Source: Streptomyces sp. 2131.1 (GTDB taxonomy: Bacteria; Actinomycetota; Actinomycetes; Streptomycetales; Streptomycetaceae). Taken from it: a DNA stretch of 64,000 nt. The notes beneath the pieces are model-generated. The model worked only from the letters and a program-made list of their open reading frames with translations. It was not told the origin of the DNA and made no database searches. Made by a program: the position numbers and the translations under genes. Below, one piece after another: positions 1 through 64,000 of the stretch (positions within the stretch are counted from its first letter, which is position 1; every line of letters begins with the position of its first letter). The stretch is taken from NCBI RefSeq assembly GCF_900105515.1, contig NZ_FNSY01000001.1, positions 4,576,001 through 4,640,000 on the forward strand, in the 5' to 3' direction.

Positions 1-2160
1 GAAGTCGTACGGGAACAGCGGCCTTCGCCAGGCCGGCCGCCAGGCGCAGCTGTCCGAGAGGACGGCCAAGGGGGCGACGCATCCGTCCACCGACACGAGA
101 AGGGTCATGCCGGTGAGGCCCAGCAGGGCCGTCGTCTGGGCGGCGATCAGCGCGCCCAGCAGGCGGTATCGGCGGTCCGCGGTGCTCGCCACCGCCGCGG
201 CCGCGGCCGCGGGCAGGCAGAGCGCCGCGAGCAGGAGGAGCAGATAGCGGTACGCGTAGAGCCCGCCCCGTGCGGCCGGCGGGGGTTGCCCGGTGTGTAC
301 GTATGCCTGGATACCCGCCACGGCCACGCAGGCCAGCACCCCGCCCAGCAGCCCGGGCCGCAGGACCTCGCGCAGCGGGGCCGCAGAAGCTTCGCCGTAA
401 GCCGCCCGGTCCGGCACCCAGCGGGGGGTGCCGGTCGCCGGACCGCTCGCCCAGGCCAACAGCGGAACCGTCCACAGGACGGTGATCGTGAGCGCGCCCA
501 TCGGCGTCTCGGCGATGTTGTCCAGTTGCGGCGCGAACACGGTGAGGCCGGGAATCGCGCTCAGGTCCCCGGCCGGTGCCTGGGACGGCAGCCACTGCGT
601 GATCGCCCGGGCCATCATCTCGGCGCTCGGTGCGTCCCTGTTGAGGCTCGTGGCCCCGGCGAGCAGCCACCAGGTGAGCCACGACATCATGGCGAGAGCG
701 GCGGCGGCCACGCACGAGGCGAGGGCGGGCCGCAGAGTCCGGCCCCTGGCCGTCGCGGCCCACAGGCGCGCGCACTGGGTCACCCACCAGCCGAACGCGG
801 CCCCCGCCGCCACCGGCACGAGCAGAACCGGCGGCCGCTGCGGCAGCCAGCCCCAGCCCGAGCCGAAACCGCTCAGGACCAGGCCGGCCGACATCCCGGC
901 ACCCAGCCACGCCCCGGCCCAGGCACCGGAGGGCACCCGGGTACCGGTCAGCAGCGCGTACACCACCGCCCGCCACAGGGCGACCACGACCACGCCGGTC
1001 ACCAGCACACCTGGGACGATCACCAGGACCGTCATCAGGTTGTTGGTGAAGTTGACGCGGTACTGGGCGATCTGCATAAGCACCTGTGGCACAGCCAGAG
1101 CGGGCACGGTACCGATGAGGAAGACCGGCAGGAGCGCGACACGGAACAACGGCGCCGGATCGGCCAGCGCGCCCCGGCGCAGACCCCACCGCGGATGTGT
1201 ACGCCACAGTTCGGTGAACGAGCCGAGTGCGCCGCGTACCGCGTTGGCGGGCGGTGGGGCGGTGACGGACCAGCCGACCGGGTCCGCGCCCCAGCGCACC
1301 GCGGCCAGGTCGGCGTAGATCTCCCGGCTCCGCAGCGCGTCCGAGCGGGCGAGGTACAGCAGCACGACCAGCACGACGGCCAGCACCGCGGGCCGGCCCA
1401 GCCGTAGCGAGCCACCACTCGCCACGATGCCGTGGACGACGTAGCCGAGACAGAGCAGGTACGGCAACAGCACCAGCCCGAGGAAGACCCGCCACAGGGC
1501 GACCGTGAGGTACGTCAGGGTGACGTCACGGTTGGCGATGTGGGCGAGCTCGTGCAGCAGCACCGCCCGGAAGCGTTCCGGATCGGTGCGCCGGACGGAG
1601 AGCAGGCCGCCGTGCAGGCAGACGACCGGGCGGCGGGTACGCCCGAAGACCACGGCGCCGACCGAGGCCGCCGTCGGATCGACCACGAACCGCGGCCTCG
1701 GCGACACGCTCGCGGCGGCGCACAAGTCACCCACAAGGGAGCCGATCCCACCGTCCTTGTCGACCGCCCCCAGTGGGACGACACGACTCCTTCGGGCCTT
1801 CCACAGGGGCAGTACCGCGAAGAGCAGGCCGGCCGCGACCATCAGTACCAGGGGCCAGCCCGCGATCTGCCACCACGGCGGCGCGGGCGCCCAGAGGGAC
1901 AGGCAGAAGCGGGTGGCGGTCATCTGGCCGGAGGTACTGAGCGATGTGTTCCAGTAGCTGCTGTCGGTGGGGTCCACACCCGCGGCGAGACCGCAACCGG
2001 CCTGGTCCCCGTGGGACATGACCTGGAACACTTCCAGGATCATGGCCCCGGACGCGGTCAGCATCAGAAGCAGCAGGGTGACGAACCGGGGGCCCGTTCC
2101 CGCGCCGAGGACTCGCTCGTCGACCCGGAACGGCTCGTCCGGCCCGGGTAAGGCCGCCAT
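1..2160 (-). CDS. M48-type integral membrane metalloprotease, partial (runs off the window)
   Basis: The frame opens at ATG 2160 and stays open to base 1, so at least 720 residues are present and the C-terminus is outside the window. A zinc-protease signature HELAH lies at residues 203-207, followed by REIYAD with E280 as the likely third zinc ligand, the arrangement of M48 peptidases (HtpX/Ste24 type). Hydrophobic segments occur before the motif (about residues 25-45 and 90-115) and many more after it, giving a large polytopic protein. The 4th codon is TTA (2149-2151), very rare in Streptomyces and read by the bldA tRNA, so translation may be tied to development. The start codon directly follows the stop of the upstream gene (TAG then ATG), which implies translational coupling. 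The protease family is clear; the substrate is unknown. Confidence 0.82.
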   Translation of the reverse strand, partial: MAALPGPDEPFRVDERVLGAGTGPRFVTLLLLMLTASGAMILEVFQVMSHGDQAGCGLAAGVDPTDSSYWNTSLSTSGQMTATRFCLSLWAPAPPWWQIAGWPLVLMVAAGLLFAVLPLWKARRSRVVPLGAVDKDGGIGSLVGDLCAAASVSPRPRFVVDPTAASVGAVVFGRTRRPVVCLHGGLLSVRRTDPERFRAVLLHELAHIANRDVTLTYLTVALWRVFLGLVLLPYLLCLGYVVHGIVASGGSLRLGRPAVLAVVLVVLLYLARSDALRSREIYADLAAVRWGADPVGWSVTAPPPANAVRGALGSFTELWRTHPRWGLRRGALADPAPLFRVALLPVFLIGTVPALAVPQVLMQIAQYRVNFTNNLMTVLVIVPGVLVTGVVVVALWRAVVYALLTGTRVPSGAWAGAWLGAGMSAGLVLSGFGSGWGWLPQRPPVLLVPVAAGAAFGWWVTQCARLWAATARGRTLRPALASCVAAAALAMMSWLTWWLLAGATSLNRDAPSAEMMARAITQWLPSQAPAGDLSAIPGLTVFAPQLDNIAETPMGALTITVLWTVPLLAWASGPATGTPRWVPDRAAYGEASAAPLREVLRPGLLGGVLACVAVAGIQAYVHTGQPPPAARGGLYAYRYLLLLLAALCLPAAAAAAVASTADRRYRLLGALIAAQTTALLGLTGMTLLVSVDGCVAPLAVLSDSCAWRPAWRRPLFPYDF

Positions 2161-2712
2161 CTAGCCCCGCCCGGTGGCCGGTCCGGGGTCATCCGGCTCG
2201 TCCGGCGGATCCGGCTCCGCTGCGGCGGGCGCCTCCGGCTCCTCGGCCAGCACCAGCCGGGCCACGACCGCGTCGGCGATCGCCTCGGCCTGTGCGGTCT
2301 CCAGCCCTCGCTGCCTGCCCGTCGCCAGGACCTGGGCACGTACCGCTGCCAGCTGTTCCCGCGTCAACGGCGGTATCCCGGCCGCCGGAACCGGCCGCCG
2401 CCGCGGCACCAGCCGTCGCATCATGGCCGTCACTCCCTGGGAGATACGCGTCGCCGTCGACTCCGCCGTCCGTTGCGCCACCCCGTCGAGTACCAGCCAG
2501 ACCACGGGTGCCACCAGCGCGGCGGCCTCGCCGACCCCGAATCCCAACGGTGTGTGGCGTCCGCCGCCGCCGCGGCGCAGCCGCCGCACCACCGTGGCGT
2601 CGTCGAACCGGCAGAGCCCCTCCACGAGCGGGAGTTCGTCGGGCGCGAGCTCCGTCACGACCGCACGCACCACATCACGCACCAGCGGACCGGACCGGTC
2701 GTCGGCGGTCAC
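2161..2712 (-). CDS. Hypothetical protein coupled to the M48 protease
   Basis: This 183-residue frame ends in TAG immediately before the ATG of the M48 gene, so the two are probably one operon. I chose GTG 2712 (protein beginning VTADDRSG), preceded by a purine-rich GGAACCGAT stretch; an upstream start near 2793 is also open. The protein has a middle hydrophobic stretch around APVVWLVLDGVA, a basic patch (RRLVPRRRPVP), a helical segment rich in Ala and Gln, and an acidic Pro/Glu/Asp tail. I do not recognise a named domain. Its position suggests a regulator or partner of the protease, but that is inference. Confidence 0.6.
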   Translation of the reverse strand: MTADDRSGPLVRDVVRAVVTELAPDELPLVEGLCRFDDATVVRRLRRGGGGRHTPLGFGVGEAAALVAPVVWLVLDGVAQRTAESTATRISQGVTAMMRRLVPRRRPVPAAGIPPLTREQLAAVRAQVLATGRQRGLETAQAEAIADAVVARLVLAEEPEAPAAAEPDPPDEPDDPGPATGRG

Positions 2713-2867
2713 ATCGGTTCCGGATCCCACTCGTCGCCCCCAGACGTCCCGAGCCGATCCCGGCCCGCAGTGAAACGGCCTCCGACCCAGCACTGTCCCA
2801 CGTGAGGTGACGGGTCGACAGGGCTTCGGCAGGACCGCGTCACGCAGCCTCAGTCACGAGTGCGATT

Positions 2868-3461
2868 TCAGGCCGACGGGCACTTTCCTGTCGCGACGTG
2901 CAGGGTGACGTTTTCCGAGGGGTCGTACGGTTCGCCAGGTTTCGGGCTCTGGCTGCAGATCTCTCCGTGCACCCGAGAGATTTCCTGCTGGTCGACAATG
3001 CCGGGGCCTCCGTAGAAAACATCGATGAAGCGGCTGTTGTATCCCTTCTTCAGGAGCTGGGCGTAGGACTTGTCGAAGTCCTTGCCTATGAGATCGGGCG
3101 TCCTGGGGGCGGGGACATGGGCGTTCCAATGAGACGGGCACGTTTCCCCGCGCGGGACAGCACCGAAATCAACGGAGTCCGGACCGTCTCCTTCTCTCGT
3201 CAAACAAGCCCTCCACAGTTCCGCGTGCTGCAGATCCACGGTCCGTCCGAGGTCCGTCGCATCTCGGACGGAGTAGCCGAGGTCCTTCTCGACGGCTTCC
3301 TTCATTTTTACGGGCAGACTGTCCGGAGGCAGGGGCGTGGACGCGGGTCCACTTCGCGTGGCTGAGGCCGTGCCGTCGGATGAATGGTTCGAACAGGCTG
3401 CGCTCAAGGCGGTGACCGCCAAGATCAAAGCCATGCTCCTGCCAAGCGTTTTCGATTTCAT
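2868..3461 (-). CDS. Secreted lipoprotein with C-terminal PASTA-like domain
   Basis: A 197-residue protein starting MKSKTLGRSMALIL has a type II signal peptide with lipobox LSAAC, so it should be lipid-anchored on the outer face of the membrane. The C-terminal third reads like a PASTA repeat: PDLIGKDF, then a helix with YAQLLKKGYN, then SQSPKPGE and VTLHVATG. PASTA domains bind muropeptides or peptidoglycan, usually on Ser/Thr kinases and penicillin-binding proteins; a free lipoprotein version is less usual. Codon use is unlike the neighbours, with ATA, AGA, TCA, AGT, CGA and several TTG codons, which suggests recent acquisition. ATG 3461 is chosen because the signal peptide begins exactly there; the open frame upstream is only GC-driven. 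Confidence 0.8.
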   Translation of the reverse strand: MKSKTLGRSMALILAVTALSAACSNHSSDGTASATRSGPASTPLPPDSLPVKMKEAVEKDLGYSVRDATDLGRTVDLQHAELWRACLTREGDGPDSVDFGAVPRGETCPSHWNAHVPAPRTPDLIGKDFDKSYAQLLKKGYNSRFIDVFYGGPGIVDQQEISRVHGEICSQSPKPGEPYDPSENVTLHVATGKCPSA

Positions 3462-3508
3462 GTCCTGCTTTCCCGTTACTGTGCGCTGCGCAGTACAAGC
3501 CCGCCGGT

Positions 3509-4516
3509 TTACCCCACCCGCCCCCCATGGCACTCCCGGTACGACTCTCCCGACCCGCACCAGCACTTCCCGCTCTTCGGCGGCGGCCACGGCACCGCGC
3601 GGCCGCGGGCGGCCAGGGTCGTGGCGTACTGGGGGAGCAGGTCCGGGTCCGCCGGGGACGCGGCCTCGGAGGCGGCGAACGCCTCGTACGACGGGACCGT
3701 GCCCGTGACGATGCCGAGGTTCGGGGTGCCCGCCGCCTGGAGGTCGCGCAGTGCGGTCTCCAGGCGGGCCAGGTGGTCCGGGTGCGAGGTGTACTCGCTG
3801 CCCAGGCCCGGGTACGCGGTGAGCAGTTCGCGCAGTTCGTCCGCCGGCCAGTGCAGCACCGCCACCGGGAACGGGCGGGACAACGCCGTGCGGTACGTGC
3901 CCAGTTCGGCGCGCAGGCGGGTGATCTCGGCGCGCAGCTCGCCCGGGTCCGAGGAGCCCAGGGACCACAGGCGCTTCGGGTCGTGGAGCTCGTCCAGCGG
4001 GACCGCAGCCGTGTGCAGGGTGTCGGCCAGCTCGTCCCAGGCGTCGTGCGGGGCGCCCATCAGGCGGCGCACCCGGTGGCGGCCGGTCAGCAGCGACTGG
4101 GTCTGGTACGGGACCTCCTCGCCCGGCGCGATCAGCAGGCGCAGGGCCGTGGAGAACAGGTCGTGGGCCGCGTTCAGCTCGTCGTGGGCCTCCAGCGTCT
4201 CGGCCGCGATCTCCCACGGGGCCGCCTCCTGCGGGGCCGCCACGCGGACGCCGTCGATCAGCGCGCGCGCCTCCGCCTCGTGGCCGTACTCCCAGAGGTT
4301 CGCGGCGCTGAGCGCCTTCACCAGGTGGGGGTGCTCGGTGCCGGGGGCGTTGAGCAGTTCGTCGTAGAGCGTCGTGGCGCGGGCGCGGTCACCGGCGAGT
4401 TCCAGATGGGCCGCGGCCTGGAGGAGCAGCGGTTCGTGGTCCTCGGGGTACTGCGCCGCGGTGCGGAGCAGACGCTCGGCTTCGGAGATGTGGTCGGCAG
4501 GGGTGTCGGGGCGCAT
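3509..4516 (-). CDS. Tetratricopeptide-like protein with C-terminal SEC-C zinc motif
   Basis: A 335-residue cytoplasmic protein. The first about 160 residues are Ala/Leu/Glu-rich helical repeats (HISEAERLLRTAAQ, PLLLQAAAHLELAGD, ALSAANLWEYGHEAEA) with the spacing of TPR-like hairpins. The C-terminus carries KCWCGSGESYRECHG, a SEC-C motif (CxCGSG followed by CH) that binds zinc, as at the end of SecA and in many stand-alone proteins. The start is uncertain: ATG 4516 and an ATG three codons upstream both lack a Shine-Dalgarno sequence, so the mRNA may be leaderless. It is divergent from the DUF3311/symporter pair. SEC-C proteins are often linked to SecA or ribosomal partners, but a specific role cannot be assigned. 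Confidence 0.8.
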   Translation of the reverse strand: MRPDTPADHISEAERLLRTAAQYPEDHEPLLLQAAAHLELAGDRARATTLYDELLNAPGTEHPHLVKALSAANLWEYGHEAEARALIDGVRVAAPQEAAPWEIAAETLEAHDELNAAHDLFSTALRLLIAPGEEVPYQTQSLLTGRHRVRRLMGAPHDAWDELADTLHTAAVPLDELHDPKRLWSLGSSDPGELRAEITRLRAELGTYRTALSRPFPVAVLHWPADELRELLTAYPGLGSEYTSHPDHLARLETALRDLQAAGTPNLGIVTGTVPSYEAFAASEAASPADPDLLPQYATTLAARGRAVPWPPPKSGKCWCGSGESYRECHGGRVG

Positions 4517-4675
4517 GAACCACACCGTACTGCTGTGCGGGGGCGTGGCGGGGGCCGCTCCGCAGGCCCGCGGCGTGAGCCCGGTCGCGGCCCGGGGGTG
4601 TTGACGGCCACCGGCCCGCGAGGTCTCGCGACCGTCCGCGACGGACCCGCCGCCGACCCTCTAACGTGTCTCCTC

Positions 4676-4864
4676 GTGCTCAGACGACGTCCGCAGTTGC
4701 TGTGGTTGCTGGTCCCCTATGTCCTCTACCTGGGGGCGCTGCCGTTCGTGAACCGGGTGAGACCCGTCGTGCTCGGGCTGCCGTTCCTCTTCTTCTGGCT
4801 GCTCGGGGCGACCGTTCTGACCCCCGTCGCCGTGTGGCTGACCCGGCGGGGTGACCGCCGGTGA
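4676..4864 (+). CDS. DUF3311 small membrane protein
   Basis: A 62-residue protein starting at GTG (VLRRRPQLLWLL) with two hydrophobic segments separated by VNRVRP and ending in a basic tail (TRRGDRR). Short two-helix proteins of this kind, DUF3311, typically sit immediately upstream of an SSS-family symporter, and here the stop TGA overlaps the GTG of the symporter. No Shine-Dalgarno is visible. A TAACGT hexamer at 4663-4668 lies 7 nt before the GTG, fitting a leaderless transcript with that hexamer as its -10 element. The likely role is a small subunit or assembly partner of the transporter. Confidence 0.8.
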   Translation: MLRRRPQLLWLLVPYVLYLGALPFVNRVRPVVLGLPFLFFWLLGATVLTPVAVWLTRRGDRR

Positions 4865-6360
4865 ACGCCGCCGTCGCGACCTCCGTCTTCGGGGTCTTCA
4901 TGGTCGCCACCGTCGCACTCGGGCTGCTCGCCGTACGGGGCAGGCGTGGCGGGGGAGGGCTCGCCGAGTGGTCGGTGGGCGGGCGGAGCCTGGGGACCGT
5001 GTTCATCTGGGTGCTGATGGCCGGTGAGGGCTACACCAGCTTCAGCTACCTCGGCGCCGCCGGCTGGGGCTACAACTACGGGGCGCCCGTCCTGTATGTC
5101 GTCGCGTACATGTCCTGCGGGTACGCCGTCGGCTACGTCGTCGGGCCGATGCTCTGGGCGTACGCGCGCAAGCACGGTCTCGTCGGGATCACCGACATGG
5201 TGGCGCACCGCTTCGGGCGGCCCTGGCTCGGCGCGCTCGTCGCCGTGCTGGCGACCGTGTTCCTGCTTCCGTACATCCAGCTCCAGATCACCGGCATGGG
5301 CGTCGTCGTCTCGACGATCTCCTACGGGGCCATCAGCCTGAACTGGGCGTACTTCATCGCCTTCGCCGTCACCACCGGCTTCGTCGTCGTCAGCGGGCTG
5401 CGCGGCAGCGCCTGGGTGTCCGTGCTGAAGGACCTGCTGGTCATCGTCACGCTCGGGTTCCTGGCGATCTACGTGCCCGTGCACTACTTCGACGGCTACG
5501 GGCCCTTCCTGGACCGGCTCGTCACCGAGAAGAGCGAGTGGCTGACCTTCCCCGGGCACGGGGACAGCGGCCTCGGACAGGCGTGGTTCATCACGACCTC
5601 GTTCCTGAACTCGCTGACCGTCGTGATCTTCCCGACCACCGTCGCCGGCTACCTCGGCGCGAGGAACGCCGACGTGCTCCGCCGCAACGCGATGTGGCTG
5701 CCGGCCTACAACGTCCTGCTCTTCGTCCCGATGCTGCTCGGCATGGCGGCCCTGTTCGTGGTGCCGGGGCTCGTCGGCGCCGAGTCCAACCTCGCCCTCT
5801 TCAAGCTGGTCACGGACTCGCTGCCCGCCTGGTCCGTCGGGATCATCGGGGTCGCCGCCGCGCTCTCCTCGATCGTGCCCATGGCGGTGTTCATGCTGGT
5901 CATCGGCACGATGTGGGGCCGCAGCGTGCTCTCCCTCGTCCCGCGCTGGGAGCGGCGGCAGAAGGGCGCCGCGCAACTGGTCGTCGTGGTCGCGGGCTCC
6001 CTCGCGCTGCTCCTCACGTACACCGCCCCCAACACCCTCGTACGCCTCTCGCTCATCTCGTACGAGGGCATGGCGCAGCTGCTCCCCATGGTGCTGCTGG
6101 GGCTGATGTGGCGGCGGCTGACCCTGCTCGGGGCGATGTCCGGGCTCGTCGTCGGAGTCGGCGTGGTGTGCGGGTTCGTGTTCATGGAGAACGACCCGGT
6201 GTGGGGCGTGAACGCGGGCATCGTCGCCCTCGCCGCCAACCTGGCCGTCGCGCTGGTGGTGACGTACGCGGGTCCGCGCGAGCGCGACGAACGGCCGGAC
6301 GACGAGGTGCTGGCCCGGGACGAGTGGGAGGCGGACCGGGAGGTCGTCAACGTACGTTGA
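4861..6360 (+). CDS. Sodium:solute symporter (SSS family)
   Basis: A 499-residue polytopic protein with about 13 hydrophobic segments and the SSS-family layout: an N-terminal helix, the SVGGRSLGTVFIW and GEGYTSFSYLGAAGWGY loop, then GLVGITDMVAHRFG and YIQLQITGMG. In this family these regions form the sodium and substrate path. The pairing with DUF3311 points to the monocarboxylate or short organic acid branch (MctP-like) rather than to PutP or PanF, though the substrate is inference. It starts at GTG 4861, overlapping the DUF3311 stop, so the two are translationally coupled. The cytoplasmic C-terminus is acidic. Confidence 0.85.
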   Translation: MNAAVATSVFGVFMVATVALGLLAVRGRRGGGGLAEWSVGGRSLGTVFIWVLMAGEGYTSFSYLGAAGWGYNYGAPVLYVVAYMSCGYAVGYVVGPMLWAYARKHGLVGITDMVAHRFGRPWLGALVAVLATVFLLPYIQLQITGMGVVVSTISYGAISLNWAYFIAFAVTTGFVVVSGLRGSAWVSVLKDLLVIVTLGFLAIYVPVHYFDGYGPFLDRLVTEKSEWLTFPGHGDSGLGQAWFITTSFLNSLTVVIFPTTVAGYLGARNADVLRRNAMWLPAYNVLLFVPMLLGMAALFVVPGLVGAESNLALFKLVTDSLPAWSVGIIGVAAALSSIVPMAVFMLVIGTMWGRSVLSLVPRWERRQKGAAQLVVVVAGSLALLLTYTAPNTLVRLSLISYEGMAQLLPMVLLGLMWRRLTLLGAMSGLVVGVGVVCGFVFMENDPVWGVNAGIVALAANLAVALVVTYAGPRERDERPDDEVLARDEWEADREVVNVR

Positions 6361-6426
6361 CACCCGTGCGCGGTCGTGTATAACGGATGGACCGGCGGAG
6401 GCGAGTACGGAAGGGAGGCACCGTCC

Positions 6427-6762
6427 ATGGACACCAGCGCCATGAACCGCGTACGCGGCGGTCTCTCCCGCGTGCTGCGCCCCGCGGGCCTGCTGCTGTT
6501 CCTCCTCACCGAGGTGCTCCTCGCCGAGGGCGGCAGCCTCTCCGCCGCCGTCGCGCTCGCCGCCACCGCGGCCGCCGGCACCGCGCTCGCCGCCTGCTCG
6601 GTCATCAGTGCCCGCTGCGCCACCCCGGTGCCCCGCACCCGGGTGCGCACCGCCATGCGCGACCGGGAGAAGCGCACCGCGTTCCTCCCGCAACGGGACC
6701 CGGACGCCCAGGGGCGCCGCCGCCCCCGAGCCCCGGGCCACGCCCTCCCGACGGCCGCGTAA
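6427..6762 (+). CDS. DUF6412-like small membrane protein
   Basis: A 111-residue protein starting MDTSAMNRVRGG, chosen because a strong GGGAGG lies 8-14 bases upstream. Two hydrophobic segments (LLLFLLTEVLLAEGG and AAVALAATAAAGTALAACS) are followed by an Arg/Pro-rich cytoplasmic tail. It sits 78 bases upstream of the YidC gene on the same strand, the usual place for DUF6412 proteins in Streptomyces. A role beside the insertase, for example in assembly of small membrane proteins, is possible but unproven. Confidence 0.65.
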   Translation: MDTSAMNRVRGGLSRVLRPAGLLLFLLTEVLLAEGGSLSAAVALAATAAAGTALAACSVISARCATPVPRTRVRTAMRDREKRTAFLPQRDPDAQGRRRPRAPGHALPTAA

Positions 6763-6840
6763 GGGCGTACCGACCCCTTCGCGGACCCGTCACGCCGAAT
6801 CAACATCCCCGGCACGACGAGACCCTCGGAGGGCTCACCC

Positions 6841-7611
6841 ATGTCCGCCTTCATGTCCGCTTTCGCCAGTCTGGTCGGCGCCCTCGCCGACCTGCTCCAC
6901 CCGCTCTTCCAGAACGCGTCCACCGCCGCCGCGATCGTCCTGTTCACCGCGCTCGTCCGGCTCGCCGTGCACCCGCTCTCGCGGGCCGCCGCGCGCGGGC
7001 AGAAGGCGCAGCGCCGGCTCCAGCCGCAGATCGCGGAGCTCCGCAAGAAGCACGGCAAGGACCGCGAGCGGATGCAGAAGGCGCTCATGGAGCTGCACCG
7101 CGAGGAGAAGGTCTCGCCGCTCTCCGGCTGCCTGCCGAGCCTGCTCCAGATGCCCGCGTTCTTCCTGCTGTACCACCTCTTCTCCAGCCAGAGGATCGGC
7201 GACAAGGCCAACGCGCTCCTCGGCCACCAGCTCTTCGACGCCCCGCTCGGCGAGCGCTGGCACGACGCCCTGTCGCACGGCGGGATGTTCGGCGCGCAGG
7301 GCCTGGTCTACCTGGGCCTCTTCGCGCTCGTGGCGGCCGTCGCCACGTTCAACTACGGGCGTACGAAGCGCCAGATGGCCGCCAACCCGGTCACCCCGGC
7401 CACCGGCCCCGACGGGCAGCCGATGCCGGGCATGGGCGCGATGAACCGGCTCATGCCGCTGATGTCCTTCTTCACTCTCTTCACCGTCGCCTTCGTGCCG
7501 CTGGCCGCCGCGCTGTACGTGGTCACCAGCACCACCTGGACCGCGATCGAGCGGGCCTTCCTGTACCGCGACATGCCCGCCCCGGGTGCCGCGGTCGCCA
7601 CGGCCGCGTAA
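6841..7611 (+). CDS. YidC/Oxa1 family membrane protein insertase (accessory copy)
   Basis: A 256-residue YidC/Oxa1-type protein that would insert membrane proteins alone or with the Sec translocon. Evidence: the first core helix with FTALVRLAVHPLS, a cytoplasmic basic coiled hairpin (KAQRRLQPQIAELRKKHGKDRERMQKALMELHREEKV, described by its ends), then CLPSLLQMPAFFLLYHLF, the canonical second core helix, and two later helices. It lacks the long C-terminal tail of the housekeeping YidC next to rnpA/oriC, so this is probably an accessory paralogue. ATG 6841 is preceded by CGGAGGG. Loop residues such as QMPAFF match the family. Confidence 0.88.
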   Translation: MSAFMSAFASLVGALADLLHPLFQNASTAAAIVLFTALVRLAVHPLSRAAARGQKAQRRLQPQIAELRKKHGKDRERMQKALMELHREEKVSPLSGCLPSLLQMPAFFLLYHLFSSQRIGDKANALLGHQLFDAPLGERWHDALSHGGMFGAQGLVYLGLFALVAAVATFNYGRTKRQMAANPVTPATGPDGQPMPGMGAMNRLMPLMSFFTLFTVAFVPLAAALYVVTSTTWTAIERAFLYRDMPAPGAAVATAA

Positions 7612-7749
7612 CGGCGGCGCCGGGGGCGGCCCGGTCCAGGTTGTGAACAGGGTCTTGCGGAGTGATCGGATGTCTTGGAGGATCGGACAAGCCTGCGATG
7701 GCCGCCACCCATCCGACGGGCCTGATCCCGACCGAGGAGAGAAAGACTC

Positions 7750-8610
7750 GTGAAGCTGCTTCGTGTGGGTACGGCCGGTGCGGAACGACCGGCGCTGCTG
7801 GACGAGGGCGGAACCCTGCGTGACCTGTCGGGCGTCGTCCCCGACATCGACAGCGCGCTGCTCGCCGACGAGGACGCGCTCGCCCGGGTACGCGCCGCCG
7901 CGGCCGCCCCCGACGGGCTGCCGGTGCTCGACGCCGAGGGGCTCCGGGTGGGCCCGCCGCTCGCCCGGATCGGCAAGATCGTGTGCATCGGGCTGAACTA
8001 CCACGACCATGCCACGGAGACCGGGGCGGCGATACCGGACGAGCCGATCCTGTTCTTCAAGGCCCCGGACACCGTGGTCGGGCCCGAGGACACCGTGCTC
8101 GTCCCGCGCGGCAGCGTGAAGACTGACTGGGAGGTCGAGCTGGCCGTCGTCATCGGGCGCACCGCGCGCTACCTGGAGACCGCCGAGGAGGGCCTCGCCC
8201 ACGTCGCCGGGTACGCGGTCGCCCACGACGTCTCCGAGCGCGAGTTCCAGATCGAGCGCGGCGGCACCTGGGACAAGGGCAAGAACTGCGAGACGTTCAA
8301 CCCGCTCGGCCCCTGGCTGGTCACCGCCGACGAGGTCGCCGACCCGCAGGCCCTCCCGCTGAAGCTCTGGGTCAACGGCGAGCTGAAGCAGGACGGCACC
8401 ACCGCCGACCAGATCTTCCCGGTCGGCGAGGTCGTCCGCTATCTCAGCCGGTTCATGACGCTCTACCCGGGCGACGTGATCAACACCGGCACCCCGGCCG
8501 GCGTGGCCATGGGGCAGCCCGAGCCCAAGCCGTACCTGCGGGCCGGTGACGTCGTCGAGCTGGAGATCGACGGCCTCGGCCGGCAGCGGCAGGAGCTGAA
8601 GGACGCGTAA
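7750..8610 (+). CDS. Fumarylacetoacetate hydrolase (FAH) family protein
   Basis: A 286-residue FAH-fold enzyme. The N-terminal about 65 residues form the small domain (MKLLRVGTAGAERPALL) and the catalytic domain starts at IGKIVCIGLNYHDHATE. Metal-binding acidic residues appear in DWEVELAVVIGR and in the ending VVELEIDGLGRQ; VINTGTPAGVAMG is the conserved substrate loop. Members hydrolyse C-C bonds in acylpyruvates, fumarylacetoacetate or 2-hydroxyhepta-diene-dioates, so this could serve aromatic catabolism or oxaloacetate tautomerisation/decarboxylation. No catabolic neighbours specify the substrate. The start is the GTG after GAGGAGAGAAAG. Transcription ends in a strong hairpin just downstream. 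Confidence 0.87.
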   Translation: MKLLRVGTAGAERPALLDEGGTLRDLSGVVPDIDSALLADEDALARVRAAAAAPDGLPVLDAEGLRVGPPLARIGKIVCIGLNYHDHATETGAAIPDEPILFFKAPDTVVGPEDTVLVPRGSVKTDWEVELAVVIGRTARYLETAEEGLAHVAGYAVAHDVSEREFQIERGGTWDKGKNCETFNPLGPWLVTADEVADPQALPLKLWVNGELKQDGTTADQIFPVGEVVRYLSRFMTLYPGDVINTGTPAGVAMGQPEPKPYLRAGDVVELEIDGLGRQRQELKDA

Positions 8611-8626
8611 GGCACCCCGATACATC

Positions 8627-8665
8627 GGAGGGGTGGGGTCCGTCGCGTACGGACCCCACCCCTCC
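8627..8665. terminator. Bidirectional hairpin between convergent genes
   Basis: Perfect 17-bp inverted repeat (arms 8627-8643 and 8649-8665, loop CGCGT) between the FAH gene on the plus strand and the heme-degrading-type gene on the minus strand. There is no U-tract, as is usual for Streptomyces terminators. Confidence 0.85.
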
Positions 8666-8672
8666 GCGTACG

Positions 8673-9152
8673 TCAGCCGCCGATGCGCGACGCGAACTGC
8701 TCCAGCGCCTCCACGACCAGCGCGTGGTCCTCCGCCTGCGGCAGGCCCGAGACCGTCACCGAGCCGATGACGCCCGCGCCCTCGACCGCGATCGGGAACG
8801 AACCGCCGTGCGCCGCGTACACGTCCGGGTCGAGCCGGGACGCCTCGTCGAACGTCGTCCCCTTCGCCCGGAACCGCGTCCCCACCAGGTAGGAGCTCTC
8901 CCCGTACCGCTCGACGACCCGGCGCTTGCGGTCGATCCACGCGTCGTTGTCCGCGCTCGACCCCGGCAGCGCGGCGTGGAACAGCTGCTGCGCCCCGCGC
9001 CGGATGTCGATCGCCACCGGTGCGTGCCGCTCCCGGGCCAGCGCGACGAGCAGCCCGCCCAGCGCGTACGCGTCGTCGTAGCCGAAGTGCGGCAGGGTCA
9101 GCCTGCGCTCCTGGGCGATCAGCTCGGAGATGGTCGGAGCGGTGGGGTTCAT
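8673..9152 (-). CDS. Heme-degrading/HbpS-like domain protein (UPF0303, GlcG fold)
   Basis: A 159-residue cytoplasmic protein with no signal peptide. The pattern [50 protein letters not shown] and [32 protein letters not shown] matches the UPF0303 / heme-degrading domain family (related to GlcG/HbpS), small PAS-like proteins some of which bind and break down heme. Its ATG overlaps the TGA of the upstream oxidoreductase (ATGA), so it is the second gene of that operon and should share its ROK-linked operator. The carbohydrate-type context makes a generic small-ligand role as likely as heme. Confidence 0.82.
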   Translation of the reverse strand: [159 protein letters not shown]

Positions 9153-10261
9153 ACGGGCTGCTCCTCGGATACGGGGGCGGAGGCGCCGGTGGGCCGCAGA
9201 GTGACGGTGATCCCCTCGCGGGCCGAGCGGCGGGCCGCCTCCAGGACGTCCAGCGTCTCGGCGGCCTGGAGGGCGGTCACCGGATTGTCGCCCGTCCCGC
9301 GCAGCGCTTCGTTGACCGCCGCGTAGTACGCCGGGTAGTCGCCCGGGAGCGTGCGGACCGGGGTGCCGCCGCCCGTGAGCGGGGACTCGCCCGCGCCGAG
9401 CCGGCCCCAGAGCTCCTCGGGCTCCTCGCCCCACGGCCCGCCGTCGGTCGGCCGGGCGCCCTCGCGCAGGGCCGCCTCCTGGGGGTCGAGTCCGTACTTC
9501 ACGAAGCCGGCGGCGGACCCGAGCACCCGGAAACGCGGGCCGAGCTGGGCCGTTGTCGCGCTCACGTACAGATGCGAGCGGACGCCCGAGGCGTGCGTGA
9601 TCGCCACGAACGTGTCGTCGTCGGCCGCCGCGCCCGGACGCCGCAGATCCGACTCGGCGTACACCTGCGCGGCCGGGCCGAACAGGGTCAGCGCCTGGTC
9701 GACGACATGGCTGCCGAGGTCGTACAGCAGCCCGCCGATCTCGCGCGGGTCGCCCGACTCGCGCCAGCCGCCCTTCAGCTGCGGGCGCCACCGCTCGTAC
9801 CGGGACTCGAAGCGCTGGACCTCGCCCAGCGCGCCGTCCGCGAAGAGCGCGCGCAGGGTGAGGAAGTCGTTGTCCCAGCGGCGGTTCTGGAAGACCGAGA
9901 GCAGCAGCCCGCGCTCCTCGGCCAGCGCCGCCAGCTCCCGCGCCTCGGCAGCCGTGCCCGCGACCGGCTTGTCCACGACCACCGGAAGCCCGGCTTCGAG
10001 GGCGGCCCGCGCGAGCGGTACGTGGGTCCTGTTCGGCGACGCGATGACGATCAGGTCGAGCTCGTCGGCCCGCTGCCACAGCTCGTCGGGGGCGTCGGCG
10101 AAGCGGACGTCCGGGTGGGCGGCGCGGGCCTGGGCGCGGCGCTCCTCGTCGCGGGTGACGACCGTGTCCAGGACGAGGCCGTCGGTCGCGGTGATCAGCG
10201 GGGCGTGGAAGACGGACCCCGCCAGGCCGTAGCCGACGAGTCCGACGCGCAAAGAGGTCAT
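9149..10261 (-). CDS. Gfo/Idh/MocA family NAD(P)-dependent oxidoreductase
   Basis: A 370-residue protein. The N-terminus is a Rossmann domain (MTSLRVGLVGYGLAGSVFHAP; GYGLAG is the dinucleotide loop), followed by VIASPNRTHVPLARAALEAG and VVDKPVAG, where the Lys of DKP is the conserved catalytic/cofactor residue. The second domain has the YDLGSHVVDQAL segment, with D and H as in sugar dehydrogenases of this superfamily. The substrate is probably a sugar, inositol or derivative. The gene is first in a two-gene operon and diverges from a ROK regulator. The operator palindrome ends 6 bases before its ATG, leaving no room for a normal leader, so the mRNA may be leaderless and directly blocked by the repressor. 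Confidence 0.88.
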   Translation of the reverse strand: MTSLRVGLVGYGLAGSVFHAPLITATDGLVLDTVVTRDEERRAQARAAHPDVRFADAPDELWQRADELDLIVIASPNRTHVPLARAALEAGLPVVVDKPVAGTAAEARELAALAEERGLLLSVFQNRRWDNDFLTLRALFADGALGEVQRFESRYERWRPQLKGGWRESGDPREIGGLLYDLGSHVVDQALTLFGPAAQVYAESDLRRPGAAADDDTFVAITHASGVRSHLYVSATTAQLGPRFRVLGSAAGFVKYGLDPQEAALREGARPTDGGPWGEEPEELWGRLGAGESPLTGGGTPVRTLPGDYPAYYAAVNEALRGTGDNPVTALQAAETLDVLEAARRSAREGITVTLRPTGASAPVSEEQPV

Positions 10262-10266
10262 GACCC

Positions 10267-10293
10267 CACTTTGGCAACGCTGTTGCCAAAGTG
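10267..10293. promoter_or_regulatory. Perfect palindrome, probable ROK repressor operator
   Basis: Perfect inverted repeat: arm CACTTTGGCAAC (10267-10278), spacer GCT, arm GTTGCCAAAGTG (10282-10293). It sits between the divergent oxidoreductase and ROK genes, 6 bases from the oxidoreductase ATG and 23 bases from the ROK GTG, where a dimeric HTH repressor could block both promoters. Confidence 0.8.
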
Positions 10294-10316
10294 CAAGCGC
10301 AGGCCACAATGGGACC

Positions 10317-11432
10317 GTGAACAGGAGCACTACCGGCGTGAACCTCCCCGCCCTGCGCAGCCACAACGCGGCCCTCGTCCTCGACCTGCTGCGCGTGGCC
10401 GGCGAGCCCGGCATCAGCCGGCTCGAACTCGCCGAGCGCACCGGGCTCACCCCGCAGGCCGTCAGCAAGATCACCGCCCGGCTGCGCGCCGAGGGGCTGG
10501 CCGCCGACGCGGGCCGCCGCGCCTCCACCGGCGGCAAGCCCAGGACCGTGCTGCGGCTGGTCCCCGAGGCGGGGCACGCGGTGGGGCTGCACCTGGACCG
10601 CGACGGGCTGACCGTGGTGCTCGTCGACCTCGCGGGGGCGGTCGCCGCGAGCCGTACGGCCCCGCTGGACTTCGGGGCCCCGGCGGACGAGGTGCTCGCG
10701 GCCGCCGCCGGGGCGGTCGAAGCCGTACGCGGGGACGGGACGCCGCCGGTGCTCGGGGTGGGCGTCGCCGTGCCGGGGCCGCTCGACCACCGGGGCGGGG
10801 TGCTGCACCGGGTCACCGGATTCCCGCAGTGGGACGGGTACCCGCTGCGCGACGCGTTCGCCGCCCGGACCGGGCTGCCCGTCGTCCTCGACAAGGACAC
10901 CAACGCCGCCGCCCTCGGCCTCGCCCTCGGGGCGGACGGCCCCGCCGACTTCGCCTACCTCCACCTCGGCACCGGCCTCGGCGCGGGGCTCGTCCTCGGC
11001 GGCACGGTCCACCGGGGCGAGCGGACGGGGGCGGGGGAGTTCGGCCACCAGACCGTGCAGCTGGACGGCGTCCGGTGCGACTGCGGGGGCCGCGGCTGCC
11101 TGGAGGCGCTGTGCCTGGCCGCCGTCCACCGGGGCGACACCGCCGAGGCCGCGCGGGTGCTCGGGACCGGCGCCGCCAACCTCGTCGGGCTGCTCGACAT
11201 CGACCGCGTGGTGCTGGGCGGCCGCACGGTCGCCGCCGACCCCGACGCGTACGTACGCGGGGTGCGCGCGGTCCTCGACGAACGCGCCCGCCGCGACGGT
11301 GTGCGCGGCACCCCGGTCCCGGTCACCGCCCACCGCGAGGGCGACCGCCCGGTCGCGGAGGGCGCGGCCCAGCTGGTGCTGGCCCCGGTGTTCGGGCGGG
11401 TGGGCGCGGCGGGGCCGCCTGCGGCGGGCTGA
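10317..11432 (+). CDS. ROK family transcriptional regulator
   Basis: A 371-residue repressor: an N-terminal winged HTH (residues about 15-70, with GISRLELAERTGLTPQAVSKITARL), then a sugar-kinase-like ROK domain with the zinc motif CDCGGRGCLE and GAGEFGHQTV. Family members bind a sugar or sugar-phosphate and release DNA. A palindrome directly upstream is the likely operator and indicates autoregulation plus control of the divergent oxidoreductase. GTG 10317 is used; a second GTG at 10338 is possible. The region after the zinc motif is short compared with typical ROK proteins (about 380-400 aa), so part of the C-terminal lobe may be reduced. Confidence 0.85.
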   Translation: MNRSTTGVNLPALRSHNAALVLDLLRVAGEPGISRLELAERTGLTPQAVSKITARLRAEGLAADAGRRASTGGKPRTVLRLVPEAGHAVGLHLDRDGLTVVLVDLAGAVAASRTAPLDFGAPADEVLAAAAGAVEAVRGDGTPPVLGVGVAVPGPLDHRGGVLHRVTGFPQWDGYPLRDAFAARTGLPVVLDKDTNAAALGLALGADGPADFAYLHLGTGLGAGLVLGGTVHRGERTGAGEFGHQTVQLDGVRCDCGGRGCLEALCLAAVHRGDTAEAARVLGTGAANLVGLLDIDRVVLGGRTVAADPDAYVRGVRAVLDERARRDGVRGTPVPVTAHREGDRPVAEGAAQLVLAPVFGRVGAAGPPAAG

Positions 11433-11760
11433 GCTGGGGTGCCTGCGCCCGGGGGCGGCCGTTCCCGGGGTGCCCGCGCCCGGGGTGCCCGCGCCCGGGA
11501 CGACCGCGCCGGGATGCCCGCGCCCGGTGCGGCCACGCCGGGATGCCCGCTGGGGGCACCCGCGCGGGGGCAGCGCCGGGGCACCCGCGCCGGGCGCCCC
11601 TCCTCCGCCGTCCGGGCGCACCCCCGCCCCCCTCCGGGCGGCCCCCCGGCACGCCTGCGCCAGGTGCTCGCGCGCGCGTGGCAGCGTCGGCCACCCCGAG
11701 GAGTCCGGAGCCGCGCCGCACGCGGCGCCCGGCGCCCCGCGCCCCGACCGGCCGTTGCCG
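11433..11760. repeat. GC-rich degenerate tandem repeat region without a gene
   Basis: Roughly 330 bases made largely of variants of a GTGCCCGCGCCCGG-like unit (clearest at 11450-11530) and its inverse (GGGGCACCCGCGCC near 11575). All frames give Gly/Pro/Ala/Arg-rich low-complexity peptides with no recognisable domain. Read as a non-coding repeat expansion between the ROK gene and the LAxTG gene. Confidence 0.55.
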
Positions 11761-11783
11761 TACGAAGTGGAGGCTGCCGCGCC

Positions 11784-12845
11784 ATGCCCCCCGAAACAGC
11801 TGAGCCCTCCGAGCCCAACGAACCCCCCGGCGCCGGGCGCACCCGGCACGGGCTCGCGCTCGGGCTCGCCGCCGCCAGCGTCATGCCCGTGGTCCTCGGC
11901 GGGGCGACCGCGTCCGCCGTACCGCAGCGGAGTCCGGTCGCCGGTCCCGCCACCCGGCTGAGCCCGGCGGCCGCGCCCGCATCGGCCGCCGCCGACCAGC
12001 GGCCCGCCTGCGGGAACCCCGAGTCGGCCGACTTCCCCATCGACACCCGGATTCACGGCGGACCCGACACCTACGCCTCCGGCGGCGGCTACGGCACCTG
12101 GTTCCTGGACCTGACGAACACGACTACCGAGTCCTGCCGGGCGATCCACCCCGTGCTCGTCCTCACCGACGAGGACCGGGCGCTGACCTCGGACCAGATC
12201 CAGCTGGAGTTCTCCGAGCGCACCCGCCCCGGCGTCGAGCACCGCGTGACCTGGGAGACGACCGACCGGGACGAGCACATCGGCGTCTTCGGGGGCGACG
12301 GCGACGACGCCTTCCCCGGCTTCACCGTGCCCGCCGGGCACACCGTCACCGTCCAGGTCCGGCTGGCCTTCACCTCCGACACGAGCCCCGGCCGGATCAC
12401 CGCGAACGCCGCGATCGTCCAGCGCCGGGGCTCGGGGAGCACGCCGGGCGGCGACGGGGAGTGGGTCGGCGAGTCCGAGGACTACCCGTTCACCGTGGTC
12501 GACGAGCACAGCGACGGGGACGGCACGGACACCGGCGGGACCGGCGAGACGGACGGCGACCGCGAGAGCGCGGACGGAACGGGCAGGGAGAACGTGGGCG
12601 GCACCGGCGAGGACGAGGAACAGGGGAGCGGCACGGTGAAGGGCAAGGGCGACGAGGGATACGCGGACCCCGGCACCACGAGGCGCCCCGTCCCGCCCGG
12701 CACCGACCCGGCGGGAGTCCCGCAGCTCGCCAACACCGGCATCTCTGTCCCCGTACCGCTCCCCGCCCTCACCGTCTCCGGCTTCCTGATCGGCGGCGGC
12801 GCGATGGTCCTGACATCCCGCCGGACCCGCCGCACGAAAAGCTGA
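11784..12845 (+). CDS. LAxTG-anchored secreted surface protein
   Basis: A 353-residue exported protein. ATG 11784 follows GTGGAGG. Residues about 20-50 form a signal peptide (GLALGLAAASVMPVVLGG). A globular region (about 65-245) contains paired cysteines and the segments GTWFLDLTNTT, HPVLVLTDEDRAL and VPAGHTVTVQVRLAFTSD, resembling a beta-sandwich. A Gly/Asp/Glu-rich linker follows, then the sorting signal LANTG, a hydrophobic helix (ALTVSGFLIGGGAMVLTS) and a basic tail (RRTRRTKS). LAxTG is the motif used by Streptomyces class E sortases, so it should be linked to peptidoglycan. The sortase gene 2 kb downstream is of class F, so the anchoring enzyme may lie elsewhere. Confidence 0.85.
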   Translation: MPPETAEPSEPNEPPGAGRTRHGLALGLAAASVMPVVLGGATASAVPQRSPVAGPATRLSPAAAPASAAADQRPACGNPESADFPIDTRIHGGPDTYASGGGYGTWFLDLTNTTTESCRAIHPVLVLTDEDRALTSDQIQLEFSERTRPGVEHRVTWETTDRDEHIGVFGGDGDDAFPGFTVPAGHTVTVQVRLAFTSDTSPGRITANAAIVQRRGSGSTPGGDGEWVGESEDYPFTVVDEHSDGDGTDTGGTGETDGDRESADGTGRENVGGTGEDEEQGSGTVKGKGDEGYADPGTTRRPVPPGTDPAGVPQLANTGISVPVPLPALTVSGFLIGGGAMVLTSRRTRRTKS

Positions 12846-13002
12846 GCGTCCCGCCGGACCCGCCAAGCCCTCAACTGGTCATCCGCGCCGTTCCGGCAGT
12901 ACCTCCAGCTCGAACAGTCGGCCTAAACTCAGGGATGTCGGCGCTGCACAACGCGGTGCCGCCGGCGTCCCCGCACCTGGCGTACGGCAACTGGAGTCCC
13001 AC

Positions 13003-13791
13003 ATGGCAGAGCGCAAGCCGATCTCGTCCTGGCTCACCGACATGGACGGGGTCCTCATCCACGAGGGCACCCCGATCCCCGGTGCCGACGCCTTCATCAA
13101 GCGGCTGCGTGATTCGGGACTGCCCTTCCTGGTCCTGACCAACAACTCGATCTACACCGCCCGCGACCTGCACGCCCGGCTGAACCGCATGGGCCTGGAC
13201 GTGCCGGTCGAGAACATCTGGACCTCCGCGCTGGCCACCGCCCAGTTCCTGGACGACCAGCGCCCGGGCGGCACGGCGTACGTCATCGGCGAGGCCGGGC
13301 TCACCACCGCGCTGCACGACATCGGGTACGTCCTCACCGACCACGACCCCGACTACGTGGTGCTCGGCGAGACGCGGACGTACTCCTTCGAGGCGCTCAC
13401 CAAGGCGATCCGGCTGATCAACGCCGGCGCCCGGTTCATCTGCACCAACCCGGACGAGACCGGCCCCTCCGCCGAGGGCCCGCTGCCCGCGACCGGCTCC
13501 GTCGCCGCCCTGATCACCAAGGCGACCGGCAAGGCCCCGTACTTCGCGGGCAAGCCGAACCCGCTGATGATGCGGACCGGGCTCAACGCGATCGGCGCGC
13601 ACTCCGAGTCCAGCGCCATGATCGGCGACCGGATGGACACCGACGTGCTGGCCGGCCTGGAGGCGGGCATGCAGACGTTCCTGGTGCTCACCGGACTGAC
13701 CACGGTCCCGGACATCGACAAGTACCCGTTCCGCCCGTCCACGGTCGTCGACTCCATCGCGGACCTCGTCGACCTCGTCGACCTGGGCTGA
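13003..13791 (+). CDS. HAD-IIA family hydrolase (NagD-like phosphatase)
   Basis: A 262-residue cytoplasmic phosphatase. HAD motifs are all present: DMDGVLIHEG (motif I, nucleophile and acid Asp), LTNNS (motif II), KPNPLMMRTGL (motif III Lys) and MIGDRMDTDVLAGLEAG (motif IV Asp pair). The cap domain between motifs II and III identifies class IIA, which includes NagD and phosphoglycolate- or p-nitrophenyl-phosphatases. The substrate is probably a small phosphorylated sugar or nucleotide. ATG 13003 follows a weak GGAG. It stands alone with an inverted repeat downstream. Confidence 0.9.
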   Translation: MAERKPISSWLTDMDGVLIHEGTPIPGADAFIKRLRDSGLPFLVLTNNSIYTARDLHARLNRMGLDVPVENIWTSALATAQFLDDQRPGGTAYVIGEAGLTTALHDIGYVLTDHDPDYVVLGETRTYSFEALTKAIRLINAGARFICTNPDETGPSAEGPLPATGSVAALITKATGKAPYFAGKPNPLMMRTGLNAIGAHSESSAMIGDRMDTDVLAGLEAGMQTFLVLTGLTTVPDIDKYPFRPSTVVDSIADLVDLVDLG

Positions 13792-13802
13792 CACCGGATT
13801 AC

Positions 13803-13841
13803 GTGGAGGGCGCGGCCCCGTACCGCGGCCGGGCCCTCCAC
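13803..13841. terminator. Inverted repeat after the HAD hydrolase gene
   Basis: Arms GTGGAGGGC (13803-13811) and GCCCTCCAC (13833-13841) with further imperfect GC pairing between them, starting 12 bases after the stop codon. Consistent with a factor-independent terminator. Confidence 0.6.
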
Positions 13842-13917
13842 TCCACCGGCCCAGCGCCCCCGCTCTGCGGATGCGAAAAGCCCCGGCGCGCGTGAACCTG
13901 CCATCAGGAGGTTCACG

Positions 13918-14478
13918 ATGCGTTCCATACCCCTCACGTTCTGTGCCGCCGCGCTGGCCGCGGCGACCCTGGTGCCGATCCCCGCGGCACTGGCCGAATC
14001 CGGCTCCGGCCACGAGGACTCACGGTCCCGCGCCACCCTGTCGGTCTCCCCCTCGTCCGTCGCCCCCGGCCGTGAGGTCGACCTGGAGCTGTCCGGCTGC
14101 AAGGCCAAGGAGGCCAAGGGGAACTCCGACGCCTTCGTCTCCGAGGTGCGCTTCTCGGCGGGCAACGACCGGACGCTCTACGCCGAGGCGAGCATCCGCT
14201 CGGACGCCGAGCCCGGTGACTACGACGTCGAGGCGATCTGCAAGGACGACAAGCACACCAAGGCGACCGCCACGGTCACCGTCGTCCACCGCGAGCGCCC
14301 CATGCCCGTCGCCCCGGTCCACGCGGGCGGCGGCGGCACCGCCGTGCTCGCGAGCGAGACCGCCGAGCAGGACGGCCCCGGCACCACCCACGAGGTGATC
14401 GGCCTCGGCCTGGCCGCCGTAGCCGCGGTCGCCGTCGCCTACCGCAGCGTGCGCCGTCGCCGCCCGGCGGCCGACTGA
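13918..14478 (+). CDS. Secreted, C-terminally membrane-anchored hypothetical protein
   Basis: A 186-residue protein with a signal peptide (MRSIPLTFCAAALAAATLVPIPAA) after a strong AGGAGG. The middle is a single beta-rich domain (ATLSVSPSSVAPGREVDLEL, with a cysteine pair) like the small extracellular domains of Streptomyces sortase-associated proteins. A C-terminal helix (EVIGLGLAAVAAVAVAY) and basic tail (RSVRRRRPAAD) anchor it in the membrane. No LPxTG or LAxTG motif is visible before the helix, so it is probably retained rather than sorted. Only 1 base separates it from the sortase gene, so they form an operon. Confidence 0.82.
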   Translation: MRSIPLTFCAAALAAATLVPIPAALAESGSGHEDSRSRATLSVSPSSVAPGREVDLELSGCKAKEAKGNSDAFVSEVRFSAGNDRTLYAEASIRSDAEPGDYDVEAICKDDKHTKATATVTVVHRERPMPVAPVHAGGGGTAVLASETAEQDGPGTTHEVIGLGLAAVAAVAVAYRSVRRRRPAAD

Positions 14479-14479
14479 C

Positions 14480-15160
14480 ATGACCGCATCGGAGGACTCG
14501 GCGGGTCACGGCAGGCTGCTCACCGGAGTGGCCTGGGCCGTGATCCTGCTGGGCCTGTGGCTGTGGGGCCGCGGCATCACCGACGGCTCGGGCATCGGCT
14601 CGGCCCCGACCACCGGCGACGTCGCCGCGGTCGGGCGCCCGCTCGGCGTCCCGCTGCCCCCGGCACACGCGCCGATCAAGGGCGTGACACCGCAGAGCGT
14701 CGAGATCCCCTCGCTCGGCGTCCGGGCCCCCGTCGTCCCCCGGAGCCTGGACGCGGAGGGCGCCATCGAGCCGCCGTCCTTCGACACGCCCCAGAGGGTC
14801 GGCTGGTACGGCAGCGGCACCCGGCCCGGCGCCGAGGGCCCCGCCCTGTTCGTCGGCCACGTCGACACCGAGACCAAGCCGGCCGTCTTCTACGGGCTCA
14901 GCGCGGCCCGCCCCGGCGCGAAGGTCGACGTCACCCGCACCGACGGCACGGTCGCCGAGTTCACCATCGACGACGTCCAGGTCCTCACCCGCGCCCGGTT
15001 CGACGCCCACAAGGCGTACGGGCCCCGCAAGGACGGCCGGGCCGAGCTGCGGCTGATCACCTGCGGCGGCACCTACGACCGCGAGTCGCACTCGTACACC
15101 GCGAACGTGGTCGTCTCCGCCTACCTCACGGCCGAGAAGCCCACGGGCAAGGCCGCCTGA
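14480..15160 (+). CDS. Class F sortase
   Basis: A 226-residue transpeptidase anchored by an N-terminal helix (LLTGVAWAVILLGLWLWG). The catalytic domain contains the His in ALFVGHVDTET, the Cys in RLITCGGTY (TLxTC-type box) and the downstream Arg in YDRESHSYTANVVV, completing the His-Cys-Arg set. Length and motif context fit actinobacterial class F sortases, which cleave LPxTG-like signals and attach proteins to the wall or have housekeeping roles. It follows the anchored protein gene by one base. The only clear sorting substrate in the window is the LANTG protein at 11.8-12.8 kb. Confidence 0.9.
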   Translation: MTASEDSAGHGRLLTGVAWAVILLGLWLWGRGITDGSGIGSAPTTGDVAAVGRPLGVPLPPAHAPIKGVTPQSVEIPSLGVRAPVVPRSLDAEGAIEPPSFDTPQRVGWYGSGTRPGAEGPALFVGHVDTETKPAVFYGLSAARPGAKVDVTRTDGTVAEFTIDDVQVLTRARFDAHKAYGPRKDGRAELRLITCGGTYDRESHSYTANVVVSAYLTAEKPTGKAA

Positions 15161-15424
15161 GCCCGCCCCCGGTACCGGGCCCGGCCGCCGCCCGTCCCCG
15201 GGTGGCGGCCGGGCCGGTCCTCGACCGCGGTGCGCGGGCCGCGGGAGTGGCCCGGCGCGGACACGGGAGGTCTGCGGACATCGAAGGCCCGGGGCGTCCG
15301 GTCCGCCGCACGCCCCACTGTAGGGGGACACGCCCGCCTCGCCCACCGGATTTCTGACGTTACGTCGATAACCGGTCACCCTCCGCACGCGGCGAAGCGC
15401 TTGCGGAGGCGCACCCGAGAACGA
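15161..15424. other. Intergenic region between sortase gene and tRNA-Lys terminator
   Basis: About 260 bases with no convincing gene. A Pro/Arg-rich low-complexity stretch is followed by ordinary-looking sequence; I see no operator or further RNA gene in it. Confidence 0.5.
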
Positions 15425-15458
15425 CCAAGGCCCCCTCGCGGAAGCGAGGGGGCCTTGG
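15425..15458 (-). terminator. Terminator of the first tRNA-Lys gene
   Basis: Perfect 15-bp stem (arms 15425-15439 and 15444-15458, loop GGAA) just downstream of the tRNA 3' end on the minus strand. It can also terminate the sortase operon from the other side. Confidence 0.85.
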
Positions 15459-15465
15459 CTGTCTG

Positions 15466-15539
15466 TGCGCCGCCAGGGACTCGAACCCCGGACCCGCTGA
15501 TTAAGAGTCAGCTGCTCTAACCAACTGAGCTAGCGGCGC
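15466..15539 (-). tRNA. tRNA-Lys (anticodon CTT), copy 1
   Basis: A 74-nt cloverleaf on the minus strand: acceptor GCGCCGC paired with GCGGCGC, D arm GCTCAGTTGGTTAGAGC, anticodon stem-loop with CTCTTAA (anticodon CTT), T loop TTCGAGT, discriminator A. CCA is not encoded. Identical copies lie at 21538-21611 and 31701-31774. Confidence 0.97.
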
Positions 15540-15723
15540 CTGCTGACCTGGAGAACTCTACCCGATCCCGAGCGGTGCTCCCGACCAATGTGCCGCCCTC
15601 CCGGCCTGTCGGATGGTCGTTTTTTCCCTTCTATCCGTCAAACTACGGTATGTCACGACCGTTGCCACACTGACGCCCGAGCAGATGCGCCCGAAGAACT
15701 TGACGACTGCGGAGGGGAATCGC

Positions 15724-17031
15724 ATGACTGTGCCGGCCTTCGAGGAGTACGTACCCGCCAGCGACTGCCCCTGTCCGGGCTGCGCCGACCAGCGGCGGAC
15801 CGCCGCCGGGGGGCTGCCCGTGCGGTACGGGGGACACCCGGCCGCGCACGGCGCGCGGCGCGCGATGGTGCTGGTCACCGCGGCGGGGGTGGTGCTCGGC
15901 GGCGGGGTCGCGGAGTCCGCCGGAGCCCCGGCCGACCCCGCCCCGGCCCCCGGAACGGGAGTGCCGGCCGGCATCAACCCGCTCCCGGACAGCCCTCAGG
16001 GCGTCCCCGGACCACTGCGCGGGTCCGGCGCGGCCGGGCCGCCGGCGGCCCAGTCGGCGGCGGCGCCGCGGGCGACGACCCGGGCCGACATCATGGACCG
16101 CGCCAAGAAATGGGTGACCGCGCAGGTCCCGTACAGCATGACGAAGTACTGGTCGGACGGGTACCGGCAGGACTGCTCCGGCTATGTCTCGATGGCCTGG
16201 AACCTGCCGGGCAACGAGTGGACCGGCAGCCTCGCCGCGTACGGCACCCGCATCGCCCGCGAGGACCTCCAACCCGGCGACATCCTGCTCTTCCACAACC
16301 TCGCCAACCCCGGGAACGGCTCCCACGTCACGATCTTCGGCGGCTGGACCGACTCCGCGCACACGCAGTACACGGCGTACGAGCAGACCAAGCCGCACAC
16401 CCGCAGGCAGACGACGCCCATGGCGTACTGGACCAACTCCGCGAGCTATGTCGCCTACCGCTACAAGGGCCTGAGCACGGGGAAGTCCGGCAGCGAGGCC
16501 GGCGCGGAGCCGTTCCCCGGCGCCGCGAAGTTCGGCCCCCGGACCAACAACGCCTTCGTCACCCGGCTCGGCACGATGCTCGTCGCGCGGGGCGGGAAGC
16601 GCTTCTACAAGATCGGCCCCGATCCGGTCTGGACGAACGCCGACCGCAGGGCCACCCAGGCGTTCCAGCGGGCCCAGGGGTGGAAGGGCAAGGAGGCCGA
16701 CGGCATCCCCGGCCCCGACACCTGGGAGCTGCTGGTGACCGGAACCGGCCACGACATCCCCGCCGCGAGCGGGCAGAGCGGCTCCAAGGCGGCTCCGGCC
16801 TTCCCCGGACGGGGGTATTTCCGGCCGGGTCAGTCCAACAGCCATGTCGACAAGCTCGGAACGCAGTTGGTGAAGAAGGGATACGGCGCGCACTACCGGT
16901 CGGGCCCCGACCCCCGGTGGACCGAGGCGGACCGGCGCAATGTCGAGGCCTTCCAGAGGGCCCAGGGCTGGCGGGGCAAGGAGGCCGACGGCTATCCGGG
17001 ACCGGACACCTGGCGGCGACTCTTCGCGTGA
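15724..17031 (+). CDS. NlpC/P60-like amidase with two peptidoglycan-binding repeats
   Basis: A 435-residue secreted or membrane-anchored wall protein starting at ATG 15724 after GGAGGGG. The N-terminus contains a CPCPGC cysteine cluster, then a hydrophobic segment (AMVLVTAAGVVLGGGVA) and a Pro/Ala/Gly-rich linker. The catalytic domain (about 120-270) has the NlpC/P60-like Cys in YRQDCSGYVS and His in GNGSHVTIF. Two tandem repeats of about 65 residues follow (FGPRTNNAF...PDTWELL and FRPGQSNSH...PDTWRRLF), each with WTNADRRATQAFQRAQGW-type peptidoglycan-binding helices. The likely role is peptide cleavage in peptidoglycan. The SPFH gene starts 26 bases downstream. Confidence 0.85.
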   Translation: MTVPAFEEYVPASDCPCPGCADQRRTAAGGLPVRYGGHPAAHGARRAMVLVTAAGVVLGGGVAESAGAPADPAPAPGTGVPAGINPLPDSPQGVPGPLRGSGAAGPPAAQSAAAPRATTRADIMDRAKKWVTAQVPYSMTKYWSDGYRQDCSGYVSMAWNLPGNEWTGSLAAYGTRIAREDLQPGDILLFHNLANPGNGSHVTIFGGWTDSAHTQYTAYEQTKPHTRRQTTPMAYWTNSASYVAYRYKGLSTGKSGSEAGAEPFPGAAKFGPRTNNAFVTRLGTMLVARGGKRFYKIGPDPVWTNADRRATQAFQRAQGWKGKEADGIPGPDTWELLVTGTGHDIPAASGQSGSKAAPAFPGRGYFRPGQSNSHVDKLGTQLVKKGYGAHYRSGPDPRWTEADRRNVEAFQRAQGWRGKEADGYPGPDTWRRLFA

Positions 17032-17056
17032 CACGACGGACATGACGGAGGCGGAA

Positions 17057-18982
17057 ATGCGATCCACGGTGGACAGCTCCGGGAACCCGGAGCACGGCGG
17101 GGAGACGGAGTACGGGACGGTCCCGGTACGGGAATGGGTCGGCCCCGGCGGAGCGGGTAGCGTCATGGATGCCTGGGCCGCGCGGGCCGCGACGGAGCCG
17201 GGCGACCCGGTGGCGGAGGCCCGGCCGGGCCGGCACGTGCCGGGAGCGGCCGACCGGGACGCGGTTCCGGTGGCCGACGGGTTGCCGGTGCGGGACGCCG
17301 TGCCCGGGCGGGACGGCGGCGCGGGCCGGGAGGCTCCCCCGCTCTTCACACCGGTCTCGGTCTCGGTGCCCGCCGGGGGCGAGGTGGTGGTCGATGTGCC
17401 GGGCCCGGGCGAGGGCGAGCGGGCGGAGGCCGGGGCGTCCTCGGACTCCGGTACGGGTCGGGGCGCCGGTCCCGATTCCGTCGTCGACCTGGTGCTCGAC
17501 CTGGTGCCGGGCGAGGACGACCGCAGAGGGCCGCTCGGTGCCACCTCGGCGTCGGTGTCGGTGCCCCCGGCGGCGGCAGCGGAGGCGGAGGCGGACGTGG
17601 AGGCCGACGCGAAGGCCGACGCGAAGGAGCCCGCGGATGCCGTGCCCGTGGACGCCGTGCCTGCGGATGCTGTGCCCGCGGATGCTGTGCCCGTGCCCTT
17701 GGACGTGGACGTGGCCCCGGAGCCCGTCGACGCCGTGTCGGCCCCCGCGCCCGAGCGCGAGCCCGTTCTCGCCGGTGTCGGGCCGGCCCTCGTGCCCGGC
17801 CCCGACGCGGGGAGCCGGACCGACCCCGGACCACGGACCGACCCGGGCCCCCGCCTCGACCCGCTCCGCGACAGCGGTCGCCACCAGGCCGTCATCGCCA
17901 ACGAGCGCACCGCCTCCATCCCCGTGCACCTCCTCTTCCGCGAGGACCGCGCCGGTGCCGCCGCCGTGCCGGCCACCGTCGTACGGCCGGGCGGCGGCGA
18001 GCCCGGCGCCGGGGTGCGGCGGCCGCCCGTGCCGAGGGGCCCGCAGGTGCGGCCCTCGACGCGGCCCGCGCCCGACGCCGACCCCCGGCTGCACGAGCGG
18101 CCGGGCCCCGCGCTGCCCGGCTGGGTCGCGTTGCTCATCGGAGTCGGCGGGACCGCGGCGGCGGCCGGGGTGCTGTGGTGGACCGGTGTGGTGCCGGCCG
18201 CCGTGCTCCACCGCTTCGGGCTCGGCCCGCGACCGTACGACGGACTGCCCACCGGCGCCTGGGCGGCGCTCGTGTTCCTGACGGCCCTCGTGCTGTTCGC
18301 GCTCGGCGGGCTGACCCGGGGCCGGGTCGGGCACGCCTGGGTGCTCACGCTGTTCGGCCAGTACCGGGGGAGCGTGCGGCGGACCGGGCTGATGTGGATC
18401 AGCCCGCTGCTGCTGCGCCGCCGCGTCGACGTACGCCTGCGGCACTGGCGCAGCGAGCCGCTGCCCGCGGTGGACGCGAACGGCACGGCGCTGCGGGTCG
18501 TCGTCCAGGTGGTGTGGCGGGTCAAGGACACCGTGCGCGCGGCACTGGGGATCGAGGACCACGAGACGTATCTGCGCGAGCAGGTGGAGGCCGCGATGGC
18601 GCGGGTCCTCTCCCAGCTGCCCGCCGACGCCTTCCACGAGGACGCGCACACCCTGCGCAACGCGGAGGCGGTCGGCGACGCGCTGACGCGGATGCTGAAG
18701 GCGGACTGCGAGCCCGTCGGCGTCGAGGTGTACTCGGCGCAGCCGACCGGGATCGAGTACGCGCCGGAGGTCGCGGCGGCCATGCAGCGGCGCCGGATCG
18801 CGGCGATCGACGCCCAGCACCGGGACAGCGTCCTGACCTCGGTCGTGGACGCGGTGGACGACACCGTCAGCCGGCTGACCGAACGGGGCCTCGTGGAGCT
18901 CGACGACTACGAACGCAAGTCCCTGGTCAAGGACTTGACGGTGGCCTTCTACACCGGGCGGACCGGGGGCGACGGGGCCTGA
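17057..18982 (+). CDS. SPFH (band 7/flotillin-like) membrane protein with long disordered N-terminus
   Basis: A 641-residue protein starting at ATG 17057 behind GGAGG. Residues 1-350 are low-complexity Pro/Ala/Asp/Glu/Val sequence, including four copies of an ADAVP-like repeat. Two transmembrane helices follow (GWVALLIGVGGTAAAAGVLWW and AWAALVFLTALVLFALGGL). The C-terminal 220 residues are an SPFH domain: GLMWISPLLLRRRVDVRLRHW, then VVVQVVWRVKDTVRAAL and a long helix with YLREQVEAAMARVLSQLP. Flotillin-like proteins organise membrane microdomains. The neighbouring wall hydrolase suggests a role in cell-envelope organisation, which is inference. The N-terminal extension is much longer than usual for the family. 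Confidence 0.8.
   Translation: MRSTVDSSGNPEHGGETEYGTVPVREWVGPGGAGSVMDAWAARAATEPGDPVAEARPGRHVPGAADRDAVPVADGLPVRDAVPGRDGGAGREAPPLFTPVSVSVPAGGEVVVDVPGPGEGERAEAGASSDSGTGRGAGPDSVVDLVLDLVPGEDDRRGPLGATSASVSVPPAAAAEAEADVEADAKADAKEPADAVPVDAVPADAVPADAVPVPLDVDVAPEPVDAVSAPAPEREPVLAGVGPALVPGPDAGSRTDPGPRTDPGPRLDPLRDSGRHQAVIANERTASIPVHLLFREDRAGAAAVPATVVRPGGGEPGAGVRRPPVPRGPQVRPSTRPAPDADPRLHERPGPALPGWVALLIGVGGTAAAAGVLWWTGVVPAAVLHRFGLGPRPYDGLPTGAWAALVFLTALVLFALGGLTRGRVGHAWVLTLFGQYRGSVRRTGLMWISPLLLRRRVDVRLRHWRSEPLPAVDANGTALRVVVQVVWRVKDTVRAALGIEDHETYLREQVEAAMARVLSQLPADAFHEDAHTLRNAEAVGDALTRMLKADCEPVGVEVYSAQPTGIEYAPEVAAAMQRRRIAAIDAQHRDSVLTSVVDAVDDTVSRLTERGLVELDDYERKSLVKDLTVAFYTGRTGGDGA
17633..17692 (+). repeat. 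Four 15-bp coding tandem repeats
   Basis: Units at 17633-17647, 17648-17662, 17663-17677 and 17678-17692, two of them identical (GCGGATGCTGTGCCC), encode ADAVP/VDAVP/ADAVP/ADAVP inside the disordered part of the SPFH protein. Copy number could vary between strains by slippage. Confidence 0.85.
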
Positions 18983-19026
18983 GGATGTGCGGGGGGAGGT
19001 TTCGGGGCACCCGGAATCCCACGCTC

Positions 19027-19082
19027 ATTGGTCTGGACATGGTCAAGGCGCGGCAATAATCTAAGCCTTGGTCTAGACCGCA
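19027..19082 (+). promoter_or_regulatory. DasR-like dre sites upstream of the LPMO gene
   Basis: The sequence CTTGGTCTAGACCGCA (19067-19082) contains the intact core TGGTCTAGACC of the DasR responsive element; ATTGGTCTGGACATGG (19027-19042) is a weaker second match. An AT-rich AATAATCTAA between them could hold the -10 element. DasR is the GlcNAc-responsive repressor of chitin-use genes, which fits the LPMO downstream. Confidence 0.7.
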
Positions 19083-19148
19083 GATCGCGCGTGCGCAGCA
19101 GTGCTCATGGAGTCCCCACTCCCCCCACGATCCGAGGAGCGACACCAC

Positions 19149-19739
19149 ATGCGTATGAAGGCAAGTGCGGCCCTGGTCGGTCTCGCCGTAGCGGGCGTCT
19201 CGATGTTCGCCACCAGCAGCGCCAGCAGCCACGGCTACACGGACAACCCGATCAGCCGTCAGAAGCTCTGTGCCAACGGCACGGTGACAGGCTGCGGCAA
19301 TATCCAGTGGGAGCCGCAGAGCGTCGAGGGCCCCAAGGGCTTCCCGGCGGCGGGTCCGGCCGACGGCAAGATCTGCTCGGCCGGCCACGGCGAGTTCGCG
19401 CAGCTGGACGACCCGCGCGGCGGCAACTGGCCCGCCACCAAGGTGACGGCCGGTCAGGGATTCAGCTTCCGCTGGCAGTTCACCGCCCGCCACGCCACGT
19501 CGGACTTCCGCTACTACATCACCAAGGACGGCTGGGACCCCACCAAGCCGCTCACCCGGGCGGACCTCGAGCCGCAGCCCTTCATGACGGTGCCGTACGG
19601 CGGCAAGCAGCCTCCGGCGACGCTGACCCAGCAGGGCACCATCCCCACCCAGAAGTCCGGGAAGCACATCATCCTGAGCGTCTGGAACGTCGCGGACACC
19701 GCCAACGCGTTCTACGCGTGCTCGGACGTCCAGTTCTGA
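19149..19739 (+). CDS. AA10 lytic polysaccharide monooxygenase (chitin-binding protein)
   Basis: A 196-residue single-domain AA10 enzyme. The signal peptide MRMKASAALVGLAVAGVSMF ends so that the mature protein begins with His (SSASS then HGYTDNPISR), the residue that forms the copper histidine brace. The second His lies in FRWQFTARHATSDFRYYIT and the axial aromatic in NAFYACSDVQF. Cysteine pairs fit Streptomyces chitin-binding proteins. It would oxidatively cleave crystalline chitin (or cellulose) outside the cell. ATG 19149 follows GAGGAG. Upstream DasR-like boxes suggest induction by chitin products. It works logically with the GH18 chitinase at 44.9 kb. Confidence 0.92.
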   Translation: MRMKASAALVGLAVAGVSMFATSSASSHGYTDNPISRQKLCANGTVTGCGNIQWEPQSVEGPKGFPAAGPADGKICSAGHGEFAQLDDPRGGNWPATKVTAGQGFSFRWQFTARHATSDFRYYITKDGWDPTKPLTRADLEPQPFMTVPYGGKQPPATLTQQGTIPTQKSGKHIILSVWNVADTANAFYACSDVQF

Positions 19740-19770
19740 CGTCCGCCGGTGCCCGTGCCGCGTGACTGAC

Positions 19771-19825
19771 GTGCTGCCGGCGGGCAGCACGGCGAGCCCC
19801 GGGGAGTCCAGGACTCCCCGGGGCT
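19771..19825. terminator. Tandem hairpins between convergent LPMO and MFS genes
   Basis: First hairpin GTGCTGCC / GGCAGCAC (19771-19790, loop GGCG), immediately followed by a perfect 15-bp inverted repeat (19795-19809 and 19811-19825). Probably a bidirectional terminator. Confidence 0.85.
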
Positions 19826-19852
19826 TCGCTGTGCCGGCGGGACGGGCCGCGG

Positions 19853-21406
19853 TCAGACCTGCGCCGGGACCGGGGCGGCCGGCGCCTCGACGGCGGTCTG
19901 CCCGGCGGCGGTGGCGCCGGCCGGCCGGGTCGCCCGGCGCAGCAGGGTCGCGGCCAGCACCGCACCGGTCAGCAGGATCAGGGACCCGGTCACCGAGGCG
20001 TAGTGCATGCTGTGCACGAAGGCGTCCCGGCCGATCGAGATCAGCGAGTCGTCGCCCGTGGTCAGCGCGCCCGGCAGGGTCTTGCGGGCGACCTCGGGCG
20101 CGGCGGCGGGCATGTCGGCCCGGTAGACCGCGGTGGCGACGGCGCCCAGCAGGGCCATCCCCAGCGCACCGCCGAACTCCTGTCCGGTCTCCAGCAGCGA
20201 GGCGGCCGAGCCGGCCTTCTCCGCCGGGCTGACGGCCATCGCCATGTCCGAGACGAGCGCCATCACGGCGACGATGCCGCTGCTCATCACGGCCGAGCCG
20301 ATCAGCAGCAGGACCAGCGAGTCGGTCCCGGCCAGGGTGAAGAGGCCGAATCCCGCCGCCCCGACGACGAACCCGCCGCAGACCACGTACGCCCGCTGGG
20401 TCCGCTGGGCGATGGCGGTCGCCGCGGGCGCCGCCGCACCGACCGCCAGCGACGGGGCCAGGCTCCACAGCGCGGCCTCCATCGTGCTCATGCCGAGCAC
20501 CGACTGCAGGTACTGGGTGGTGAAGAAGGCCGAGCCCATCATCGCGAAGGCGGCCAGCGCGTTCAGCCCGATCCCGACGCCGAAGCCGCGGCCCCGGAAC
20601 AGCTCCCGGCTGATCATCGCGTCGGAGCGGGTGCGCTGCCGGCGGACGAAGACCCAGCCGACGGCCAGCCCGGCGGCGATGATCAGGGCCCGCCCGGCGT
20701 CGAGCCCGTGGGCGGCGCTCTCCTTGATGCCGTAGACCACCGGCAGGACCGTACCCATGGACAGCGGGACGCTGAGGAAGTCGAAGCGGCCCGGGTTCGG
20801 GTCCTTGAACTCCGGCACCAGCAGGGGCACCAGGACCAGCAGCAGAAGCATCGCGGGCACGTTGATCAGGAAGACCGAGCCCCACCAGAAGTGCTCCAGC
20901 ATGACGCCGCTGAGCACCGAACCGAGCGCCACACCGCCGGCCATGGCGCCCGACCAGATGCCGATGGCCTTCGCGCGCTGCTGATCGTCGCGGAACATGT
21001 TGCGCACGAGCCCGATGGTGGACGGCATCAGCGTCGCCCCGCCGATCCCGAGGACCGCCCGGGCCGCGATGAGCATCTCCGGGCTGTTCGCGTACGCCGC
21101 GCAGACGGAGGCGGCGCCGAAGGCGAGGGCCCCGATCAGCAGCAGCTTCCGGCGGCCGATGCGGTCGCCCAGGGAGCCCATCGTGATGAGGAGGCCGGCC
21201 AGGGCGAAGGCGTACACGTCGAAGATCCACAGCTGCTGGGTGGCGCTGGGGGCGAGGTCCCGGTCGATGGACGGGATCGCGAAGAAGAGGACGGAGACGT
21301 CCATCGAGACGAGCAGGAGGGGGAGGAGCAGGACCAGGAAGGCGGTCCACTCCCGACGGCCGGCGAGTGCGCCGGGGGCGGCGGTGGAGCTCGTGGGGTT
21401 CGTCAT
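19853..21406 (-). CDS. MFS drug exporter, DHA2 (QacA/EmrB) family
   Basis: A 517-residue polytopic protein with about 14 hydrophobic segments, as in the 14-helix DHA2 family. Signatures: VSMDVSVLFFAIPSIDRDL in helix 1, QLWIFDVYAFALAGLLI, the motif A loop GSLGDRIGRRKLLLIG, and LGIGGATLMPSTIGLVR. DHA2 pumps exchange protons for cationic antiseptics, dyes or antibiotics; helix-1 acidic Asp in SMDVS supports a cationic or broad substrate range. The gene starts at ATG 21406; two palindromes immediately upstream look like regulator sites, although no TetR gene is adjacent. Convergent with the LPMO gene. Confidence 0.88.
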   Translation of the reverse strand: MTNPTSSTAAPGALAGRREWTAFLVLLLPLLLVSMDVSVLFFAIPSIDRDLAPSATQQLWIFDVYAFALAGLLITMGSLGDRIGRRKLLLIGALAFGAASVCAAYANSPEMLIAARAVLGIGGATLMPSTIGLVRNMFRDDQQRAKAIGIWSGAMAGGVALGSVLSGVMLEHFWWGSVFLINVPAMLLLLVLVPLLVPEFKDPNPGRFDFLSVPLSMGTVLPVVYGIKESAAHGLDAGRALIIAAGLAVGWVFVRRQRTRSDAMISRELFRGRGFGVGIGLNALAAFAMMGSAFFTTQYLQSVLGMSTMEAALWSLAPSLAVGAAAPAATAIAQRTQRAYVVCGGFVVGAAGFGLFTLAGTDSLVLLLIGSAVMSSGIVAVMALVSDMAMAVSPAEKAGSAASLLETGQEFGGALGMALLGAVATAVYRADMPAAAPEVARKTLPGALTTGDDSLISIGRDAFVHSMHYASVTGSLILLTGAVLAATLLRRATRPAGATAAGQTAVEAPAAPVPAQV

Positions 21407-21421
21407 GCCAAGGAATATACG

Positions 21422-21467
21422 GCTGTTTAAAACAGCTGTCTAGTACGAGTGTGTAAAACGCTCGTAC
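21422..21467 (-). promoter_or_regulatory. Two inverted repeats upstream of the MFS exporter gene
   Basis: Inverted repeat 1: GCTGTTT / AAACAGC with a 1-base centre (21422-21436), 16 bases before the exporter ATG. Inverted repeat 2: GTACGAG / CTCGTAC (21443-21449 and 21461-21467). Both are typical in form for TetR or MarR operators on an efflux promoter. Confidence 0.6.
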
Positions 21468-21486
21468 ATGGCTGCGGGCAGCGCAA

Positions 21487-21532
21487 AACGCACGAGGCGG
21501 TCTCCGTGGATACGGAGACCGCCTCGTGCGTT
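21487..21532 (-). terminator. Terminator of the second tRNA-Lys gene
   Basis: Perfect 21-bp stem (arms 21487-21507 and 21512-21532, loop GGAT) just 3' of the tRNA on the minus strand. It separates the tRNA from the MFS promoter. Confidence 0.88.
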
Positions 21533-21537
21533 GTCTG

Positions 21538-21611
21538 TGCGCCGCCAGGGACTCGAACCCCGGACCCGCTGATTAAGAGTCAGCTGCTCTAACCAACTGA
21601 GCTAGCGGCGC
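21538..21611 (-). tRNA. tRNA-Lys (anticodon CTT), copy 2
   Basis: Identical over all 74 bases to the tRNA-Lys at 15466-15539, with the same short flanks: CTGCTGAC next to the 5' end and GTCTG next to the 3' end, as read on the plus strand. Confidence 0.97.
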
Positions 21612-21684
21612 CTGCTGACGTGAAAATAATACCTGGTCCGGAGGGGTGCTGATGACACACCCGTCCCGGGCGGCCGGACACGGC

Positions 21685-22443
21685 CTAGAGGGCCAGTGAC
21701 AGCAGCACCGGCGCCGCGCGCCGGTTCAGCGTGTCCGCCGCGGCCCGCAGCCGGTGCGCGTCCTCCACCGGCATCGACAGGGCCAGGCAGCCCGCCGACG
21801 ACCCGGCCGTGAGCGGCACCGCGGCGCACACCGTGCCGACCGCGTACTCCTGGAGGTCCAGCACCGGGACCGTGGCCGGCTGGCTGTCCAGCTTGGAGAA
21901 GAGGACCTTCTCGCTGGTGATCGTCCGCGAGGTCAGCCGGGCCGTCTTGTGCCGCGAGATGTGGTCGCGCCGGCCGTTCTGGTCGAGCTGGGTCAGCAGG
22001 CACTTGCCGATCGCCGAGGCGTGCGCCGCCGACCGGAAGTCCACCCACTCGTTGACGGCAGGGGTGAGCGGGCTGTCGGCGTACTGCGTGACGCGGATCT
22101 CGCCGTCCACGTACCGGCTGATGTAGACCGCCGCGCCGACCGAGTCGCGCAGCTGGGCCAGGGTCTGCTGGAGCTTGGACTCCAGGGCCTGCCGGCGGGC
22201 CGCGCCCGAGCCGAGCAGCACCAGCGAGGCGCCTATGACGTACGCCCCGTCGGTGATCTGCTCGACGTACCCCTCGCGGCGCAGCGTCAGCAGCAGCGAG
22301 GAGAGGTGGCCGACGGGCAGGCCCGTCTCCCGGGAGATCTGGGTGTCCGTGACCCCGCTGCCGTGCTTGGAGACCGTTTCGAGAACGCGCAGGGCGTACT
22401 GCACCGAGTGGAACGGTGCGGTCGGTTCGGGCTTCAACGCCAC
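21685..22443 (-). CDS. IclR family transcriptional regulator
   Basis: A 252-residue regulator. The N-terminal winged HTH (about 12-75) contains SVQYALRVLETVSKHGSGVTDTQISRETGLP and LSSLLLTLRREGYVE; the C-terminal effector domain has VYISRYVDGEIRVTQYAD, HASAIGKCLLTQL and a final hydrophobic strand region (VCAAVPLTAGSSAGCLALSMP). IclR proteins bind small organic acids or amino acids and commonly control catabolic operons. It lies downstream of ehuBCDA on the same strand with a 183-base gap, so it probably has its own promoter but may control the transporter. The N-terminal part lacks an extended tail. Confidence 0.87.
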   Translation of the reverse strand: MALKPEPTAPFHSVQYALRVLETVSKHGSGVTDTQISRETGLPVGHLSSLLLTLRREGYVEQITDGAYVIGASLVLLGSGAARRQALESKLQQTLAQLRDSVGAAVYISRYVDGEIRVTQYADSPLTPAVNEWVDFRSAAHASAIGKCLLTQLDQNGRRDHISRHKTARLTSRTITSEKVLFSKLDSQPATVPVLDLQEYAVGTVCAAVPLTAGSSAGCLALSMPVEDAHRLRAAADTLNRRAAPVLLSLAL

Positions 22444-22626
22444 GGCTTCCCCCTGCCAGTTGGAACCGGAGGCCGGCTTGTGGCCGGAGGCTTCGCCCCC
22501 ACGATAGCCGCCGGGAGCCTGTTCAGGGGGCGGTGCGGCGGACTCGCGGGTGCGCCCCGGCGCTGCTAGCAGGGGCGCACCCGTACGGCATATGCCGGTG
22601 TCATGCGCGGCCGACGGATGCCGAGG

Positions 22627-23478
22627 TCACAGCACTGCGTTGAGGAATTCGCGCGTGCGTTCGTGCGAGGGATCGGTGAAGATTTTTTCCGGCGAACCGG
22701 ACTCCACGACCCGCCCCGCGTCGAACATCAGCACCTTCTCCGAGACGTCACGGGCGAAATTCATCTCGTGCGTCACACAGAGCATCGTGATGTCGGTGTT
22801 CCTGGCGATGTCGCTCAGCAGCTCCAGCACCCCCGCCACCAGCTCCGGGTCCAGCGCGGACGTCACCTCGTCCAGGAGCAGGATCTCCGGCTCCATCGCC
22901 AGCGCGCGGGCGATCGCGACCCGCTGCTGCTGGCCGCCGGAGAGCTGCGAGGGGTGCGCGTCGACCTTGCCGGACAGGCCGACCAGCTCCAGCAGCTCAC
23001 GGGCCCGCGCCTCCGCCTTGTCCCGGTCCATGCCGAGGACGTTGACGGGCGCCTCGGTGATGTTCTGGAGCACCTTCATGTTGGGGAAGAGGTTGAACTG
23101 CTGGAAGACCATGCCGATCTTCCGGCGGGCCGCCCGCAGGTGCTTCTCGGACGCCGGCTTCAGCGAGCCGTCCTGCCCCCGGATGTGTGTCAGCGGCTCG
23201 CCGTTGATCCAGATCACGCCGTCGCTGACCCGCTCCAGCGTCATCAGGAGGCGCAGGATCGTCGTCTTGCCCGAGCCGCTGGGCCCGATCAGGGTGACGT
23301 GCTCGCCGCGCTCGACCGTGAAGTCCAGCTCGTCGAGGACCGTGTGGTCGCCGTAGCGCTTGACGACCTTGTCGAAGCGGACGAGCGGGTGCCCTTCGTC
23401 CTTGGACACGGCGACGGGCACGACGTCCTCGGCGGCCGTGGCCGCGTTCTTCTGCAGGGGGAGGGGCTCAGTGGCCAA
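22627..23478 (-). CDS. ehuA: Amino-acid/ectoine ABC transporter ATP-binding protein EhuA-like
   Basis: A 283-residue ATPase of the polar amino acid uptake family. Motifs: Walker A GPSGSGKTT, Q-loop FQQFNLFPNMKV, signature LSGGQQQRVAIARALAM, Walker B ILLLDEVTSALD and switch His in CVTHEMNFA. An N-terminal extension of about 30 residues precedes the domain. TTG 23478, preceded by GGAG 8 bases away, is the likely start and overlaps the end of the permease gene. It powers import with the two permeases and the EhuB-like binding protein. The ectoine assignment rests on operon order and similarity recalled for Streptomyces EhuA; glutamate or another polar amino acid is the alternative. Confidence 0.72.
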   Translation of the reverse strand: MATEPLPLQKNAATAAEDVVPVAVSKDEGHPLVRFDKVVKRYGDHTVLDELDFTVERGEHVTLIGPSGSGKTTILRLLMTLERVSDGVIWINGEPLTHIRGQDGSLKPASEKHLRAARRKIGMVFQQFNLFPNMKVLQNITEAPVNVLGMDRDKAEARARELLELVGLSGKVDAHPSQLSGGQQQRVAIARALAMEPEILLLDEVTSALDPELVAGVLELLSDIARNTDITMLCVTHEMNFARDVSEKVLMFDAGRVVESGSPEKIFTDPSHERTREFLNAVL

Positions 23479-24112
23479 GGCGCTTCTCCAGCTTCCTCAT
23501 CAGGAGGGACGTGGGGTAGCTCGCGACCAGGAAGATCAGGCCGGCGAGCGTGAACACCTCGGTGTAGACGAAGTGCTTGGTGCCGTAGTCGCGTGCCTGG
23601 AAGACCATCTCGTGCACGGTGATCACGGCGAGGAAGGGCGTCTCCTTGAACATCGAGATCGCGTAGTTGCCCAGCGCGGGCACCACGTTGCGAACGGCCT
23701 GCGGCAGGATCACCGCCTGCCAGGTCCGCCGGGGCGTCAGCGACAGCGCCCGGCACGCCTCCCACTGCCCCTTCGGCACGGCGTCGATGCCGGCGCGGTA
23801 CACCTCGGAGGTGTACGTGGCGTAGTGGACGCCCAGCACCACGATGCCGACGGTCAGCGGCTCCACCGAGGTGAACAGTGCCGCCGCGCCCACGAGTTGC
23901 ACGATCAGCGGGGTGGAGCGGATGAACTCCATCACCGCCTTCACCGGCACGGTCACCAGCCGCGACGGGGCCCGCCCGGCCACCGCGATGGCCAGCCCGA
24001 GCACCGCGGCGACCAGGGTGCCGAACACCGTGGCCAGCAGGGTCGTCCAGAACCCGTCGAGGAGCAGGGGGAACGCGTCGCCGACGGCGCCCCAGTCGAA
24101 GTCCTTGGTCAC
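23468..24112 (-). CDS. ehuD: ABC transporter permease EhuD-like
   Basis: A 214-residue inner-membrane permease with about five helices and the HisM-type motif in LSLTPRRTWQAVILPQAVRNVVPALGN (EAA loop that contacts the ATPase). The N-terminal part VPVKAVMEFIRSTPLIVQL matches the family signature RSTP. It starts at GTG 24112, overlapping the upstream permease stop (GTGA), and ends overlapping the ATPase start, so the operon is tightly coupled. With the paired permease it forms the heterodimeric channel for a compatible solute or polar amino acid. Confidence 0.72.
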   Translation of the reverse strand: MTKDFDWGAVGDAFPLLLDGFWTTLLATVFGTLVAAVLGLAIAVAGRAPSRLVTVPVKAVMEFIRSTPLIVQLVGAAALFTSVEPLTVGIVVLGVHYATYTSEVYRAGIDAVPKGQWEACRALSLTPRRTWQAVILPQAVRNVVPALGNYAISMFKETPFLAVITVHEMVFQARDYGTKHFVYTEVFTLAGLIFLVASYPTSLLMRKLEKRLGH

Positions 24113-24843
24113 CGGGCACCTCCGGCCTGGGCGGCGGACACGGCGCTACGGCTCTTCAGCAGGCTCTTCCCGCCCGCCGCCAGGCCGAGCCGCCGCTTGG
24201 CGGACCGCTCCAGCAGGTTCATGAGCAGGGTCAGGGCGTAGGCCAGGACGAAGTAGCAGACCAGCAGCGTCGCGTACGCGGTGAGGGTCTCGCCCGTACG
24301 GCTGCGCAGCTTCTCGATGGCGGTCATCAGGTCCGCCGCCGAGATCAGCCACAGCAGCGGGGTCGCCTTCAGCAGCTGGATCAGCAGGTTGGTGAACGAC
24401 GGGATCATCTGCACCCACGCCTGCGGCAGGATCACCTTGCGCATCCGGTGCAGCGGCGACATGTTCAGCGCGAGCGCCGCCTCGTACTGCCCGCGCGGTA
24501 CGGAGTTGACCGCGCCGCGCACCACTTCGGCGCCGTACGCACCGTAGTTGAGGCCGAACGCCAGCACCCCGCAGAGGACCGGCGTCAGTTCGTACCCGGT
24601 CAGCTGCGGCATCGCGTAGTACAGCCAGAACAGCTGGACGTACAGCGAGGTGCCGCGGAAGAACTCCACCACCACGCGGGAGACCCCGCGCGACAGCATG
24701 AGCCGGCTGAGCGACATCAGGCCCAGGACGAACGACAGGAGCAGCGCCGCCAGGGCGCCGAACACCGTGGCTTCCAGGGTCACCCACAGCCCGGACCGCA
24801 GCTGCGGCAGATCGTCGGCGAAGGCCGAGAAGAAATCATTCAT
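24109..24843 (-). CDS. ehuC: ABC transporter permease EhuC-like
   Basis: A 244-residue permease with the polar amino acid permease layout: LWVTLEATVFGALAALLLSFVLG, VVVEFFRGTSLYVQLFWLYY and the EAA loop around ALALNMSPLHRMRKVILPQAWVQM. About five membrane segments and a basic cytoplasmic C-terminus (ERSAKRRLGLAAGGKSL). It is the first permease after the binding-protein gene (19-base gap) and overlaps the next permease by 4 bases. Recalled similarity is to Streptomyces EhuC, part of ectoine/hydroxyectoine uptake used for osmoprotection or as carbon and nitrogen source. Confidence 0.72.
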   Translation of the reverse strand: MNDFFSAFADDLPQLRSGLWVTLEATVFGALAALLLSFVLGLMSLSRLMLSRGVSRVVVEFFRGTSLYVQLFWLYYAMPQLTGYELTPVLCGVLAFGLNYGAYGAEVVRGAVNSVPRGQYEAALALNMSPLHRMRKVILPQAWVQMIPSFTNLLIQLLKATPLLWLISAADLMTAIEKLRSRTGETLTAYATLLVCYFVLAYALTLLMNLLERSAKRRLGLAAGGKSLLKSRSAVSAAQAGGAR

Positions 24844-24862
24844 GCGGTGGGTACCGTCCCCG

Positions 24863-25765
24863 TCAGCCCTTGCACAGATCGGCCGTCTTCAGCGTGGCCG
24901 GCGGCAGTTCGGTCGCGCCGAAGCCGTAGTCGCGCAGCAGCTCCACATAGCGGGACTTGTCGGCGACGATCTTCTTCAGCTCACGGTTGAAGGCGTCGCG
25001 CAGCTCCTCGTTGCCCTTGCGGAAGACCGCCCCGCCGGGGCTGTACTGCTTCTCGCCGTCCAGCTCGGGCAGGAACGCCTCGGTGACCTCGGTGCCCTCG
25101 TTGGTCTTGGCGAGCCAGCGCAGCGAGATCCCGGTCAGCAGGAACGCGTCCACCCGGCCGCCCTTGACCGCGTCCGCCCCGTCCTGCGGCTTCTGAAGCG
25201 TCTTGATCCTGCCCTCGGGGATGCCGGCGCCCTTGGCGTACGAACCCTCCACCGCGCCCGCCATCACGCCGATGGTGATCCCGGCGGCCTTCGCGGAGGC
25301 GAGGTCGGTGACCTTCTTCGGGTTGCCCTTCTTCACCATCATGGCGGTCGGCGAGATGAACTCCGGCTCGGAGAAGAGGGCGTTGGCGCAGCGCTCCGGG
25401 GTGATCGCCATGCCGGCGCTGACCACGTCGTACTTGCCGGCCTGGAGACCGGGGATCAGGCTGTCCCACTCGGAGAGGGTGGGCTTCAGCTCGTCGACAC
25501 CGAGCGCCTTGAAGATCTCGCGGTGCAACGTGGGTGCCTCGCCCTTGAGTTCCTTGCCCTCCATGTAGCCGTACGGCGCCTCGTCGGCGTACGCGACGCG
25601 TACGAAACCCTGCTTGCGGAGCTTCTCCAGCGCGCCTTCGCCGTCTGCGGAGCCCTCGCCGGCCTTGCTGCACGCGGCGAGGAGGCCCGGGACGACGAGC
25701 AGACCGCCCACCGCTGCCGATCGGTTGAGAAATCCCCGGCGGGACAGGTTCGGGAAGTCAGCCAT
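24863..25765 (-). CDS. ehuB: Substrate-binding lipoprotein EhuB-like, Tat-exported
   Basis: A 300-residue SBP_bac_3 protein. The N-terminus has a twin-arginine signal (LSRRGFLNRSAAVGG) joined to a lipobox (LLAAC), so it is probably exported folded and lipidated. The ligand-binding lobes contain KQGFVRVAYADEAPYGYMEG, TLSEWDSLIPGLQAGKYDVVSAGMAITPERC (the typical substrate-binding loop) and ITIGVMAGAVEGSYAKG. ATG 25765 is used, with AGGAG ten bases upstream; an alternative TTG lies three codons earlier. First gene of the ehuBCDA operon. No ectoine-degradation genes (doeA/doeB, eutB/C) are present in the window. Confidence 0.75.
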   Translation of the reverse strand: MADFPNLSRRGFLNRSAAVGGLLVVPGLLAACSKAGEGSADGEGALEKLRKQGFVRVAYADEAPYGYMEGKELKGEAPTLHREIFKALGVDELKPTLSEWDSLIPGLQAGKYDVVSAGMAITPERCANALFSEPEFISPTAMMVKKGNPKKVTDLASAKAAGITIGVMAGAVEGSYAKGAGIPEGRIKTLQKPQDGADAVKGGRVDAFLLTGISLRWLAKTNEGTEVTEAFLPELDGEKQYSPGGAVFRKGNEELRDAFNRELKKIVADKSRYVELLRDYGFGATELPPATLKTADLCKG

Positions 25766-26130
25766 GGTTCGCAATCTCCTGAAGGGGTCGAACAGTCCGG
25801 ACAGGCTTGGCGCCTGCCCGATCCGGGGCTTCTATTCAGGAAGAGGGCGCATGTAATCGAACGGTGGCCGGAGGGTGACCTTCCCGTGTCCGGCGGCAGG
25901 CCGGTAGGCGGGGTTTCGTAGGGGATGCCCCGTACGCGGCTCCGTACCGCGACGGGTGCCCGTACGGGCGCCGTTCATGCGTGCCGGGCACCCGTCCGCT
26001 CGTCCCGGAGCGATATCCGGGGCGGATGGCGGAATACTGGAACACGAGCGGGGAAACCGGTCAGTGCCGCCGCGACCGCGCGCGGCAACAGACGCAGGCG
26101 CAGAGAAGCAGGCGCAGAGAAAGGGTGGAC
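25766..26130. other. Divergent promoter region between ehuB and the racemase-like gene
   Basis: About 365 bases without a gene. It should contain promoters for both directions. A 12-bp perfect palindrome GCCCGTACGGGC lies at 25958-25969, in a position where an IclR-type regulator could act, and GAAGCAGGCGCAGAG repeats partly before the ATG at 26131. Confidence 0.45.
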
Positions 26131-26910
26131 ATGACGACCGTCGGATTCCTCTACCCGGGCCACTTCGCCGAGGACGACTACCCGCGCATGGAGATCCTCC
26201 TCGACAGCACCATCAGACTCGTCGTCCACCACACCGAGAGCCCGGACGCCGCCTACCGCGAGGACGCCCTGAGCGCGCTGGGCACCCCCGGCAGGCTCGC
26301 GGCCGGCATCGAGGAGCTGCAGCGCTCCGGGGTCCAGTCCATCGTCTGGGCCTGTGACGGCGGCAGCTTCCTGTACGGGTGGCAGGGCGCCCACGACCAG
26401 GTCGCGGCCCTCGCCCGGGCGGCGGGCGTGCCCGCGTCCAGTACCTCAATCGGCTTCGTCCACGCGGTACGGAAGCTGGGCGCCGAACGCGTCGCGGTCG
26501 CCGCGACCTACCCCGAGGCCGTCGCCGAGCGGTTCACCGCGTTCCTGCGGGAGACCGGCCTGGAGGTGGCCGGCGTCCACGCGGCGGGCGTCACCGACGC
26601 CGCCGAGGCAGCCTCCTGGGACGCGGACCGGCTCCTCGGGCTGGCACGGGCCGCCGACCGCCCCGACGCCGAGGCCGTCCTGATCCCCGACACGGCCCTG
26701 CACACCGTCGCCCACCTCCCCGAGCTGGAGGAGGCGCTCGGCAAGCCCGTCCTCACCGCGAACCAGGTGGCGGCCCGCGAGGCCCTGCGCCTGGCCGACC
26801 GCCCGGCCTGGGCGCCCCGGCTCGGCGCGCTCTTCGCCAACCGCGAGCAGCCGCCGGCCCCGGTGACCTGGGGGAGCGGACGGGCTTACGCGCACGGCGA
26901 GAAGAGCTGA
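26131..26910 (+). CDS. Asp/Glu racemase-superfamily protein, maleate cis-trans isomerase-like
   Basis: A 259-residue cytoplasmic protein starting at ATG 26131 after AAGGGTGG. The first catalytic-Cys loop is QSIVWACDGGSFLYGW; the second position, usually a Cys in racemases and maleate isomerases, reads VLIPDTALHTVAHL, with Asp-Thr instead. One-Cys members include decarboxylase-type and EutA-like proteins, so racemase activity is doubtful. It is divergent from the ehu operon; EutA-like proteins accompany ectoine utilisation genes elsewhere, so it may act on an ectoine breakdown product. That link is inference from position. Confidence 0.72.
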   Translation: MTTVGFLYPGHFAEDDYPRMEILLDSTIRLVVHHTESPDAAYREDALSALGTPGRLAAGIEELQRSGVQSIVWACDGGSFLYGWQGAHDQVAALARAAGVPASSTSIGFVHAVRKLGAERVAVAATYPEAVAERFTAFLRETGLEVAGVHAAGVTDAAEAASWDADRLLGLARAADRPDAEAVLIPDTALHTVAHLPELEEALGKPVLTANQVAAREALRLADRPAWAPRLGALFANREQPPAPVTWGSGRAYAHGEKS

Positions 26911-26946
26911 GACGGCAGGCCCGGGAATAAACGGAGTCCCCCTCCT

Positions 26947-27001
26947 GTTCTGGCCTCCGGACGTACGAGGTACTGAAACGCACCACCGGAGAGGCCAGAA
27001 C
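26947..27001 (+). promoter_or_regulatory. Long-range inverted repeat covering the leader of the LLM oxidoreductase gene
   Basis: Arms GTTCTGGCCTC (26947-26957) and GAGGCCAGAAC (26991-27001) pair perfectly, and the right arm ends directly at the GTG start. The purine-rich GGAG just before the right arm would be held near the stem, so RNA pairing could hide the ribosome binding site. Confidence 0.5.
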
Positions 27002-28114
27002 GTGGACGAGATCCGAGGCGAGCAGATCCAGGGCGACGAGATCCGCGGCACGGCCCGGGGCACCGCCCCCGTGCCGCTGTCCGTGCTGGACCTGGTGACC
27101 GTGGGCCAGGGCCGCACGGCGAGCCAGGCCCTGCGCACCGGCGTGGAGATCGCCCAGCTCGCCGAGCGCCGCGGCTTCCACCGCTACTGGGTCGCCGAGC
27201 ACCACTCGATGCCCGGCGTCGCCTCCTCGTCCCCGGCCGTGATCCTGGCGCACACCGCCGCCCGCACCGAGCGCATCCGGCTCGGCTCGGGCGGCGTCAT
27301 GCTGCCCAACCACGCCCCGCTCGTGATCGCGGAGCAGTTCGGCACGCTGGAAGCGATGGCACCGGGCCGCGTCGACCTGGGCCTGGGCCGCGCCCCCGGC
27401 ACGGACGGCGCCACGGCCGCCGCCCTGCGCCGCACGGACCGGCTGAACGAGGGCGCGGATGATTTCCCGCAGCAGCTCATGGAGCTGACCCGGTTCCTGG
27501 ACGACGACTTCCCCGACGGCCACCCCTACGCCCGCATCCACGCGGTTCCCGGACCCGTCCAGGCCACTTCCGAGGGCGGTGTCCAGTCCCCGGCACGCCC
27601 GCCCATCTGGCTCCTCGGCTCCTCCGGCTTCAGCGCCCGGCTCGCCGGGGTGCTCGGGCTGCCGTTCGCCTTCGCGCACCACTTCTCGGCCCAGAACACC
27701 GTCCCGGCGCTGGAGCTGTACCGCGACTCCTTCAAGCCGTCCACGGTCCTGGACGCCCCCTACGCCCTGATCGGCGTCGCCGCGCTGGCCGCCGACGACG
27801 AGCGCGAGGCCCGGCGCCAGGTGCTGACCGGCGCCCTGTCGATGCTCCGGCTGCGCTCCGGGCGGCCCGGCCTCGTCCCGACGCCCGAGGAGGCGGAGGC
27901 GTACGCCTTCTCCCCGATGGAGCGCGAGTTCGTCGACAACTGGCTGGTCAACATCGTCCACGGCACCGCCGACGAGGTGCGCTCCGGCCTCGACGACCTG
28001 GCCAAGCGCACCGGCGCCGACGAGCTGATGATCACCGCCAACGCCCACAGCGGCGAGGCCCGGCTGCACAGCTACGGCCTGATCGCCGACGCGTACGGCA
28101 TGCCGCAGTCGTAG
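27002..28114 (+). CDS. LLM class flavin-dependent oxidoreductase (MsnO8-type)
   Basis: A 370-residue luciferase-like monooxygenase. Evidence: SVLDLVTVGQGRTASQALR, the strand-loop RYWVAEHHSMPGVASSSPAVILA, IRLGSGGVMLPNHAPLVIAEQFGTLEA and RVDLGLGRAPGTD, which bind FMNH2 or F420 in this TIM-barrel family. The N-terminus has an odd repeat (DEIRGEQIQGDEIRG) before the domain, coded by GTG 27002 onwards; a later start is possible. The substrate is unknown. The gene ends 3 bases before the convergent cdgA stop. Confidence 0.88.
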   Translation: MDEIRGEQIQGDEIRGTARGTAPVPLSVLDLVTVGQGRTASQALRTGVEIAQLAERRGFHRYWVAEHHSMPGVASSSPAVILAHTAARTERIRLGSGGVMLPNHAPLVIAEQFGTLEAMAPGRVDLGLGRAPGTDGATAAALRRTDRLNEGADDFPQQLMELTRFLDDDFPDGHPYARIHAVPGPVQATSEGGVQSPARPPIWLLGSSGFSARLAGVLGLPFAFAHHFSAQNTVPALELYRDSFKPSTVLDAPYALIGVAALAADDEREARRQVLTGALSMLRLRSGRPGLVPTPEEAEAYAFSPMEREFVDNWLVNIVHGTADEVRSGLDDLAKRTGADELMITANAHSGEARLHSYGLIADAYGMPQS

Positions 28115-28117
28115 GGG

Positions 28118-29965
28118 TCACGCCCCCGGGGCGCGCGTCCCGATCAGTTCGGCGATGCGCTCCGGGGCGACCGCCCGCGAGTAGAGCCAGCCCTGCCCGG
28201 TGTCGCAGCCGATCCGGCGCAGCCGCTCCGCCTGGCCGGCCGTCTCCACGCACTCCGCGGTGACCGTCAGGCCCAGCCGGTGCGCCAGCTCCACCATGGC
28301 CTCGACGATCGTCTCGTCGGCGGGGCTGGGATGCGTGCCGTCCTCGTACCGGAAACCGCGCACGAAGGCGCCGTCCAGCTTGAGGACGGATACCGGCAGG
28401 CGGCTCAGGTAGGCGAGGTTCGAGTAGCCGGTGCCGAAGTCGTCGATGGCGATGCGCACGCCCATGTCGCTGAGTGCCTGGAGGGCCCGCAGCGGCCGGC
28501 CCGCCGAGCCCATCACCGCGGACTCGGTCAGCTCCAGCTGGAGCAGCGCCGGATCGAGCCCGGTCTCCGCCAGGATCTCCGCGACATCGGTGACCAGGTC
28601 GGAGTCCCAGACCTGGCGCACCGCGACGTTGACGCTGATGAACAGCGGCGGCTTCGCCGGGTGGTCGAGCTGCCACCGCCTGGCCTGCCGGCAGGCGGAG
28701 CGCAGCACCCACCGGCCGAGCTGCACGATCGAGCCGTCCTCCTCGGCGATCGCGACGAACCGATTCGGTGAGAGCACGCCGAACTGCGGGTGGTTCCAGC
28801 GCACCAGCGCCTCGACCCCGCGCACCACGCCGTCCGCCATGCCGACGAGCGGCTGGTACTCGATGGTGAACTCGCCGCGCTCCACGGCCGGGCGGAGCGT
28901 CGACGACAGCGCCTGGCGGGTCATCCGGTGGGCGTTGCGCTCCGGGTCGAACAGGGTCCAGCGGGCCTTGCCGTCGGCCTTCGCCCAGTACAGCGTGGTG
29001 TCGGCGGCCTGCATCAGACCGGTGGCGGACGTCCCCGCGACGGGCCGCTCCACCACCCCGATCGACGCCGAGACGGAGAGCCGCTGCCCGGCCAGGTCGA
29101 AGGGCTGCTGGAGCGCCCCCAGCACCGCGCGGGCCAGGTCGGTCAGCTGCTCGGTGCCGGTGGACTCCTCGACCAGGACCGCGAACTCGTCGCCGCCGAG
29201 CCGGGCCACCAGCGGGGCGCCGGCCGGGTAGGCGCCCTCCTGCTCGGCGCAGTCCGTCAGCCGGGCGGCGACGGCCGCGAGGAGCCGGTCGCCGATCCGG
29301 TGGCCCAGGGTGTCGTTGACCGCCTTGAAGCCGTCCAGGTCCAGGTAGCAGAGCCCGACGCGGGAGCCCCGGCCCTCGGTGTGGGGCGGGGGCCTGAGCG
29401 CCGCCGACAGCCGCTCGAAGAACAGCGTCCGGTTCGGCAGCCGGGTCACCGGGTCGTGCATCTGGAGGTGGCGCAGCCGGTTCTGCAGTTCGCGCCGGTC
29501 GCTGACGTCCGCGACGGACAGCAGTACCTGGCCCGGTGCGCCGCCGTCCTCCGCCTCCCGACCGCCCGGCATGGGCACGACGGTGATCTCGGCCCACAGC
29601 GCGCGCCCGTCGGGGTGCTTGAGGGGGCGGGTGCAGCGGAAACGGGAGCGCCGGCCGTGCAGCACCTCGCGGTAGGCGTGCCAGGTGCGGGCGTCCGCCG
29701 CCAGGTCGACCAGGTCGCCGGCCGACTGCGCGGTGAGCGCCGCGGCGCCGGTGCCGGTCAGCGCGCCGAGGGCCTCGTTGGCGGCGACGATCAGGCCCTC
29801 GGGGTCGACGACGGCCATCGGCAGGGCGGCGGCCCGGAACGCGGCCCGGTAGTCGTGCGCCGCGGAGGCGGACACGTCGGGCGTCCACTTCTTGTGACTC
29901 TCCGTCACCATCGGTGGCTGCGCAGCGGGTGCCGTGGGCCGCGGCCCTTCGGGGGTTGCGTTCAC
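28118..29965 (-). CDS. cdgA: PAS-GGDEF-EAL cyclic-di-GMP enzyme, CdgA-like
   Basis: A 615-residue cytoplasmic protein from GTG 29965 (preceded by GGCGGAGCG). A PAS domain (about 40-170, YRAAFRAAALPMAVVDPEGLIVAANEALG) is followed by a GGDEF domain with an intact active site RLGGDEF and an EAL domain with EALVRWNHP, LELTESA, DDFGTGYSNLAYL, KLDGAF and the second Glu in TAECVET. Both catalytic centres look intact, so it may make and degrade c-di-GMP. No RxxD inhibitory site is seen just before GGDEF. Domain order and genomic position fit CdgA of Streptomyces, a BldD target that affects development. No transmembrane helices are seen. Confidence 0.82.
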   Translation of the reverse strand: MNATPEGPRPTAPAAQPPMVTESHKKWTPDVSASAAHDYRAAFRAAALPMAVVDPEGLIVAANEALGALTGTGAAALTAQSAGDLVDLAADARTWHAYREVLHGRRSRFRCTRPLKHPDGRALWAEITVVPMPGGREAEDGGAPGQVLLSVADVSDRRELQNRLRHLQMHDPVTRLPNRTLFFERLSAALRPPPHTEGRGSRVGLCYLDLDGFKAVNDTLGHRIGDRLLAAVAARLTDCAEQEGAYPAGAPLVARLGGDEFAVLVEESTGTEQLTDLARAVLGALQQPFDLAGQRLSVSASIGVVERPVAGTSATGLMQAADTTLYWAKADGKARWTLFDPERNAHRMTRQALSSTLRPAVERGEFTIEYQPLVGMADGVVRGVEALVRWNHPQFGVLSPNRFVAIAEEDGSIVQLGRWVLRSACRQARRWQLDHPAKPPLFISVNVAVRQVWDSDLVTDVAEILAETGLDPALLQLELTESAVMGSAGRPLRALQALSDMGVRIAIDDFGTGYSNLAYLSRLPVSVLKLDGAFVRGFRYEDGTHPSPADETIVEAMVELAHRLGLTVTAECVETAGQAERLRRIGCDTGQGWLYSRAVAPERIAELIGTRAPGA

Positions 29966-30398
29966 CGTTCGCTCCGCCCTGCAGTTCTGTCCCGGACATC
30001 TCCGGTCGGACTGGCCCGCCGCGTGGAGCGCCGTCGTGAGAGGCGGGAACCGCGCAGGAAAGCGAGGTGAAGCATAGAGGGCGGCGCCCCGGCCGTTCCA
30101 GCGCCCCGCCCCTCGGGCACCCCGCGTGCGACCCGCACGGCCGATGTGGGCCCGGATCCGGTATGTCCCCAACTGATTGTTTCTGCGCACCTCTGTTCTC
30201 TCGCGTTGCGCGAGTGATCGATTGTGACTGTCCGTGAAGGAGGTGGTGAGTGGGGCGGTCGACACGACTGGGGGAGTCCCACGTGACGAAACAGTCATAA
30301 CCCCACAAAGTAGACGCGAGGGTTCCAGGGTCCGTGCCCCGTGCCGGAGTCGTCCGCGCCCACGCCGGAGGTATCCGCTCCCCGTACCGGAGGTAGAT
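29966..30398. promoter_or_regulatory. Divergent intergenic region of cdgA and the metalloprotease gene
   Basis: About 430 bases with no real gene. It contains TGACTGTCCGTGA (30225-30237), matching 7 of the 9 fixed positions of the BldD box, and a perfect CTCGCG/CGCGAG inverted repeat (30200-30214). BldD control of cdgA is known in Streptomyces, but this particular site is only a candidate. Confidence 0.4.
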
Positions 30399-31640
30399 GT
30401 GCCGCGTCAGCCCGGGCCCTCAGGGGTGGAGAGGCCGAGCCCGCGCGGCCTGGCGGCCGGGCTGATCTCGCTGGTGGCGCTCGTCGCCACCTCCCTCGTC
30501 GCCGGACCCGCGGCCGCCGCCACCGGAGACGCGACCCCCTGCGCCCTGCCCCGCACCCCCGCCCACCACTCGCTCGGCATCGACCGCTGGAACGGCGCCT
30601 ACCCGCGGCCGGACCGCGCCCTGGACGCCGTGATGGTCTTCCTCTCGTTCCCGGACGCCCGGCCCGCCACCACCCCCGCCGAACTCACCTCGGACTACTT
30701 CCCGGCCACCACGCAGTTCTTCCGGCGCGCCTCGTACGGGAAGTTCACCCTGCGCCCGCACCCCCAGCGGCAGTGGATCCGGATGCCGAGGCCCTCGACC
30801 TGGTACGGCATACAGCGCGACTGGGCCAGCGACCGGCGCGGCGCCTACCTGCGCGACGCGATCCGGGTGGCCGACGCGAAGATCGACTTCTCGAAGTACG
30901 ACATCGTCTACCTCGTCGCGGACCCGGACGCCCCCGGCGTCGACTCCGACGCCACCAAGGTCGTCAACTTCGACCGGCCGCTGCACGCCGACGGTACGGA
31001 CATCAGGCGCGTCGTCACCGTCTTCGAGCAGCACCCGCCGGACCACAACGTGCTGGCCCACGAGACCGGGCACGTCTTCGACCTCCCCGACCTCTACCAC
31101 CGGCCCTCCGACGGCAAGGGCGACTGGGACACCTACGTCGGCGACTGGGACGTCATGGGCAGCCAGTTCGGGCTGGCGCCGGACCTCTTCGGCTGGCACA
31201 AGTGGAAGCTGGGCTGGCTGGACGACCGGCAGGTGGTCTGCGTCCAGAGCGACCGGGTCGTCACCCTCGAACCGATGGCCGACGTCCCCGTGCCAGGCGC
31301 CTCCCTCGGCACCCGGCTCGCCGTGATCAGGACCGGCGAGGGCAGCGCGGTGGCCGTGGAGGCCCGGAGCTCCACCGGCAACGACCGCTCGACCTGCGCC
31401 GAGGGCGTCCTGCTCTACCGGGTGCGCAACGAGACCCCGTCCGGCGGTGGCCCGGTCGAGGTGCTCGACACGCACCCGGACAGCGACGCCTGCTGGGAGC
31501 GGTCGGTCTACCCGCCGCTCGCGGACGCCCCGCTGCGCGTCGGCGAGACGTACTCCGTGCCCGGCGCGCACGCCACGATCGAGGTCGCGGACCGGACGCC
31601 GTCGGGCTCGTACACGGTCCGCATCACCACGGGAGCCTGA
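30399..31640 (+). CDS. Secreted M6-type metalloprotease domain protein
   Basis: A 413-residue secreted protein with start GTG 30399 five bases after GGAGG. Signal peptide: LAAGLISLVALVATSLVAGPAAAAT. The zinc site is LAHETGHVFDLPDLY (HExxH with a downstream extended helix), preceded by LDAVMVFLSFPDARP and FFRRASYGKF, typical of immune-inhibitor-A-like M6 peptidases. The usual DVMG motif after the zinc helix is present (GDWDVMGSQFG). The C-terminal about 130 residues form a beta-rich domain with one Cys pair. It would cleave extracellular proteins. Confidence 0.88.
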   Translation: MPRQPGPSGVERPSPRGLAAGLISLVALVATSLVAGPAAAATGDATPCALPRTPAHHSLGIDRWNGAYPRPDRALDAVMVFLSFPDARPATTPAELTSDYFPATTQFFRRASYGKFTLRPHPQRQWIRMPRPSTWYGIQRDWASDRRGAYLRDAIRVADAKIDFSKYDIVYLVADPDAPGVDSDATKVVNFDRPLHADGTDIRRVVTVFEQHPPDHNVLAHETGHVFDLPDLYHRPSDGKGDWDTYVGDWDVMGSQFGLAPDLFGWHKWKLGWLDDRQVVCVQSDRVVTLEPMADVPVPGASLGTRLAVIRTGEGSAVAVEARSSTGNDRSTCAEGVLLYRVRNETPSGGGPVEVLDTHPDSDACWERSVYPPLADAPLRVGETYSVPGAHATIEVADRTPSGSYTVRITTGA

Positions 31641-31660
31641 CCCGGCCCGTACCGGACAAC

Positions 31661-31694
31661 GAAGAAGCCCCTCGCTCTCGCGAGGGGCTTCTTC
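31661..31694 (-). terminator. Terminator of the third tRNA-Lys gene
   Basis: Perfect 15-bp stem (31661-31675 and 31680-31694, loop TCTC), just 3' of the tRNA on the minus strand and shared with the end of the protease gene. Confidence 0.88.
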
Positions 31695-31700
31695 CGTCTG

Positions 31701-31774
31701 TGCGCCGCCAGGGACTCGAACCCCGGACCCGCTGATTAAGAGTCAGCTGCTCTAACCAACTGAGCTAGCGGCGC
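31701..31774 (-). tRNA. tRNA-Lys (anticodon CTT), copy 3
   Basis: Third identical 74-nt copy. Its first 10 bases overlap the end of the upstream protein gene, whose TAG stop is formed by tRNA bases 8-10. Confidence 0.97.
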
Positions 31775-32460
31775 CTGCTGACGTCGTAGACCTTAGCACC
31801 CTGATCGGCGAGAGGAAAAATCGAAATCCGGGGAGTCGGAGCGGGCACCGACCGGGCCACCCGCACGCACGCCCACAGCAGCACGTCCGGCCCCGGAAGC
31901 CAGGGGGTACGCGTGTCCGGCGCCACCAGCCAGCGGGGCCCCGTGTAGCTCTCACCGCAGGTCAGGGGTGGAACCGTCACCGCGTCCCCGGTGCCGTGGC
32001 AGAGCAGCGGGGGCACCTTCGTACCGCCGCCCTCCTGGCTCTGCGGGCCGCCGCCCCACTCCTCCCAGTCCAGCAGCGAGGGCAGCCGCTGGGCCGTGCC
32101 CGGGGTGGCGAAGAGCAGCATCCGGCCGCGGTGCGAGGCGACCGGTCCTGAGCCGGGGCCGTCCGCCCACAGGTGCTCCAGCATCCGCCGCCCGAACAGC
32201 GTGGGCACGTTCACCACGTCGAACGCCGTGCCGCACGGCAGGACCCCGGGGGCCGTCGGGCGCGACTCCCACTGGGACAGGGCGCTGCGCGGGTACGCCG
32301 TCGCCCCGGCCAGCCACGCGGCACCGGCCGCGGTCACCTGAGCCGTCTGGTTGCGCGCGGGCTCGCGCAGGGCGGCGAAGAGCTCCGCCTCGTGGCCGGC
32401 GGGGAGGCAGGGTCCGTCGCCGTGGTGCAGGGTCGTTTCGTCGGGCAGCCATGCGGTCAT
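31765..32460 (-). CDS. Prim-pol-like (bifunctional DNA primase/polymerase N-domain-like) protein
   Basis: A 231-residue cytoplasmic protein from ATG 32460. It has Ala/Leu-rich N-terminal helices (AAWLAGATAYPRSALSQWE), then LPCGTAFDVVNVPTLFGRRMLEHLW, RMLLFATPGTAQRLPSLLDW, LLCHGTGDAVTVPP and a C-terminal helix. Streptomyces relatives are annotated as prim-pol-like, but I cannot point to an obvious catalytic Asp/Glu triad. The pattern GTxxD, then FATPGTA, then VTVPP is repeated in the shorter protein at 40.7-41.1 kb. The gene's stop lies inside the tRNA-Lys sequence. No Shine-Dalgarno is evident; TTGATC upstream could belong to its own promoter. Confidence 0.6.
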   Translation of the reverse strand: MTAWLPDETTLHHGDGPCLPAGHEAELFAALREPARNQTAQVTAAGAAWLAGATAYPRSALSQWESRPTAPGVLPCGTAFDVVNVPTLFGRRMLEHLWADGPGSGPVASHRGRMLLFATPGTAQRLPSLLDWEEWGGGPQSQEGGGTKVPPLLCHGTGDAVTVPPLTCGESYTGPRWLVAPDTRTPWLPGPDVLLWACVRVARSVPAPTPRISIFPLADQGAKVYDVSRRR

Positions 32461-32579
32461 GTGCACAGGTCTACCGTTCGTGATCAACCGGATTCCGAGA
32501 GTTGCCGAAAAACGGGACGCGATAACCGCACAAGGAGTATGGTTCGCCCGGGCATATGCCGGTGGTGCTACCCGGCCGC

Positions 32580-32921
32580 CTACGACGGCGGCGCGTTCAG
32601 CAGAGTGCGGCCGAACTCGACCATCTTCTTCGCGTAGTCCTCGGTCCATTCCGCACGCCGAGCGATGTCTGCGGTCGTGAGCCGGTCGAACCGGCGCGGA
32701 TCCGCCAGCTGCGCCGCGGCTATCGCCTGGAACTCCACCGCACGGTCGGTCGCGGCGCGGAACGCCAGGGCCAGTTCCGTCGCCCGGCCCAGCAGCTCCT
32801 TCGGATCGTCCATCGACTCCAGGTCGAAGAAGTGCTCCGGGTCCGCGACCGCCGCGGCCGGCTCGAAGAGCAGGGGTGCGGGACGCAGCCGCTGCTGCTC
32901 GCTCCGCTCGGGTTGTGCCAT
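32580..32921 (-). CDS. Small conserved hypothetical protein
   Basis: A 113-residue protein from ATG 32921 with a strong GGAGGA upstream. It is mostly helical: LESMDDPKELLGRATELALAFRAATDRAVEFQAIAAAQL, then a second helical part DRLTTADIARRAEWTEDYAKKMVEFGRTLL, in which DIARRAEWTEDYAKKMV resembles a helix-turn-helix. No catalytic motif. It lies between the SF1 helicase gene (115 bases upstream) and the prim-pol-like gene on the same strand, so it may belong to the helicase-nuclease transcription unit. The function is unknown. Confidence 0.7.
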   Translation of the reverse strand: MAQPERSEQQRLRPAPLLFEPAAAVADPEHFFDLESMDDPKELLGRATELALAFRAATDRAVEFQAIAAAQLADPRRFDRLTTADIARRAEWTEDYAKKMVEFGRTLLNAPPS

Positions 32922-33035
32922 GTGTTCTTCCTCCTCGGACGGCCCGACGGCCACCCTCCATTGTCCTGCCGCCCGCAAGGGCGCATACGCCCCGCCGCCG
33001 GGGCGCACACCACCCGGCCCACGCCCCCGGCGCAG

Positions 33036-34370
33036 TCAACAAGCCGCGCGCACGCGGTGTTCCGCCAGATGGGCCAGGACCGCGTGGTTCGCCTCCCAGC
33101 CGTCCGGGAACTTCACCGTGACGCCGAGCTGGACCGGTTCCGTCGACGGGTGTTCGTCCAGGAGGTCCGCCACGCCCTCGCGGCAGACCACGATGCACGC
33201 GTGACGGTGGCGGGAGGCCAGGACGCAGAGGCGGCCCGTCTCCAGGTGGAACGCGGTGGCGTCCGGGCGGCCCGACAGGGGGTGCAGGACCACCGTCACG
33301 TCGAACTCGCGGCCCTGGAGGCGGTTCGCCGTGTCCACCGCGACCCCCGTCACGCCCAGCTCCGCCAGCGCGGCGCGCACCGCCGCGGCCTGGTCGCGGT
33401 GGGCCGTGCCGACCGCGACCCGGTCCGCCGTCACCGGGGCCGGGTCGGGGGAGCGCTCACTGACGGCGGCCCCGCCCCGGTCCAGCAGGCGGCGTACCAC
33501 CAGGGCGACGGCGCGGACCGCCTCCGGGTCGGTGCGCGGGGTGTGCCGGGCCGGCAGTTCGAGGAGGCCCCAGCCCGACTCCGCCGCCTCGTCCAGCACC
33601 CGGTCCGCCGCCGACCCGTCCGACGCGACACCGAAGGACAGCCGCCGGTCGCCGTGGTCCGTGCCGCTGCGGAACGGGGTGTACGGGTAGAACGCGTCCG
33701 ACACCAGCGGCGCGGCCGAGGCCGGGAGCCGCCAGGAGACCGGCAGCCGGTGCTGCGGCAGCTGCGGGTTGTGCGCGAGCAAGGTGCTCACCGCGCCCGC
33801 CGAGGGGTCGTAGCTCAGCCCCGCCCACTGGTCCGCGCCGACGATCGAGAACGGGTCCAGCTGGCCCGGGTCGCCCACGAACAGCGCCCGTTCGAAGAGC
33901 CCGGCCACGGCGAGCAGCGCGTCCGAGCGCATCTGGTACGCCTCGTCGACGATCGCGTGCCCCCACGGCTCCACGTTCTTCACATGGGCCCACTTCGCCG
34001 CCGTCGAGATGACGACGTCGAGGCCCGCCAGGTCCGCCGCCTTCGCGGACTTGCGCACGTTCTCCAGGCCGTCCAGCACCTTGTCGTACGGGTCGGGGTC
34101 GTTGCTGTGCAGCCGGCCCACCGGAAGCCCGGGCTCCTTCTCCGCGAGCCGCACCACCAGGTCGTCCACCTGCGCGTTCGTCTGCGCGACCACCATCAGC
34201 GGACGGCCCGCCGCGGCCAGCTCCAGCGCGGCGCGCACCACCAGCGTCGACTTGCCCGCGCCCGGCGGGGAGTCCACCACTACGCCCCGGGCCGTGCCCT
34301 TCAGAGTGTCGTCCAGAATCCTCGCGGTCGCCAGGCCCGCCGCCGCGCCCGGGTCGAATACGGCCGTCAC
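33036..34370 (-). CDS. Superfamily 1 helicase (DNA2/NAM7-like)
   Basis: A 444-residue SF1B-type helicase from GTG 34370, which overlaps the upstream stop (GTGA). Motifs in order: I VVVDSPPGAGKSTLVVRA, Ia MVVAQTNAQVDDLVVRL, II AIVDEAYQM, III ALFVGDPGQLDPF, IV LPVSWRLPASAAP, V VDTANRLQGREFDVTVV and VI LASRHRHACIVVCRE. This is the AAA_11/AAA_12 pattern of Dna2, Upf1 and SMUBP2 helicases without their accessory domains. It should use ATP to translocate 5'-3' on single-stranded nucleic acid. It is encoded last of three overlapping genes with a RecB-like nuclease. Confidence 0.88.
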   Translation of the reverse strand: MTAVFDPGAAAGLATARILDDTLKGTARGVVVDSPPGAGKSTLVVRAALELAAAGRPLMVVAQTNAQVDDLVVRLAEKEPGLPVGRLHSNDPDPYDKVLDGLENVRKSAKAADLAGLDVVISTAAKWAHVKNVEPWGHAIVDEAYQMRSDALLAVAGLFERALFVGDPGQLDPFSIVGADQWAGLSYDPSAGAVSTLLAHNPQLPQHRLPVSWRLPASAAPLVSDAFYPYTPFRSGTDHGDRRLSFGVASDGSAADRVLDEAAESGWGLLELPARHTPRTDPEAVRAVALVVRRLLDRGGAAVSERSPDPAPVTADRVAVGTAHRDQAAAVRAALAELGVTGVAVDTANRLQGREFDVTVVLHPLSGRPDATAFHLETGRLCVLASRHRHACIVVCREGVADLLDEHPSTEPVQLGVTVKFPDGWEANHAVLAHLAEHRVRAAC

Positions 34371-35977
34371 AGCAGGTCCTCCGGGGTCACGGGGTCGGGC
34401 AGCTCGGCCGCTTCGAGGCCGCCCGGCGGGCCGCCGTGGGTCCACGGGGTCTCCTCGGCGTCCGGCAGCTGCGGCCCGCCGCGCTGGTCGTGCTCGAACA
34501 GGGTCCAGGCGATCCGGTCGCCCGGCTCCGGGACCGACCCCGGGGCGGGCTCCTTGCCGCGCCCCATCCGGTCGGTGATCCGCAGCACCAGCGAGGGCGC
34601 GCCGCCCTCCCCGTCCGCCGGGCCGTACCCGGCGAACTGGGCGGTCTGCGGCTTGCCGTCCAGCGAGCGGTAGACCTTCACCCCCTCGCTCAGCTGCGGC
34701 CGCTCGTCGGTGCGGACGGTGACCAGCGGGCGCGGCGAGGGCCGCTTCGACTCGCTGTACGCCATCTCCACCGCGCTCACCTCGCCGATGAAAGCCTCCC
34801 CGGCCAGCCGGCGGCCCGCCAGGACCAGCGGATCGTCCAGCGCCTCCTGCGCCTCCAGCTGCGCCTGCGCCGTCTCGCGGGCGGCCAGCTTGCGGGCGGC
34901 CGTCACCGCGTCGTCCCGGCGCGGCTGCGGCGGCTCACCGGAGCGGACCCGGTCGCGGTGGGCGGTGAACGACCAGCGGTCCCGGGTCCAGCGGTCCTCG
35001 GTCCTGGCCCCCTCGGGCAGCTCGCGCAGCAGGTCCAGGCCCCGCCACACCGCGTCCCAGGTCGGCCGGAGCACCCCGGCGAGCAGCGCCCTGATCTCGC
35101 GCTCGGCCCCGGTCAGCTCGGCGAGCCGGGCATCGGCCGCGAGCCCGTCCTCGGCCGCCGCCAGCGAGGCGCGCGCCCGGTCGTACTTCTCGATCGCCGG
35201 GGCCAGCAGCCGGTTGTCGAAATCGGGGTCGGTGGCCGGGCCGGCCGGCGGGCACAGCAGCTGCCCCGACGCGTCCCGGGCCAGCTCCGCGCGGAGCGCC
35301 GCCTCCGCGCCGGACTCGCCGGCGGGCGGGTCGATCCAGGCGAGCAGGGCCCCCAGGTGCTGGTCCTCCAGATTGGACTGGCCGGTCGCCCAGTGCCGGT
35401 TGAGGAGATCGGTGCAGGCGAGCAGGAGCGAGGAGCCGGGGACCCGGGCCCGCTCGCCGTAGTGCGTCAGCCAGCGCCCGAGCAAGGGGACCCGGGCGGG
35501 CGCCGGATACGGCGTGTCCGGGTCGTCCTCGGCGGTGCGCCGGAACCGCATGGAGCGGCCCAGCAGCCGGACGAACTCGACGCCCGCCCGGCTCGGCACG
35601 ACGATCTGCGCCGCGTCCACGCACAGCTCGGTCTCGACCTTGACGCGCTTGCCGGTCGCCGGATCGGTCTCGCCCCGCTCCGCGGGCTCGACGACGTCCG
35701 CGTACGACTCGATGTGCGGCAGCACCGCCTCGGCCAGCTCGGCGAGGAACGCGAACCGCAGGTCCCGGTCGCGGGGCTGGGCCACGGCCAGCAGCCGGGG
35801 CGCCTCCCGGTCCGTGCCGACGAGCGCGCCGAGCGGGGCGCCCGCCTCGCCCGCCGTGGTCAGCGGCACCAGGACGAGCGGCCGGTCGGTCAGCCGGCGG
35901 TGGCGGACGGTGGCCGTCGGCCGGGCGCGGCCGCTCTCCACGGCCTCCAGCCGGGCCAGCGTGGTGATCAGTGACAT
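34367..35977 (-). CDS. Uncharacterised 536-residue protein between nuclease and helicase
   Basis: The gene overlaps its upstream neighbour by 10 bases and the helicase by 4 bases, so the three are surely one operon. The protein starts MSLITTLARLEAVESGRA. I do not recognise a domain. Features: an N-terminal beta-rich third (RPLVLVPLTTAGE, LCVDAAQIVVPSRAGVEFVRLLGRSMRF), a central charged helical part (EKYDRARASLAAAEDGLAADARLAELTGAEREIRALLAG, described by its ends), a segment ETAQAQLEAQEALDDPLVLAGRRLAGEAFIGEVSAVEMAYSE, and an acidic Pro-rich tail. It has no transmembrane helix or signal peptide. It may be the specificity or scaffold subunit of the complex. Confidence 0.78.
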   Translation of the reverse strand: MSLITTLARLEAVESGRARPTATVRHRRLTDRPLVLVPLTTAGEAGAPLGALVGTDREAPRLLAVAQPRDRDLRFAFLAELAEAVLPHIESYADVVEPAERGETDPATGKRVKVETELCVDAAQIVVPSRAGVEFVRLLGRSMRFRRTAEDDPDTPYPAPARVPLLGRWLTHYGERARVPGSSLLLACTDLLNRHWATGQSNLEDQHLGALLAWIDPPAGESGAEAALRAELARDASGQLLCPPAGPATDPDFDNRLLAPAIEKYDRARASLAAAEDGLAADARLAELTGAEREIRALLAGVLRPTWDAVWRGLDLLRELPEGARTEDRWTRDRWSFTAHRDRVRSGEPPQPRRDDAVTAARKLAARETAQAQLEAQEALDDPLVLAGRRLAGEAFIGEVSAVEMAYSESKRPSPRPLVTVRTDERPQLSEGVKVYRSLDGKPQTAQFAGYGPADGEGGAPSLVLRITDRMGRGKEPAPGSVPEPGDRIAWTLFEHDQRGGPQLPDAEETPWTHGGPPGGLEAAELPDPVTPEDLL

Positions 35978-37209
35978 GCGACGCGCCCCTCCAGTGCCTC
36001 GGCGCGCAGGGCCGCCGCGCGGCGCAGGGCGGCGACCGCGGGGTCAGCCGGGTCGCCCTCCTTGCCCGCGGCCGCGGCCAGCACCCCGGCGACCGTGGTC
36101 AGACCGCCCAGCTCGCCCCGCACCCCGCGGCCCAGCGCCTCCACGGCGCCCTCGGCGCGGGCCCGGGACCGGCAGTGGAAGGCCAGCTCGCAGGCGGACA
36201 GGCACTCCGGCGCATAGGCGGCGGCGACCGACTCGACGGCCGTCTCCAGGTCTTCGGGGGAGCGCTCCGGGTCGAAGGTGGCGCCCTCGGGGAGGGCCGC
36301 CGCGATCTCGTCGACGCGGGTGAGCCGGGTCAGCTGGCGGCGGGTGACGGCGCGCTGCTTGCGTACGTCCACGACGGAGGCGGCCGGCAGGTTCGAGAAG
36401 TCCTTCGGGCAGACCAGCAGCACCCGGTGGCCCACCCGGGCCCCGTCCGTGACCTCCGCGACCCGCTCCAGCGCCAGCACGTACACCGCGGACTGACGGG
36501 CCGCCGCACCCACCTTCGCGGCGTCCGCGGAACCGTCGACCATGGGGAACGACTTGATCTCGACGACCGTCCAGGTGCCGTCGGGGTGCACCACCACCGC
36601 GTCCGGCTCCAGATAGGCCGGGGAACCGGCCACCTCCAGGGCGAGCATCGGGTGGTCCAGCAGCGCCCAGCCGTCGGCCCCGGTCGCCTCCCGCAGCGCC
36701 AGCGCGGTGCGGGCCGCGCGGCCCTCGGGTCCGGCGGCGGCCAGATCGGGCGTCGCGACCTCGCGCGGCGGTTCACCGGAGCCGCCGAGCCGCTCGTGCA
36801 GCAGCCGCATCAGCTCCGTACCGCCGTCGGCCTTGACCCGGGCCTCGAAGGCGTTGCCCCGCATGAAGGCGAACTGGGACTGGCCGAAGGGGGCCGGTGA
36901 GCCCAGCGCCGAGGCGAGCGCGCCCTTGTCGACCCCGGCCCCGTCGAGCAGGGCGCGGCGCTTGCAGCCCGGGTTGGCGGCGAGGGCCGCGAGCGCGCGG
37001 GCGTCCAGCGGGCGCGGGGCGACCGCCGGGCCTCTCAGCTCAGCGAGCCGCCGTCGCAGGGTCCCCGTCGGGGGACCGTCCTGACCGGCCGGCGCCGTCG
37101 GCCCGGGCAGGCGGACCGGCCGCTGCTGCCGCGTCGGATGGTTCTGCGGAGGAGGTCCGCTGGCCGGGGATTCGCTCACCCGCCGAAGTCTTGCATCCGG
37201 CACTGACAT
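35968..37209 (-). CDS. RecB/Cas4-like Fe-S PD-(D/E)XK nuclease
   Basis: A 413-residue protein. RecB-family motifs are all visible: RGNAFE (E122), EPDAVVV (D203), VVEIKS (E217 and K219) and QSAVY (Q239 to Y243, the QxxxY motif). Cysteines are placed as in Cas4, AddB and Dna2: C82 before the nuclease core and ECLSACELAFHC (C336, C340, C346) after it, enough for a 4Fe-4S cluster. The spacing C-x3-C differs by one from the common C-x2-C. The first 50 residues are Pro/Gln/Arg-rich. The start is ATG 37209 or GTG 37179; either overlaps the PAP2 gene by about 140-170 bases. Predicted role: single-strand DNA nuclease working with the SF1 helicase. Confidence 0.85.
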   Translation of the reverse strand: MSVPDARLRRVSESPASGPPPQNHPTRQQRPVRLPGPTAPAGQDGPPTGTLRRRLAELRGPAVAPRPLDARALAALAANPGCKRRALLDGAGVDKGALASALGSPAPFGQSQFAFMRGNAFEARVKADGGTELMRLLHERLGGSGEPPREVATPDLAAAGPEGRAARTALALREATGADGWALLDHPMLALEVAGSPAYLEPDAVVVHPDGTWTVVEIKSFPMVDGSADAAKVGAAARQSAVYVLALERVAEVTDGARVGHRVLLVCPKDFSNLPAASVVDVRKQRAVTRRQLTRLTRVDEIAAALPEGATFDPERSPEDLETAVESVAAAYAPECLSACELAFHCRSRARAEGAVEALGRGVRGELGGLTTVAGVLAAAAGKEGDPADPAVAALRRAAALRAEALEGRVACH

Positions 37210-38011
37210 CCGTGGCCGGTACGGACCCGGAGGTTCCGGAGAAGCGGGGCAGGACCGCCGCCTTGACCCGGTCTGCCAGGCGCATCACGGGCCGGGCCAG
37301 CAGGGCCCCGACGCCCATCACGGCGCAGCCGGCGACCGCGTCGAGCAGATAGTGGTTGGCGGTGCCCATCACGACGAACGTGGTGATCAGCGGGTACGCG
37401 ATGCCCGCGGCGCGCAGCGCGGGGTGCTTGGCGTGGCGCCACAGCAGGATGCCGCACCACAGCGCCCAGCCGACGTGCAGGCTGGGCATCGCCGCGTACT
37501 GGTTGGTCATCCCGCCCATGCCGCGCGGCGCGCTCGCCTCCGTACCCCACCAGCCGTACGAGCTGTACTGCGCCATCGTGTCGACGAACCCGTGCTTCGC
37601 GTCCAGCAGCCTCGGCGGGCACGTCGGCATCAGCGTGAAGCCGATCAGTCCGAGCATGGTCGAGGTCATCAGCCAGGTGCGGGCCCTGCGGTACGCGGCC
37701 GAGTGGCGGCGGAACATCCAGATCAGCACGGCCGGGGTGACCACGTAGTGCAGGGAGGCGTACGCGAAGTCGGAGGGCACGCCTATGGAGGCGTGCGCGG
37801 TGAAGAGGCGGTTGAGCGGGTGCTCCGCGTTCAGGAAGAGGGCCTTCTCGACGCGCAGGATGCTCAGGCCGTGGTCCACGGCCGTGGACACGTCACCGCG
37901 TGCGAGGAGACGGCCGCCGGAGTACGCCGCGTACACCAGGGCCAGGAGCGGCAGCTCGGTCCACCAGCGGAGCCGGTGGCGCGGAGCGGGCGCGGTGGTG
38001 GCGTGCGGCAT
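37040..38011 (-). CDS. PAP2/inositolphosphotransferase-type membrane phosphatase
   Basis: A 323-residue membrane protein from ATG 38011, with GGAG nine bases upstream. Six hydrophobic segments and the PAP2 catalytic residues in QYAAMPSLHVGWALWCG (PSxH) and GTANHYLLDAVAG (SRxxxxxHxxxD-like third motif) place it with AUR1-like phosphatases that dephosphorylate or transfer polar lipid heads. The C-terminal 60 residues are low-complexity Ala/Gly/Pro/Arg and overlap the nuclease gene in another frame. Upstream candidate starts give a basic N-terminal extension. Confidence 0.82.
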   Translation of the reverse strand: MPHATTAPAPRHRLRWWTELPLLALVYAAYSGGRLLARGDVSTAVDHGLSILRVEKALFLNAEHPLNRLFTAHASIGVPSDFAYASLHYVVTPAVLIWMFRRHSAAYRRARTWLMTSTMLGLIGFTLMPTCPPRLLDAKHGFVDTMAQYSSYGWWGTEASAPRGMGGMTNQYAAMPSLHVGWALWCGILLWRHAKHPALRAAGIAYPLITTFVVMGTANHYLLDAVAGCAVMGVGALLARPVMRLADRVKAAVLPRFSGTSGSVPATDVSAGCKTSAGERIPGQRTSSAEPSDAAAAAGPPARADGAGRSGRSPDGDPATAAR

Positions 38012-38249
38012 CCGGAACTTCTCCATCATGTCTTCATGCGGCCGACTGCGGGCGTACAACCGTACGGTGCGCGTCGGGCGCGTGTCCCCCGGGGGTGTGG
38101 TCGGCACCCCTCAGCTGTTCGGATTCATCTGTGGTCATTGGGACGCCGCCACGGCCCCCCGGGTTGCCTCATGGGCGGATACGGGATGATGGGAACAAGG
38201 TCTCAGATCCCGACATCCCAGGTCCCAGCTTTTCAGGGAGAACCCTTTT

Positions 38250-38846
38250 ATGGCACCGCGCATCCTGCTCGCCCGGCACGGGCAGACGGAATGGTCCCTC
38301 AACGGCAGGCACACCGGCAGGACGGACATTCCGCTGCTCGACGCCGGGCGCGAGGGGGCGAAGCTCCTCGGCCGGCGGCTGCACAAGGGGCCGTGGGCGG
38401 AGCTGCGCGACCTGGAGGTCCGCACCAGCCCGCTCGTCCGCGCCTCCGAGACCTGCGAGCTCGCCGGCTTCGGCGACCGCGCGGAGGAGTGGGACACGCT
38501 GATGGAGTGGGACTACGGGGCGTACGAGGGGATGACCCCGGCCGAGATCAAGGCCGGCCGGCCGGACTGGTTCATCTGGCGCGACGGTGTGCCGGAGGGC
38601 GAGAGCACCGCCGAGGTGTCGGCCAGGGCCGACGAGATCGTGGAGTGGGCCCGCTCGGCCGACCGCGACGTCCTGGTCTTCGCCCACGGCCACATCCTGC
38701 GGGCGCTCGGCGCGCGCTGGATGGGCGAGGACGTCGCCTTCGGCGCGCGGATCTGGCTGGCGCCGACGTCGCTGTCGGTCCTGGGCTGGACGTATGGATC
38801 GCCGGCGATCCACCACTGGAACGACACGGGGCACCTTGAGGGGTGA
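38250..38846 (+). CDS. Histidine phosphatase family protein
   Basis: A 198-residue cytoplasmic enzyme with the RHG motif [18 protein letters not shown] (nucleophile His), [13 protein letters not shown] (Arg pocket), the acid/base Glu in EWDYGAYEG and the second His in [15 protein letters not shown]. This is the phosphoglycerate mutase-like phosphatase family; an acid phosphatase or sugar/nucleotide phosphatase is most likely. Upstream AGGGAGAACCC gives a workable ribosome site for ATG 38250. It stands alone, divergent from the PAP2 gene, and its end is followed by the repeat element region. Confidence 0.88.
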
Positions 38847-38852
38847 ACCCTT

Positions 38853-39035
38853 CCAGCCCGTCCGGCGTGCCTGGCGGGGCCGGTGCGGGGGTGAATCCCA
38901 GCCCGTCCGGCGCTTGAGGACGGAAGCGTTGCGCACGGGGTGCGGTGCCCTCTTCCGGGCCCCCGGCCGGAGGGCCGATCGGTGTGGCCCGGACCGGGGC
39001 GCGGGGTTCCGTCCTCAAACGCCGGACGGGCTGGG
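38853..39035. repeat. Inverted pair of a REP-like intergenic element plus a partial copy
   Basis: A 29-base element (38897-38925, core CAGCCCGTCCGGCG then CTTGAGGACGGAA) is repeated inverted at 39007-39035 with one mismatch; a 15-base partial copy CCAGCCCGTCCGGCG is at 38853-38867. The same motif is common in Streptomyces intergenic regions. The right copy covers the last codons of the XRE gene. Confidence 0.85.
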
Positions 39036-40421
39036 GTGGCTGGGCTGAGGGGTGCGTCCTCGGGCATCGGGCGGGCCGGGGTCGGCGCGGTCCAGGAAGT
39101 CGCGGACCTCCCGGGACGCGCCCGTCCGGGGCCCCAGGACCGCGACGGAGTCCATCAGCATCGCGCGGATGCGGGAGGACTGGACGTCGTCCAGCAGGTC
39201 CAGGACCGCGTGGCCGGCCGACGCCGCCTCCTCGGGGCGGCCCCCGCGGGCCAGGTCCCAGGTCAGCTCGGCGCGGTACAGCGCGAGGTTGCGGGTGAAG
39301 TGGGGGTCCTGGAGCCGGACCGCCCGGTCCGCGTGGCGCGCGGCGCGGGACCACTCGCCGAGGGCCGCCCAGCACTGGGCCTCCAGCATCTCCAGCTCCG
39401 CCTCGCGGAAGAAGCTCATCCACTCGGGGTCCGCCCCCGACGGCCCCCGCGAGAACGCGGTGTGCGCCCGGCCGAGCGCCCGCTCACAGCCCGTACGGTC
39501 CCCGAGCCCCGCCCGGCCCCCCGCTTCCCGGAGCGCGAGCAGCGCCCGCAGCCGGGGCGAGCCCAGCGGCTGCGCGGCGCGCAGGCCCGCCTCCGCCGCC
39601 CGCACGGCCTCGCGCGGCCGCCCCGTGTCGCGGGCCAGGAACGACGCGTTGCAGAACGCGTGCGCCTCCAGCGCCGGGTCCCCGGCCACCCGCGCCGTGG
39701 CCAGCGCCTCCGCGTAGTGCGAGCGTGCGTCCTCGAAGCGGCCCGAGTCATGGGCCAGCCACCCCACCGAGAGGGCCAGTTCACCGGCGCCCGAGTGCAG
39801 CCGGTCCGCCGTGGCGCCCCGGCTCGCGGTCCCGGCGTCGAGCAGGGCGTACGCCGCCTTCAGCGGTTGCGAGGCGCGCCGGTAGAGCCAGTCGCCGCCG
39901 TGCCGGTCGTCCAGCAGCCGGATCTGCCGCACGGCCCTTTCGACGGCGCTCACCTCCGTCTCGCCGACCCGGCGTTGCAGGGGCAGGGAGGCGGCCGGGC
40001 CGCCGAGGCCCAGCCCCAGGGAGACGGACGCCACCGCGGTGGTGCCGCTCGTCATGAACACGCGACGCAGCACGTCGCTCTCCTCGTCGGTGTGGCTGCC
40101 GGGCTCCAGCGGCGGGGCAGTCGGGGGTTGCGGGGCGTCCGCCGCGGGCCTGGCCGCCCGCCCGCGTACGGAGGCGCGGGGCGAGAATCCCAGGTCCTCC
40201 AGGGCCGTCCCGGGGAACATGTGCAGGAAGACCCGCTCGTACGCGTAGTTGGGACAGCGGATCTCGCCGGACTCCACGCGTCCGATGTACCGGGCGTCGC
40301 AGGCGACCTGCTCGCCGATCTCGCGAGCGGACCTGCGGACCGCGGCAGCGAACTCCCCGGCGGAGCGCGGACCGCGCAGCCGTCGGAAGGCGAGGTTGGG
40401 AACTGCCCCTGTCGACACCAT
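39015..40421 (-). CDS. XRE-type regulator with TPR-like sensor region
   Basis: A 468-residue protein from ATG 40421, preceded by GAGAGGG. The N-terminal HTH (about 10-70) contains FRRLRGPRSAGEFAAAVRRSAREIGEQVACDARYIGRVESGEIRCPN, described by its ends; it resembles the HTH of BldB-region-type Streptomyces regulators (XRE/DUF397-linked). A linker follows, then TPR-like repeats (residues 200-450: GRFEDARSHYAEALATARVAGDP, GDRTGCERALGRAHTAF, GEWSRAARHADRAVRLQD). It may sense a ligand or peptide through the repeats. The last residues (PSHPSPSGV) are coded by a REP-like element, so the end of this gene may have been changed by insertion of that repeat. Confidence 0.82.
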   Translation of the reverse strand: MVSTGAVPNLAFRRLRGPRSAGEFAAAVRRSAREIGEQVACDARYIGRVESGEIRCPNYAYERVFLHMFPGTALEDLGFSPRASVRGRAARPAADAPQPPTAPPLEPGSHTDEESDVLRRVFMTSGTTAVASVSLGLGLGGPAASLPLQRRVGETEVSAVERAVRQIRLLDDRHGGDWLYRRASQPLKAAYALLDAGTASRGATADRLHSGAGELALSVGWLAHDSGRFEDARSHYAEALATARVAGDPALEAHAFCNASFLARDTGRPREAVRAAEAGLRAAQPLGSPRLRALLALREAGGRAGLGDRTGCERALGRAHTAFSRGPSGADPEWMSFFREAELEMLEAQCWAALGEWSRAARHADRAVRLQDPHFTRNLALYRAELTWDLARGGRPEEAASAGHAVLDLLDDVQSSRIRAMLMDSVAVLGPRTGASREVRDFLDRADPGPPDARGRTPQPSHPSPSGV

Positions 40422-40660
40422 GGCGTGGCCCTCTCGGTGCGAGCCGGGCGTTGTTTCCGGTGTCCCGGCGGAGCAAGAACGTACCTGCTGTGACGGTACG
40501 CACACGCAGCGTTTCCGGATGAAGCGGGCATCTCGGTCGTGATCCGCCATGAACTGCCACCCTTTGCGGCGGTGTCGCACCGTAGCCCTTGACGCCGTCG
40601 GGGCGTTGGTCCCTACGGAGACGGAGTGCGGCTCCGCCCGGCGATGAGAGGAGAGGTCCC

Positions 40661-41053
40661 TTGTTGCACACCGACATGGCGACCGGCGGTACGGCGTCCG
40701 CCGACGAACCCTGTGATCTCGTGACCGTGCCCGCCCGGCAGGGCCTGGAAGCCGTCGACATCCTGCGCCGGGGCGCCGCGCAGGACGTCGTGGGCCCCGT
40801 CATCCACGACGGCACCTGCGACACCCTCGGGTTCCTGGTGCCGCCGGGCACCGCGCAGGGCTGGGACGTACCGGGCAGCGCCTGTACGCGGACCGACGGC
40901 CGGGGGCTGCGCATTCCCGCCGAGCCGCCGGTCTCCGGCAGCGGCTGGCTGCTGCCGCCCGCCGCGGACACGCCCGTCACCGACCCGGCCGTGCTGCGCG
41001 ACGCGCTCGACCAGGCGGCCCGGCTGATCGAGGCCGCCGACAACTGCCGCTGA
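40661..41053 (+). CDS. Small protein related to the prim-pol-like protein
   Basis: About 130 residues. AGGAG at 40649-40653 favours the TTG starts at 40661 or 40664 over ATG 40676. The order VIHDGTCDTLGFLVPPGTA, RGLRIPAEPP, GSGWLLPPA and a final helix (DPAVLRDALDQAARLIEAA) mirrors the prim-pol-like protein at 31.8-32.5 kb (GTAFDVV, LLFATPGTA, DAVTVPP, RWLVAPD). No catalytic motif is recognised. It is divergent from the XRE regulator and 97 bases before the methyltransferase-fold gene. Confidence 0.65.
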   Translation: MLHTDMATGGTASADEPCDLVTVPARQGLEAVDILRRGAAQDVVGPVIHDGTCDTLGFLVPPGTAQGWDVPGSACTRTDGRGLRIPAEPPVSGSGWLLPPAADTPVTDPAVLRDALDQAARLIEAADNCR

Positions 41054-41150
41054 GCCGGACCACACCCGCCGCACCGATAATGGCCGTACGGCGGGCCGCG
41101 CGGATCGGCCCGTCCCGTACAAGGTGAGCAGTGGGCAGGGGCGAGAAGCA

Positions 41151-42038
41151 GTGGCACGTCGAGGAGCGTCCGGCGACCGCAAGGGGCGCGCGGGCCGCGC
41201 GGCCCCGGACAGCAACGTCTCCGAGCCCGTGGACGGCGGCCTCGCCGAGCTGGTGCCCGACCGGGAGCGCCGCCGTGCCTGGACGCTGACGATCGACGGG
41301 GCCCCGCAGTCCCACGTCGACCTCGACGACCCGGCACACCTCTCCTTCGAGTACCAGCGCCGCATCGGGCACATCGCCGACCTCGCCGCCCCCGCCGGGC
41401 AGCCGCTGCACGTGGTGCACCTGGGCGGCGGGGCCTTCACACTCGCCCGGTACATCGCCGCCACCCGGCCCCGGTCCACCCAGCAGGTCATCGAGGTGGA
41501 CGCGGCCCTCGTGCAGCTGGTGCGCCGCGAACTGCCGCTGGACCCGCAGGCCAGGATCAGGGTCAGGTCCACCGACGCCCGCGCGGGGCTCGGGAAGATC
41601 CAGGACGGCTGGGCCGATCTCGTCATCGCGGACGTCTTCAGCGGGGCCCGCACCCCGGCGCACCTGACCACCACCGAGTTCCTCGCCGAGGTGCGCCGGG
41701 TCCTGAAGCCCGGCGGGACGTACGTCGCCAACCTCGCGGACGGGCCGCCGCTGGCCCATCTGCGCGGCCAGATCGCCACCGCCGCCACGGTCTTCCCCGA
41801 ACTCGCCCTCGCCGCCGACCCAACCGTGTGGCGGGGCCGCCGCTTCGGCAACGCGGTCCTGCTGGCCTCCGACACGGCGCCCGGGATAGCGCAGCTCACC
41901 CGCCGGGTCGCGACCGACCCGCACCCCGGACGCGTCGAACACGGCCGGGCCCTCGCGGACTTCACCGGCGGCGCGGCCCCCGTGCACGACGCGGACGCCC
42001 GCCCGTCACCGCCGCCGCCCCCGAACGCGTTCCGCTGA
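41151..42038 (+). CDS. Spermidine synthase-like (Rossmann methyltransferase fold) protein
   Basis: A 295-residue cytoplasmic protein. The SAM/polyamine-type nucleotide fold has LHVVHLGGGAFTLARYIAATRP (motif I, GGG), VIEVDAALVQLVRRELPL (acidic ribose-binding region), RSTDARAGLGKI and DLVIADVFSGARTPAHLTTTEFLAEVRRVLKPGG. This matches the stand-alone spermidine-synthase-like proteins of Streptomyces, which lack the N-terminal MFS part seen in fused homologues. Whether it makes polyamines is unclear. GTG 41151 after GGGGCGAG is used; GTG 41124 is an alternative. A Pro-rich tail ends the protein. Confidence 0.82.
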   Translation: MARRGASGDRKGRAGRAAPDSNVSEPVDGGLAELVPDRERRRAWTLTIDGAPQSHVDLDDPAHLSFEYQRRIGHIADLAAPAGQPLHVVHLGGGAFTLARYIAATRPRSTQQVIEVDAALVQLVRRELPLDPQARIRVRSTDARAGLGKIQDGWADLVIADVFSGARTPAHLTTTEFLAEVRRVLKPGGTYVANLADGPPLAHLRGQIATAATVFPELALAADPTVWRGRRFGNAVLLASDTAPGIAQLTRRVATDPHPGRVEHGRALADFTGGAAPVHDADARPSPPPPPNAFR

Positions 42039-42053
42039 ACCGGGCGCCACGGG

Positions 42054-42599
42054 TTACGAGTTGACGATGTCCACCTGGGGCGCGTGGTCGTTCCAGGTGC
42101 AGAAGACGGAGACCGTCGTGCCGTCGTCCCGGGCGAAGTTCACCCGTATCCAGGTCGTGTTGGACCACACCTGCATCGACCAGCCCGGCTCCGGGGTCGC
42201 GGACACCAGGTCGGCGGAGTCCTTCCGCATCTCGAAGACGACCCGGCCGCCGGCCGTCGCGTAACTGCGCGCCTGCCCGGCCGGGGCGGTGGTCCCGGAC
42301 GCCGGACGCGGGGTGTTGGGCGCCGGGGTGCGGGACGGCGACGGCGTACGGGACGGTGTCGCGGACGGCTTCGGGGTGGTGGCCCGGGGCTTCGGACGGG
42401 GGGAGGCCGGCGGGGCGGGGCGGTGCGTCGAGGACACCAGGCTCTCCGTCGACGGCGCCGAGATCGGCACCGCGCGCGGCGGGTCGTACACCGTGCCGGC
42501 CAGCACGGAGTGCACACCCCACCACGACACCGTGACCGCCGCGCCGGTGGCGAGCGACCACGCCAGCGCGTGTACGAGACCTCGTTGCATCATCAACAT
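42054..42599 (-). CDS. Membrane-anchored secreted hypothetical protein with Pro/Thr linker
   Basis: A 181-residue protein. An N-terminal hydrophobic helix (LVHALAWSLATGAAVTVSWWGVHSVLAG) anchors or exports it. A Pro/Thr/Ser-rich linker of about 60 residues (PKPRATTPKPSATPSRTPSPS) leads to a small C-terminal domain (GRVVFEMRKDSADLVSATPEPGWSMQVWSNTTWIRVNF, ends given) rich in Trp. ATG 42599 is chosen because of GTGCAGG just upstream; ATG 42593 or 42590 are alternatives. Divergent from the two-component system with 62 bases between them, so it may be one of its targets. Confidence 0.75.
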   Translation of the reverse strand: MLMMQRGLVHALAWSLATGAAVTVSWWGVHSVLAGTVYDPPRAVPISAPSTESLVSSTHRPAPPASPRPKPRATTPKPSATPSRTPSPSRTPAPNTPRPASGTTAPAGQARSYATAGGRVVFEMRKDSADLVSATPEPGWSMQVWSNTTWIRVNFARDDGTTVSVFCTWNDHAPQVDIVNS

Positions 42600-42661
42600 C
42601 CTGCACCACGAACCCGGTGGACATGACACCCGGGCAGGTCCGATGGCGTACGGTGCCGCCC

Positions 42662-43366
42662 ATGCCCAGTGTGCTCGTGGTCGAGGACGACCAGTTCGTA
42701 CGTTCCGCCCTCATCCGGCACCTGACGGAGGCCGGTCACACCGTACGGAGTGTCGGCACCGCTCTGGAAGCGCTGCGCGAAGTCGCCCACTTCCGTTTCG
42801 ACGTGGTCATCCTCGATCTCGGACTGCCCGATCTCGACGGGTCCGAGGCGCTGAAGATGCTGCGCGGCATCACCGACGTGCCCGTCATCATCGCGACCGC
42901 CCGCGACGACGAGAGCGAGATCGTCCGGCTGCTCAACGACGGCGCCGACGACTACCTCACCAAGCCGTTCTCCGTGGAGCACCTCTCGGCCCGGATGGCC
43001 GCCGTACTCCGCCGGGCCAGGGCCGCCGGCGGCGAGGCACCGCCGTCGCGCGTCATCCAGGTCGGCGGGCTCTCCATAGACCCGCTGCGCCGGCAGGCCG
43101 AACTCGACGGCGCCGCGCTCGACCTCACCCGCCGCGAGTTCGACCTGCTGACCTTCCTGGCCGGGCGGCCCGGCGTCGTCGTCCCCCGCAAGGAGCTCCT
43201 CGCCGAGGTCTGGCAGCAGTCCTACGGCGACGACCAGACCATCGACGTCCACCTCTCGTGGCTGCGCCGCAAGCTCGGCGAGACCGCGGCCCGGCCCCGC
43301 TACCTGCACACCCTGCGCGGCGTCGGCGTGAAGCTCCAGCCCCCGGCCCCGGAGCAGCCGGCATGA
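42662..43366 (+). CDS. OmpR/PhoB-family response regulator
   Basis: A 234-residue regulator. The receiver domain has the acidic pocket VVEDD, phosphorylation site D52 in VVILDLGLPDLDG, the Thr in IIATARDDE and Lys in DDYLTKPFS. The C-terminal winged helix (about 135-225) contains LDLTRREFDLLTFLAGRPG, RKELLAEVW and TIDVHLSWLRRKLGE. Phosphorylation by the sensor kinase encoded next would allow binding of direct repeats. Its stop overlaps the kinase start (ATGA). There is no clear Shine-Dalgarno before ATG 42662. Confidence 0.92.
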   Translation: MPSVLVVEDDQFVRSALIRHLTEAGHTVRSVGTALEALREVAHFRFDVVILDLGLPDLDGSEALKMLRGITDVPVIIATARDDESEIVRLLNDGADDYLTKPFSVEHLSARMAAVLRRARAAGGEAPPSRVIQVGGLSIDPLRRQAELDGAALDLTRREFDLLTFLAGRPGVVVPRKELLAEVWQQSYGDDQTIDVHLSWLRRKLGETAARPRYLHTLRGVGVKLQPPAPEQPA

Positions 43367-44763
43367 GATGGGCGCTGGTCAAGGTGTGCCTGGCCGTCAC
43401 CGCGATGGTCGTGGTCGCGTTCGCGGTGCCGCTGGGGCTCGTCGTCAAGGAGATGGCCCGCGACCGCGCGTTCTCCGACGCGGAGCGCCAGGCCGCGACG
43501 ATCGGCCCGACCCTCTCCATCACCACGGACCGGGCCCAGCTCGAAAAGGCCGTCCTCACCACCGAACCGGGCGCCGCCGGCCGGATGGCCGTCCACATCC
43601 CGGCCACCGGCGAGCCCGACGGCGTGGAGGTGGACATCGGCCACGGGCACGCCACCCGCGAGGAGCTGGAGACCGTACGGGTGTCGGGCCGCGCCGCCAT
43701 CACCGAGGTCACCGGCGGCTCGGTGCTGCTCCAGCCCACCGCGGTGGGGCCCGAGGGCATCGCCGTCGTCGAGGTGTTCGTACCCCAGGAGGCGGTCTCG
43801 CACGGGGTCACCACCGCCTGGCTGATGCTGGCGGGCGTCGGCGTCGCGCTCATCGTCGGCTCGGTCGCCGTGGCCGACCGGCTGGGCGTCCGCATGGTCG
43901 AGCCCGCCCGTCGCCTCGCGGGCGCCGCGCACGACCTGGGGGAGGGGCGGCTCGGCACCCGCGTCCCGGAGGAGGGGCCGGACGAACTGCGTTCCGCGGC
44001 CGTCGCGTTCAACTCCATGGCCGACCAGGTCGTCCAGCTCCTCGCCAACGAGCGCGAGCTGGCCGCCGACCTCTCGCACCGGCTGCGCACCCCGCTCACC
44101 GTCCTCAGGCTGAACGCCGCCTCCCTCGGCGAGGGGCCCGCGGCCGAGCAGACCCGGGCGGCCGTCGAACAGCTGGAGCGCGAGGTCGACACGATCATCC
44201 GGACCGCCCGCGAGCAGCGCCCGCCGACCCAGCCGGGCGGCCCGGGCGCGGGCTGCGACGCCTCCGAGGTGATCCGCGAGCGCATGGACTTCTGGTCCGC
44301 GCTGGCCGAGGACGAGGGCCGCGAGGTGCGCCTCGCCGGGGTGGACCGCACGGTACGCATCCCGGTCGCCCGGCCCGAACTGGCGGCCGCGCTCGACGCG
44401 TTGCTGGGCAACGTCTTCCGGCACACCCCGGAGGGCACCGCCTTCGCGGTCGACGTGCACCACAGCGGTGACGCGGTGATCGTGCTGGTCTCGGACGCGG
44501 GCGGCGGCATCGCGGACCCGAAGGCGGCCCTGGCACGCGGCGGCGCCCGGGACGCGGTGGGCTCGACCGGGCTGGGGCTCGACATCGTGCGCCGGGTCGC
44601 CGAGTCCACCGGCGGGGATGTGCGCATCGGCCGCTCGGTGCTGGGCGGCACGGAGGTCCGGGTCTGGATCGGGCTCGACGGACAGCGTCCGCCAGGGGGC
44701 GGACGGGGCCACCGGGTGGGCCGCCAACGGCGTCGCCGCAGCGTGGGACGCGCGAACCTTTAG
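43363..44763 (+). CDS. Sensor histidine kinase
   Basis: A 466-residue membrane kinase. An N-terminal helix (VCLAVTAMVVVAFAVPLGLVV) and a second helix (AWLMLAGVGVALIVGSVAVA) bracket an extracytoplasmic region of about 120 residues. HAMP (VEPARRLAGAAHDLGEGRLGTRV) leads to the H-box ELAADLSHRLRTPLTVL (phosphorylated His) and an HATPase_c domain with the N-box LLGNVFRHTPEG, G1 VSDAGGGI and G2 GSTGLGLDIVRRV. The partner regulator precedes it with overlap. The extracellular domain has no recognised ligand site. A basic low-complexity tail closes the protein. Confidence 0.92.
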   Translation: MRWALVKVCLAVTAMVVVAFAVPLGLVVKEMARDRAFSDAERQAATIGPTLSITTDRAQLEKAVLTTEPGAAGRMAVHIPATGEPDGVEVDIGHGHATREELETVRVSGRAAITEVTGGSVLLQPTAVGPEGIAVVEVFVPQEAVSHGVTTAWLMLAGVGVALIVGSVAVADRLGVRMVEPARRLAGAAHDLGEGRLGTRVPEEGPDELRSAAVAFNSMADQVVQLLANERELAADLSHRLRTPLTVLRLNAASLGEGPAAEQTRAAVEQLEREVDTIIRTAREQRPPTQPGGPGAGCDASEVIRERMDFWSALAEDEGREVRLAGVDRTVRIPVARPELAAALDALLGNVFRHTPEGTAFAVDVHHSGDAVIVLVSDAGGGIADPKAALARGGARDAVGSTGLGLDIVRRVAESTGGDVRIGRSVLGGTEVRVWIGLDGQRPPGGGRGHRVGRQRRRRSVGRANL

Positions 44764-44780
44764 CGCGGCCGATGCGCTCC

Positions 44781-44818
44781 TTAAGCCAACCCTAAGAACA
44801 TCAACTCCGGTCCGGAGT
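44781..44818 (+). promoter_or_regulatory. TAAG direct repeats and inverted repeat upstream of the chitinase gene
   Basis: TAAG at 44782-44785 and 44793-44796 are exactly 11 bp apart, one helical turn, as for OmpR-family sites. An ACTCCGG/CCGGAGT inverted repeat (44804-44818, centre T) follows. The site lies between the kinase stop and the chitinase gene. Confidence 0.4.
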
Positions 44819-44891
44819 GCCCCGTTTGCCCGTTCCGCAGCCGCTAGCGTGCTCCCGCATCCCCACTTCCGTATGACGAGGCAGGAACGCG

Positions 44892-46379
44892 ATGGGCACC
44901 AGCACGCACCGGCGCACGATGGGCACGAGGACCAAGGTGATCGGCTCGGTCGTCGCCGCGGCCGTGATCGGCGGGACGGTGTTCGCCCTCACCGGCACGG
45001 CCCAGGCGTCGGCGGTCGGCGCCGCTTACACCCGTACCAGCGGCTGGACCGGCGGGTACACCGGGCAGTACGTCGTCACCAACGACACGGGTGCCGCGAA
45101 GAGCGACTGGAAGCTCGAGTTCGACCTCCCGGCGGGCACGAGGCTCAGCTCGCTGTGGAACGGCGAGCACACCGTCAGCGGCAGCCACGTCACCGTCCGC
45201 CCCGCGAGCTGGAACAAGCAGCTCGCCGCCGGGCAAACCGTCACCGTCGGCTTCGTCGCCGCCTCCGACGGCACGGCCGCCGACCCCACCGGCTGCCTCA
45301 TCGACGGCGCGAAGTGCTCCGTGGACCCCGGCGCGACCCCCGAACCCAGCGGCCGCCCCACCGAGTCCGCGACCCCGACCCCCACGGCCACCCCCACCGA
45401 CAAGCCCACGGACAAGCCCACCGAAACGGCGACCCCGACGCCGACCCCCACCCCCACGAAGACCGACGACGGCGGTGGCACCGCGAGCGGCGCCCGCTTC
45501 GCCCCGTACGTGGACACCTCGCTCTACCCCGCGTACGACCTGGTCGACACCGCGAACAAGACCGGGGTCAAGCAGTTCAACCTCGCCTTCATCACCTCCG
45601 GCGGCAGCTGCGCCCCGCTCTGGGGCGGGGTCACCGGCCTCGGTGACGACCACGTCGCCTCCCAGATCGGCGCCCTGCGCGCGGCCGGCGGCGACGTCCG
45701 GGTCTCCTTCGGCGGTGCCGCCGGCTCCGAACTGGCCCTGCGCTGCTCCTCGGCCGCCGACCTCGCCGCCGCGTACGGCAAGGTCGTCGACACGTACAAG
45801 CTGACCAAGGTCGACTTCGACATCGAGGGCGGCGCGCTCCCCGACACCGCCGCCAACACCCGCCGCTCGCAGGCCATCGCGCAGCTCCAGAAGTCGCACC
45901 CCGGCCTGGACGTGTCGTTCACCCTGCCGGTGATGCCCGAGGGCCTGACCCAGCCCGGCGTCGACCTGATCGCCGACGCGAAGAAGAACGGCGTGGACGT
46001 CGGCGCGGTCAACATCATGGCGATGGACTACGGCGCCTCCTACAGCGGCGACATGGGCACGTACGCCGTCCAGGCGGCCACCGCGACCCAGGCCCAGATC
46101 AAGGGCGTGCTGGGCCTCTCCGACGCCGAGGCGTGGAAGACCGTCGCCGTCACCCCGATGATCGGCGTGAACGACGTCAGCACCGAGATCTTCAAGGTCG
46201 ATGACGCCACCCAGCTGGCGGCCTTCGCCAAGGAGAAGGGCCTCGCCTGGCTCGCGATGTGGTCGGGCACCCGGGACAAGGAGTGCGCCGGCGGCGCGAA
46301 GCCCACCGCCGACGCCTCGTGCAGCTCCATCACGCAGGAACCGCTCGCCTTCACCAAGGCGTTCGGCGCCTACAAGTAG
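44892..46379 (+). CDS. Secreted GH18 chitinase with N-terminal CBM2
   Basis: A 495-residue exported enzyme. Signal peptide TKVIGSVVAAAVIGGTVFALTGTAQA, then a carbohydrate-binding module of family 2 type (about 45-140: SGWTGGYTGQYVVTNDTG, WKLEFDLPAGTRLSSLWNGE, VTVRPASWNKQLAAGQTVTVGF), a Pro/Thr linker (TPTPTPTKTDDG) and a GH18 domain. The DxxDxDxE catalytic site reads KLTKVDFDIEGG, with the acid Glu present. It would release chito-oligosaccharides from chitin. ATG 44892 follows GAGGCAGGAA. TAAG repeats upstream suggest control by the adjacent two-component system. It complements the AA10 LPMO. Confidence 0.9.
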   Translation: MGTSTHRRTMGTRTKVIGSVVAAAVIGGTVFALTGTAQASAVGAAYTRTSGWTGGYTGQYVVTNDTGAAKSDWKLEFDLPAGTRLSSLWNGEHTVSGSHVTVRPASWNKQLAAGQTVTVGFVAASDGTAADPTGCLIDGAKCSVDPGATPEPSGRPTESATPTPTATPTDKPTDKPTETATPTPTPTPTKTDDGGGTASGARFAPYVDTSLYPAYDLVDTANKTGVKQFNLAFITSGGSCAPLWGGVTGLGDDHVASQIGALRAAGGDVRVSFGGAAGSELALRCSSAADLAAAYGKVVDTYKLTKVDFDIEGGALPDTAANTRRSQAIAQLQKSHPGLDVSFTLPVMPEGLTQPGVDLIADAKKNGVDVGAVNIMAMDYGASYSGDMGTYAVQAATATQAQIKGVLGLSDAEAWKTVAVTPMIGVNDVSTEIFKVDDATQLAAFAKEKGLAWLAMWSGTRDKECAGGAKPTADASCSSITQEPLAFTKAFGAYK

Positions 46380-46398
46380 GACTGGCACGCAGGATCGG

Positions 46399-46437
46399 CC
46401 CACAGGACCAGCCCACAGGACCAGCCCACAGGACCAA
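46399..46437. repeat. Three 13-bp tandem repeats
   Basis: Units CCCACAGGACCAG at 46399-46411 and 46412-46424, and CCCACAGGACCAA at 46425-46437, just after the chitinase stop codon. Simple slippage repeat; no coding role seen. Confidence 0.9.
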
Positions 46438-46446
46438 CCCCCCTCC

Positions 46447-46494
46447 GCGCGCCCCGGCCGGGCCCCCTTCCCCCCACCCCTGGCCGGGGCGCGC
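46447..46494. terminator. Hairpin between chitinase and leuA genes
   Basis: Perfect 13-bp arms (46447-46459 and 46482-46494) with a 22-base pyrimidine-rich loop, between convergent genes. Probable bidirectional terminator. Confidence 0.8.
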
Positions 46495-46518
46495 GCCCCT
46501 TTCCCGGTCTGCCGCGCG

Positions 46519-48306
46519 CTACCCCCGCGCCCGGTTCACCGCCGACAGCACCGCCGCCACCGAAGCGGCCACGCCCGAGGCGTCGCGGCCCGCGCCCCAG
46601 CGCTCCTCGCCGTCCACCCGGCAGCGCGCGTACGCGGTCGCCGTCCCGGTCCCGTCCGGCCCCTGCTCCACCAGGTCCAGGACGGCCCCCTCCACCCCGG
46701 CCGCCGCCAGCGCGTCCGCGAACGCCGTGACCGGGCCGGTGCCCGTCCCCTCGTAGTCGCCCTCCCGCTCGTCCACCCGCAGGGTGCAGACGAAGCGGTG
46801 CTCACCGGCCGGGCCGGTCTGCGCCGACCAGGAGGTGAGCGCCACCCCGCCGTCCCGCCCGGGTACCAGGTACGCCGCCTCGAACAGGTTCCACAGGTCC
46901 TTCCCGGTGGCCTCCAGACCGCTGTCGTCCGTCGCCTCCTGGACGGTACGGGAGAACTCCGCCCGCATCCCGGCCGGCAGGTCGACGCCGTGGCCGGTGC
47001 GCAGCAGATGGGCGATGCCGCCCTTGCCCGACTGCGAGTTGACCCGGATGACCGCCTCGTACGTACGCCCCACGTCCGCCGGGTCGATCGGCAGGTACGG
47101 CACCTCCCACAGCTCCGACAGGCTGTCCGCGCGGCGGGCGAAGCCCTTGCTGATGGCGTCCTGGTGGGTGCCGGAGAACGCGGTGTACACCAGGTCCCCG
47201 CCGTACGGGTGGCGCGGCGGCACCGGCAGCCGGTTGCAGTGCTCGACCGTGCGGCGGATCTCGTCGATGTCCGAGAAGTCGATCATCGGGTCGACGCCCT
47301 GGGCGTGCAGGTTGAGCGCCAGGTTGACCAGGTCGACGTTGCCGGTGCGCTCCCCGTTGCCGAACAGGCAGCCCTCCACCCGCTGGGCGCCCGCCAGCAC
47401 CGCCAGCTCCGCGCAGGCCACGCCCGTGCCCCGGTCGTTGTGCGGGTGCACGGAGAGGATCACCGAGTCCCGCCGGGCCAGGTTGCGGTGCATGTACTCG
47501 ATCTGGTCGGCGTAGACGTTGGGCGTGGCGATCTCCACCGTGGCCGGCAGGTTGTGGACGACCGGCCGGTCCGGCGAGGCGTCCCACAGCTCGGTCAGGC
47601 TGTCGCAGATCTCCAGGACGTAGTCCGGCTCGGTCAGGTTGAAGACCTCGGGCGAGAACTGGAACCGGATGTCCGCGCCGGGCCTGGCCCGCGCCAGCCG
47701 GTCCATCTGCCGGGCTGCGTCCAGGACCACGCCGTGCACCTCGGCCCGGTCGCGGCCCAGGACCACCTCGCGCCAGACGGGGGCGGTCGCGATGTAGAGG
47801 TGGACGACGACCCGGTCCAGGCCCGCCACCGACTCGAAGGTCCGCTCGATCAGGTCGGCCTTGGCGGGGGTGAAGACGACCACGGTGACGTCGTCGGGGA
47901 CGGCCCCGCTCGTCGCCAGGTGGCGTACGAAGTCGAAGTCGGTGCGGCTCGCGGACGGGTAGCCGACCTCGATCTCCTTGAAGCCCATCGCGACCAGCAG
48001 GTCGAACATCCGCCGCTTGCGCGGGGTGTCCATCGGTTCCGCCAGCGCCTGGTTGCCGTCCCGCAGGTCCACCGGGACCCACAGCGGGGGCCGTTCGATA
48101 CGGGCCTGCGGCCAGCTCCGCGCGGTCAGCGGGATCGCGACGCGGTCGTACGCGGAGCGGTAGCGGTGCGAGGGCATGGAGCTGGAGCGCTGGGGGTTCC
48201 AGCGGGGCGCGGCCTCGGGGACCGGGCCGCGGGGGGTGCAGATGGTGGGGAAGCCGTGCATGGGGGACGGGGCGTCGGACGTGGCCGCGGACATGAACTC
48301 GGGCAT
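46519..48306 (-). CDS. leuA: 2-isopropylmalate synthase LeuA
   Basis: A 595-residue enzyme, class II LeuA length. It condenses acetyl-CoA with 2-ketoisovalerate, first step of leucine synthesis. Evidence: [45 protein letters not shown] (TIM-barrel start with D-R-D-G-N-Q, ends given), [20 protein letters not shown] (metal His and Asp) and [26 protein letters not shown], then the C-terminal regulatory domain (from residue 440) for leucine feedback. ATG 48306 after GAGAAGAG is used; ATG 48327 and 48294 are possible. Its mRNA leader encodes a Leu-rich peptide and a hairpin, so it is controlled by attenuation. Confidence 0.95.
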
Positions 48307-48351
48307 GAACGGTGTCTCTTCTCGCATCGCCGGATGCGACCGGCACAGCAC

Positions 48352-48372
48352 GGCACCCCGCGGCGGGGTGCC
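48352..48372 (-). terminator. leuA attenuator hairpin
   Basis: Perfect 9-bp stem GGCACCCCG / CGGGGTGCC (48352-48360 and 48364-48372), 7 bases after the stop of the leucine leader peptide and 45 bases before the chosen leuA start. It has the position of an attenuation terminator. Confidence 0.75.
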
Positions 48373-48379
48373 GATCGCT

Positions 48380-48427
48380 TCAGGCCCCGCCGCGGCAGCC
48401 GAGAAGGAGGAGACCGCGGTTCGTCAT
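48380..48427 (-). CDS. leuA leader peptide (four consecutive Leu codons)
   Basis: A 15-residue peptide [15 protein letters not shown] with four consecutive leucine codons (CTC CTC CTT CTC). When charged Leu-tRNA is scarce the ribosome stalls there and the downstream hairpin would not form, so leuA is transcribed. Leucine leaders of this kind are known in actinobacteria. The -10 element lies 7 bases before the ATG, so the transcript is probably leaderless. No other translation signal is needed. Confidence 0.85.
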
Positions 48428-48434
48428 GGGCGGT

Positions 48435-48474
48435 ACAGTAACCAGAACGCAACCCCTCAGACAACCTGACAGGT
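48435..48474 (-). promoter_or_regulatory. leuA leader promoter with overlapping palindrome
   Basis: -35 TTGTCT (48459-48464) and -10 TACTGT (48435-48440), spacing 18 on the minus strand, place the start about at the leader ATG. The palindrome ACCTG-A-CAGGT (48464-48474) touches the -35 element and the ribosome site of the divergent GntR gene; it may be the GntR operator. Confidence 0.65.
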
Positions 48475-48481
48475 GAACGAC

Positions 48482-49177
48482 GTGTCCCCGCCCGGCCCGC
48501 TCCGCCCCAGCCCCCTCGTCGAACAGGCGACCAGCCATCTGCGGACGCGGATCACCGAGGGGCACTGGCCGGTCGGCACGAAGCTCCCGGGCGAGACGAC
48601 CCTTGCCCGCGAACTGGGAGTCGGCCGCTCCACGGTCCGCGAGGCGGTCCGCACACTCGCCACGCTCGGCCTCCTCCGCTCCCGCCAGGGCGCCGGCGTC
48701 TTCGTCGTCGCCGACCACGTCACCGAGGAATGGCCGGTACGGCTGCGCCGGGCGTCGGTCACCGACGTCTACGAGGTCCGCATGCTCATCGAGGTCCAGG
48801 CCGCCCGCCTCGCCGCCCGCCGCCGCACCGACGAGGACCTGACCGCCCTGGACGCGGCGCTCACCGCCCGGCTCGCGGCCGGCGCGGGCATCGACGACGC
48901 GGACTTCGTGGACGCGGACATCGCCGTGCACCGGGCGGTCGTGGCCGCCGCGCACAACCCGGTCCTCAGCGACCTCTTCGCCGAGTTCGTCCCGGCCCTG
49001 CGCCAGGGGCTCATCGACCTCGTGGACCTGCTCGGGCTGCGCCGCGAGGACCCCCAGCACGGGCAAGCGGGCCACCGCGCCCTGGTCACGGCGGTGGTGG
49101 CGGGCGACGCGGACGCGGCGGCGCGCGCGGCGCAGGAGGAACTGGAGGGCACGCTGGCCCGGCTGCGCGCGGCCTGA
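48482..49177 (+). CDS. GntR family (FadR subfamily) transcriptional regulator
   Basis: A 231-residue regulator from GTG 48482, with AGGTGA 5 bases upstream; GTG 48473 is an alternative. N-terminal winged HTH: LVEQATSHLRTRITEGHWPVGTKLPGE, then LARELGVGRSTVREAVRTLATLGLLRSRQGAGVFV, followed by an all-helical FCD domain (VYEVRMLIEVQAARLAARR, DADIAVHRAVVAAAHNPVL, HRALVTAVVAGDADAAARAAQEEL). FCD proteins bind organic acids or amino acids, often with a metal. The neighbouring leuA and aspD-aspT genes are candidate targets. Its promoter faces that of leuA. Confidence 0.88.
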   Translation: MSPPGPLRPSPLVEQATSHLRTRITEGHWPVGTKLPGETTLARELGVGRSTVREAVRTLATLGLLRSRQGAGVFVVADHVTEEWPVRLRRASVTDVYEVRMLIEVQAARLAARRRTDEDLTALDAALTARLAAGAGIDDADFVDADIAVHRAVVAAAHNPVLSDLFAEFVPALRQGLIDLVDLLGLRREDPQHGQAGHRALVTAVVAGDADAAARAAQEELEGTLARLRAA

Positions 49178-49195
49178 TGCCCGTCGTCCGACGCC

Positions 49196-50851
49196 CTAGG
49201 AGCCCCCGGAGGCCCGCCACTCCCGCGCGTACTCGTCGAAGACGACCCGCAGATGGTGGCCGATCTTCAGGTAGTCCAGGTCGTCGAGGTTGGCCAGCGA
49301 GACCCGGACGGACCACTGCGGGCCGTCGAAACCGCCGCCGTTCAGCAGCACCACGGACGTCTGCTCGGCCAGCCGGAACAGCGGATCGACGGGCTCGTAG
49401 TTGGCCTCCAGATAGTCGGCGAACTCCTTGCCCAGAGTGCGTTCCGCCTCCGCCAGCAGGTCCAGCTCGATGTAGTACGCGGCCCGCTTCGGGTCCTCGG
49501 AGATCTTCATGTGCGCGCCTTCGAGAAGCAGTTGGAGGCGCTGCCGCACGATGGCGCGGATGCGGGCCTTGTACTGCTGGCCCTCGTCCAGCATGTCGAA
49601 GAGCGAGAACAACGCCATCATCACCTGCTGCGGCAGCGACAGACCCGCCGTGTGGTTGAGCGCCACCTGCCGGGAGTCCGCGACCAGCCGGTCGATGAAC
49701 CGCATCCGCTCCGGCTCCAGGGAGAGCGACCCGTACCGCTTGTCCAGCCGTGCCTTCTCCTCGGCACTCTGCGCGGCCAGCAGGTCGTCGACGACGTTGT
49801 CGTCGTGCAGCCCGATGACCCCGAGCCGCCAGCCGGTGGCGCCGTAGTGCTTGGAGTACGAGTACACGAGCAGCGCGTTGCGCGGGAGTTCCGCGGCGAG
49901 CGAGCGGAAGCCCTCGACGAAGGTCCCGTACACGTCGTCCGTGACGATGATCAGGTCAGGGTTCCGCTCGGCCACGATCTCCGCGATCTGCTCGGCGACC
50001 CGCGTGGAGAGGGCGAGGGAGGGCGGGTTGCTCGGATTCACGCAGCACACCATCCGCACCGAGGGGTCGGCCAGCTTGGCGATCTCCTCCGGCGGGTAGC
50101 GCCACTGCCGCACCCCGGTCTCGGTGAACAGGTTCGCCTCGACATGTACGACGTCGAAGCCGTACGTGTCCAGCTCGGGGATCTCCAGGTACGGCGTGAA
50201 CACCGGGACCATCAGGGCGATCCGGTCGCCCCGGTGCAGGATGCCGTTCTTCAGCAGAGAGTCGAAGATGTAGCACATCGCGGCGGTGCCGCCCTCGGTC
50301 GCGAAGAGGCTCAGGTGCTGCCCCTCCGGCGGCCGGTGGTCGAACATCTCGTCCGTCACGTAGCCGCGTACGATCTGCTCGACGTGCGGCAGAATGCGCC
50401 CCGGCACGGGGTAGTTGTCCCCGATCGAGGAGTCCGCCAGCTCGTGCACGAAGGCGTCGGGCGTGAAACCGAACCGCTTGACGGCCAGGTCGACGCACGC
50501 CTTCAGCAGCTCGATACCGGGCAGCCCCGGATTCGTACGCGTGAAGCGGGCGAAGCGCTCGGCGCAGCCGGGCTCCTCGGGCATCCCGCCCAGGTTGTCG
50601 GCGGTCCAGACCCGGCGGGACTCCTCGATCGCGAAGTAGCCGAGCGCGTGGTACGCCTCGCGGGGGCCGGTCGCGACCCAGTTCGGGTTGCCGCGGCCCG
50701 CGTTCAGCATGACGCGGGTGGTCTTCCCCTTCTGGCCGGGCTTGTCGCTCTGTTCGGCCTGGGCGATGCTGATGAACTTGTCCTTCAGCTCGAACGGGCT
50801 GAGCTGCGCGTACGAGCGGATCTCCGTGCGGCTGAGGGCGTCCTCGGTCAT
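49196..50851 (-). CDS. aspD: Aspartate 4-decarboxylase (bifunctional aspartate transaminase) AspD
   Basis: A 551-residue PLP enzyme longer than ordinary aminotransferases, as for AspD. It removes the beta-carboxyl of L-aspartate to give L-alanine and CO2. Evidence: VMLNAGRGNPNWVATGPREAYHALGYFA, LFATEGGTAAMCYIFDSLL, CCVNPSNPPSLALS, the PLP-Asp in IIVTDDVYGTFVEGF and the PLP-Lys in YSYSKHYGATGWRLG. The C-terminal small domain ends with the Arg-containing substrate site. It lies 58 bases downstream of aspT. Together they generate a proton gradient and raise cytoplasmic pH. Confidence 0.92.
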   Translation of the reverse strand: MTEDALSRTEIRSYAQLSPFELKDKFISIAQAEQSDKPGQKGKTTRVMLNAGRGNPNWVATGPREAYHALGYFAIEESRRVWTADNLGGMPEEPGCAERFARFTRTNPGLPGIELLKACVDLAVKRFGFTPDAFVHELADSSIGDNYPVPGRILPHVEQIVRGYVTDEMFDHRPPEGQHLSLFATEGGTAAMCYIFDSLLKNGILHRGDRIALMVPVFTPYLEIPELDTYGFDVVHVEANLFTETGVRQWRYPPEEIAKLADPSVRMVCCVNPSNPPSLALSTRVAEQIAEIVAERNPDLIIVTDDVYGTFVEGFRSLAAELPRNALLVYSYSKHYGATGWRLGVIGLHDDNVVDDLLAAQSAEEKARLDKRYGSLSLEPERMRFIDRLVADSRQVALNHTAGLSLPQQVMMALFSLFDMLDEGQQYKARIRAIVRQRLQLLLEGAHMKISEDPKRAAYYIELDLLAEAERTLGKEFADYLEANYEPVDPLFRLAEQTSVVLLNGGGFDGPQWSVRVSLANLDDLDYLKIGHHLRVVFDEYAREWRASGGS

Positions 50852-50909
50852 GGCTGGGCTCCCGCGGATCAGTGGTCGAGGAGGGCGGTGGCGGTGGCGG
50901 GCGGGCCGG

Positions 50910-52589
50910 TCATCCGGAACCGAGGACGCCGACGAGGACGGGGCCGGTGAGGGGCAGCAGGAAGTTGGAGAGCGCGTACGTGATCGTGTAACCGAGCAGC
51001 GGTACGGAGCTCTGCGCCACCTGGGTGATGGAGGTGATCGCGGGGGTCGAGCACTGCTGGCCCGCGATGGCGCCGATCAGCAGCGGCTTCTCGATGCGGA
51101 GCAGCTTCAGGCCGACGACCAGGGAGATGGTGGCCGGGACGAGCACCATGGCGATCCCGGCGAACGGCAGCAGCGCGCCGTACTCCTTCAGCAGCGGCCA
51201 GGCCTGCGGCCCGGCGGTCAGACCGGTGCAGGCGATGAAGACGGCCAGGCCCAGGTCCTTCAGCGTGTTGGCGGCCTGCGGCGGGAACGCCCCGAAGGTC
51301 TGCCGGCGGCAGCGGAACCAGCCGAAGAGCAGCCCCGAGACCAGGCAGCCGCCGCCGGTGCCGAGCGACATCGGGATGTCGCCGAACCGGACCACTACCT
51401 GGCCGAGCAGCGAGCCCGCCACGATGCCGAACCCCAGGTAGATGAAGTCCGTCGCGTCGTTCTTCACGACCGCGCCGATCTTCGCCACCAGCTTGTTCAG
51501 GCCCGCCCGCGCACCGACCAACGTGAGTACGTCGCCGCGCTGCACCGTGGTCTCGGCTGAGGCGGGCAGATGCTGGTCGTTGCGGAGCACGTCGGTGATG
51601 TACACCCCGTCCTTCAGGAACTCGGGGTGGTCCCGCTCCAGCCGGGCGATGGTCGAGCCGGCCGTCGCCTTCTCGGTCACCGCGACCTGCCGGGTCGCCA
51701 GCGGGGCGTCGAGGCCGGGCACCGAGGGCGTCTCGGGGCCGATCTCGCGGCCCGCCTCGATGATCCAGGAGCGCCGGCCGACCAACTGGACCAGGTCGCT
51801 CAGGATCAGCTCCAGGTCGGGGGAGGGGGTGAGCAGCTTGCTGCCGCGCTTGACGCCCTCGACGGTGACCCTGCCCGCCCGTACGGCCTTCAGCTCGCCG
51901 ATCCTGAGGCCGTCGGCCAGCGTCACCAGATAGGTGCGGCCGACGGTGCCCGGCAGCGCCTCCCGCTCGTCGTCCTCCAGGCCGCGGGCGCCGCCGCGCA
52001 TCTTCTCCCAGAGCTCGCGGGAGGCGTCCGCCAGGTTGATGCGCGTCAGCATCGGCATGATCTGGCTGGTGTACAGCACGATGGTGACCAGGCCGAAGAG
52101 GTAGCAGACGGTGTACGCGGTGGCGACGTGGCCCTGGTACTGGGTGACCTGGCCGGACGTCAGCCCGTCGAGCTTGCCGATGGCCTCGGTGGCCGTACCG
52201 ACCACGGCGGATTCCGTCGCGGCGCCGGCCAGGATGCCGGACGCGGTTCCCACGTCGAGGTCGAACGCCTTGGCCAGCCCGAAGGCGATGCCGAGCACGC
52301 AGACCAGCTCGATCAGGCAGAGCGCGAGGAAGCGGAGGCTGCGCCGGTTGAGGTTGGCGAAGAACTGCGGCCCGGCGAGATAGCCGAGCGAGAAGATGAA
52401 CAGCGCGAAGAACACCGTCTTGACGTCGTCGTCGACGGTGACGTGCCGGGTGCCGATCAGCAGCGAGACGATCAGCGTTCCGCAGATGCCGCCGAGCGTG
52501 ATGGGGCCGACGCGGAGCTTCCCCACGAGATAGCCGAGGGCGAGGCAGAGGAAGAGAGCGAGCTCGGAATGGTCCCGGATCACACCCAT
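50910..52589 (-). CDS. aspT: Aspartate:alanine exchanger AspT
   Basis: A 559-residue AAE-family antiporter. Two membrane halves (ALFLCLALGYLVGKLRVGPITLGGICGTLIVSLLIG and DFIYLGFGIVAGSLLGQVVV, ends given) flank a cytoplasmic part with two RCK_C/TrkA-C-like domains. AspT residues recognisable: GILAGAATESAVVGTATEAIG and AGQQCSTPAITSITQ. It takes up aspartate in exchange for alanine made by AspD, so decarboxylation consumes a proton and creates proton motive force. ATG 52589 is chosen; ATG 52622 upstream is a possible alternative. Cotranscribed with aspD. Confidence 0.9.
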   Translation of the reverse strand: MGVIRDHSELALFLCLALGYLVGKLRVGPITLGGICGTLIVSLLIGTRHVTVDDDVKTVFFALFIFSLGYLAGPQFFANLNRRSLRFLALCLIELVCVLGIAFGLAKAFDLDVGTASGILAGAATESAVVGTATEAIGKLDGLTSGQVTQYQGHVATAYTVCYLFGLVTIVLYTSQIMPMLTRINLADASRELWEKMRGGARGLEDDEREALPGTVGRTYLVTLADGLRIGELKAVRAGRVTVEGVKRGSKLLTPSPDLELILSDLVQLVGRRSWIIEAGREIGPETPSVPGLDAPLATRQVAVTEKATAGSTIARLERDHPEFLKDGVYITDVLRNDQHLPASAETTVQRGDVLTLVGARAGLNKLVAKIGAVVKNDATDFIYLGFGIVAGSLLGQVVVRFGDIPMSLGTGGGCLVSGLLFGWFRCRRQTFGAFPPQAANTLKDLGLAVFIACTGLTAGPQAWPLLKEYGALLPFAGIAMVLVPATISLVVGLKLLRIEKPLLIGAIAGQQCSTPAITSITQVAQSSVPLLGYTITYALSNFLLPLTGPVLVGVLGSG

Positions 52590-53045
52590 CCGCTCAACGC
52601 CCCGAACCAGCGAAACCGACATTTGGCCACATAGCCGAAAGCTAACAGCGCCTGTCTTTTCCGGCACGTCCACGCAGCCCGGGCGCTCACCGGCCGCCGG
52701 TGGGGGCCCCGTTCCCGCCCGCCGGCTTCGGCCGGCCCCGTCCCGACTTCGGGCAAAGAACGCGCGACTCCGCATCCGCGCCCCCTCCGCGCCGTACCCC
52801 GTTCACTTCCCGGCGGGGCCCCTGAGGCCGCGCCGGGCTGTTGCCGGACCGTTCCGAAAAACCGGCACCACGGCTGGTTTCCCGTCGGGGTCCGGCCAAG
52901 ATCCAACCCCAACCCGCCCCCCACCTGCGGGAATTCAAAACCCCGCCTCCCGCCGCAACGCGGCGAACCGCTTTGGCAAGCCCTCGGCCGGACACGGTCT
53001 CGTGACTTGCAGGACACGCTCGCGCAACGGAAGCGTCTTCAACTC
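52590..53045. other. Divergent promoter region of aspT and cebE
   Basis: About 450 bases, free of a convincing gene; all frames give Arg/Pro/Gly-rich or frame-broken peptides. It holds the aspT promoter and, at its right edge, the cebE promoter. Confidence 0.55.
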
Positions 53046-53075
53046 TTGACACCCACCCCCCGCAGGCAGCAATCT
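53046..53075 (+). promoter_or_regulatory. cebE promoter
   Basis: TTGACA (53046-53051) and CAATCT (53070-53075) separated by 18 bases give a good vegetative promoter. The CebR box begins 15 bases after the -10 element. Confidence 0.65.
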
Positions 53076-53090
53076 TCCGACATCGACGCA

Positions 53091-53104
53091 TGGGAGCGCT
53101 CCCA
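53091..53104 (+). promoter_or_regulatory. CebR box upstream of cebE
   Basis: TGGGAGCGCTCCCA, the exact 14-bp CebR palindrome, lies just past the predicted transcription start of cebE. Binding of the cellobiose-sensitive repressor CebR here would block transcription. Confidence 0.93.
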
Positions 53105-53233
53105 CATCACGCGGGATTTTCCCGGGTGAACGGCACTGCCCGTGTCCTCCCCCCAAACCCATCCGGCACCCGCACTCACCAGCGCGTATGCCACGCAGTG
53201 AGCCAGTCCCACCCTGGAACAAGGAGTAGTGGA

Positions 53234-54559
53234 ATGCGTATCACCCGCACCGTCGCCGGCCGGAGCCGCAGAGTCGCGGTCCTGGCCACCACGGGCCTGA
53301 CCGCTTCGGCGCTGCTGCTGACCGGCTGCAGCAGTGACGACTCCGACTCGAACGAGTCCTCCGACGCGAACGGGAAGATCACGCTGACCGTCGCCGACTT
53401 CGGCCAGTTCGGCTACAAGGAAGCCGGTCTCTTCGCCAAGTACCACGAGCTGCACCCGAACATCACGGTGAAGGAAGACACCACCGCGGATGAGAAGGTC
53501 TACTACCCCAAGCTGCTCCAGCAGCTGAACTCGGGCAGTGGCCTCGCCGACGTCCAGGGCCTCGAGGTCGGGCGCATCAAGGAGCTCGTCGACACCAAGG
53601 CGGACCAGTTCGCCGACCTGAGCAAGGTCATCGACGTCAACGAGTTCGTGTCGTGGAAGGAGAAGCAGGCCACCACGGCCGACGGAAAGGTGATCGGCGC
53701 GGGTACCGACATCGGCCCGATGTCGCTCTGCTACAACACCGAGCTGTTCAAGAAGGCCGGTCTGCCGACCGACCGCAAGGAGGTCGCCGCCAAGATCTCC
53801 GGCGGCTGGGAGGACTACCTCAAGCTCGGTGAGGAGTACAAGAAGAAGGCCCCCGCGGGCACGTACTTCATGGACTCCGCCAGCGCCATGTTCAACGCCG
53901 TCGTCAGCTCCAACGCGAAGCAGTACTACGACGAGAGCGGCAAGGCGATCTACAAGGACAGCCCCAGCGTCCAGCAGGGCTGGAACCTCGCGGCCGAGGC
54001 CGCGGACAAGAAGCTGACCCAGGGCCTCGCCCAGTTCAGCGACCCGTGGAAGGCCGCGCTGCGCAAGAGCACGATGGCCACCGTGGTCTGCCCCGCCTGG
54101 ATGGCCGGCCAGATCTCCGTGAACGCCGGTGACGCCAACAAGGGCAAGTGGGACATCACCACCGCCCCCGGCACCTCCGCGGCCAACTGGGGCGGTTCCT
54201 TCCTCGGTGTCCCGAAGGCCGGCAAGAACGTCGACGAGGCCACCAAGCTCGTCAAGTGGCTGACCGCCCCCGAGCAGCAGGCCGCCGTCTTCAAGGCGAT
54301 CGGTTCCTTCCCGTCCAACAAGGGCGCGTACGAGCTGCCCGACGTGAAGACCGCGAAGCTGCCGTACTTCAACGACGCCCCGATCGGCCAGCTCTACGCC
54401 GACGAGGCCAAGTCCATCCCCGAGACGATCCTCGGCCCGAAGGACGCGTCCATCAAGGACACCATCTCCACCCAGATCAACAACATGGAGCAGCGCGGCA
54501 CCAAGCCGGACGACGCGTGGGAGGCCGCCACCAAGGCCATCGACAAGGTGATCGGCTGA
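53234..54559 (+). CDS. cebE: Cello-oligosaccharide-binding lipoprotein CebE
   Basis: A 441-residue extracytoplasmic sugar-binding protein. Signal peptide with lipobox LLLTGCSS, then SBP_bac_1 features: TLTVADFGQFGYKEAGLFAKYHELHPNITVKED, PMSLCYNTELFKKAGLP and DAWEAATKAIDKVIG. CebE binds cellobiose and cellotriose and passes them to CebFG. Start ATG 53234 follows AAGGAG. First gene of the ceb operon behind a promoter with a perfect CebR box. A hairpin follows the stop, which would keep CebE more abundant than the permeases. Confidence 0.94.
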   Translation: MRITRTVAGRSRRVAVLATTGLTASALLLTGCSSDDSDSNESSDANGKITLTVADFGQFGYKEAGLFAKYHELHPNITVKEDTTADEKVYYPKLLQQLNSGSGLADVQGLEVGRIKELVDTKADQFADLSKVIDVNEFVSWKEKQATTADGKVIGAGTDIGPMSLCYNTELFKKAGLPTDRKEVAAKISGGWEDYLKLGEEYKKKAPAGTYFMDSASAMFNAVVSSNAKQYYDESGKAIYKDSPSVQQGWNLAAEAADKKLTQGLAQFSDPWKAALRKSTMATVVCPAWMAGQISVNAGDANKGKWDITTAPGTSAANWGGSFLGVPKAGKNVDEATKLVKWLTAPEQQAAVFKAIGSFPSNKGAYELPDVKTAKLPYFNDAPIGQLYADEAKSIPETILGPKDASIKDTISTQINNMEQRGTKPDDAWEAATKAIDKVIG

Positions 54560-54568
54560 CGTTCGCCG

Positions 54569-54601
54569 GGGCGCGTCCGGCCTGATCCGCCGGACGCGCC
54601 C
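54569..54601 (+). terminator. Intercistronic hairpin between cebE and cebF
   Basis: Perfect 13-bp stem (54569-54581 and 54589-54601, loop CTGATCC). It may terminate part of the transcripts or protect the cebE mRNA. Confidence 0.75.
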
Positions 54602-54725
54602 GGCGCGGGCGGCCCTCCGCGGGCCGCCCGCACCTGCGTGTTCCTGAGGGGTGCGACGCGACGGCCCGGTCGGCCCCCGCCCCGTACCCGGGTAACTCAA
54701 GCAATCCAGGGAAGGACTCCCGCTC

Positions 54726-55724
54726 GTGGCCACCTCGACTCCCACCCGGGACGCATACGCGCCGCCACCCCGCGGCTCCCAGCACAAACCGGCGGACACC
54801 CGCCGGCAGATGTGGCGGAGCCGGCTCTGGCGGTTCGACGACAAGGCGTCGCCGTTCGCCTACATAGCCCCGTTCTTCCTCGTCTTCGGCGCGTTCGGGC
54901 TCTACCCGCTGATCTACACCGGCTGGATCGCCCTGCACCGGGTCGAGATGACCGGCATGAACCAGATGGAATGGGTCGGCTGGGAGAACTTCGACAAGAT
55001 CCTCCACGACTCCGAGTTCTGGACGGCCGTCAGCAACACCTTCCTCATCGGTGTCATGTCGACGGTCCCGCAGCTGCTCGTCGCGCTCGGCCTGGCCCAT
55101 CTGCTCAACTACAAGCTGCGCGCCAGCACCTTCTGGCGCACGGTGATCCTCACCCCGTACGCCACCTCGGTGGCCTCCGCGGCCCTCGTCTTCGCCCTGG
55201 TCTTCCGGGCCGACGGCGGCCTGCTGAACTGGGCGCTGCACTTCGTCGGCCTCGGCGACACCAACTGGGCCAACGGCCACTGGACGTCCAAGATCGCCAT
55301 CTCGGTCATCGTGATCTGGCGCTGGACCGGCTACAACACCCTGATCTACCTGGCCGCGATGCAGGCGGTGCCGTCCGACCTGTACGAGGCGGCCTCGCTG
55401 GACGGCGCCTCGCGCTGGCAGCAGTTCCGCAAGGTGACCATCCCCTCGCTGCGGCCCACGATCCTCTTCACGATCGTCATCTCGACCATCGGCTCCATGC
55501 AGCTGTTCGGTGAGCCCCTGCTGCTGGAGGGCGGCACTCTCGGCGCGACCGGCGGCAACGAGAATCAGTACGAGACCCTCAGCGTCTACCTCTACAACTA
55601 CGGCTGGAACCTCGGGCATCTCGGTCCGGCCGCCGCAGTGGCCTGGGCGATGCTCGCCCTCCTGCTGATCATCGCCGCGGTCAACTGGCTCATCGGCCGC
55701 TTCGTACGCAAATCCGCGGTCTGA
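54726..55724 (+). CDS. cebF: Cello-oligosaccharide ABC permease CebF
   Basis: A 332-residue MalF-type permease with six helices (FAYIAPFFLVFGAFGLYPLIY, TVPQLLVALGLAHLLNY, VASAALVFALVF and others) and the EAA loop YEAASLDGASRWQQFRKVTIPSL. Partner of CebG; the shared ATPase MsiK is encoded elsewhere. The start is GTG 54726 after GGAAGGA. Substrates are cellobiose and cellotriose, known for the family. Confidence 0.92.
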   Translation: MATSTPTRDAYAPPPRGSQHKPADTRRQMWRSRLWRFDDKASPFAYIAPFFLVFGAFGLYPLIYTGWIALHRVEMTGMNQMEWVGWENFDKILHDSEFWTAVSNTFLIGVMSTVPQLLVALGLAHLLNYKLRASTFWRTVILTPYATSVASAALVFALVFRADGGLLNWALHFVGLGDTNWANGHWTSKIAISVIVIWRWTGYNTLIYLAAMQAVPSDLYEAASLDGASRWQQFRKVTIPSLRPTILFTIVISTIGSMQLFGEPLLLEGGTLGATGGNENQYETLSVYLYNYGWNLGHLGPAAAVAWAMLALLLIIAAVNWLIGRFVRKSAV

Positions 55725-55740
55725 CCGGGAGCGAATTCCA

Positions 55741-56661
55741 ATGACCATGACCAGCCCCACCAAAGTTCCGGAGCCCGTTCTCCCGGCGCGTTCCGCCCAC
55801 CGCGCGCCGAAGCGTGCCAGCCGCTTCAAGCCCGGTGCCGGGCAGCAGCTGAAGGGCGGCCCGTTCGCCTACATCGCGCTGGCCGTCGTCGGCATCGGTT
55901 CGCTGCTGCCGCTGTACTGGACCCTCGTGGCCGCGTCCCACACCCAGGACGAGGTGCTGGCCAGCACCCCGCCGTTCCTGCCCGGGGACCGCCTCTTCCA
56001 CAACCTCGACGCCGCCTGGACCCAGGCACACCTGGGCAAGGCGATCGTCAACAGCGTCATCGTGGCCGGCTGCATCACGGCGGCGACGCTCTTCTTCTGC
56101 ACGCTGGCCGGCTACGCCTTCGCCAAGATGCGCTTCCGCGGACGCAACGTCCTGATGACCGGGGTCATCCTGACCCTGACCATCCCGCCGCAGCTCAGCG
56201 TCGTCCCGCTGTTCATGATGATGGCCGACCTCGGCTGGGGCGGGAACCTGGAGTCGGTGATCTTCCCGACCCTGGTCAGCGCCTTCGGCGTGTTCTTCAT
56301 GCGCCAGTACCTGAGCGAGGCGCTGCCGTACGAGCTGATCGAGGCCGCCAAGATCGACGGCGCGAACAACTTCCGCATCGTGCTGAGCGTGGTGCTGCCG
56401 GTGGCCCGCCCCGCGATGATGGTGCTCGGCATGCTCACCTTCGTCCAGGCGTGGAACGACTTCTTCTGGCCCTACCTCGCCCTGAACCAGCAGAACCCCA
56501 CCCTTCAGGTGGCCCTCGGCCAGCTCAGCGCCTCGTACACCCCCGACACCAGCATCGTGATGGCCGGCGCGCTGATCAGCACCCTGCCGCTGCTCGCGGT
56601 GTTCGTGGTCTTCGGCAAGCAGATCGTCGGCGGGATCATGTCCGGCGCCGTCAAGGGCTGA
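55741..56661 (+). CDS. cebG: Cello-oligosaccharide ABC permease CebG
   Basis: A 306-residue MalG-type permease. Helices from [19 protein letters not shown] onward and the EAA loop [29 protein letters not shown]. Start ATG 55741 after GGGAGCG, 16 bases behind cebF. The two permeases form the membrane channel; no ATPase gene is in the window. Confidence 0.92.
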
Positions 56662-56770
56662 CGCCCCGCCTGCCGCCTTTCCGTACCGGACCCGTACGGT
56701 CCCCGCCCGCCCCGCGGACCGTACGGGCTCCGCAGCCCCACCCCGTCACCGCCCCTGTCCGTCACACCCC

Positions 56771-56784
56771 TGGGAGCGCTCCCG
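56771..56784 (+). promoter_or_regulatory. CebR box overlapping the bglC ribosome binding site
   Basis: TGGGAGCGCTCCCG, one mismatch to the CebR palindrome, ends one base before the bglC ATG. Its GGGAG half is also the most likely Shine-Dalgarno sequence, so operator and ribosome site coincide. Confidence 0.85.
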
Positions 56785-56785
56785 C

Positions 56786-58252
56786 ATGACTGCCGTACGA
56801 CCTGACATCGCCCCGAAGCCGGTGCCCGAGGCCGCCACCACCTTCCCGACGGGCTTCCTCTGGGGAGCGGCCACCGCCGCCTACCAGGTCGAGGGTGCCG
56901 CCGCCGAGGACGGGCGCACGCCCTCCATCTGGGACACCTTCAGCCGCACCCCCGGCAAGGTCCGCAACGGCGACACCGGCGACATCGCCGCCGACCACTA
57001 CCACCGCTACCGCGACGACGTGGCCCTGATGAAGCGGCTGGGGCTGCAGGCGTACCGCTTCTCCATCTCCTGGTCCCGAGTGCAGCCCACGGGTCGCGGC
57101 CCCGCCGTCGAGCGTGGCCTCGACTTCTACCGCAAGCTCGTCGACGAGCTGCTCGAGGCGGGCATCACGCCCGTCGCCACCCTCTACCACTGGGACCTGC
57201 CCCAGGAGCTGGAGGATGCGGGCGGCTGGCCGGAGCGCGCCACCACCGAGCGGTTCGCGGACTACACCGCGATCATGGCCGGCGCCCTCGGTGACCGCGT
57301 CGGTACGTGGACCACCTTCAACGAGCCGTGGTGCTCGGCCTTCCTCGGCTACGGCTCCGGGGTGCACGCCCCCGGCCGCACCGAGCCCGCCTCCGCCCTG
57401 CGGGCGGCCCACCACCTCAACCTCGCCCATGGCCGGGCGATCGAGGTTCTGCGCGGTCAACTCCCCGCTACCGCGCAGACCTCGGTCACCCTCAACCTCC
57501 ACCAGGTCCGCCCGCTGACGCCGAGCCCCGAGGACGCGGACGCCGCCCGTCGCATCGACGCGGTCGGCAACCGGGTCTTCACCGGCCCGATGCTGCACGG
57601 CGCCTACCCGGAGGACCTGCTCACGGACACCGCGCACCTGGTGGACTGGTCGAAGCTGGTGCGGGACGGCGACCTGGAGGCGATCTCCCGCCCGGTCGAC
57701 GTCCTCGGCATCAACTACTACACGCCGACCCTGGTCTCCACGCCCGCCGAGGGCGCCGGCGACACCCGCAACGACGGCCACGGCGCGAGCGACTACTCGC
57801 CCTGGCCCGGCTCCGAGCACGTCGCCTTCCACCTCGCCGACGGCAAGCCGACCACCGCCATGAACTGGTCGATCGACCCCAACGGTCTCTACAACCTGCT
57901 CATGGACGTCACCCGCGACCACCCCGGCATTCCGCTGATGGTCACCGAGAACGGCGCCGCCTTCGACGACTACGTCTCGCCCGAGGGCCGGGTGCAGGAC
58001 CCCGAGCGCATCGCGTACCTGCACGGCCACCTCGACGCCGTACAGCGCGCGGTGGCCGACGGCGCGGACGTGCGCGGCTACTTCCTCTGGTCGCTGATGG
58101 ACAACTTCGAGTGGGCGTACGGCTATTCGAAGCGCTTCGGCGCGGTGTACGTGGACTACGCGTCGCAGCGCCGCATCCCGAAGGCCAGTGCCCACTGGTA
58201 CGCCGACGTGATCCGCCGTCACGCGCTGCCGCCGCAGGGCGACCTCGCCTGA
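56786..58252 (+). CDS. bglC: GH1 beta-glucosidase BglC
   Basis: A 488-residue cytoplasmic glycoside hydrolase family 1 enzyme, with acid/base Glu in [11 protein letters not shown] and nucleophile Glu in MVTENGAAF, plus [20 protein letters not shown] and the final [23 protein letters not shown]. It splits imported cellobiose and cellotriose to glucose and removes the CebR inducer. ATG 56786 directly follows a CebR box. A terminator hairpin lies 42 bases after the stop. Confidence 0.94.
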
Positions 58253-58294
58253 CATCTCCCTTCCTCTCCGGTACGTCCTGACCCGTACCGGCCC

Positions 58295-58327
58295 GCTGAG
58301 ACCCGGCACCCGTTGCCGGGTCTCAGC
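58295..58327 (+). terminator. Terminator after bglC
   Basis: Perfect 14-bp stem (58295-58308 and 58314-58327, loop CCCGT), closing the cebEFG-bglC unit before cebR. Confidence 0.88.
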
Positions 58328-58383
58328 CGTTCCCCGGCTCCGACGCCCCGGCCTGTGCGTGCCGCTTGACCACGCGCGTAGAG

Positions 58384-58397
58384 TGGGAGCGCTCCCA
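58384..58397 (+). promoter_or_regulatory. CebR box upstream of cebR
   Basis: Exact TGGGAGCGCTCCCA palindrome 114 bases before the cebR start. It suggests that CebR represses its own gene. Confidence 0.9.
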
Positions 58398-58510
58398 TAC
58401 GGTGGAGCGGGGGAGCGGCCGACCGGTCCCACAGAGTGTCAAGGGAACCAACGCCAGGACTTGGTTTGGTTATCCGACTGTGAGAAATTGACCGCGAACG
58501 GGAGGCAGCC

Positions 58511-59542
58511 ATGACGGCAGCGCGAGTACGGAGCGGGGGCCGGCCCACGCTCGAAGAGGTCGCGGCGCGGGCGGGGGTCGGGCGGGGCACGGCCTCGCGG
58601 GTGATCAACGGATCGCCCCGGGTCAGCGCCCACACCAGGGAAGCGGTCGAGGCCGCCGTCGCAGAGCTGGGTTACGTGCCCAACCGCGCGGCCCGCGCCC
58701 TGGCCGGCAACCGTACCGACGCCATCGCGCTCGTCGTGCCCGAGTCGGAGAGCCGCTTCTTCGCGGAGCCCTACTTCTCCGACATCGTGCGCGGGGTCGG
58801 CGCCGCCCTCGCCGACACGGAGATGCAGCTGCTGCTCACCCTCGTCGGCAGCGACCGCGAGCGCCGCCGACTCGCGCAGTACCTCACAGCGCACCGCGTG
58901 GACGGGGTGCTGCTGGTCTCCGTGCACGCCGACGACCCGCTGCCCGACCTGCTCGAACAGCTCGGTATGCCCGCCGTGATGAACGGCCGCAGATCCGCCG
59001 ACGAGTCCCTCTCCTCCGTCGACTCGGACAACTTCGAGGGCGCCCGCAGCGCTGTGGAGCACCTCGCATCGCGTGGCCGCCGCTCCATCGCCACGATCAC
59101 CGGCCGGCTCGACGTCTACGCCTCCCAGAGCCGCCTCGACGGATACCGTCAGGCAGTCCAGGACGCGGGCCTTGAGCCCGACGAGCGGCTGATCGCCCCC
59201 GCCGACTTCTCCGAGGAGGGCGGCGCCCGGGCCATGCGCGACCTGCTCGCCCGCCGCCCCGACGTGGACGCCGTCTTCGCCGCGTCCGACGTGATGGCCG
59301 CCGGCGCCCGCCAGGTCCTGCGCGAGGCCGGCCGCCGCATCCCGGACGACGTCGCCCTCATCGGCTTCGACGACTCGGCCGTGGCCCGCCACATGGACCC
59401 GGCCCTCACCAGCGTGCGCCAGCCGATCGAGGAGATGGGCCGCACGATGACCCGGGTCCTGCTCGACATGATCTCCGGCGAGAGCGCGGACCGGGCCCAG
59501 ATCGTGCTCCCCACCGAACTGGTGGTCCGCGACTCCTCGTGA
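58511..59542 (+). CDS. cebR: LacI-family repressor CebR
   Basis: A 343-residue repressor. N-terminal LacI HTH TLEEVAARAGVGRGTASRVINGSPRVSAHTREAVEAAVAELGYVPNRAARALAG (ends given), then a periplasmic-binding-like effector domain (DAIALVVPESESRFF, DVDAVFAASDVMAAGA, LIGFDDSAVARHMDPALTSVRQP). CebR is released by cello-oligosaccharides, mostly cellobiose or cellotriose. Start ATG 58511 after GGGAGG. It lies downstream of bglC on the same strand rather than next to cebE. It should bind the three boxes found here. Confidence 0.92.
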   Translation: MTAARVRSGGRPTLEEVAARAGVGRGTASRVINGSPRVSAHTREAVEAAVAELGYVPNRAARALAGNRTDAIALVVPESESRFFAEPYFSDIVRGVGAALADTEMQLLLTLVGSDRERRRLAQYLTAHRVDGVLLVSVHADDPLPDLLEQLGMPAVMNGRRSADESLSSVDSDNFEGARSAVEHLASRGRRSIATITGRLDVYASQSRLDGYRQAVQDAGLEPDERLIAPADFSEEGGARAMRDLLARRPDVDAVFAASDVMAAGARQVLREAGRRIPDDVALIGFDDSAVARHMDPALTSVRQPIEEMGRTMTRVLLDMISGESADRAQIVLPTELVVRDSS

Positions 59543-59598
59543 GGCAGGTTCGCGGCAACCCGGTTCCCCCGCAACGCACTTCGCGTAGTTTCTGAGCC

Positions 59599-60195
59599 GT
59601 GGACCCTTCCCTGACCGCTCTGGCCGTCGCCGTCGTGGGGGTGGCCGGCACCCTCGCGTCCGGTGTGCTGGCGCACCGCGGCGCCCTGAAGGCCAAGACG
59701 GAGGAGCTCGACCGCGCGGAGCGGCAGCGACGGGACGAGCAACTGGCTGCCGAACGCCGCGAGGCCCTCGCCGCACGGCGGGCCTCCTACGCGGTGTTCA
59801 ACCAGCGCCTGCGGCAGTTCCACTCAGTGCTGTCGCAGGACTACTTCGCCCTCGCCGCCGGGGAGGCGGCCCCCGACCGGGCCCGGGAGCGGGAGGAGCC
59901 CCGCTGCGTCCTGCGCGACGTGTACGCCGAGGCACAGATGGTGATCAGCGACGACGTGCTGGCCGCCGCCGGCGGCGTCGTGCACCAGCTGCACCGCATC
60001 CACGCTCTGCTCGGCCGGCACGAGCGGGGGGACACGGCGGACGAGTCCCTGGACGACATCAGGGAGAGACTGGAACGCGCCTCGGAGGGCCTGTACGAGG
60101 TACGGCAGACCATGCGGCGGGACCTCGGAGTGTCGGCGCTCCCGGTTCAGAGGCCCGACGGCTACGGCGGCGACATGAGGAGGAGCGAGGTATGA
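59599..60195 (+). CDS. Membrane-anchored coiled-coil hypothetical protein
   Basis: A 198-residue protein. GTG 59599 sits 7 bases after TAGTTT, which suggests a leaderless mRNA. An N-terminal helix (LTALAVAVVGVAGTLASGVLAH) anchors it, and a charged coiled coil follows (AKTEELDRAERQRRDEQLAAERREALAARRASY, ends given), with further helices up to the C-terminus. No enzymatic motif. Its stop overlaps the ATG of the DUF397 gene (ATGA). The function is unknown; pairing with DUF397 proteins suggests a regulatory role. Confidence 0.75.
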   Translation: MDPSLTALAVAVVGVAGTLASGVLAHRGALKAKTEELDRAERQRRDEQLAAERREALAARRASYAVFNQRLRQFHSVLSQDYFALAAGEAAPDRAREREEPRCVLRDVYAEAQMVISDDVLAAAGGVVHQLHRIHALLGRHERGDTADESLDDIRERLERASEGLYEVRQTMRRDLGVSALPVQRPDGYGGDMRRSEV

Positions 60196-60401
60196 CCCCG
60201 CACTGGACCAGGTCCAGCTACTGCGACTCGGCGGGACCCGACTGCGTCGAGGTGGCGCTGCCCCCCGGCCCCGCCGCCCCGGCGGTGCGCCTGCGCGACT
60301 CGAAGGCCCCGTCCCTCCCGGCGCTCGCCTTCGACCCGGCCGCGTGGTCGAGGTTCGTCGGCTCCGTCGGCCGGCCGACCGTCTTCTCCAGCAGTTCCTG
60401 A
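60192..60401 (+). CDS. DUF397 small protein
   Basis: A 69-residue protein with the DUF397 pattern: WTRSSYCDSAGPDCVEVALP, VRLRDSKAPSLPALAFDPAAWSRFV. Such proteins accompany XRE regulators in Streptomyces and may act with or against them; an XRE regulator is not adjacent here. Its ATG overlaps the upstream stop. The 3' end faces the MarR remnant on the other strand. Confidence 0.88.
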   Translation: MTPHWTRSSYCDSAGPDCVEVALPPGPAAPAVRLRDSKAPSLPALAFDPAAWSRFVGSVGRPTVFSSSS

Positions 60402-60553
60402 AGGGCCCGCTGCCCCTCCGGGCCGAGCCCGGCCAGGGGTGAGCCCTCCGCGAGGAGTTCCAGGAGCCGTGCGCGTACGCCGGTGCCCTCCGCGGTGAGT
60501 ACGAGGTGCCGGGCGCGCCGGTCGGTGGGGTGGAGGCGGCGTTCGACCAGTCC
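60383..60553 (-). pseudogene. C-terminal remnant of a MarR-family regulator
   Basis: The frame reads ATGLVERRLHPTDRRARHLVLTAEGTGVRARLL then ELLAEGSPLAGLGPEGQRALQELLEKT: the wing and C-terminal helix of a MarR regulator. The whole DNA-recognition half is missing; the homology begins abruptly at the wing near 60553, where the remnant on the opposite strand also begins. The reading frame continues across the DUF397 gene without an obvious functional start. Confidence 0.75.
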
Positions 60554-60560
60554 GGTCGCC

Positions 60561-60901
60561 GACGGCGAGGAGATCTTCCCCGGCGTCCGGGTCCGGGTCG
60601 CCGCCGGACACACCGCGGGCCACACGGAGTCCGTCATCACCGGCGGCGGGCAGCGGCTGGTCGCCTTCGGGGACTCCCTGCACTCACCGGTCCAGGTGGA
60701 CCGGCCCGAGTGGTCCTGTGTCTACGACCACGACCCGGTCGGGTCCGCGGAGCACCGCCGCCGCCTCGTCGCCGAGCTGGCGGAACCCGGCACGCTCGCC
60801 TTCGGCATCCACTTCGCGGACCCGCCGTCTTCGGCCGGGTCGTACGGGACGGCGCCGGACCGGCCTGGCGGCCCCTGGAGTCCGCCGACGGCCTTGCGTA
60901 G
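60561..60901 (+). pseudogene. C-terminal remnant of an MBL-fold metallo-hydrolase, frameshifted
   Basis: DGEEIFPGVRVRVAAGHTAGHTESVITGGGQ then VAFGDSLHSP matches the second half of a metallo-beta-lactamase-fold hydrolase. The N-terminal HxHxDH half is absent. A one-base loss around 60821-60826 moves the true C-terminus (AVFGRVVRDGAGPAWRPLES) to another frame, which ends at 60901. It is truncated and frameshifted, so it is non-functional. Confidence 0.78.
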
Positions 60902-60912
60902 AGTCGAAAAAG

Positions 60913-60953
60913 GGATCAGCCCCCGACCTGCGAGACAGGTCGGGGGCTGATCC
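60913..60953 (-). terminator. Terminator of tRNA-His
   Basis: Perfect 18-bp stem (60913-60930 and 60936-60953, loop CGAGA), 5 bases after the tRNA 3' end on the minus strand. Confidence 0.9.
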
Positions 60954-60958
60954 TTCAG

Positions 60959-61031
60959 GGTGAGTAACGGGACTCGAACCCGCGACATCCTGGACCACAA
61001 CCAGGTGCTCTACCATCTGAGCTATACCCAC
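60959..61031 (-). tRNA. tRNA-His (anticodon GTG)
   Basis: A 73-nt cloverleaf: acceptor GTGGGTA with TACTCAC, anticodon loop TTGTGGT (GTG), T loop TTCGAGT, discriminator C. The extra G-1 needed by His-tRNA synthetase is encoded at 61032. CCA is not encoded as a full triplet. Confidence 0.96.
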
Positions 61032-61146
61032 CGCGTCCGGTCGTTTCCGACCGGCCGAGAAAAAGTGTACAGGGTCCGGGAGGGTGCTCGCGCCCTCATT
61101 CCCCGGCGGTGGGTCACGGCCCCTGGAAGGGCCGTGACCAGCGGCT

Positions 61147-61749
61147 TCAGCCCCGGGGCTGCGACACCCGCGCGGCGGCCGCCTTCGCCTGCTCCGAGTC
61201 CGGGCCGGGCTGCGGGACGAAGACCGCCTCCCGGTAGTACCGCAGCTCCGTGATGGAGTCGCGGATGTCGGCGAGGGCCCGGTGGTTGCCGTTCTTCTCC
61301 GGGCTGTTGAAGTACGCCCTCGGGTACCAGCGGCGGGCCAGCTCCTTGACCGAGGAGACGTCCACGATCCGGTAGTGGAGGTAGCCCTCCAGGAGCGGCA
61401 TGTCGCGGGAGAGGAAGCCCCGGTCGGTGCCCACCGAGTTGCCGCACAGCGGCGCCTTGCCGGGCTCCTTCACGTGCTCCCGGACGTAGGCGAGGACCTG
61501 CTCCTCGGCGTCGGCCAGCGTCGTGCCGCCGGCCAGCTCGTCGAGGAGGCCCGAGGCGGTGTGCATCTGCCGCACCACCTCGGGCATGGTCTCCAGCGCC
61601 GCGTCCGGCGGGCGGATCACGATGTCCACCCCTTCGCCGAGCACGTTCAACTCCGAGTCGGTGACCAGCGCGGCCACCTCGATGAGTGCGTCTTCCGTCA
61701 ACGAGAGCCCGGTCATCTCGCAGTCGATCCACACCATGCGGTCGTTCAT
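61147..61749 (-). CDS. orn: Oligoribonuclease Orn
   Basis: A 200-residue DEDDh exonuclease. Motifs: [10 protein letters not shown] (Asp, Glu), [18 protein letters not shown] (Asp) and [12 protein letters not shown] (His, Asp). It breaks down 2-5-nt RNA, including the pGpG product of c-di-GMP hydrolysis. ATG 61749 follows GGTGGGG; the gene starts 10 bases after the adpA stop, so both are cotranscribed, as known for adpA-ornA in Streptomyces. It completes the c-di-GMP degradation path that CdgA-like EAL domains start. Confidence 0.95.
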
Positions 61750-61759
61750 GCGCCCCACC

Positions 61760-62962
61760 CTACGGGGCGCTGCGCTGCCCCGGCAGGGCCGGGCGCCCCG
61801 CGGCGAACACGTCCGTGCCCGCCTTCGCCTCCGGCGTCGCGGGTGCGGCGCCGGACGGACCGGGGACGGCGGTACGGCGGCTCTGGGGGGTGCCCTGGCT
61901 GGGCACCGCCACCTCCGTCACCATGACCGGCTCCGGCACCCCGCCCTGCGGACGGCGGGACCGGTAGGCGGCCCGGTACGCGGCGGGGGAGGAACCGAGC
62001 TGGCGGCGGAAGTGCCCGCGCAGCGCGACCGGCGAACGGAAGCCGCAGCGGCCCGCGACCTCGTCGACCGAGTAGTCCGACGTCTCCAGGAGGCGCTGCG
62101 CCTGCAGCACCCGCTGGGTGATCAGCCACTGGAGCGGTGCGCTGCCGGTGAGCGAGCGGAACCTCCGGTCGAAGGTCCGCCGGCTCATGTAGGCGCGCGC
62201 GGCCAGCGTCTCCACGTCGAACTGCTCGTGCAGATGCTCCAGCGCCCAGGCGACGACCTCGGCGAGCGGGTCGGAGCCGATCTCCTCAGGTAAAGACCTG
62301 TCGAGGTAGCGCTCCTGACCGCCACTGCGCCGGGGCGGCACGACGAGCCGGCGGGCCAGTGCCCCGGCGGCCTCGGTGCCGTGGTCCGAGCGGACTATGT
62401 GCAGGCACAGGTCGATGCCGGCCGCCGTCCCGGCGGAGGTCAGCACGTCCCCGTCGTCGACGAACAGCTCGCGCGGGTCGACGTGCACCGACGGGTAGCG
62501 CTTGGCCAGCGTCGGCGCGTACATCCAGTGCGTGGTGGCGGGGCGGCCGTCCAGCAGTCCGGCTGCGGCGAGCACGAAGGCGCCCGTGCACAGCCCGACG
62601 ATGCGGGCGCCCTCCTCGTGGGCGCGGCGCAGCGCGTCCAGGGCCTCCATGGGCGGCGGCGAGGTGATCGAGCGCCAGGCGGGCACCACGACGGTGCCGG
62701 CCCTGCTGATCGCCTCCAGCCCGTAGGGCGCGGTCAGTTCGAGCCCGCCGGTGGTGCGCAGGGGCCCCTCTTCACCGCTGCACACGAGCAACCGGTAGCG
62801 CGGAACTCCCGCGTCCTGGCGGTCGATCCCGAACACCGACAGCGGGATGGAGCTCTCGAAGATGGGGCCACCGCTGAAGAGCAGTACGGCGACGACTTCA
62901 CGGCGTCGTCTTCCGCCCAGCTTCCGTACAGCCTCCGTTGCGGTGGCGGAGTCCTGGCTCAT
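61760..62962 (-). CDS. adpA: Global developmental regulator AdpA
   Basis: A 400-residue GlxA/AraC-type regulator: N-terminal DJ-1/PfpI-like domain ([29 protein letters not shown], with [17 protein letters not shown]) for dimerisation and a C-terminal AraC double HTH (about 245-345: [26 protein letters not shown] and [27 protein letters not shown]). Codon 224 is TTA (62291-62293), located between the domains, the known bldA control point of adpA. It activates aerial growth, extracellular hydrolases and secondary metabolism. The tail after residue 345 is Pro/Ala-rich. Confidence 0.97.
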
Positions 62963-63866
62963 GACGCTAAGCCCCCCTCGGTGTTCGCGTCTTCCTGGTC
63001 CTTACGGGCCTGTCGCACCTGCACTTGTCCCCTCGGTCGTGCACGAGTCCCCGGCCTTCGACGCCCAAGATCGAATCTACTGCGTCCCGTGGTGCCGTCG
63101 TGACAAGTTCACCAACCGGCTCATTGTCGACAAGGCAACCTGGCGGGAAGCGTTCGATCACGAAGCGTTTCACTCGCAGGTCGTACAGGGAAGTGCGTCC
63201 GGCGTTCATGGCCCGTCCCCATTGGGCGGAAGCGTACCGCGCGGTCTCTTCCTGCCTGGTGGCAAGGGGGTTGATCGGCCATTTCGACAAGGAACCGACC
63301 CGCCCCTGAAGTTGGCTGAAAATGTACGGTCGCGTGTGCGGAAATCAGTCGTTCTACCGGCGCACGACCCAGGGCGCCCGTCCGCCCCTGCGCGCCCCCT
63401 GGCAAGGGGAGTGCGGTGGCACCGGCCGGGCCGGCGCGCCCGGCGGGACGCGGGTGGCGGGGGGCAGCCGAATACCGCCCACCGGGCCGCGCCGGGCACA
63501 GCTCGTGCGGCAGGTTCCGGACGGGTTGGCGAGCGACGGCCGGCTCCCCCGGAAGGGTGGGTTCCGGTACGCCGGGGCGACGCGCGCGCCGGCCCGGGCG
63601 AAGCGTTCCTGCCGGGCGCCGGAAGGGGTCCGGACGGCGGTTCCCACGTGTGTGTACCGGGCAACCGGCATTGCCATCCGGGCCCGCTCTCGGGCATGCT
63701 CCGGAAAACGCCGCATGCGCCGTGCGCGGGGCGGGCAATGAAGGAGTGGCGCCGTACCCTTGGGGGTATGGGGTTGGGAAGATGATTCCCGGACACCACG
63801 ACACAGCTCGCTGACGCACCTTCCCACGTCGCTCTCCTCACGAGGACTCTCTTCGCCGAGACACCG
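62963..63866. promoter_or_regulatory. Long upstream region of adpA and of the Usp gene
   Basis: About 900 bases without a convincing gene on either strand. TGGCGGGAAG (63141-63150) matches 9 of 10 positions of the AdpA consensus TGGCSNGWWY, consistent with autoregulation. TACCC-TTGG-GGGTA (63755-63768) is a palindrome like copper-responsive CsoR boxes, near the Usp promoter. The rest is GC-rich low-complexity sequence; antisense transcription cannot be excluded. Confidence 0.45.
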
Positions 63867-64000
63867 ATGGCCGGTCACGAAATCCCCGAACCCGCGGACC
63901 GCAAGCAGGTAGCCGACCCCATGTCGGACCCGCTGGCGGCCGAACAAGCGCGCCGTCCGTGCGACCCCGCCTTCCGGCATGGGGTCGTCGTCGGCTTCGA
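63867..64000 (+). CDS. Universal stress family protein, partial (N-terminus only)
   Basis: ATG 63867 opens a frame that runs off the window after about 44 residues: MAGHEIPEPADRKQVADP then CDPAFRHGVVVGF. The end HGVVVGF is the first strand of the UspA fold (usually followed by DGS). The N-terminal extension of about 35 residues before the strand is usual for Streptomyces two-domain Usp proteins. The rest is not visible, so the call is tentative. Confidence 0.65.
   Translation, partial: MAGHEIPEPADRKQVADPMSDPLAAEQARRPCDPAFRHGVVVGF

What the first reader, a model, noticed from the sequence alone, without database searches (positions are those of the whole stretch)
33036..37209. Split Dna2-like system: Fe-S RecB nuclease, 536-aa unknown and SF1 helicase in one overlapping operon
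Seen: three minus-strand genes overlap by 10 and 4 bases. The first has all RecB motifs (E122, D203, E217-x-K219, Q239-x3-Y243) and four cysteines (C82, C336, C340, C346) placed as in Cas4, AddB and Dna2. The last has SF1 helicase motifs I-VI of the Dna2/Upf1 type. The middle protein has no recognised domain. Known: in Dna2 such a nuclease and helicase are one chain. Inference: this is a separate-subunit end-processing or anti-phage complex, with the 536-aa protein as scaffold or specificity subunit. A 113-aa HTH-like protein and a prim-pol-like protein downstream may belong to it.
Basis: partly seen in the sequence, partly recalled or inferred. Interest (0 to 1): 0.78.

Follow-up and report, generated by a model that had tools for sequence, protein, structure and literature searches.

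The report
Split three-protein bacterial DNA2-like helicase-nuclease
Three neighbouring Streptomyces genes appear to encode, as separate pieces, one machine that unwinds and cuts DNA ends, like the single-chain enzyme DNA2 of our own cells; many related copies sit beside known anti-plasmid or anti-phage systems.

Summary
In detail: nuclease (nuc, 413 aa), middle protein (mid, 536 aa) and SF1 helicase (hel, 444 aa) overlap by 10 and 4 bases. The 'unknown' mid is now largely explained. Its AlphaFold model (pLDDT 87) shows an RNase H/DnaQ-like domain lacking the usual D-x-E motif, then the stalk and beta-barrel (domain 1B) that precede the motor in IGHMBP2/SEN1. hel has about 34 residues before Walker A, so mid seems to supply its missing part. 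nuc folds as a RecB nuclease with four conserved cysteines. Gene order mirrors single-chain RecB-RNaseH-helicase proteins. mid and nuc occur in the same 136 of 147 order genomes; in 197 class genomes, mid in 29, nuc in those plus one weak match. The core copy (129 of 132 Streptomyces) has three genes. Of 12 second copies, 10 were read: all add a fourth gene; five lie beside SbcCD (Mre11-Rad50), four beside a pPIWI_RE-type cluster. Some plasmid and other copies precede Wadjet. Best reading: a split DNA2/Bad-like end-processing enzyme, housekeeping in Streptomyces, reused in defence islands. Complex, Fe-S cluster and activity are inferred. The prim-pol link is unsupported. Searches of open-access papers listed no report of it.

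The parts
35968..37209 (-). nuc: RecB-family PD-(D/E)XK nuclease, 413 aa, with four Cas4/AddB/Dna2-pattern cysteines
   Evidence: ORF; Pfam PDDEXK_1 weak, E 0.027, under its cut-off; AF2 pLDDT 86, pTM 0.80; VIA-align to Cas4 Z 10.8, RecE 9.2, EXO5 9.1, AddAB 8.4, AdnAB 8.2, Dna2 6.9; residue conservation
36964..36966 (-). codon of C82, first of the four predicted Fe-S cysteines
   Evidence: present in 141 of 142 homologues; the other is truncated
36172..36204 (-). codons C336-x3-C340-x5-C346, predicted Fe-S cysteines 2-4
   Evidence: 141 of 142 homologues; the exception is frame-broken
34367..35977 (-). mid: middle subunit, 536 aa, no family in the libraries searched; overlaps nuc by 10 bases
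   Evidence: ORF; no credible family match; AF2 pLDDT 87.4, pTM 0.84
34988..35887 (-). mid residues ~31-330: RNase H/DnaQ-like domain, no D/E in first strand (probably not a DEDD exonuclease)
   Evidence: VIA-align to family-B DNA polymerase exonuclease region, Z 8.4-9.5, 170-188 residues; no D/E at 34-40 in 141 of 141 homologues
34493..34915 (-). mid residues ~355-495: stalk + beta-barrel (domain 1B) of UPF1-type SF1B helicase
   Evidence: VIA-align to IGHMBP2 residues 10-140 Z 9.7, Sen1 Z 8.9, senataxin Z 8.3
33036..34370 (-). hel: SF1 helicase motor of the DNA2/UPF1 type, 444 aa, GTG start, 4-base overlap with mid; too short before Walker A for a 1B domain of its own
   Evidence: Pfam AAA_11 E 5e-11, AAA_12 3.5e-7; best solved relative Dna2 E 1.3e-11; motif residues
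34245..34271 (-). Walker A of hel, SPPGAGKST (residues 34-42)
   Evidence: K40 in 115 of 115 homologues

Best explanation
nuc, mid and hel are the three subunits of one ATP-driven DNA-end-processing enzyme, a split form of the bacterial DNA2-like (Bad / RecB-RNaseH-helicase) machines. hel is a SF1B motor that needs the stalk and barrel carried by mid to hold single-stranded DNA. The RNase H-like part of mid, having lost the usual catalytic acids, is likely a binding or docking module that joins the motor to nuc. nuc is a Fe-S RecB nuclease that cuts the strand being threaded. By analogy with Bad and DNA2, it would load on 5'-ended single strands at ends or flaps, move 5' to 3', and cut ahead of itself. 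In Streptomyces the single core copy would be a housekeeping enzyme for broken ends or forks, probably acting after or with SbcCD. In mobile second copies the same enzyme, with a fourth protein (hyp281), is often joined to its own SbcCD and sometimes sits next to Wadjet, where it could shred DNA that the defence system has cut. Shown: genes, conservation, linkage, predicted folds, neighbours. Inferred: complex, Fe-S cluster, polarity, substrates, biological role.
For: (1) Co-occurrence: mid and nuc in the same 136 of 147 order genomes, the same 11 lacking; hel in those 136 plus 4 weak generic matches, E 5e-5 to 9e-4. Class: mid in 29 of 197, nuc in the same 29 plus one weak. (2) Twelve Streptomyces genomes with a second copy (mid 41-49% identical) have all three genes again. 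(3) Where loci have no hel next door (22 of 80, all Micromonospora or Verrucosispora), hel was still in the genome in the 4 of 22 tested and in 2 class genomes with the same arrangement; in these 2 it lies 36 and 49 kb away. (4) mid 355-495 matches IGHMBP2 10-140 and hel matches IGHMBP2 206-265 and, more weakly, 331-611: complementary parts of one helicase. (5) Two single-chain relatives show PDDEXK_1, RNase_H_2, a gap of about 230 residues, then AAA helicase domains, in the same order; in G309 an 896-aa protein that begins with a nuc-like part is followed by a helicase with a 4-base overlap (profile match of the nuc part prob 95.4, E 1.9e-8). (6) SbcD adjacent in 21 of 80 loci (18 divergent upstream, 3 downstream); on the tree the label needs 4 changes. 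(7) Wadjet genes beside 8 of 80 loci, both Streptomyces plasmid copies and L046; a cluster matching pPIWI_RE-island proteins beside 4 accessory loci, scanned at one.
Against: No contact between the proteins was predicted or measured. mid could not be linked by sequence profile to the fused proteins or to P0006, so the homology rests on a model, with Z 9-10 only 1-2 above unrelated barrels (FNR, Z 7.9); plain Foldseek gave nothing at E <= 0.001. nuc was not linked by sequence to the TIGR03491 fusions; one of the two fusions has PDDEXK_1 only under its cut-off. hel is separate from nuc-mid in many Micromonospora. Apart from the frame-broken L107, nuc lacks one or more of the catalytic residues in 8 of 142 rows (L039-L043, L135, L164, L169), all with the four cysteines, so nuclease activity may not always be needed. 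SbcCD and Wadjet are beside second copies, not the core copy: own SbcD is about 1.57 Mb away. One of the 10 second copies read (L040) has neither SbcCD nor the pPIWI_RE-type cluster. The 80 loci were ranked by likeness to a Wadjet/SbcCD-linked query, so those frequencies are biased upwards.
Confidence: 0.65

Rival explanations
1. Primarily a defence system (anti-phage or anti-plasmid), including the core copy in this window.
For: Second copies lie beside Wadjet or pPIWI_RE-type genes and on Streptomyces plasmids; the SbcCD-linked clade mixes Streptomyces, Nocardia, Amycolatopsis, Nonomuraea and Catenulispora, as transfer would give.
Against: The core copy is in 129 of 132 genomes of the genus; six sampled core copies form one clade; the fourth gene is absent from the own genome. 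Ten neighbouring window proteins scanned against PADLOC gave only three weak partial matches (E 1e-7 to 3e-8, 30-32 bits): an oxidoreductase, and what read as a methyltransferase and an OmpR-type response regulator (the last two names are my reading). No hit for mid or hel in phage records, nor for mid in viral contigs.
Confidence: 0.17
2. A DNA-repair helicase (hel+mid) with nuc as a Fe-S structural or DNA-binding subunit, nuclease activity being incidental.
For: Walker A/B and motif VI residues checked are kept in 115 of 115 hel homologues, while nuc lacks one or more catalytic residues in 8 of 142 rows with the cysteines kept.
Against: Each of E122, D203, E217 and K219 is kept in 136-138 of 142 homologues, and none of the core-Streptomyces rows departs.
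Confidence: 0.13
3. An RNA-processing complex: UPF1/IGHMBP2/senataxin-type motors often act on RNA or RNA-DNA hybrids.
For: The mid 1B domain resembles IGHMBP2 and Sen1; the best NCBIfam matches of hel are PLuB_AAA and the IGHMBP2 family, both far under their cut-offs.
Against: The best solved sequence relative of hel is Dna2; partners are DNA enzymes: RecB-fold nuclease, SbcCD, Wadjet.
Confidence: 0.06

Closest known systems
Bad, bacterial DNA2-like helicase-nuclease of Geobacillus stearothermophilus (PMC7430649; passages and Discussion read)
   Same: RecB nuclease with four cysteines, a DNA2-type SF1B motor, and a central part that eukaryotic DNA2 lacks.
   Different: Bad is one chain, called rare, and in Geobacilli lies beside a type III-like DNA methyltransferase; here there are three chains, core to a genus, and second copies beside SbcCD or Wadjet. 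Its central domain is called completely unknown in that paper; here mid has an RNase H-like fold plus 1B. Bad's own sequence was not compared.
RecB-RNaseH-helicase fusions matched by TIGR03491 (TM0106 family)
   Same: Same domain order: PDDEXK, RNase H-like, gap, AAA helicase domains (two frames).
   Different: Single chain, RNase_H_2 recognisable (E 2e-23 and 1e-22); nuc and mid do not match TIGR03491; no match in the own genome.
Eukaryotic DNA2
   Same: Best solved relative of hel (E 1.3e-11); nuc model matches it at Z 6.9.
   Different: Single chain; lacks Bad's central domain (PMC7430649).
AddAB / AdnAB
   Same: Multi-subunit helicase-nucleases with RecB nuclease domains; AddB's was the first 'iron staple' described (PMC7430649).
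   Different: Their motor and nuclease parts share chains (recalled); here nuclease and motor are separate chains and the motor is UPF1/DNA2-like, with no UvrD-helicase family in its Pfam list.
IGHMBP2 / SEN1 / UPF1 SF1B helicases
   Same: 1B stalk-barrel (in mid) plus motor (in hel).
   Different: Single chain; no RecB nuclease (recalled).

Membership tests
DNA2 / Bad-type helicase-nuclease | RecB-fold nuclease with catalytic E, D, E-x-K, Q | tested here: met
DNA2 / Bad-type helicase-nuclease | four cysteines spanning the nuclease (iron-staple pattern) | tested here: met
   pattern only, spacing x3/x5, each in 141 of 142; the cluster itself is not testable here
DNA2 / Bad-type helicase-nuclease | DNA2/UPF1-type SF1B motor | tested here: met
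   the 1B part is in mid
DNA2 / Bad-type helicase-nuclease | nuclease and helicase in one chain | tested here: not met
   three ORFs; so not filed as a DNA2/Bad member, only as working like one
DNA2 / Bad-type helicase-nuclease | sequence homology of the central domain to Bad proteins | not tested
   no Bad sequence was fetched
TM0106 family (TIGR03491) | match to NCBIfam TIGR03491 | tested here: not met
   no match at E <= 1 for nuc or mid, nor for 28 nuc homologues
DEDD (DnaQ-like) exonuclease | D-x-E in the first strand (recalled) | tested here: not met
   no D/E at mid 34-40 in 141 of 141
DEDD (DnaQ-like) exonuclease | RNase H-like fold | tested here: inconclusive
   model match Z 8.4-9.5 to the family-B polymerase exonuclease region; needs a model of the domain alone
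Known anti-phage system (PADLOC-DB 2.0.0) | match of nuc, mid, hel or hyp281 to a system's signature proteins | tested here: not met
   none for nuc and mid; only partial motor matches for hel; none for hyp281
AddAB / AdnAB / RecBCD | UvrD/Rep-type SF1A motor | tested here: not met
   hel matches AAA_11/AAA_12; no UvrD-helicase family in its Pfam list at E <= 1

The most novel reading that the evidence does not exclude
Actinobacteria have a bacterial counterpart of the Mre11-Rad50 plus Dna2 resection pair: SbcCD opens an end and a split Dna2 (nuc-mid-hel), aided by hyp281, resects or shreds it. In the mobile form this pair is coupled to Wadjet as a cut-and-shred immune pathway: Wadjet linearises a circular plasmid, and SbcCD with the split Dna2 destroys the linear product, while protein-capped linear Streptomyces replicons are spared.
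Probability: 0.3. Interest if true: 0.86.

Novelty: new variant of a known kind. Interest (0 to 1): 0.68.

Why it matters
Bacterial DNA2-like enzymes were described as rare single chains of unknown role, with a central domain of unknown structure (PMC7430649). A version split over three genes, present in nearly all Streptomyces examined, gives a genetically tractable way to ask what such enzymes do and which part does what. It suggests a helicase whose 1B domain has moved to another protein. It also ties DNA2-like motors to SbcCD and Wadjet, which hints at what happens to DNA after Wadjet cuts it.

Tried and rejected
Prim-pol and 113-aa partners: no family support, or limited to core-Streptomyces loci.

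Sequence-profile links mid to fusion, nuc to fusion, mid to P0006: not detected, with shallow (31/28 rows, fusion only) and deeper (141/142 rows) alignments. Weak hits discarded as chance: GPAT_C and Caa3_CtaG for mid, engineered repeat proteins and others for nuc, ORF C62 for mid, G329, PLuB/Mokosh/Hhe/Dpd motor-only matches for hel. Plain Foldseek on mid: no match at E <= 0.001. In the VIA list for nuc, rows that are not PD-(D/E)XK nucleases by title (a DinG at rank 8, ribosome-bound chains near the end) were not used.

Viral origin: no relative of mid in viral contigs; none in phages for P0002 and P0004; nuc was not searched there.

Telomere function as the general role was considered and set aside: the genes also occur in Micromonospora and Streptosporangium, whose chromosomes are circular as I recall.

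In one search the overlap counts include one artefact (1296) from a mis-set start, left out of any claim. Loci L037/L097 and L045/L100 are the same loci held twice. Of the 13 class genomes outside the genus with mid, 12 were fetched; the fragmented G288 was not. Of the 12 second copies in the order set, 10 were fetched; G031 and G066 were not.
Full report
WHAT IS THERE. The three genes are as described: nuc 35968-37209, mid 34367-35977, hel 33036-34370, all minus strand, overlaps 10 and 4 bases. The window is at 4.58-4.64 Mb of a 7.22-Mb contig of a 7.49-Mb genome; hel has one match in that genome. The genus is Streptomyces by inference: G140, of the same genus code, carries the very locus (L045 = L100) filed as Streptomyces sp. 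AA1529.

CONSERVATION AND LINKAGE. In 147 genomes of the order, mid is found in 136, nuc in the same 136, and hel in 140, of which 4 are weak generic matches at E 5e-5 to 9e-4. Of 132 genomes of the window's own genus, 129 have the set and 3 lack it; those 3 are small (4.8-6.0 Mb). Twelve of these genomes have a second, diverged copy (mid 41-49% identical), each with all three genes. In 197 class genomes, mid is in 29 and nuc in the same 29 plus one weak match, G309; outside the own genus that is 13 of 181. In 198 phylum genomes, mid is in 10: 9 of the class, and one weak match with stops, taken as chance. No relative of mid was found in viral contigs; none of mid or hel in phage records; 3 of 72,556 plasmid records had mid (one of them is filed as a plasmid but is 11.9 Mb long).

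In the 80 loci (ranked by likeness to an SbcCD/Wadjet-linked query, so not a fair sample) nuc is next to mid in 79, the other being cut by a contig end; hel is next to mid in 53, further off in 3, not found within the flank in 22, and 2 have no room. The 22 are Micromonospora or Verrucosispora by record title. I tested 4 of these 22 and two class genomes of the same arrangement: hel is present in all 6; in G236 and G327 it is about 36 and 49 kb away. So the three genes keep company even when not adjacent. This is also the main exception to 'one operon'.

THE MIDDLE PROTEIN. No family library recognises mid. AlphaFold2 with 31 homologues gave pLDDT 87.4, pTM 0.84. VIA-align matched residues 355-495 to IGHMBP2 residues 10-140 (Z 9.7, rmsd 4.2, 111 residues), Sen1 (Z 8.9) and senataxin (Z 8.3), that is, the stalk and barrel (1B) that precede the motor; residues about 31-330 matched the exonuclease (RNase H-like) region of family-B DNA polymerases (Z 8.4-9.5, 170-188 residues). 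Unrelated barrels score up to Z 7.9 in the same list, and Foldseek alone gave no match at E <= 0.001, so the match is moderate. It is backed by complementarity: hel matches IGHMBP2 206-265 and, more weakly, 331-611, and hel homologues have a median of 34 residues before PPGxGKST (112 homologues), so hel has no room for its own 1B part, and mid seems to supply just that. The first strand of the RNase H-like domain has no acidic residue in any of 141 homologues, so DEDD chemistry as I recall it is unlikely.

NUCLEASE AND HELICASE. nuc modelled at pLDDT 86, pTM 0.80; its list of matches is led by Cas4 (Z 10.8) and other PD-(D/E)XK nucleases: RecE, EXO5, lambda exonuclease, MGME1, AddAB, AdnAB, further down Dna2 (Z 6.9). 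All four cysteines are kept in 141 of 142 homologues. In all five second copies L039-L043 several catalytic residues are changed (E122H, E217L and K219R in three; D203, K219 and Y243 in two) while the cysteines remain; L135, L164 and L169 also lack one or more, and L107 is frame-broken. hel motif residues are invariant or nearly so in 115 homologues; its best solved relative is Dna2.

ONE-CHAIN AND TWO-CHAIN RELATIVES. TIGR03491 matches were found in 15 of 60 class genomes (14 over the cut-off) and in none of the 4 genomes of the own genus in that set. Two such frames, 1008 and 1025 aa, cut at the locus end, show PDDEXK_1 (over its cut-off in one, under it in the other), RNase_H_2, a gap of about 230 residues, then AAA helicase domains, the same order as nuc-mid-hel. 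G309 has a two-gene form: an 896-aa protein starting with a nuc-like part, then a helicase with a 4-base overlap, beside a restriction-modification-like gene. nuc and its first part match by profile (prob 95.4, E 1.9e-8); its middle part could not be matched to mid by sequence.

SECOND COPIES AND NEIGHBOURS. Two Streptomyces plasmids carry SbcC-SbcD, divergent from hyp281-nuc-mid-hel, followed by JetA-JetB-JetC-JetD (in NZ_CP027023 SbcCD is in pieces). PADLOC models match JetA and JetC of the first. Of the 80 loci, 18 have SbcD divergent upstream, 3 have it downstream, and 8 have two or more Jet genes. Of the 12 second copies of the order set, 10 were read: SbcCD lies beside 5 (L044-L048), a shared divergent gene cluster beside 4 (L039, L041, L042, L043), neither beside L040; three further order loci (L036-L038) also have SbcCD, and L046 has JetA-C. 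In L039, the only one scanned, that cluster matches pPIWI_RE-island proteins (PprPDDEXK, PprRE, PprDinG). hyp281, a conserved 4th protein without a family, is in 17 of 147 order genomes: the 12 with a second copy, the 3 of L036-L038, G079 alone and a fragment in G039; none in the own genome. On a tree of 70 mids, the 6 core Streptomyces copies form one clade; the SbcCD label needs 4 changes (shuffled mean 21.2); its main clade mixes several families, as lateral transfer would give (quick method, some forks open).

SURROUNDINGS OF THE CORE COPY. Ten neighbouring window proteins scanned against PADLOC gave three weak partial matches of 30-32 bits, two of which read as a methyltransferase and an OmpR-type response regulator; I take none as defence.

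MECHANISM. The best reading is a split DNA2/Bad-like end-processing enzyme. Steps shown: gene order, co-inheritance, predicted folds, motif conservation. Steps inferred: complex, Fe-S cluster, 5' to 3' motion, cutting ahead of the motor (as described for Bad and DNA2 in PMC7430649), cooperation with SbcCD. For the core copy a housekeeping role is preferred because it is near-universal in the genus and not in a defence island; its SbcD is elsewhere. For mobile copies I propose shredding of DNA cut by a defence system.

LITERATURE. Paper searches (open-access PMC only) listed no title or abstract start that describes this three-gene set. I read passages and the Discussion of PMC7430649 and passages of PMC10482375, which reports Wadjet enriched in Actinobacteria and, in Streptomyces, towards chromosome ends. 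Other papers were seen only in listings.

Noticed in passing
L087 2318-3163(+); homologues in alignment A6: hyp281, a conserved family with no Pfam or PADLOC match, sits upstream of nuc in second-type copies.
   Followed up: partly
L039-L043: The nuclease has changed catalytic residues while all four cysteines stay; 4 of these 5 loci are beside a conserved divergent gene cluster that in L039 matches pPIWI_RE-island proteins.
   Followed up: partly
L074 1153-5345(-): Two-gene relative: 896-aa protein starting with a nuc-like part, overlapping a 501-aa helicase by 4 bases, next to a restriction-modification-like gene (5450-8287).
   Followed up: partly
L087, L088, L046: Three second copies lie within about 5-20 kb of the end of their record (one plasmid recorded as linear, one as circular, and one chromosome contig), in line with the reported enrichment of Wadjet near chromosome ends.
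   Followed up: no
window 15465-15539, 21537-21611, 31700-31774 (all -): Three identical tRNA-Lys(CTT) genes in about 16 kb, each followed by its own hairpin-looking sequence; one is about 1.3 kb downstream of hel.
   Followed up: partly
window 32580-32921(-): 113-aa protein conserved beside core-Streptomyces copies of the operon (L049-L051, 69-73% identical) but not found at the other loci searched.
   Followed up: partly
L046 3294-5543(-); also L047, L048: SF2 helicase with helicase-associated (HA) repeats directly downstream of hel in a subgroup of SbcCD-linked loci.
   Followed up: no
L120, L130, L133: SbcD follows hel in the same direction, unlike the divergent SbcCD type, pointing to repeated association.
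   Followed up: partly
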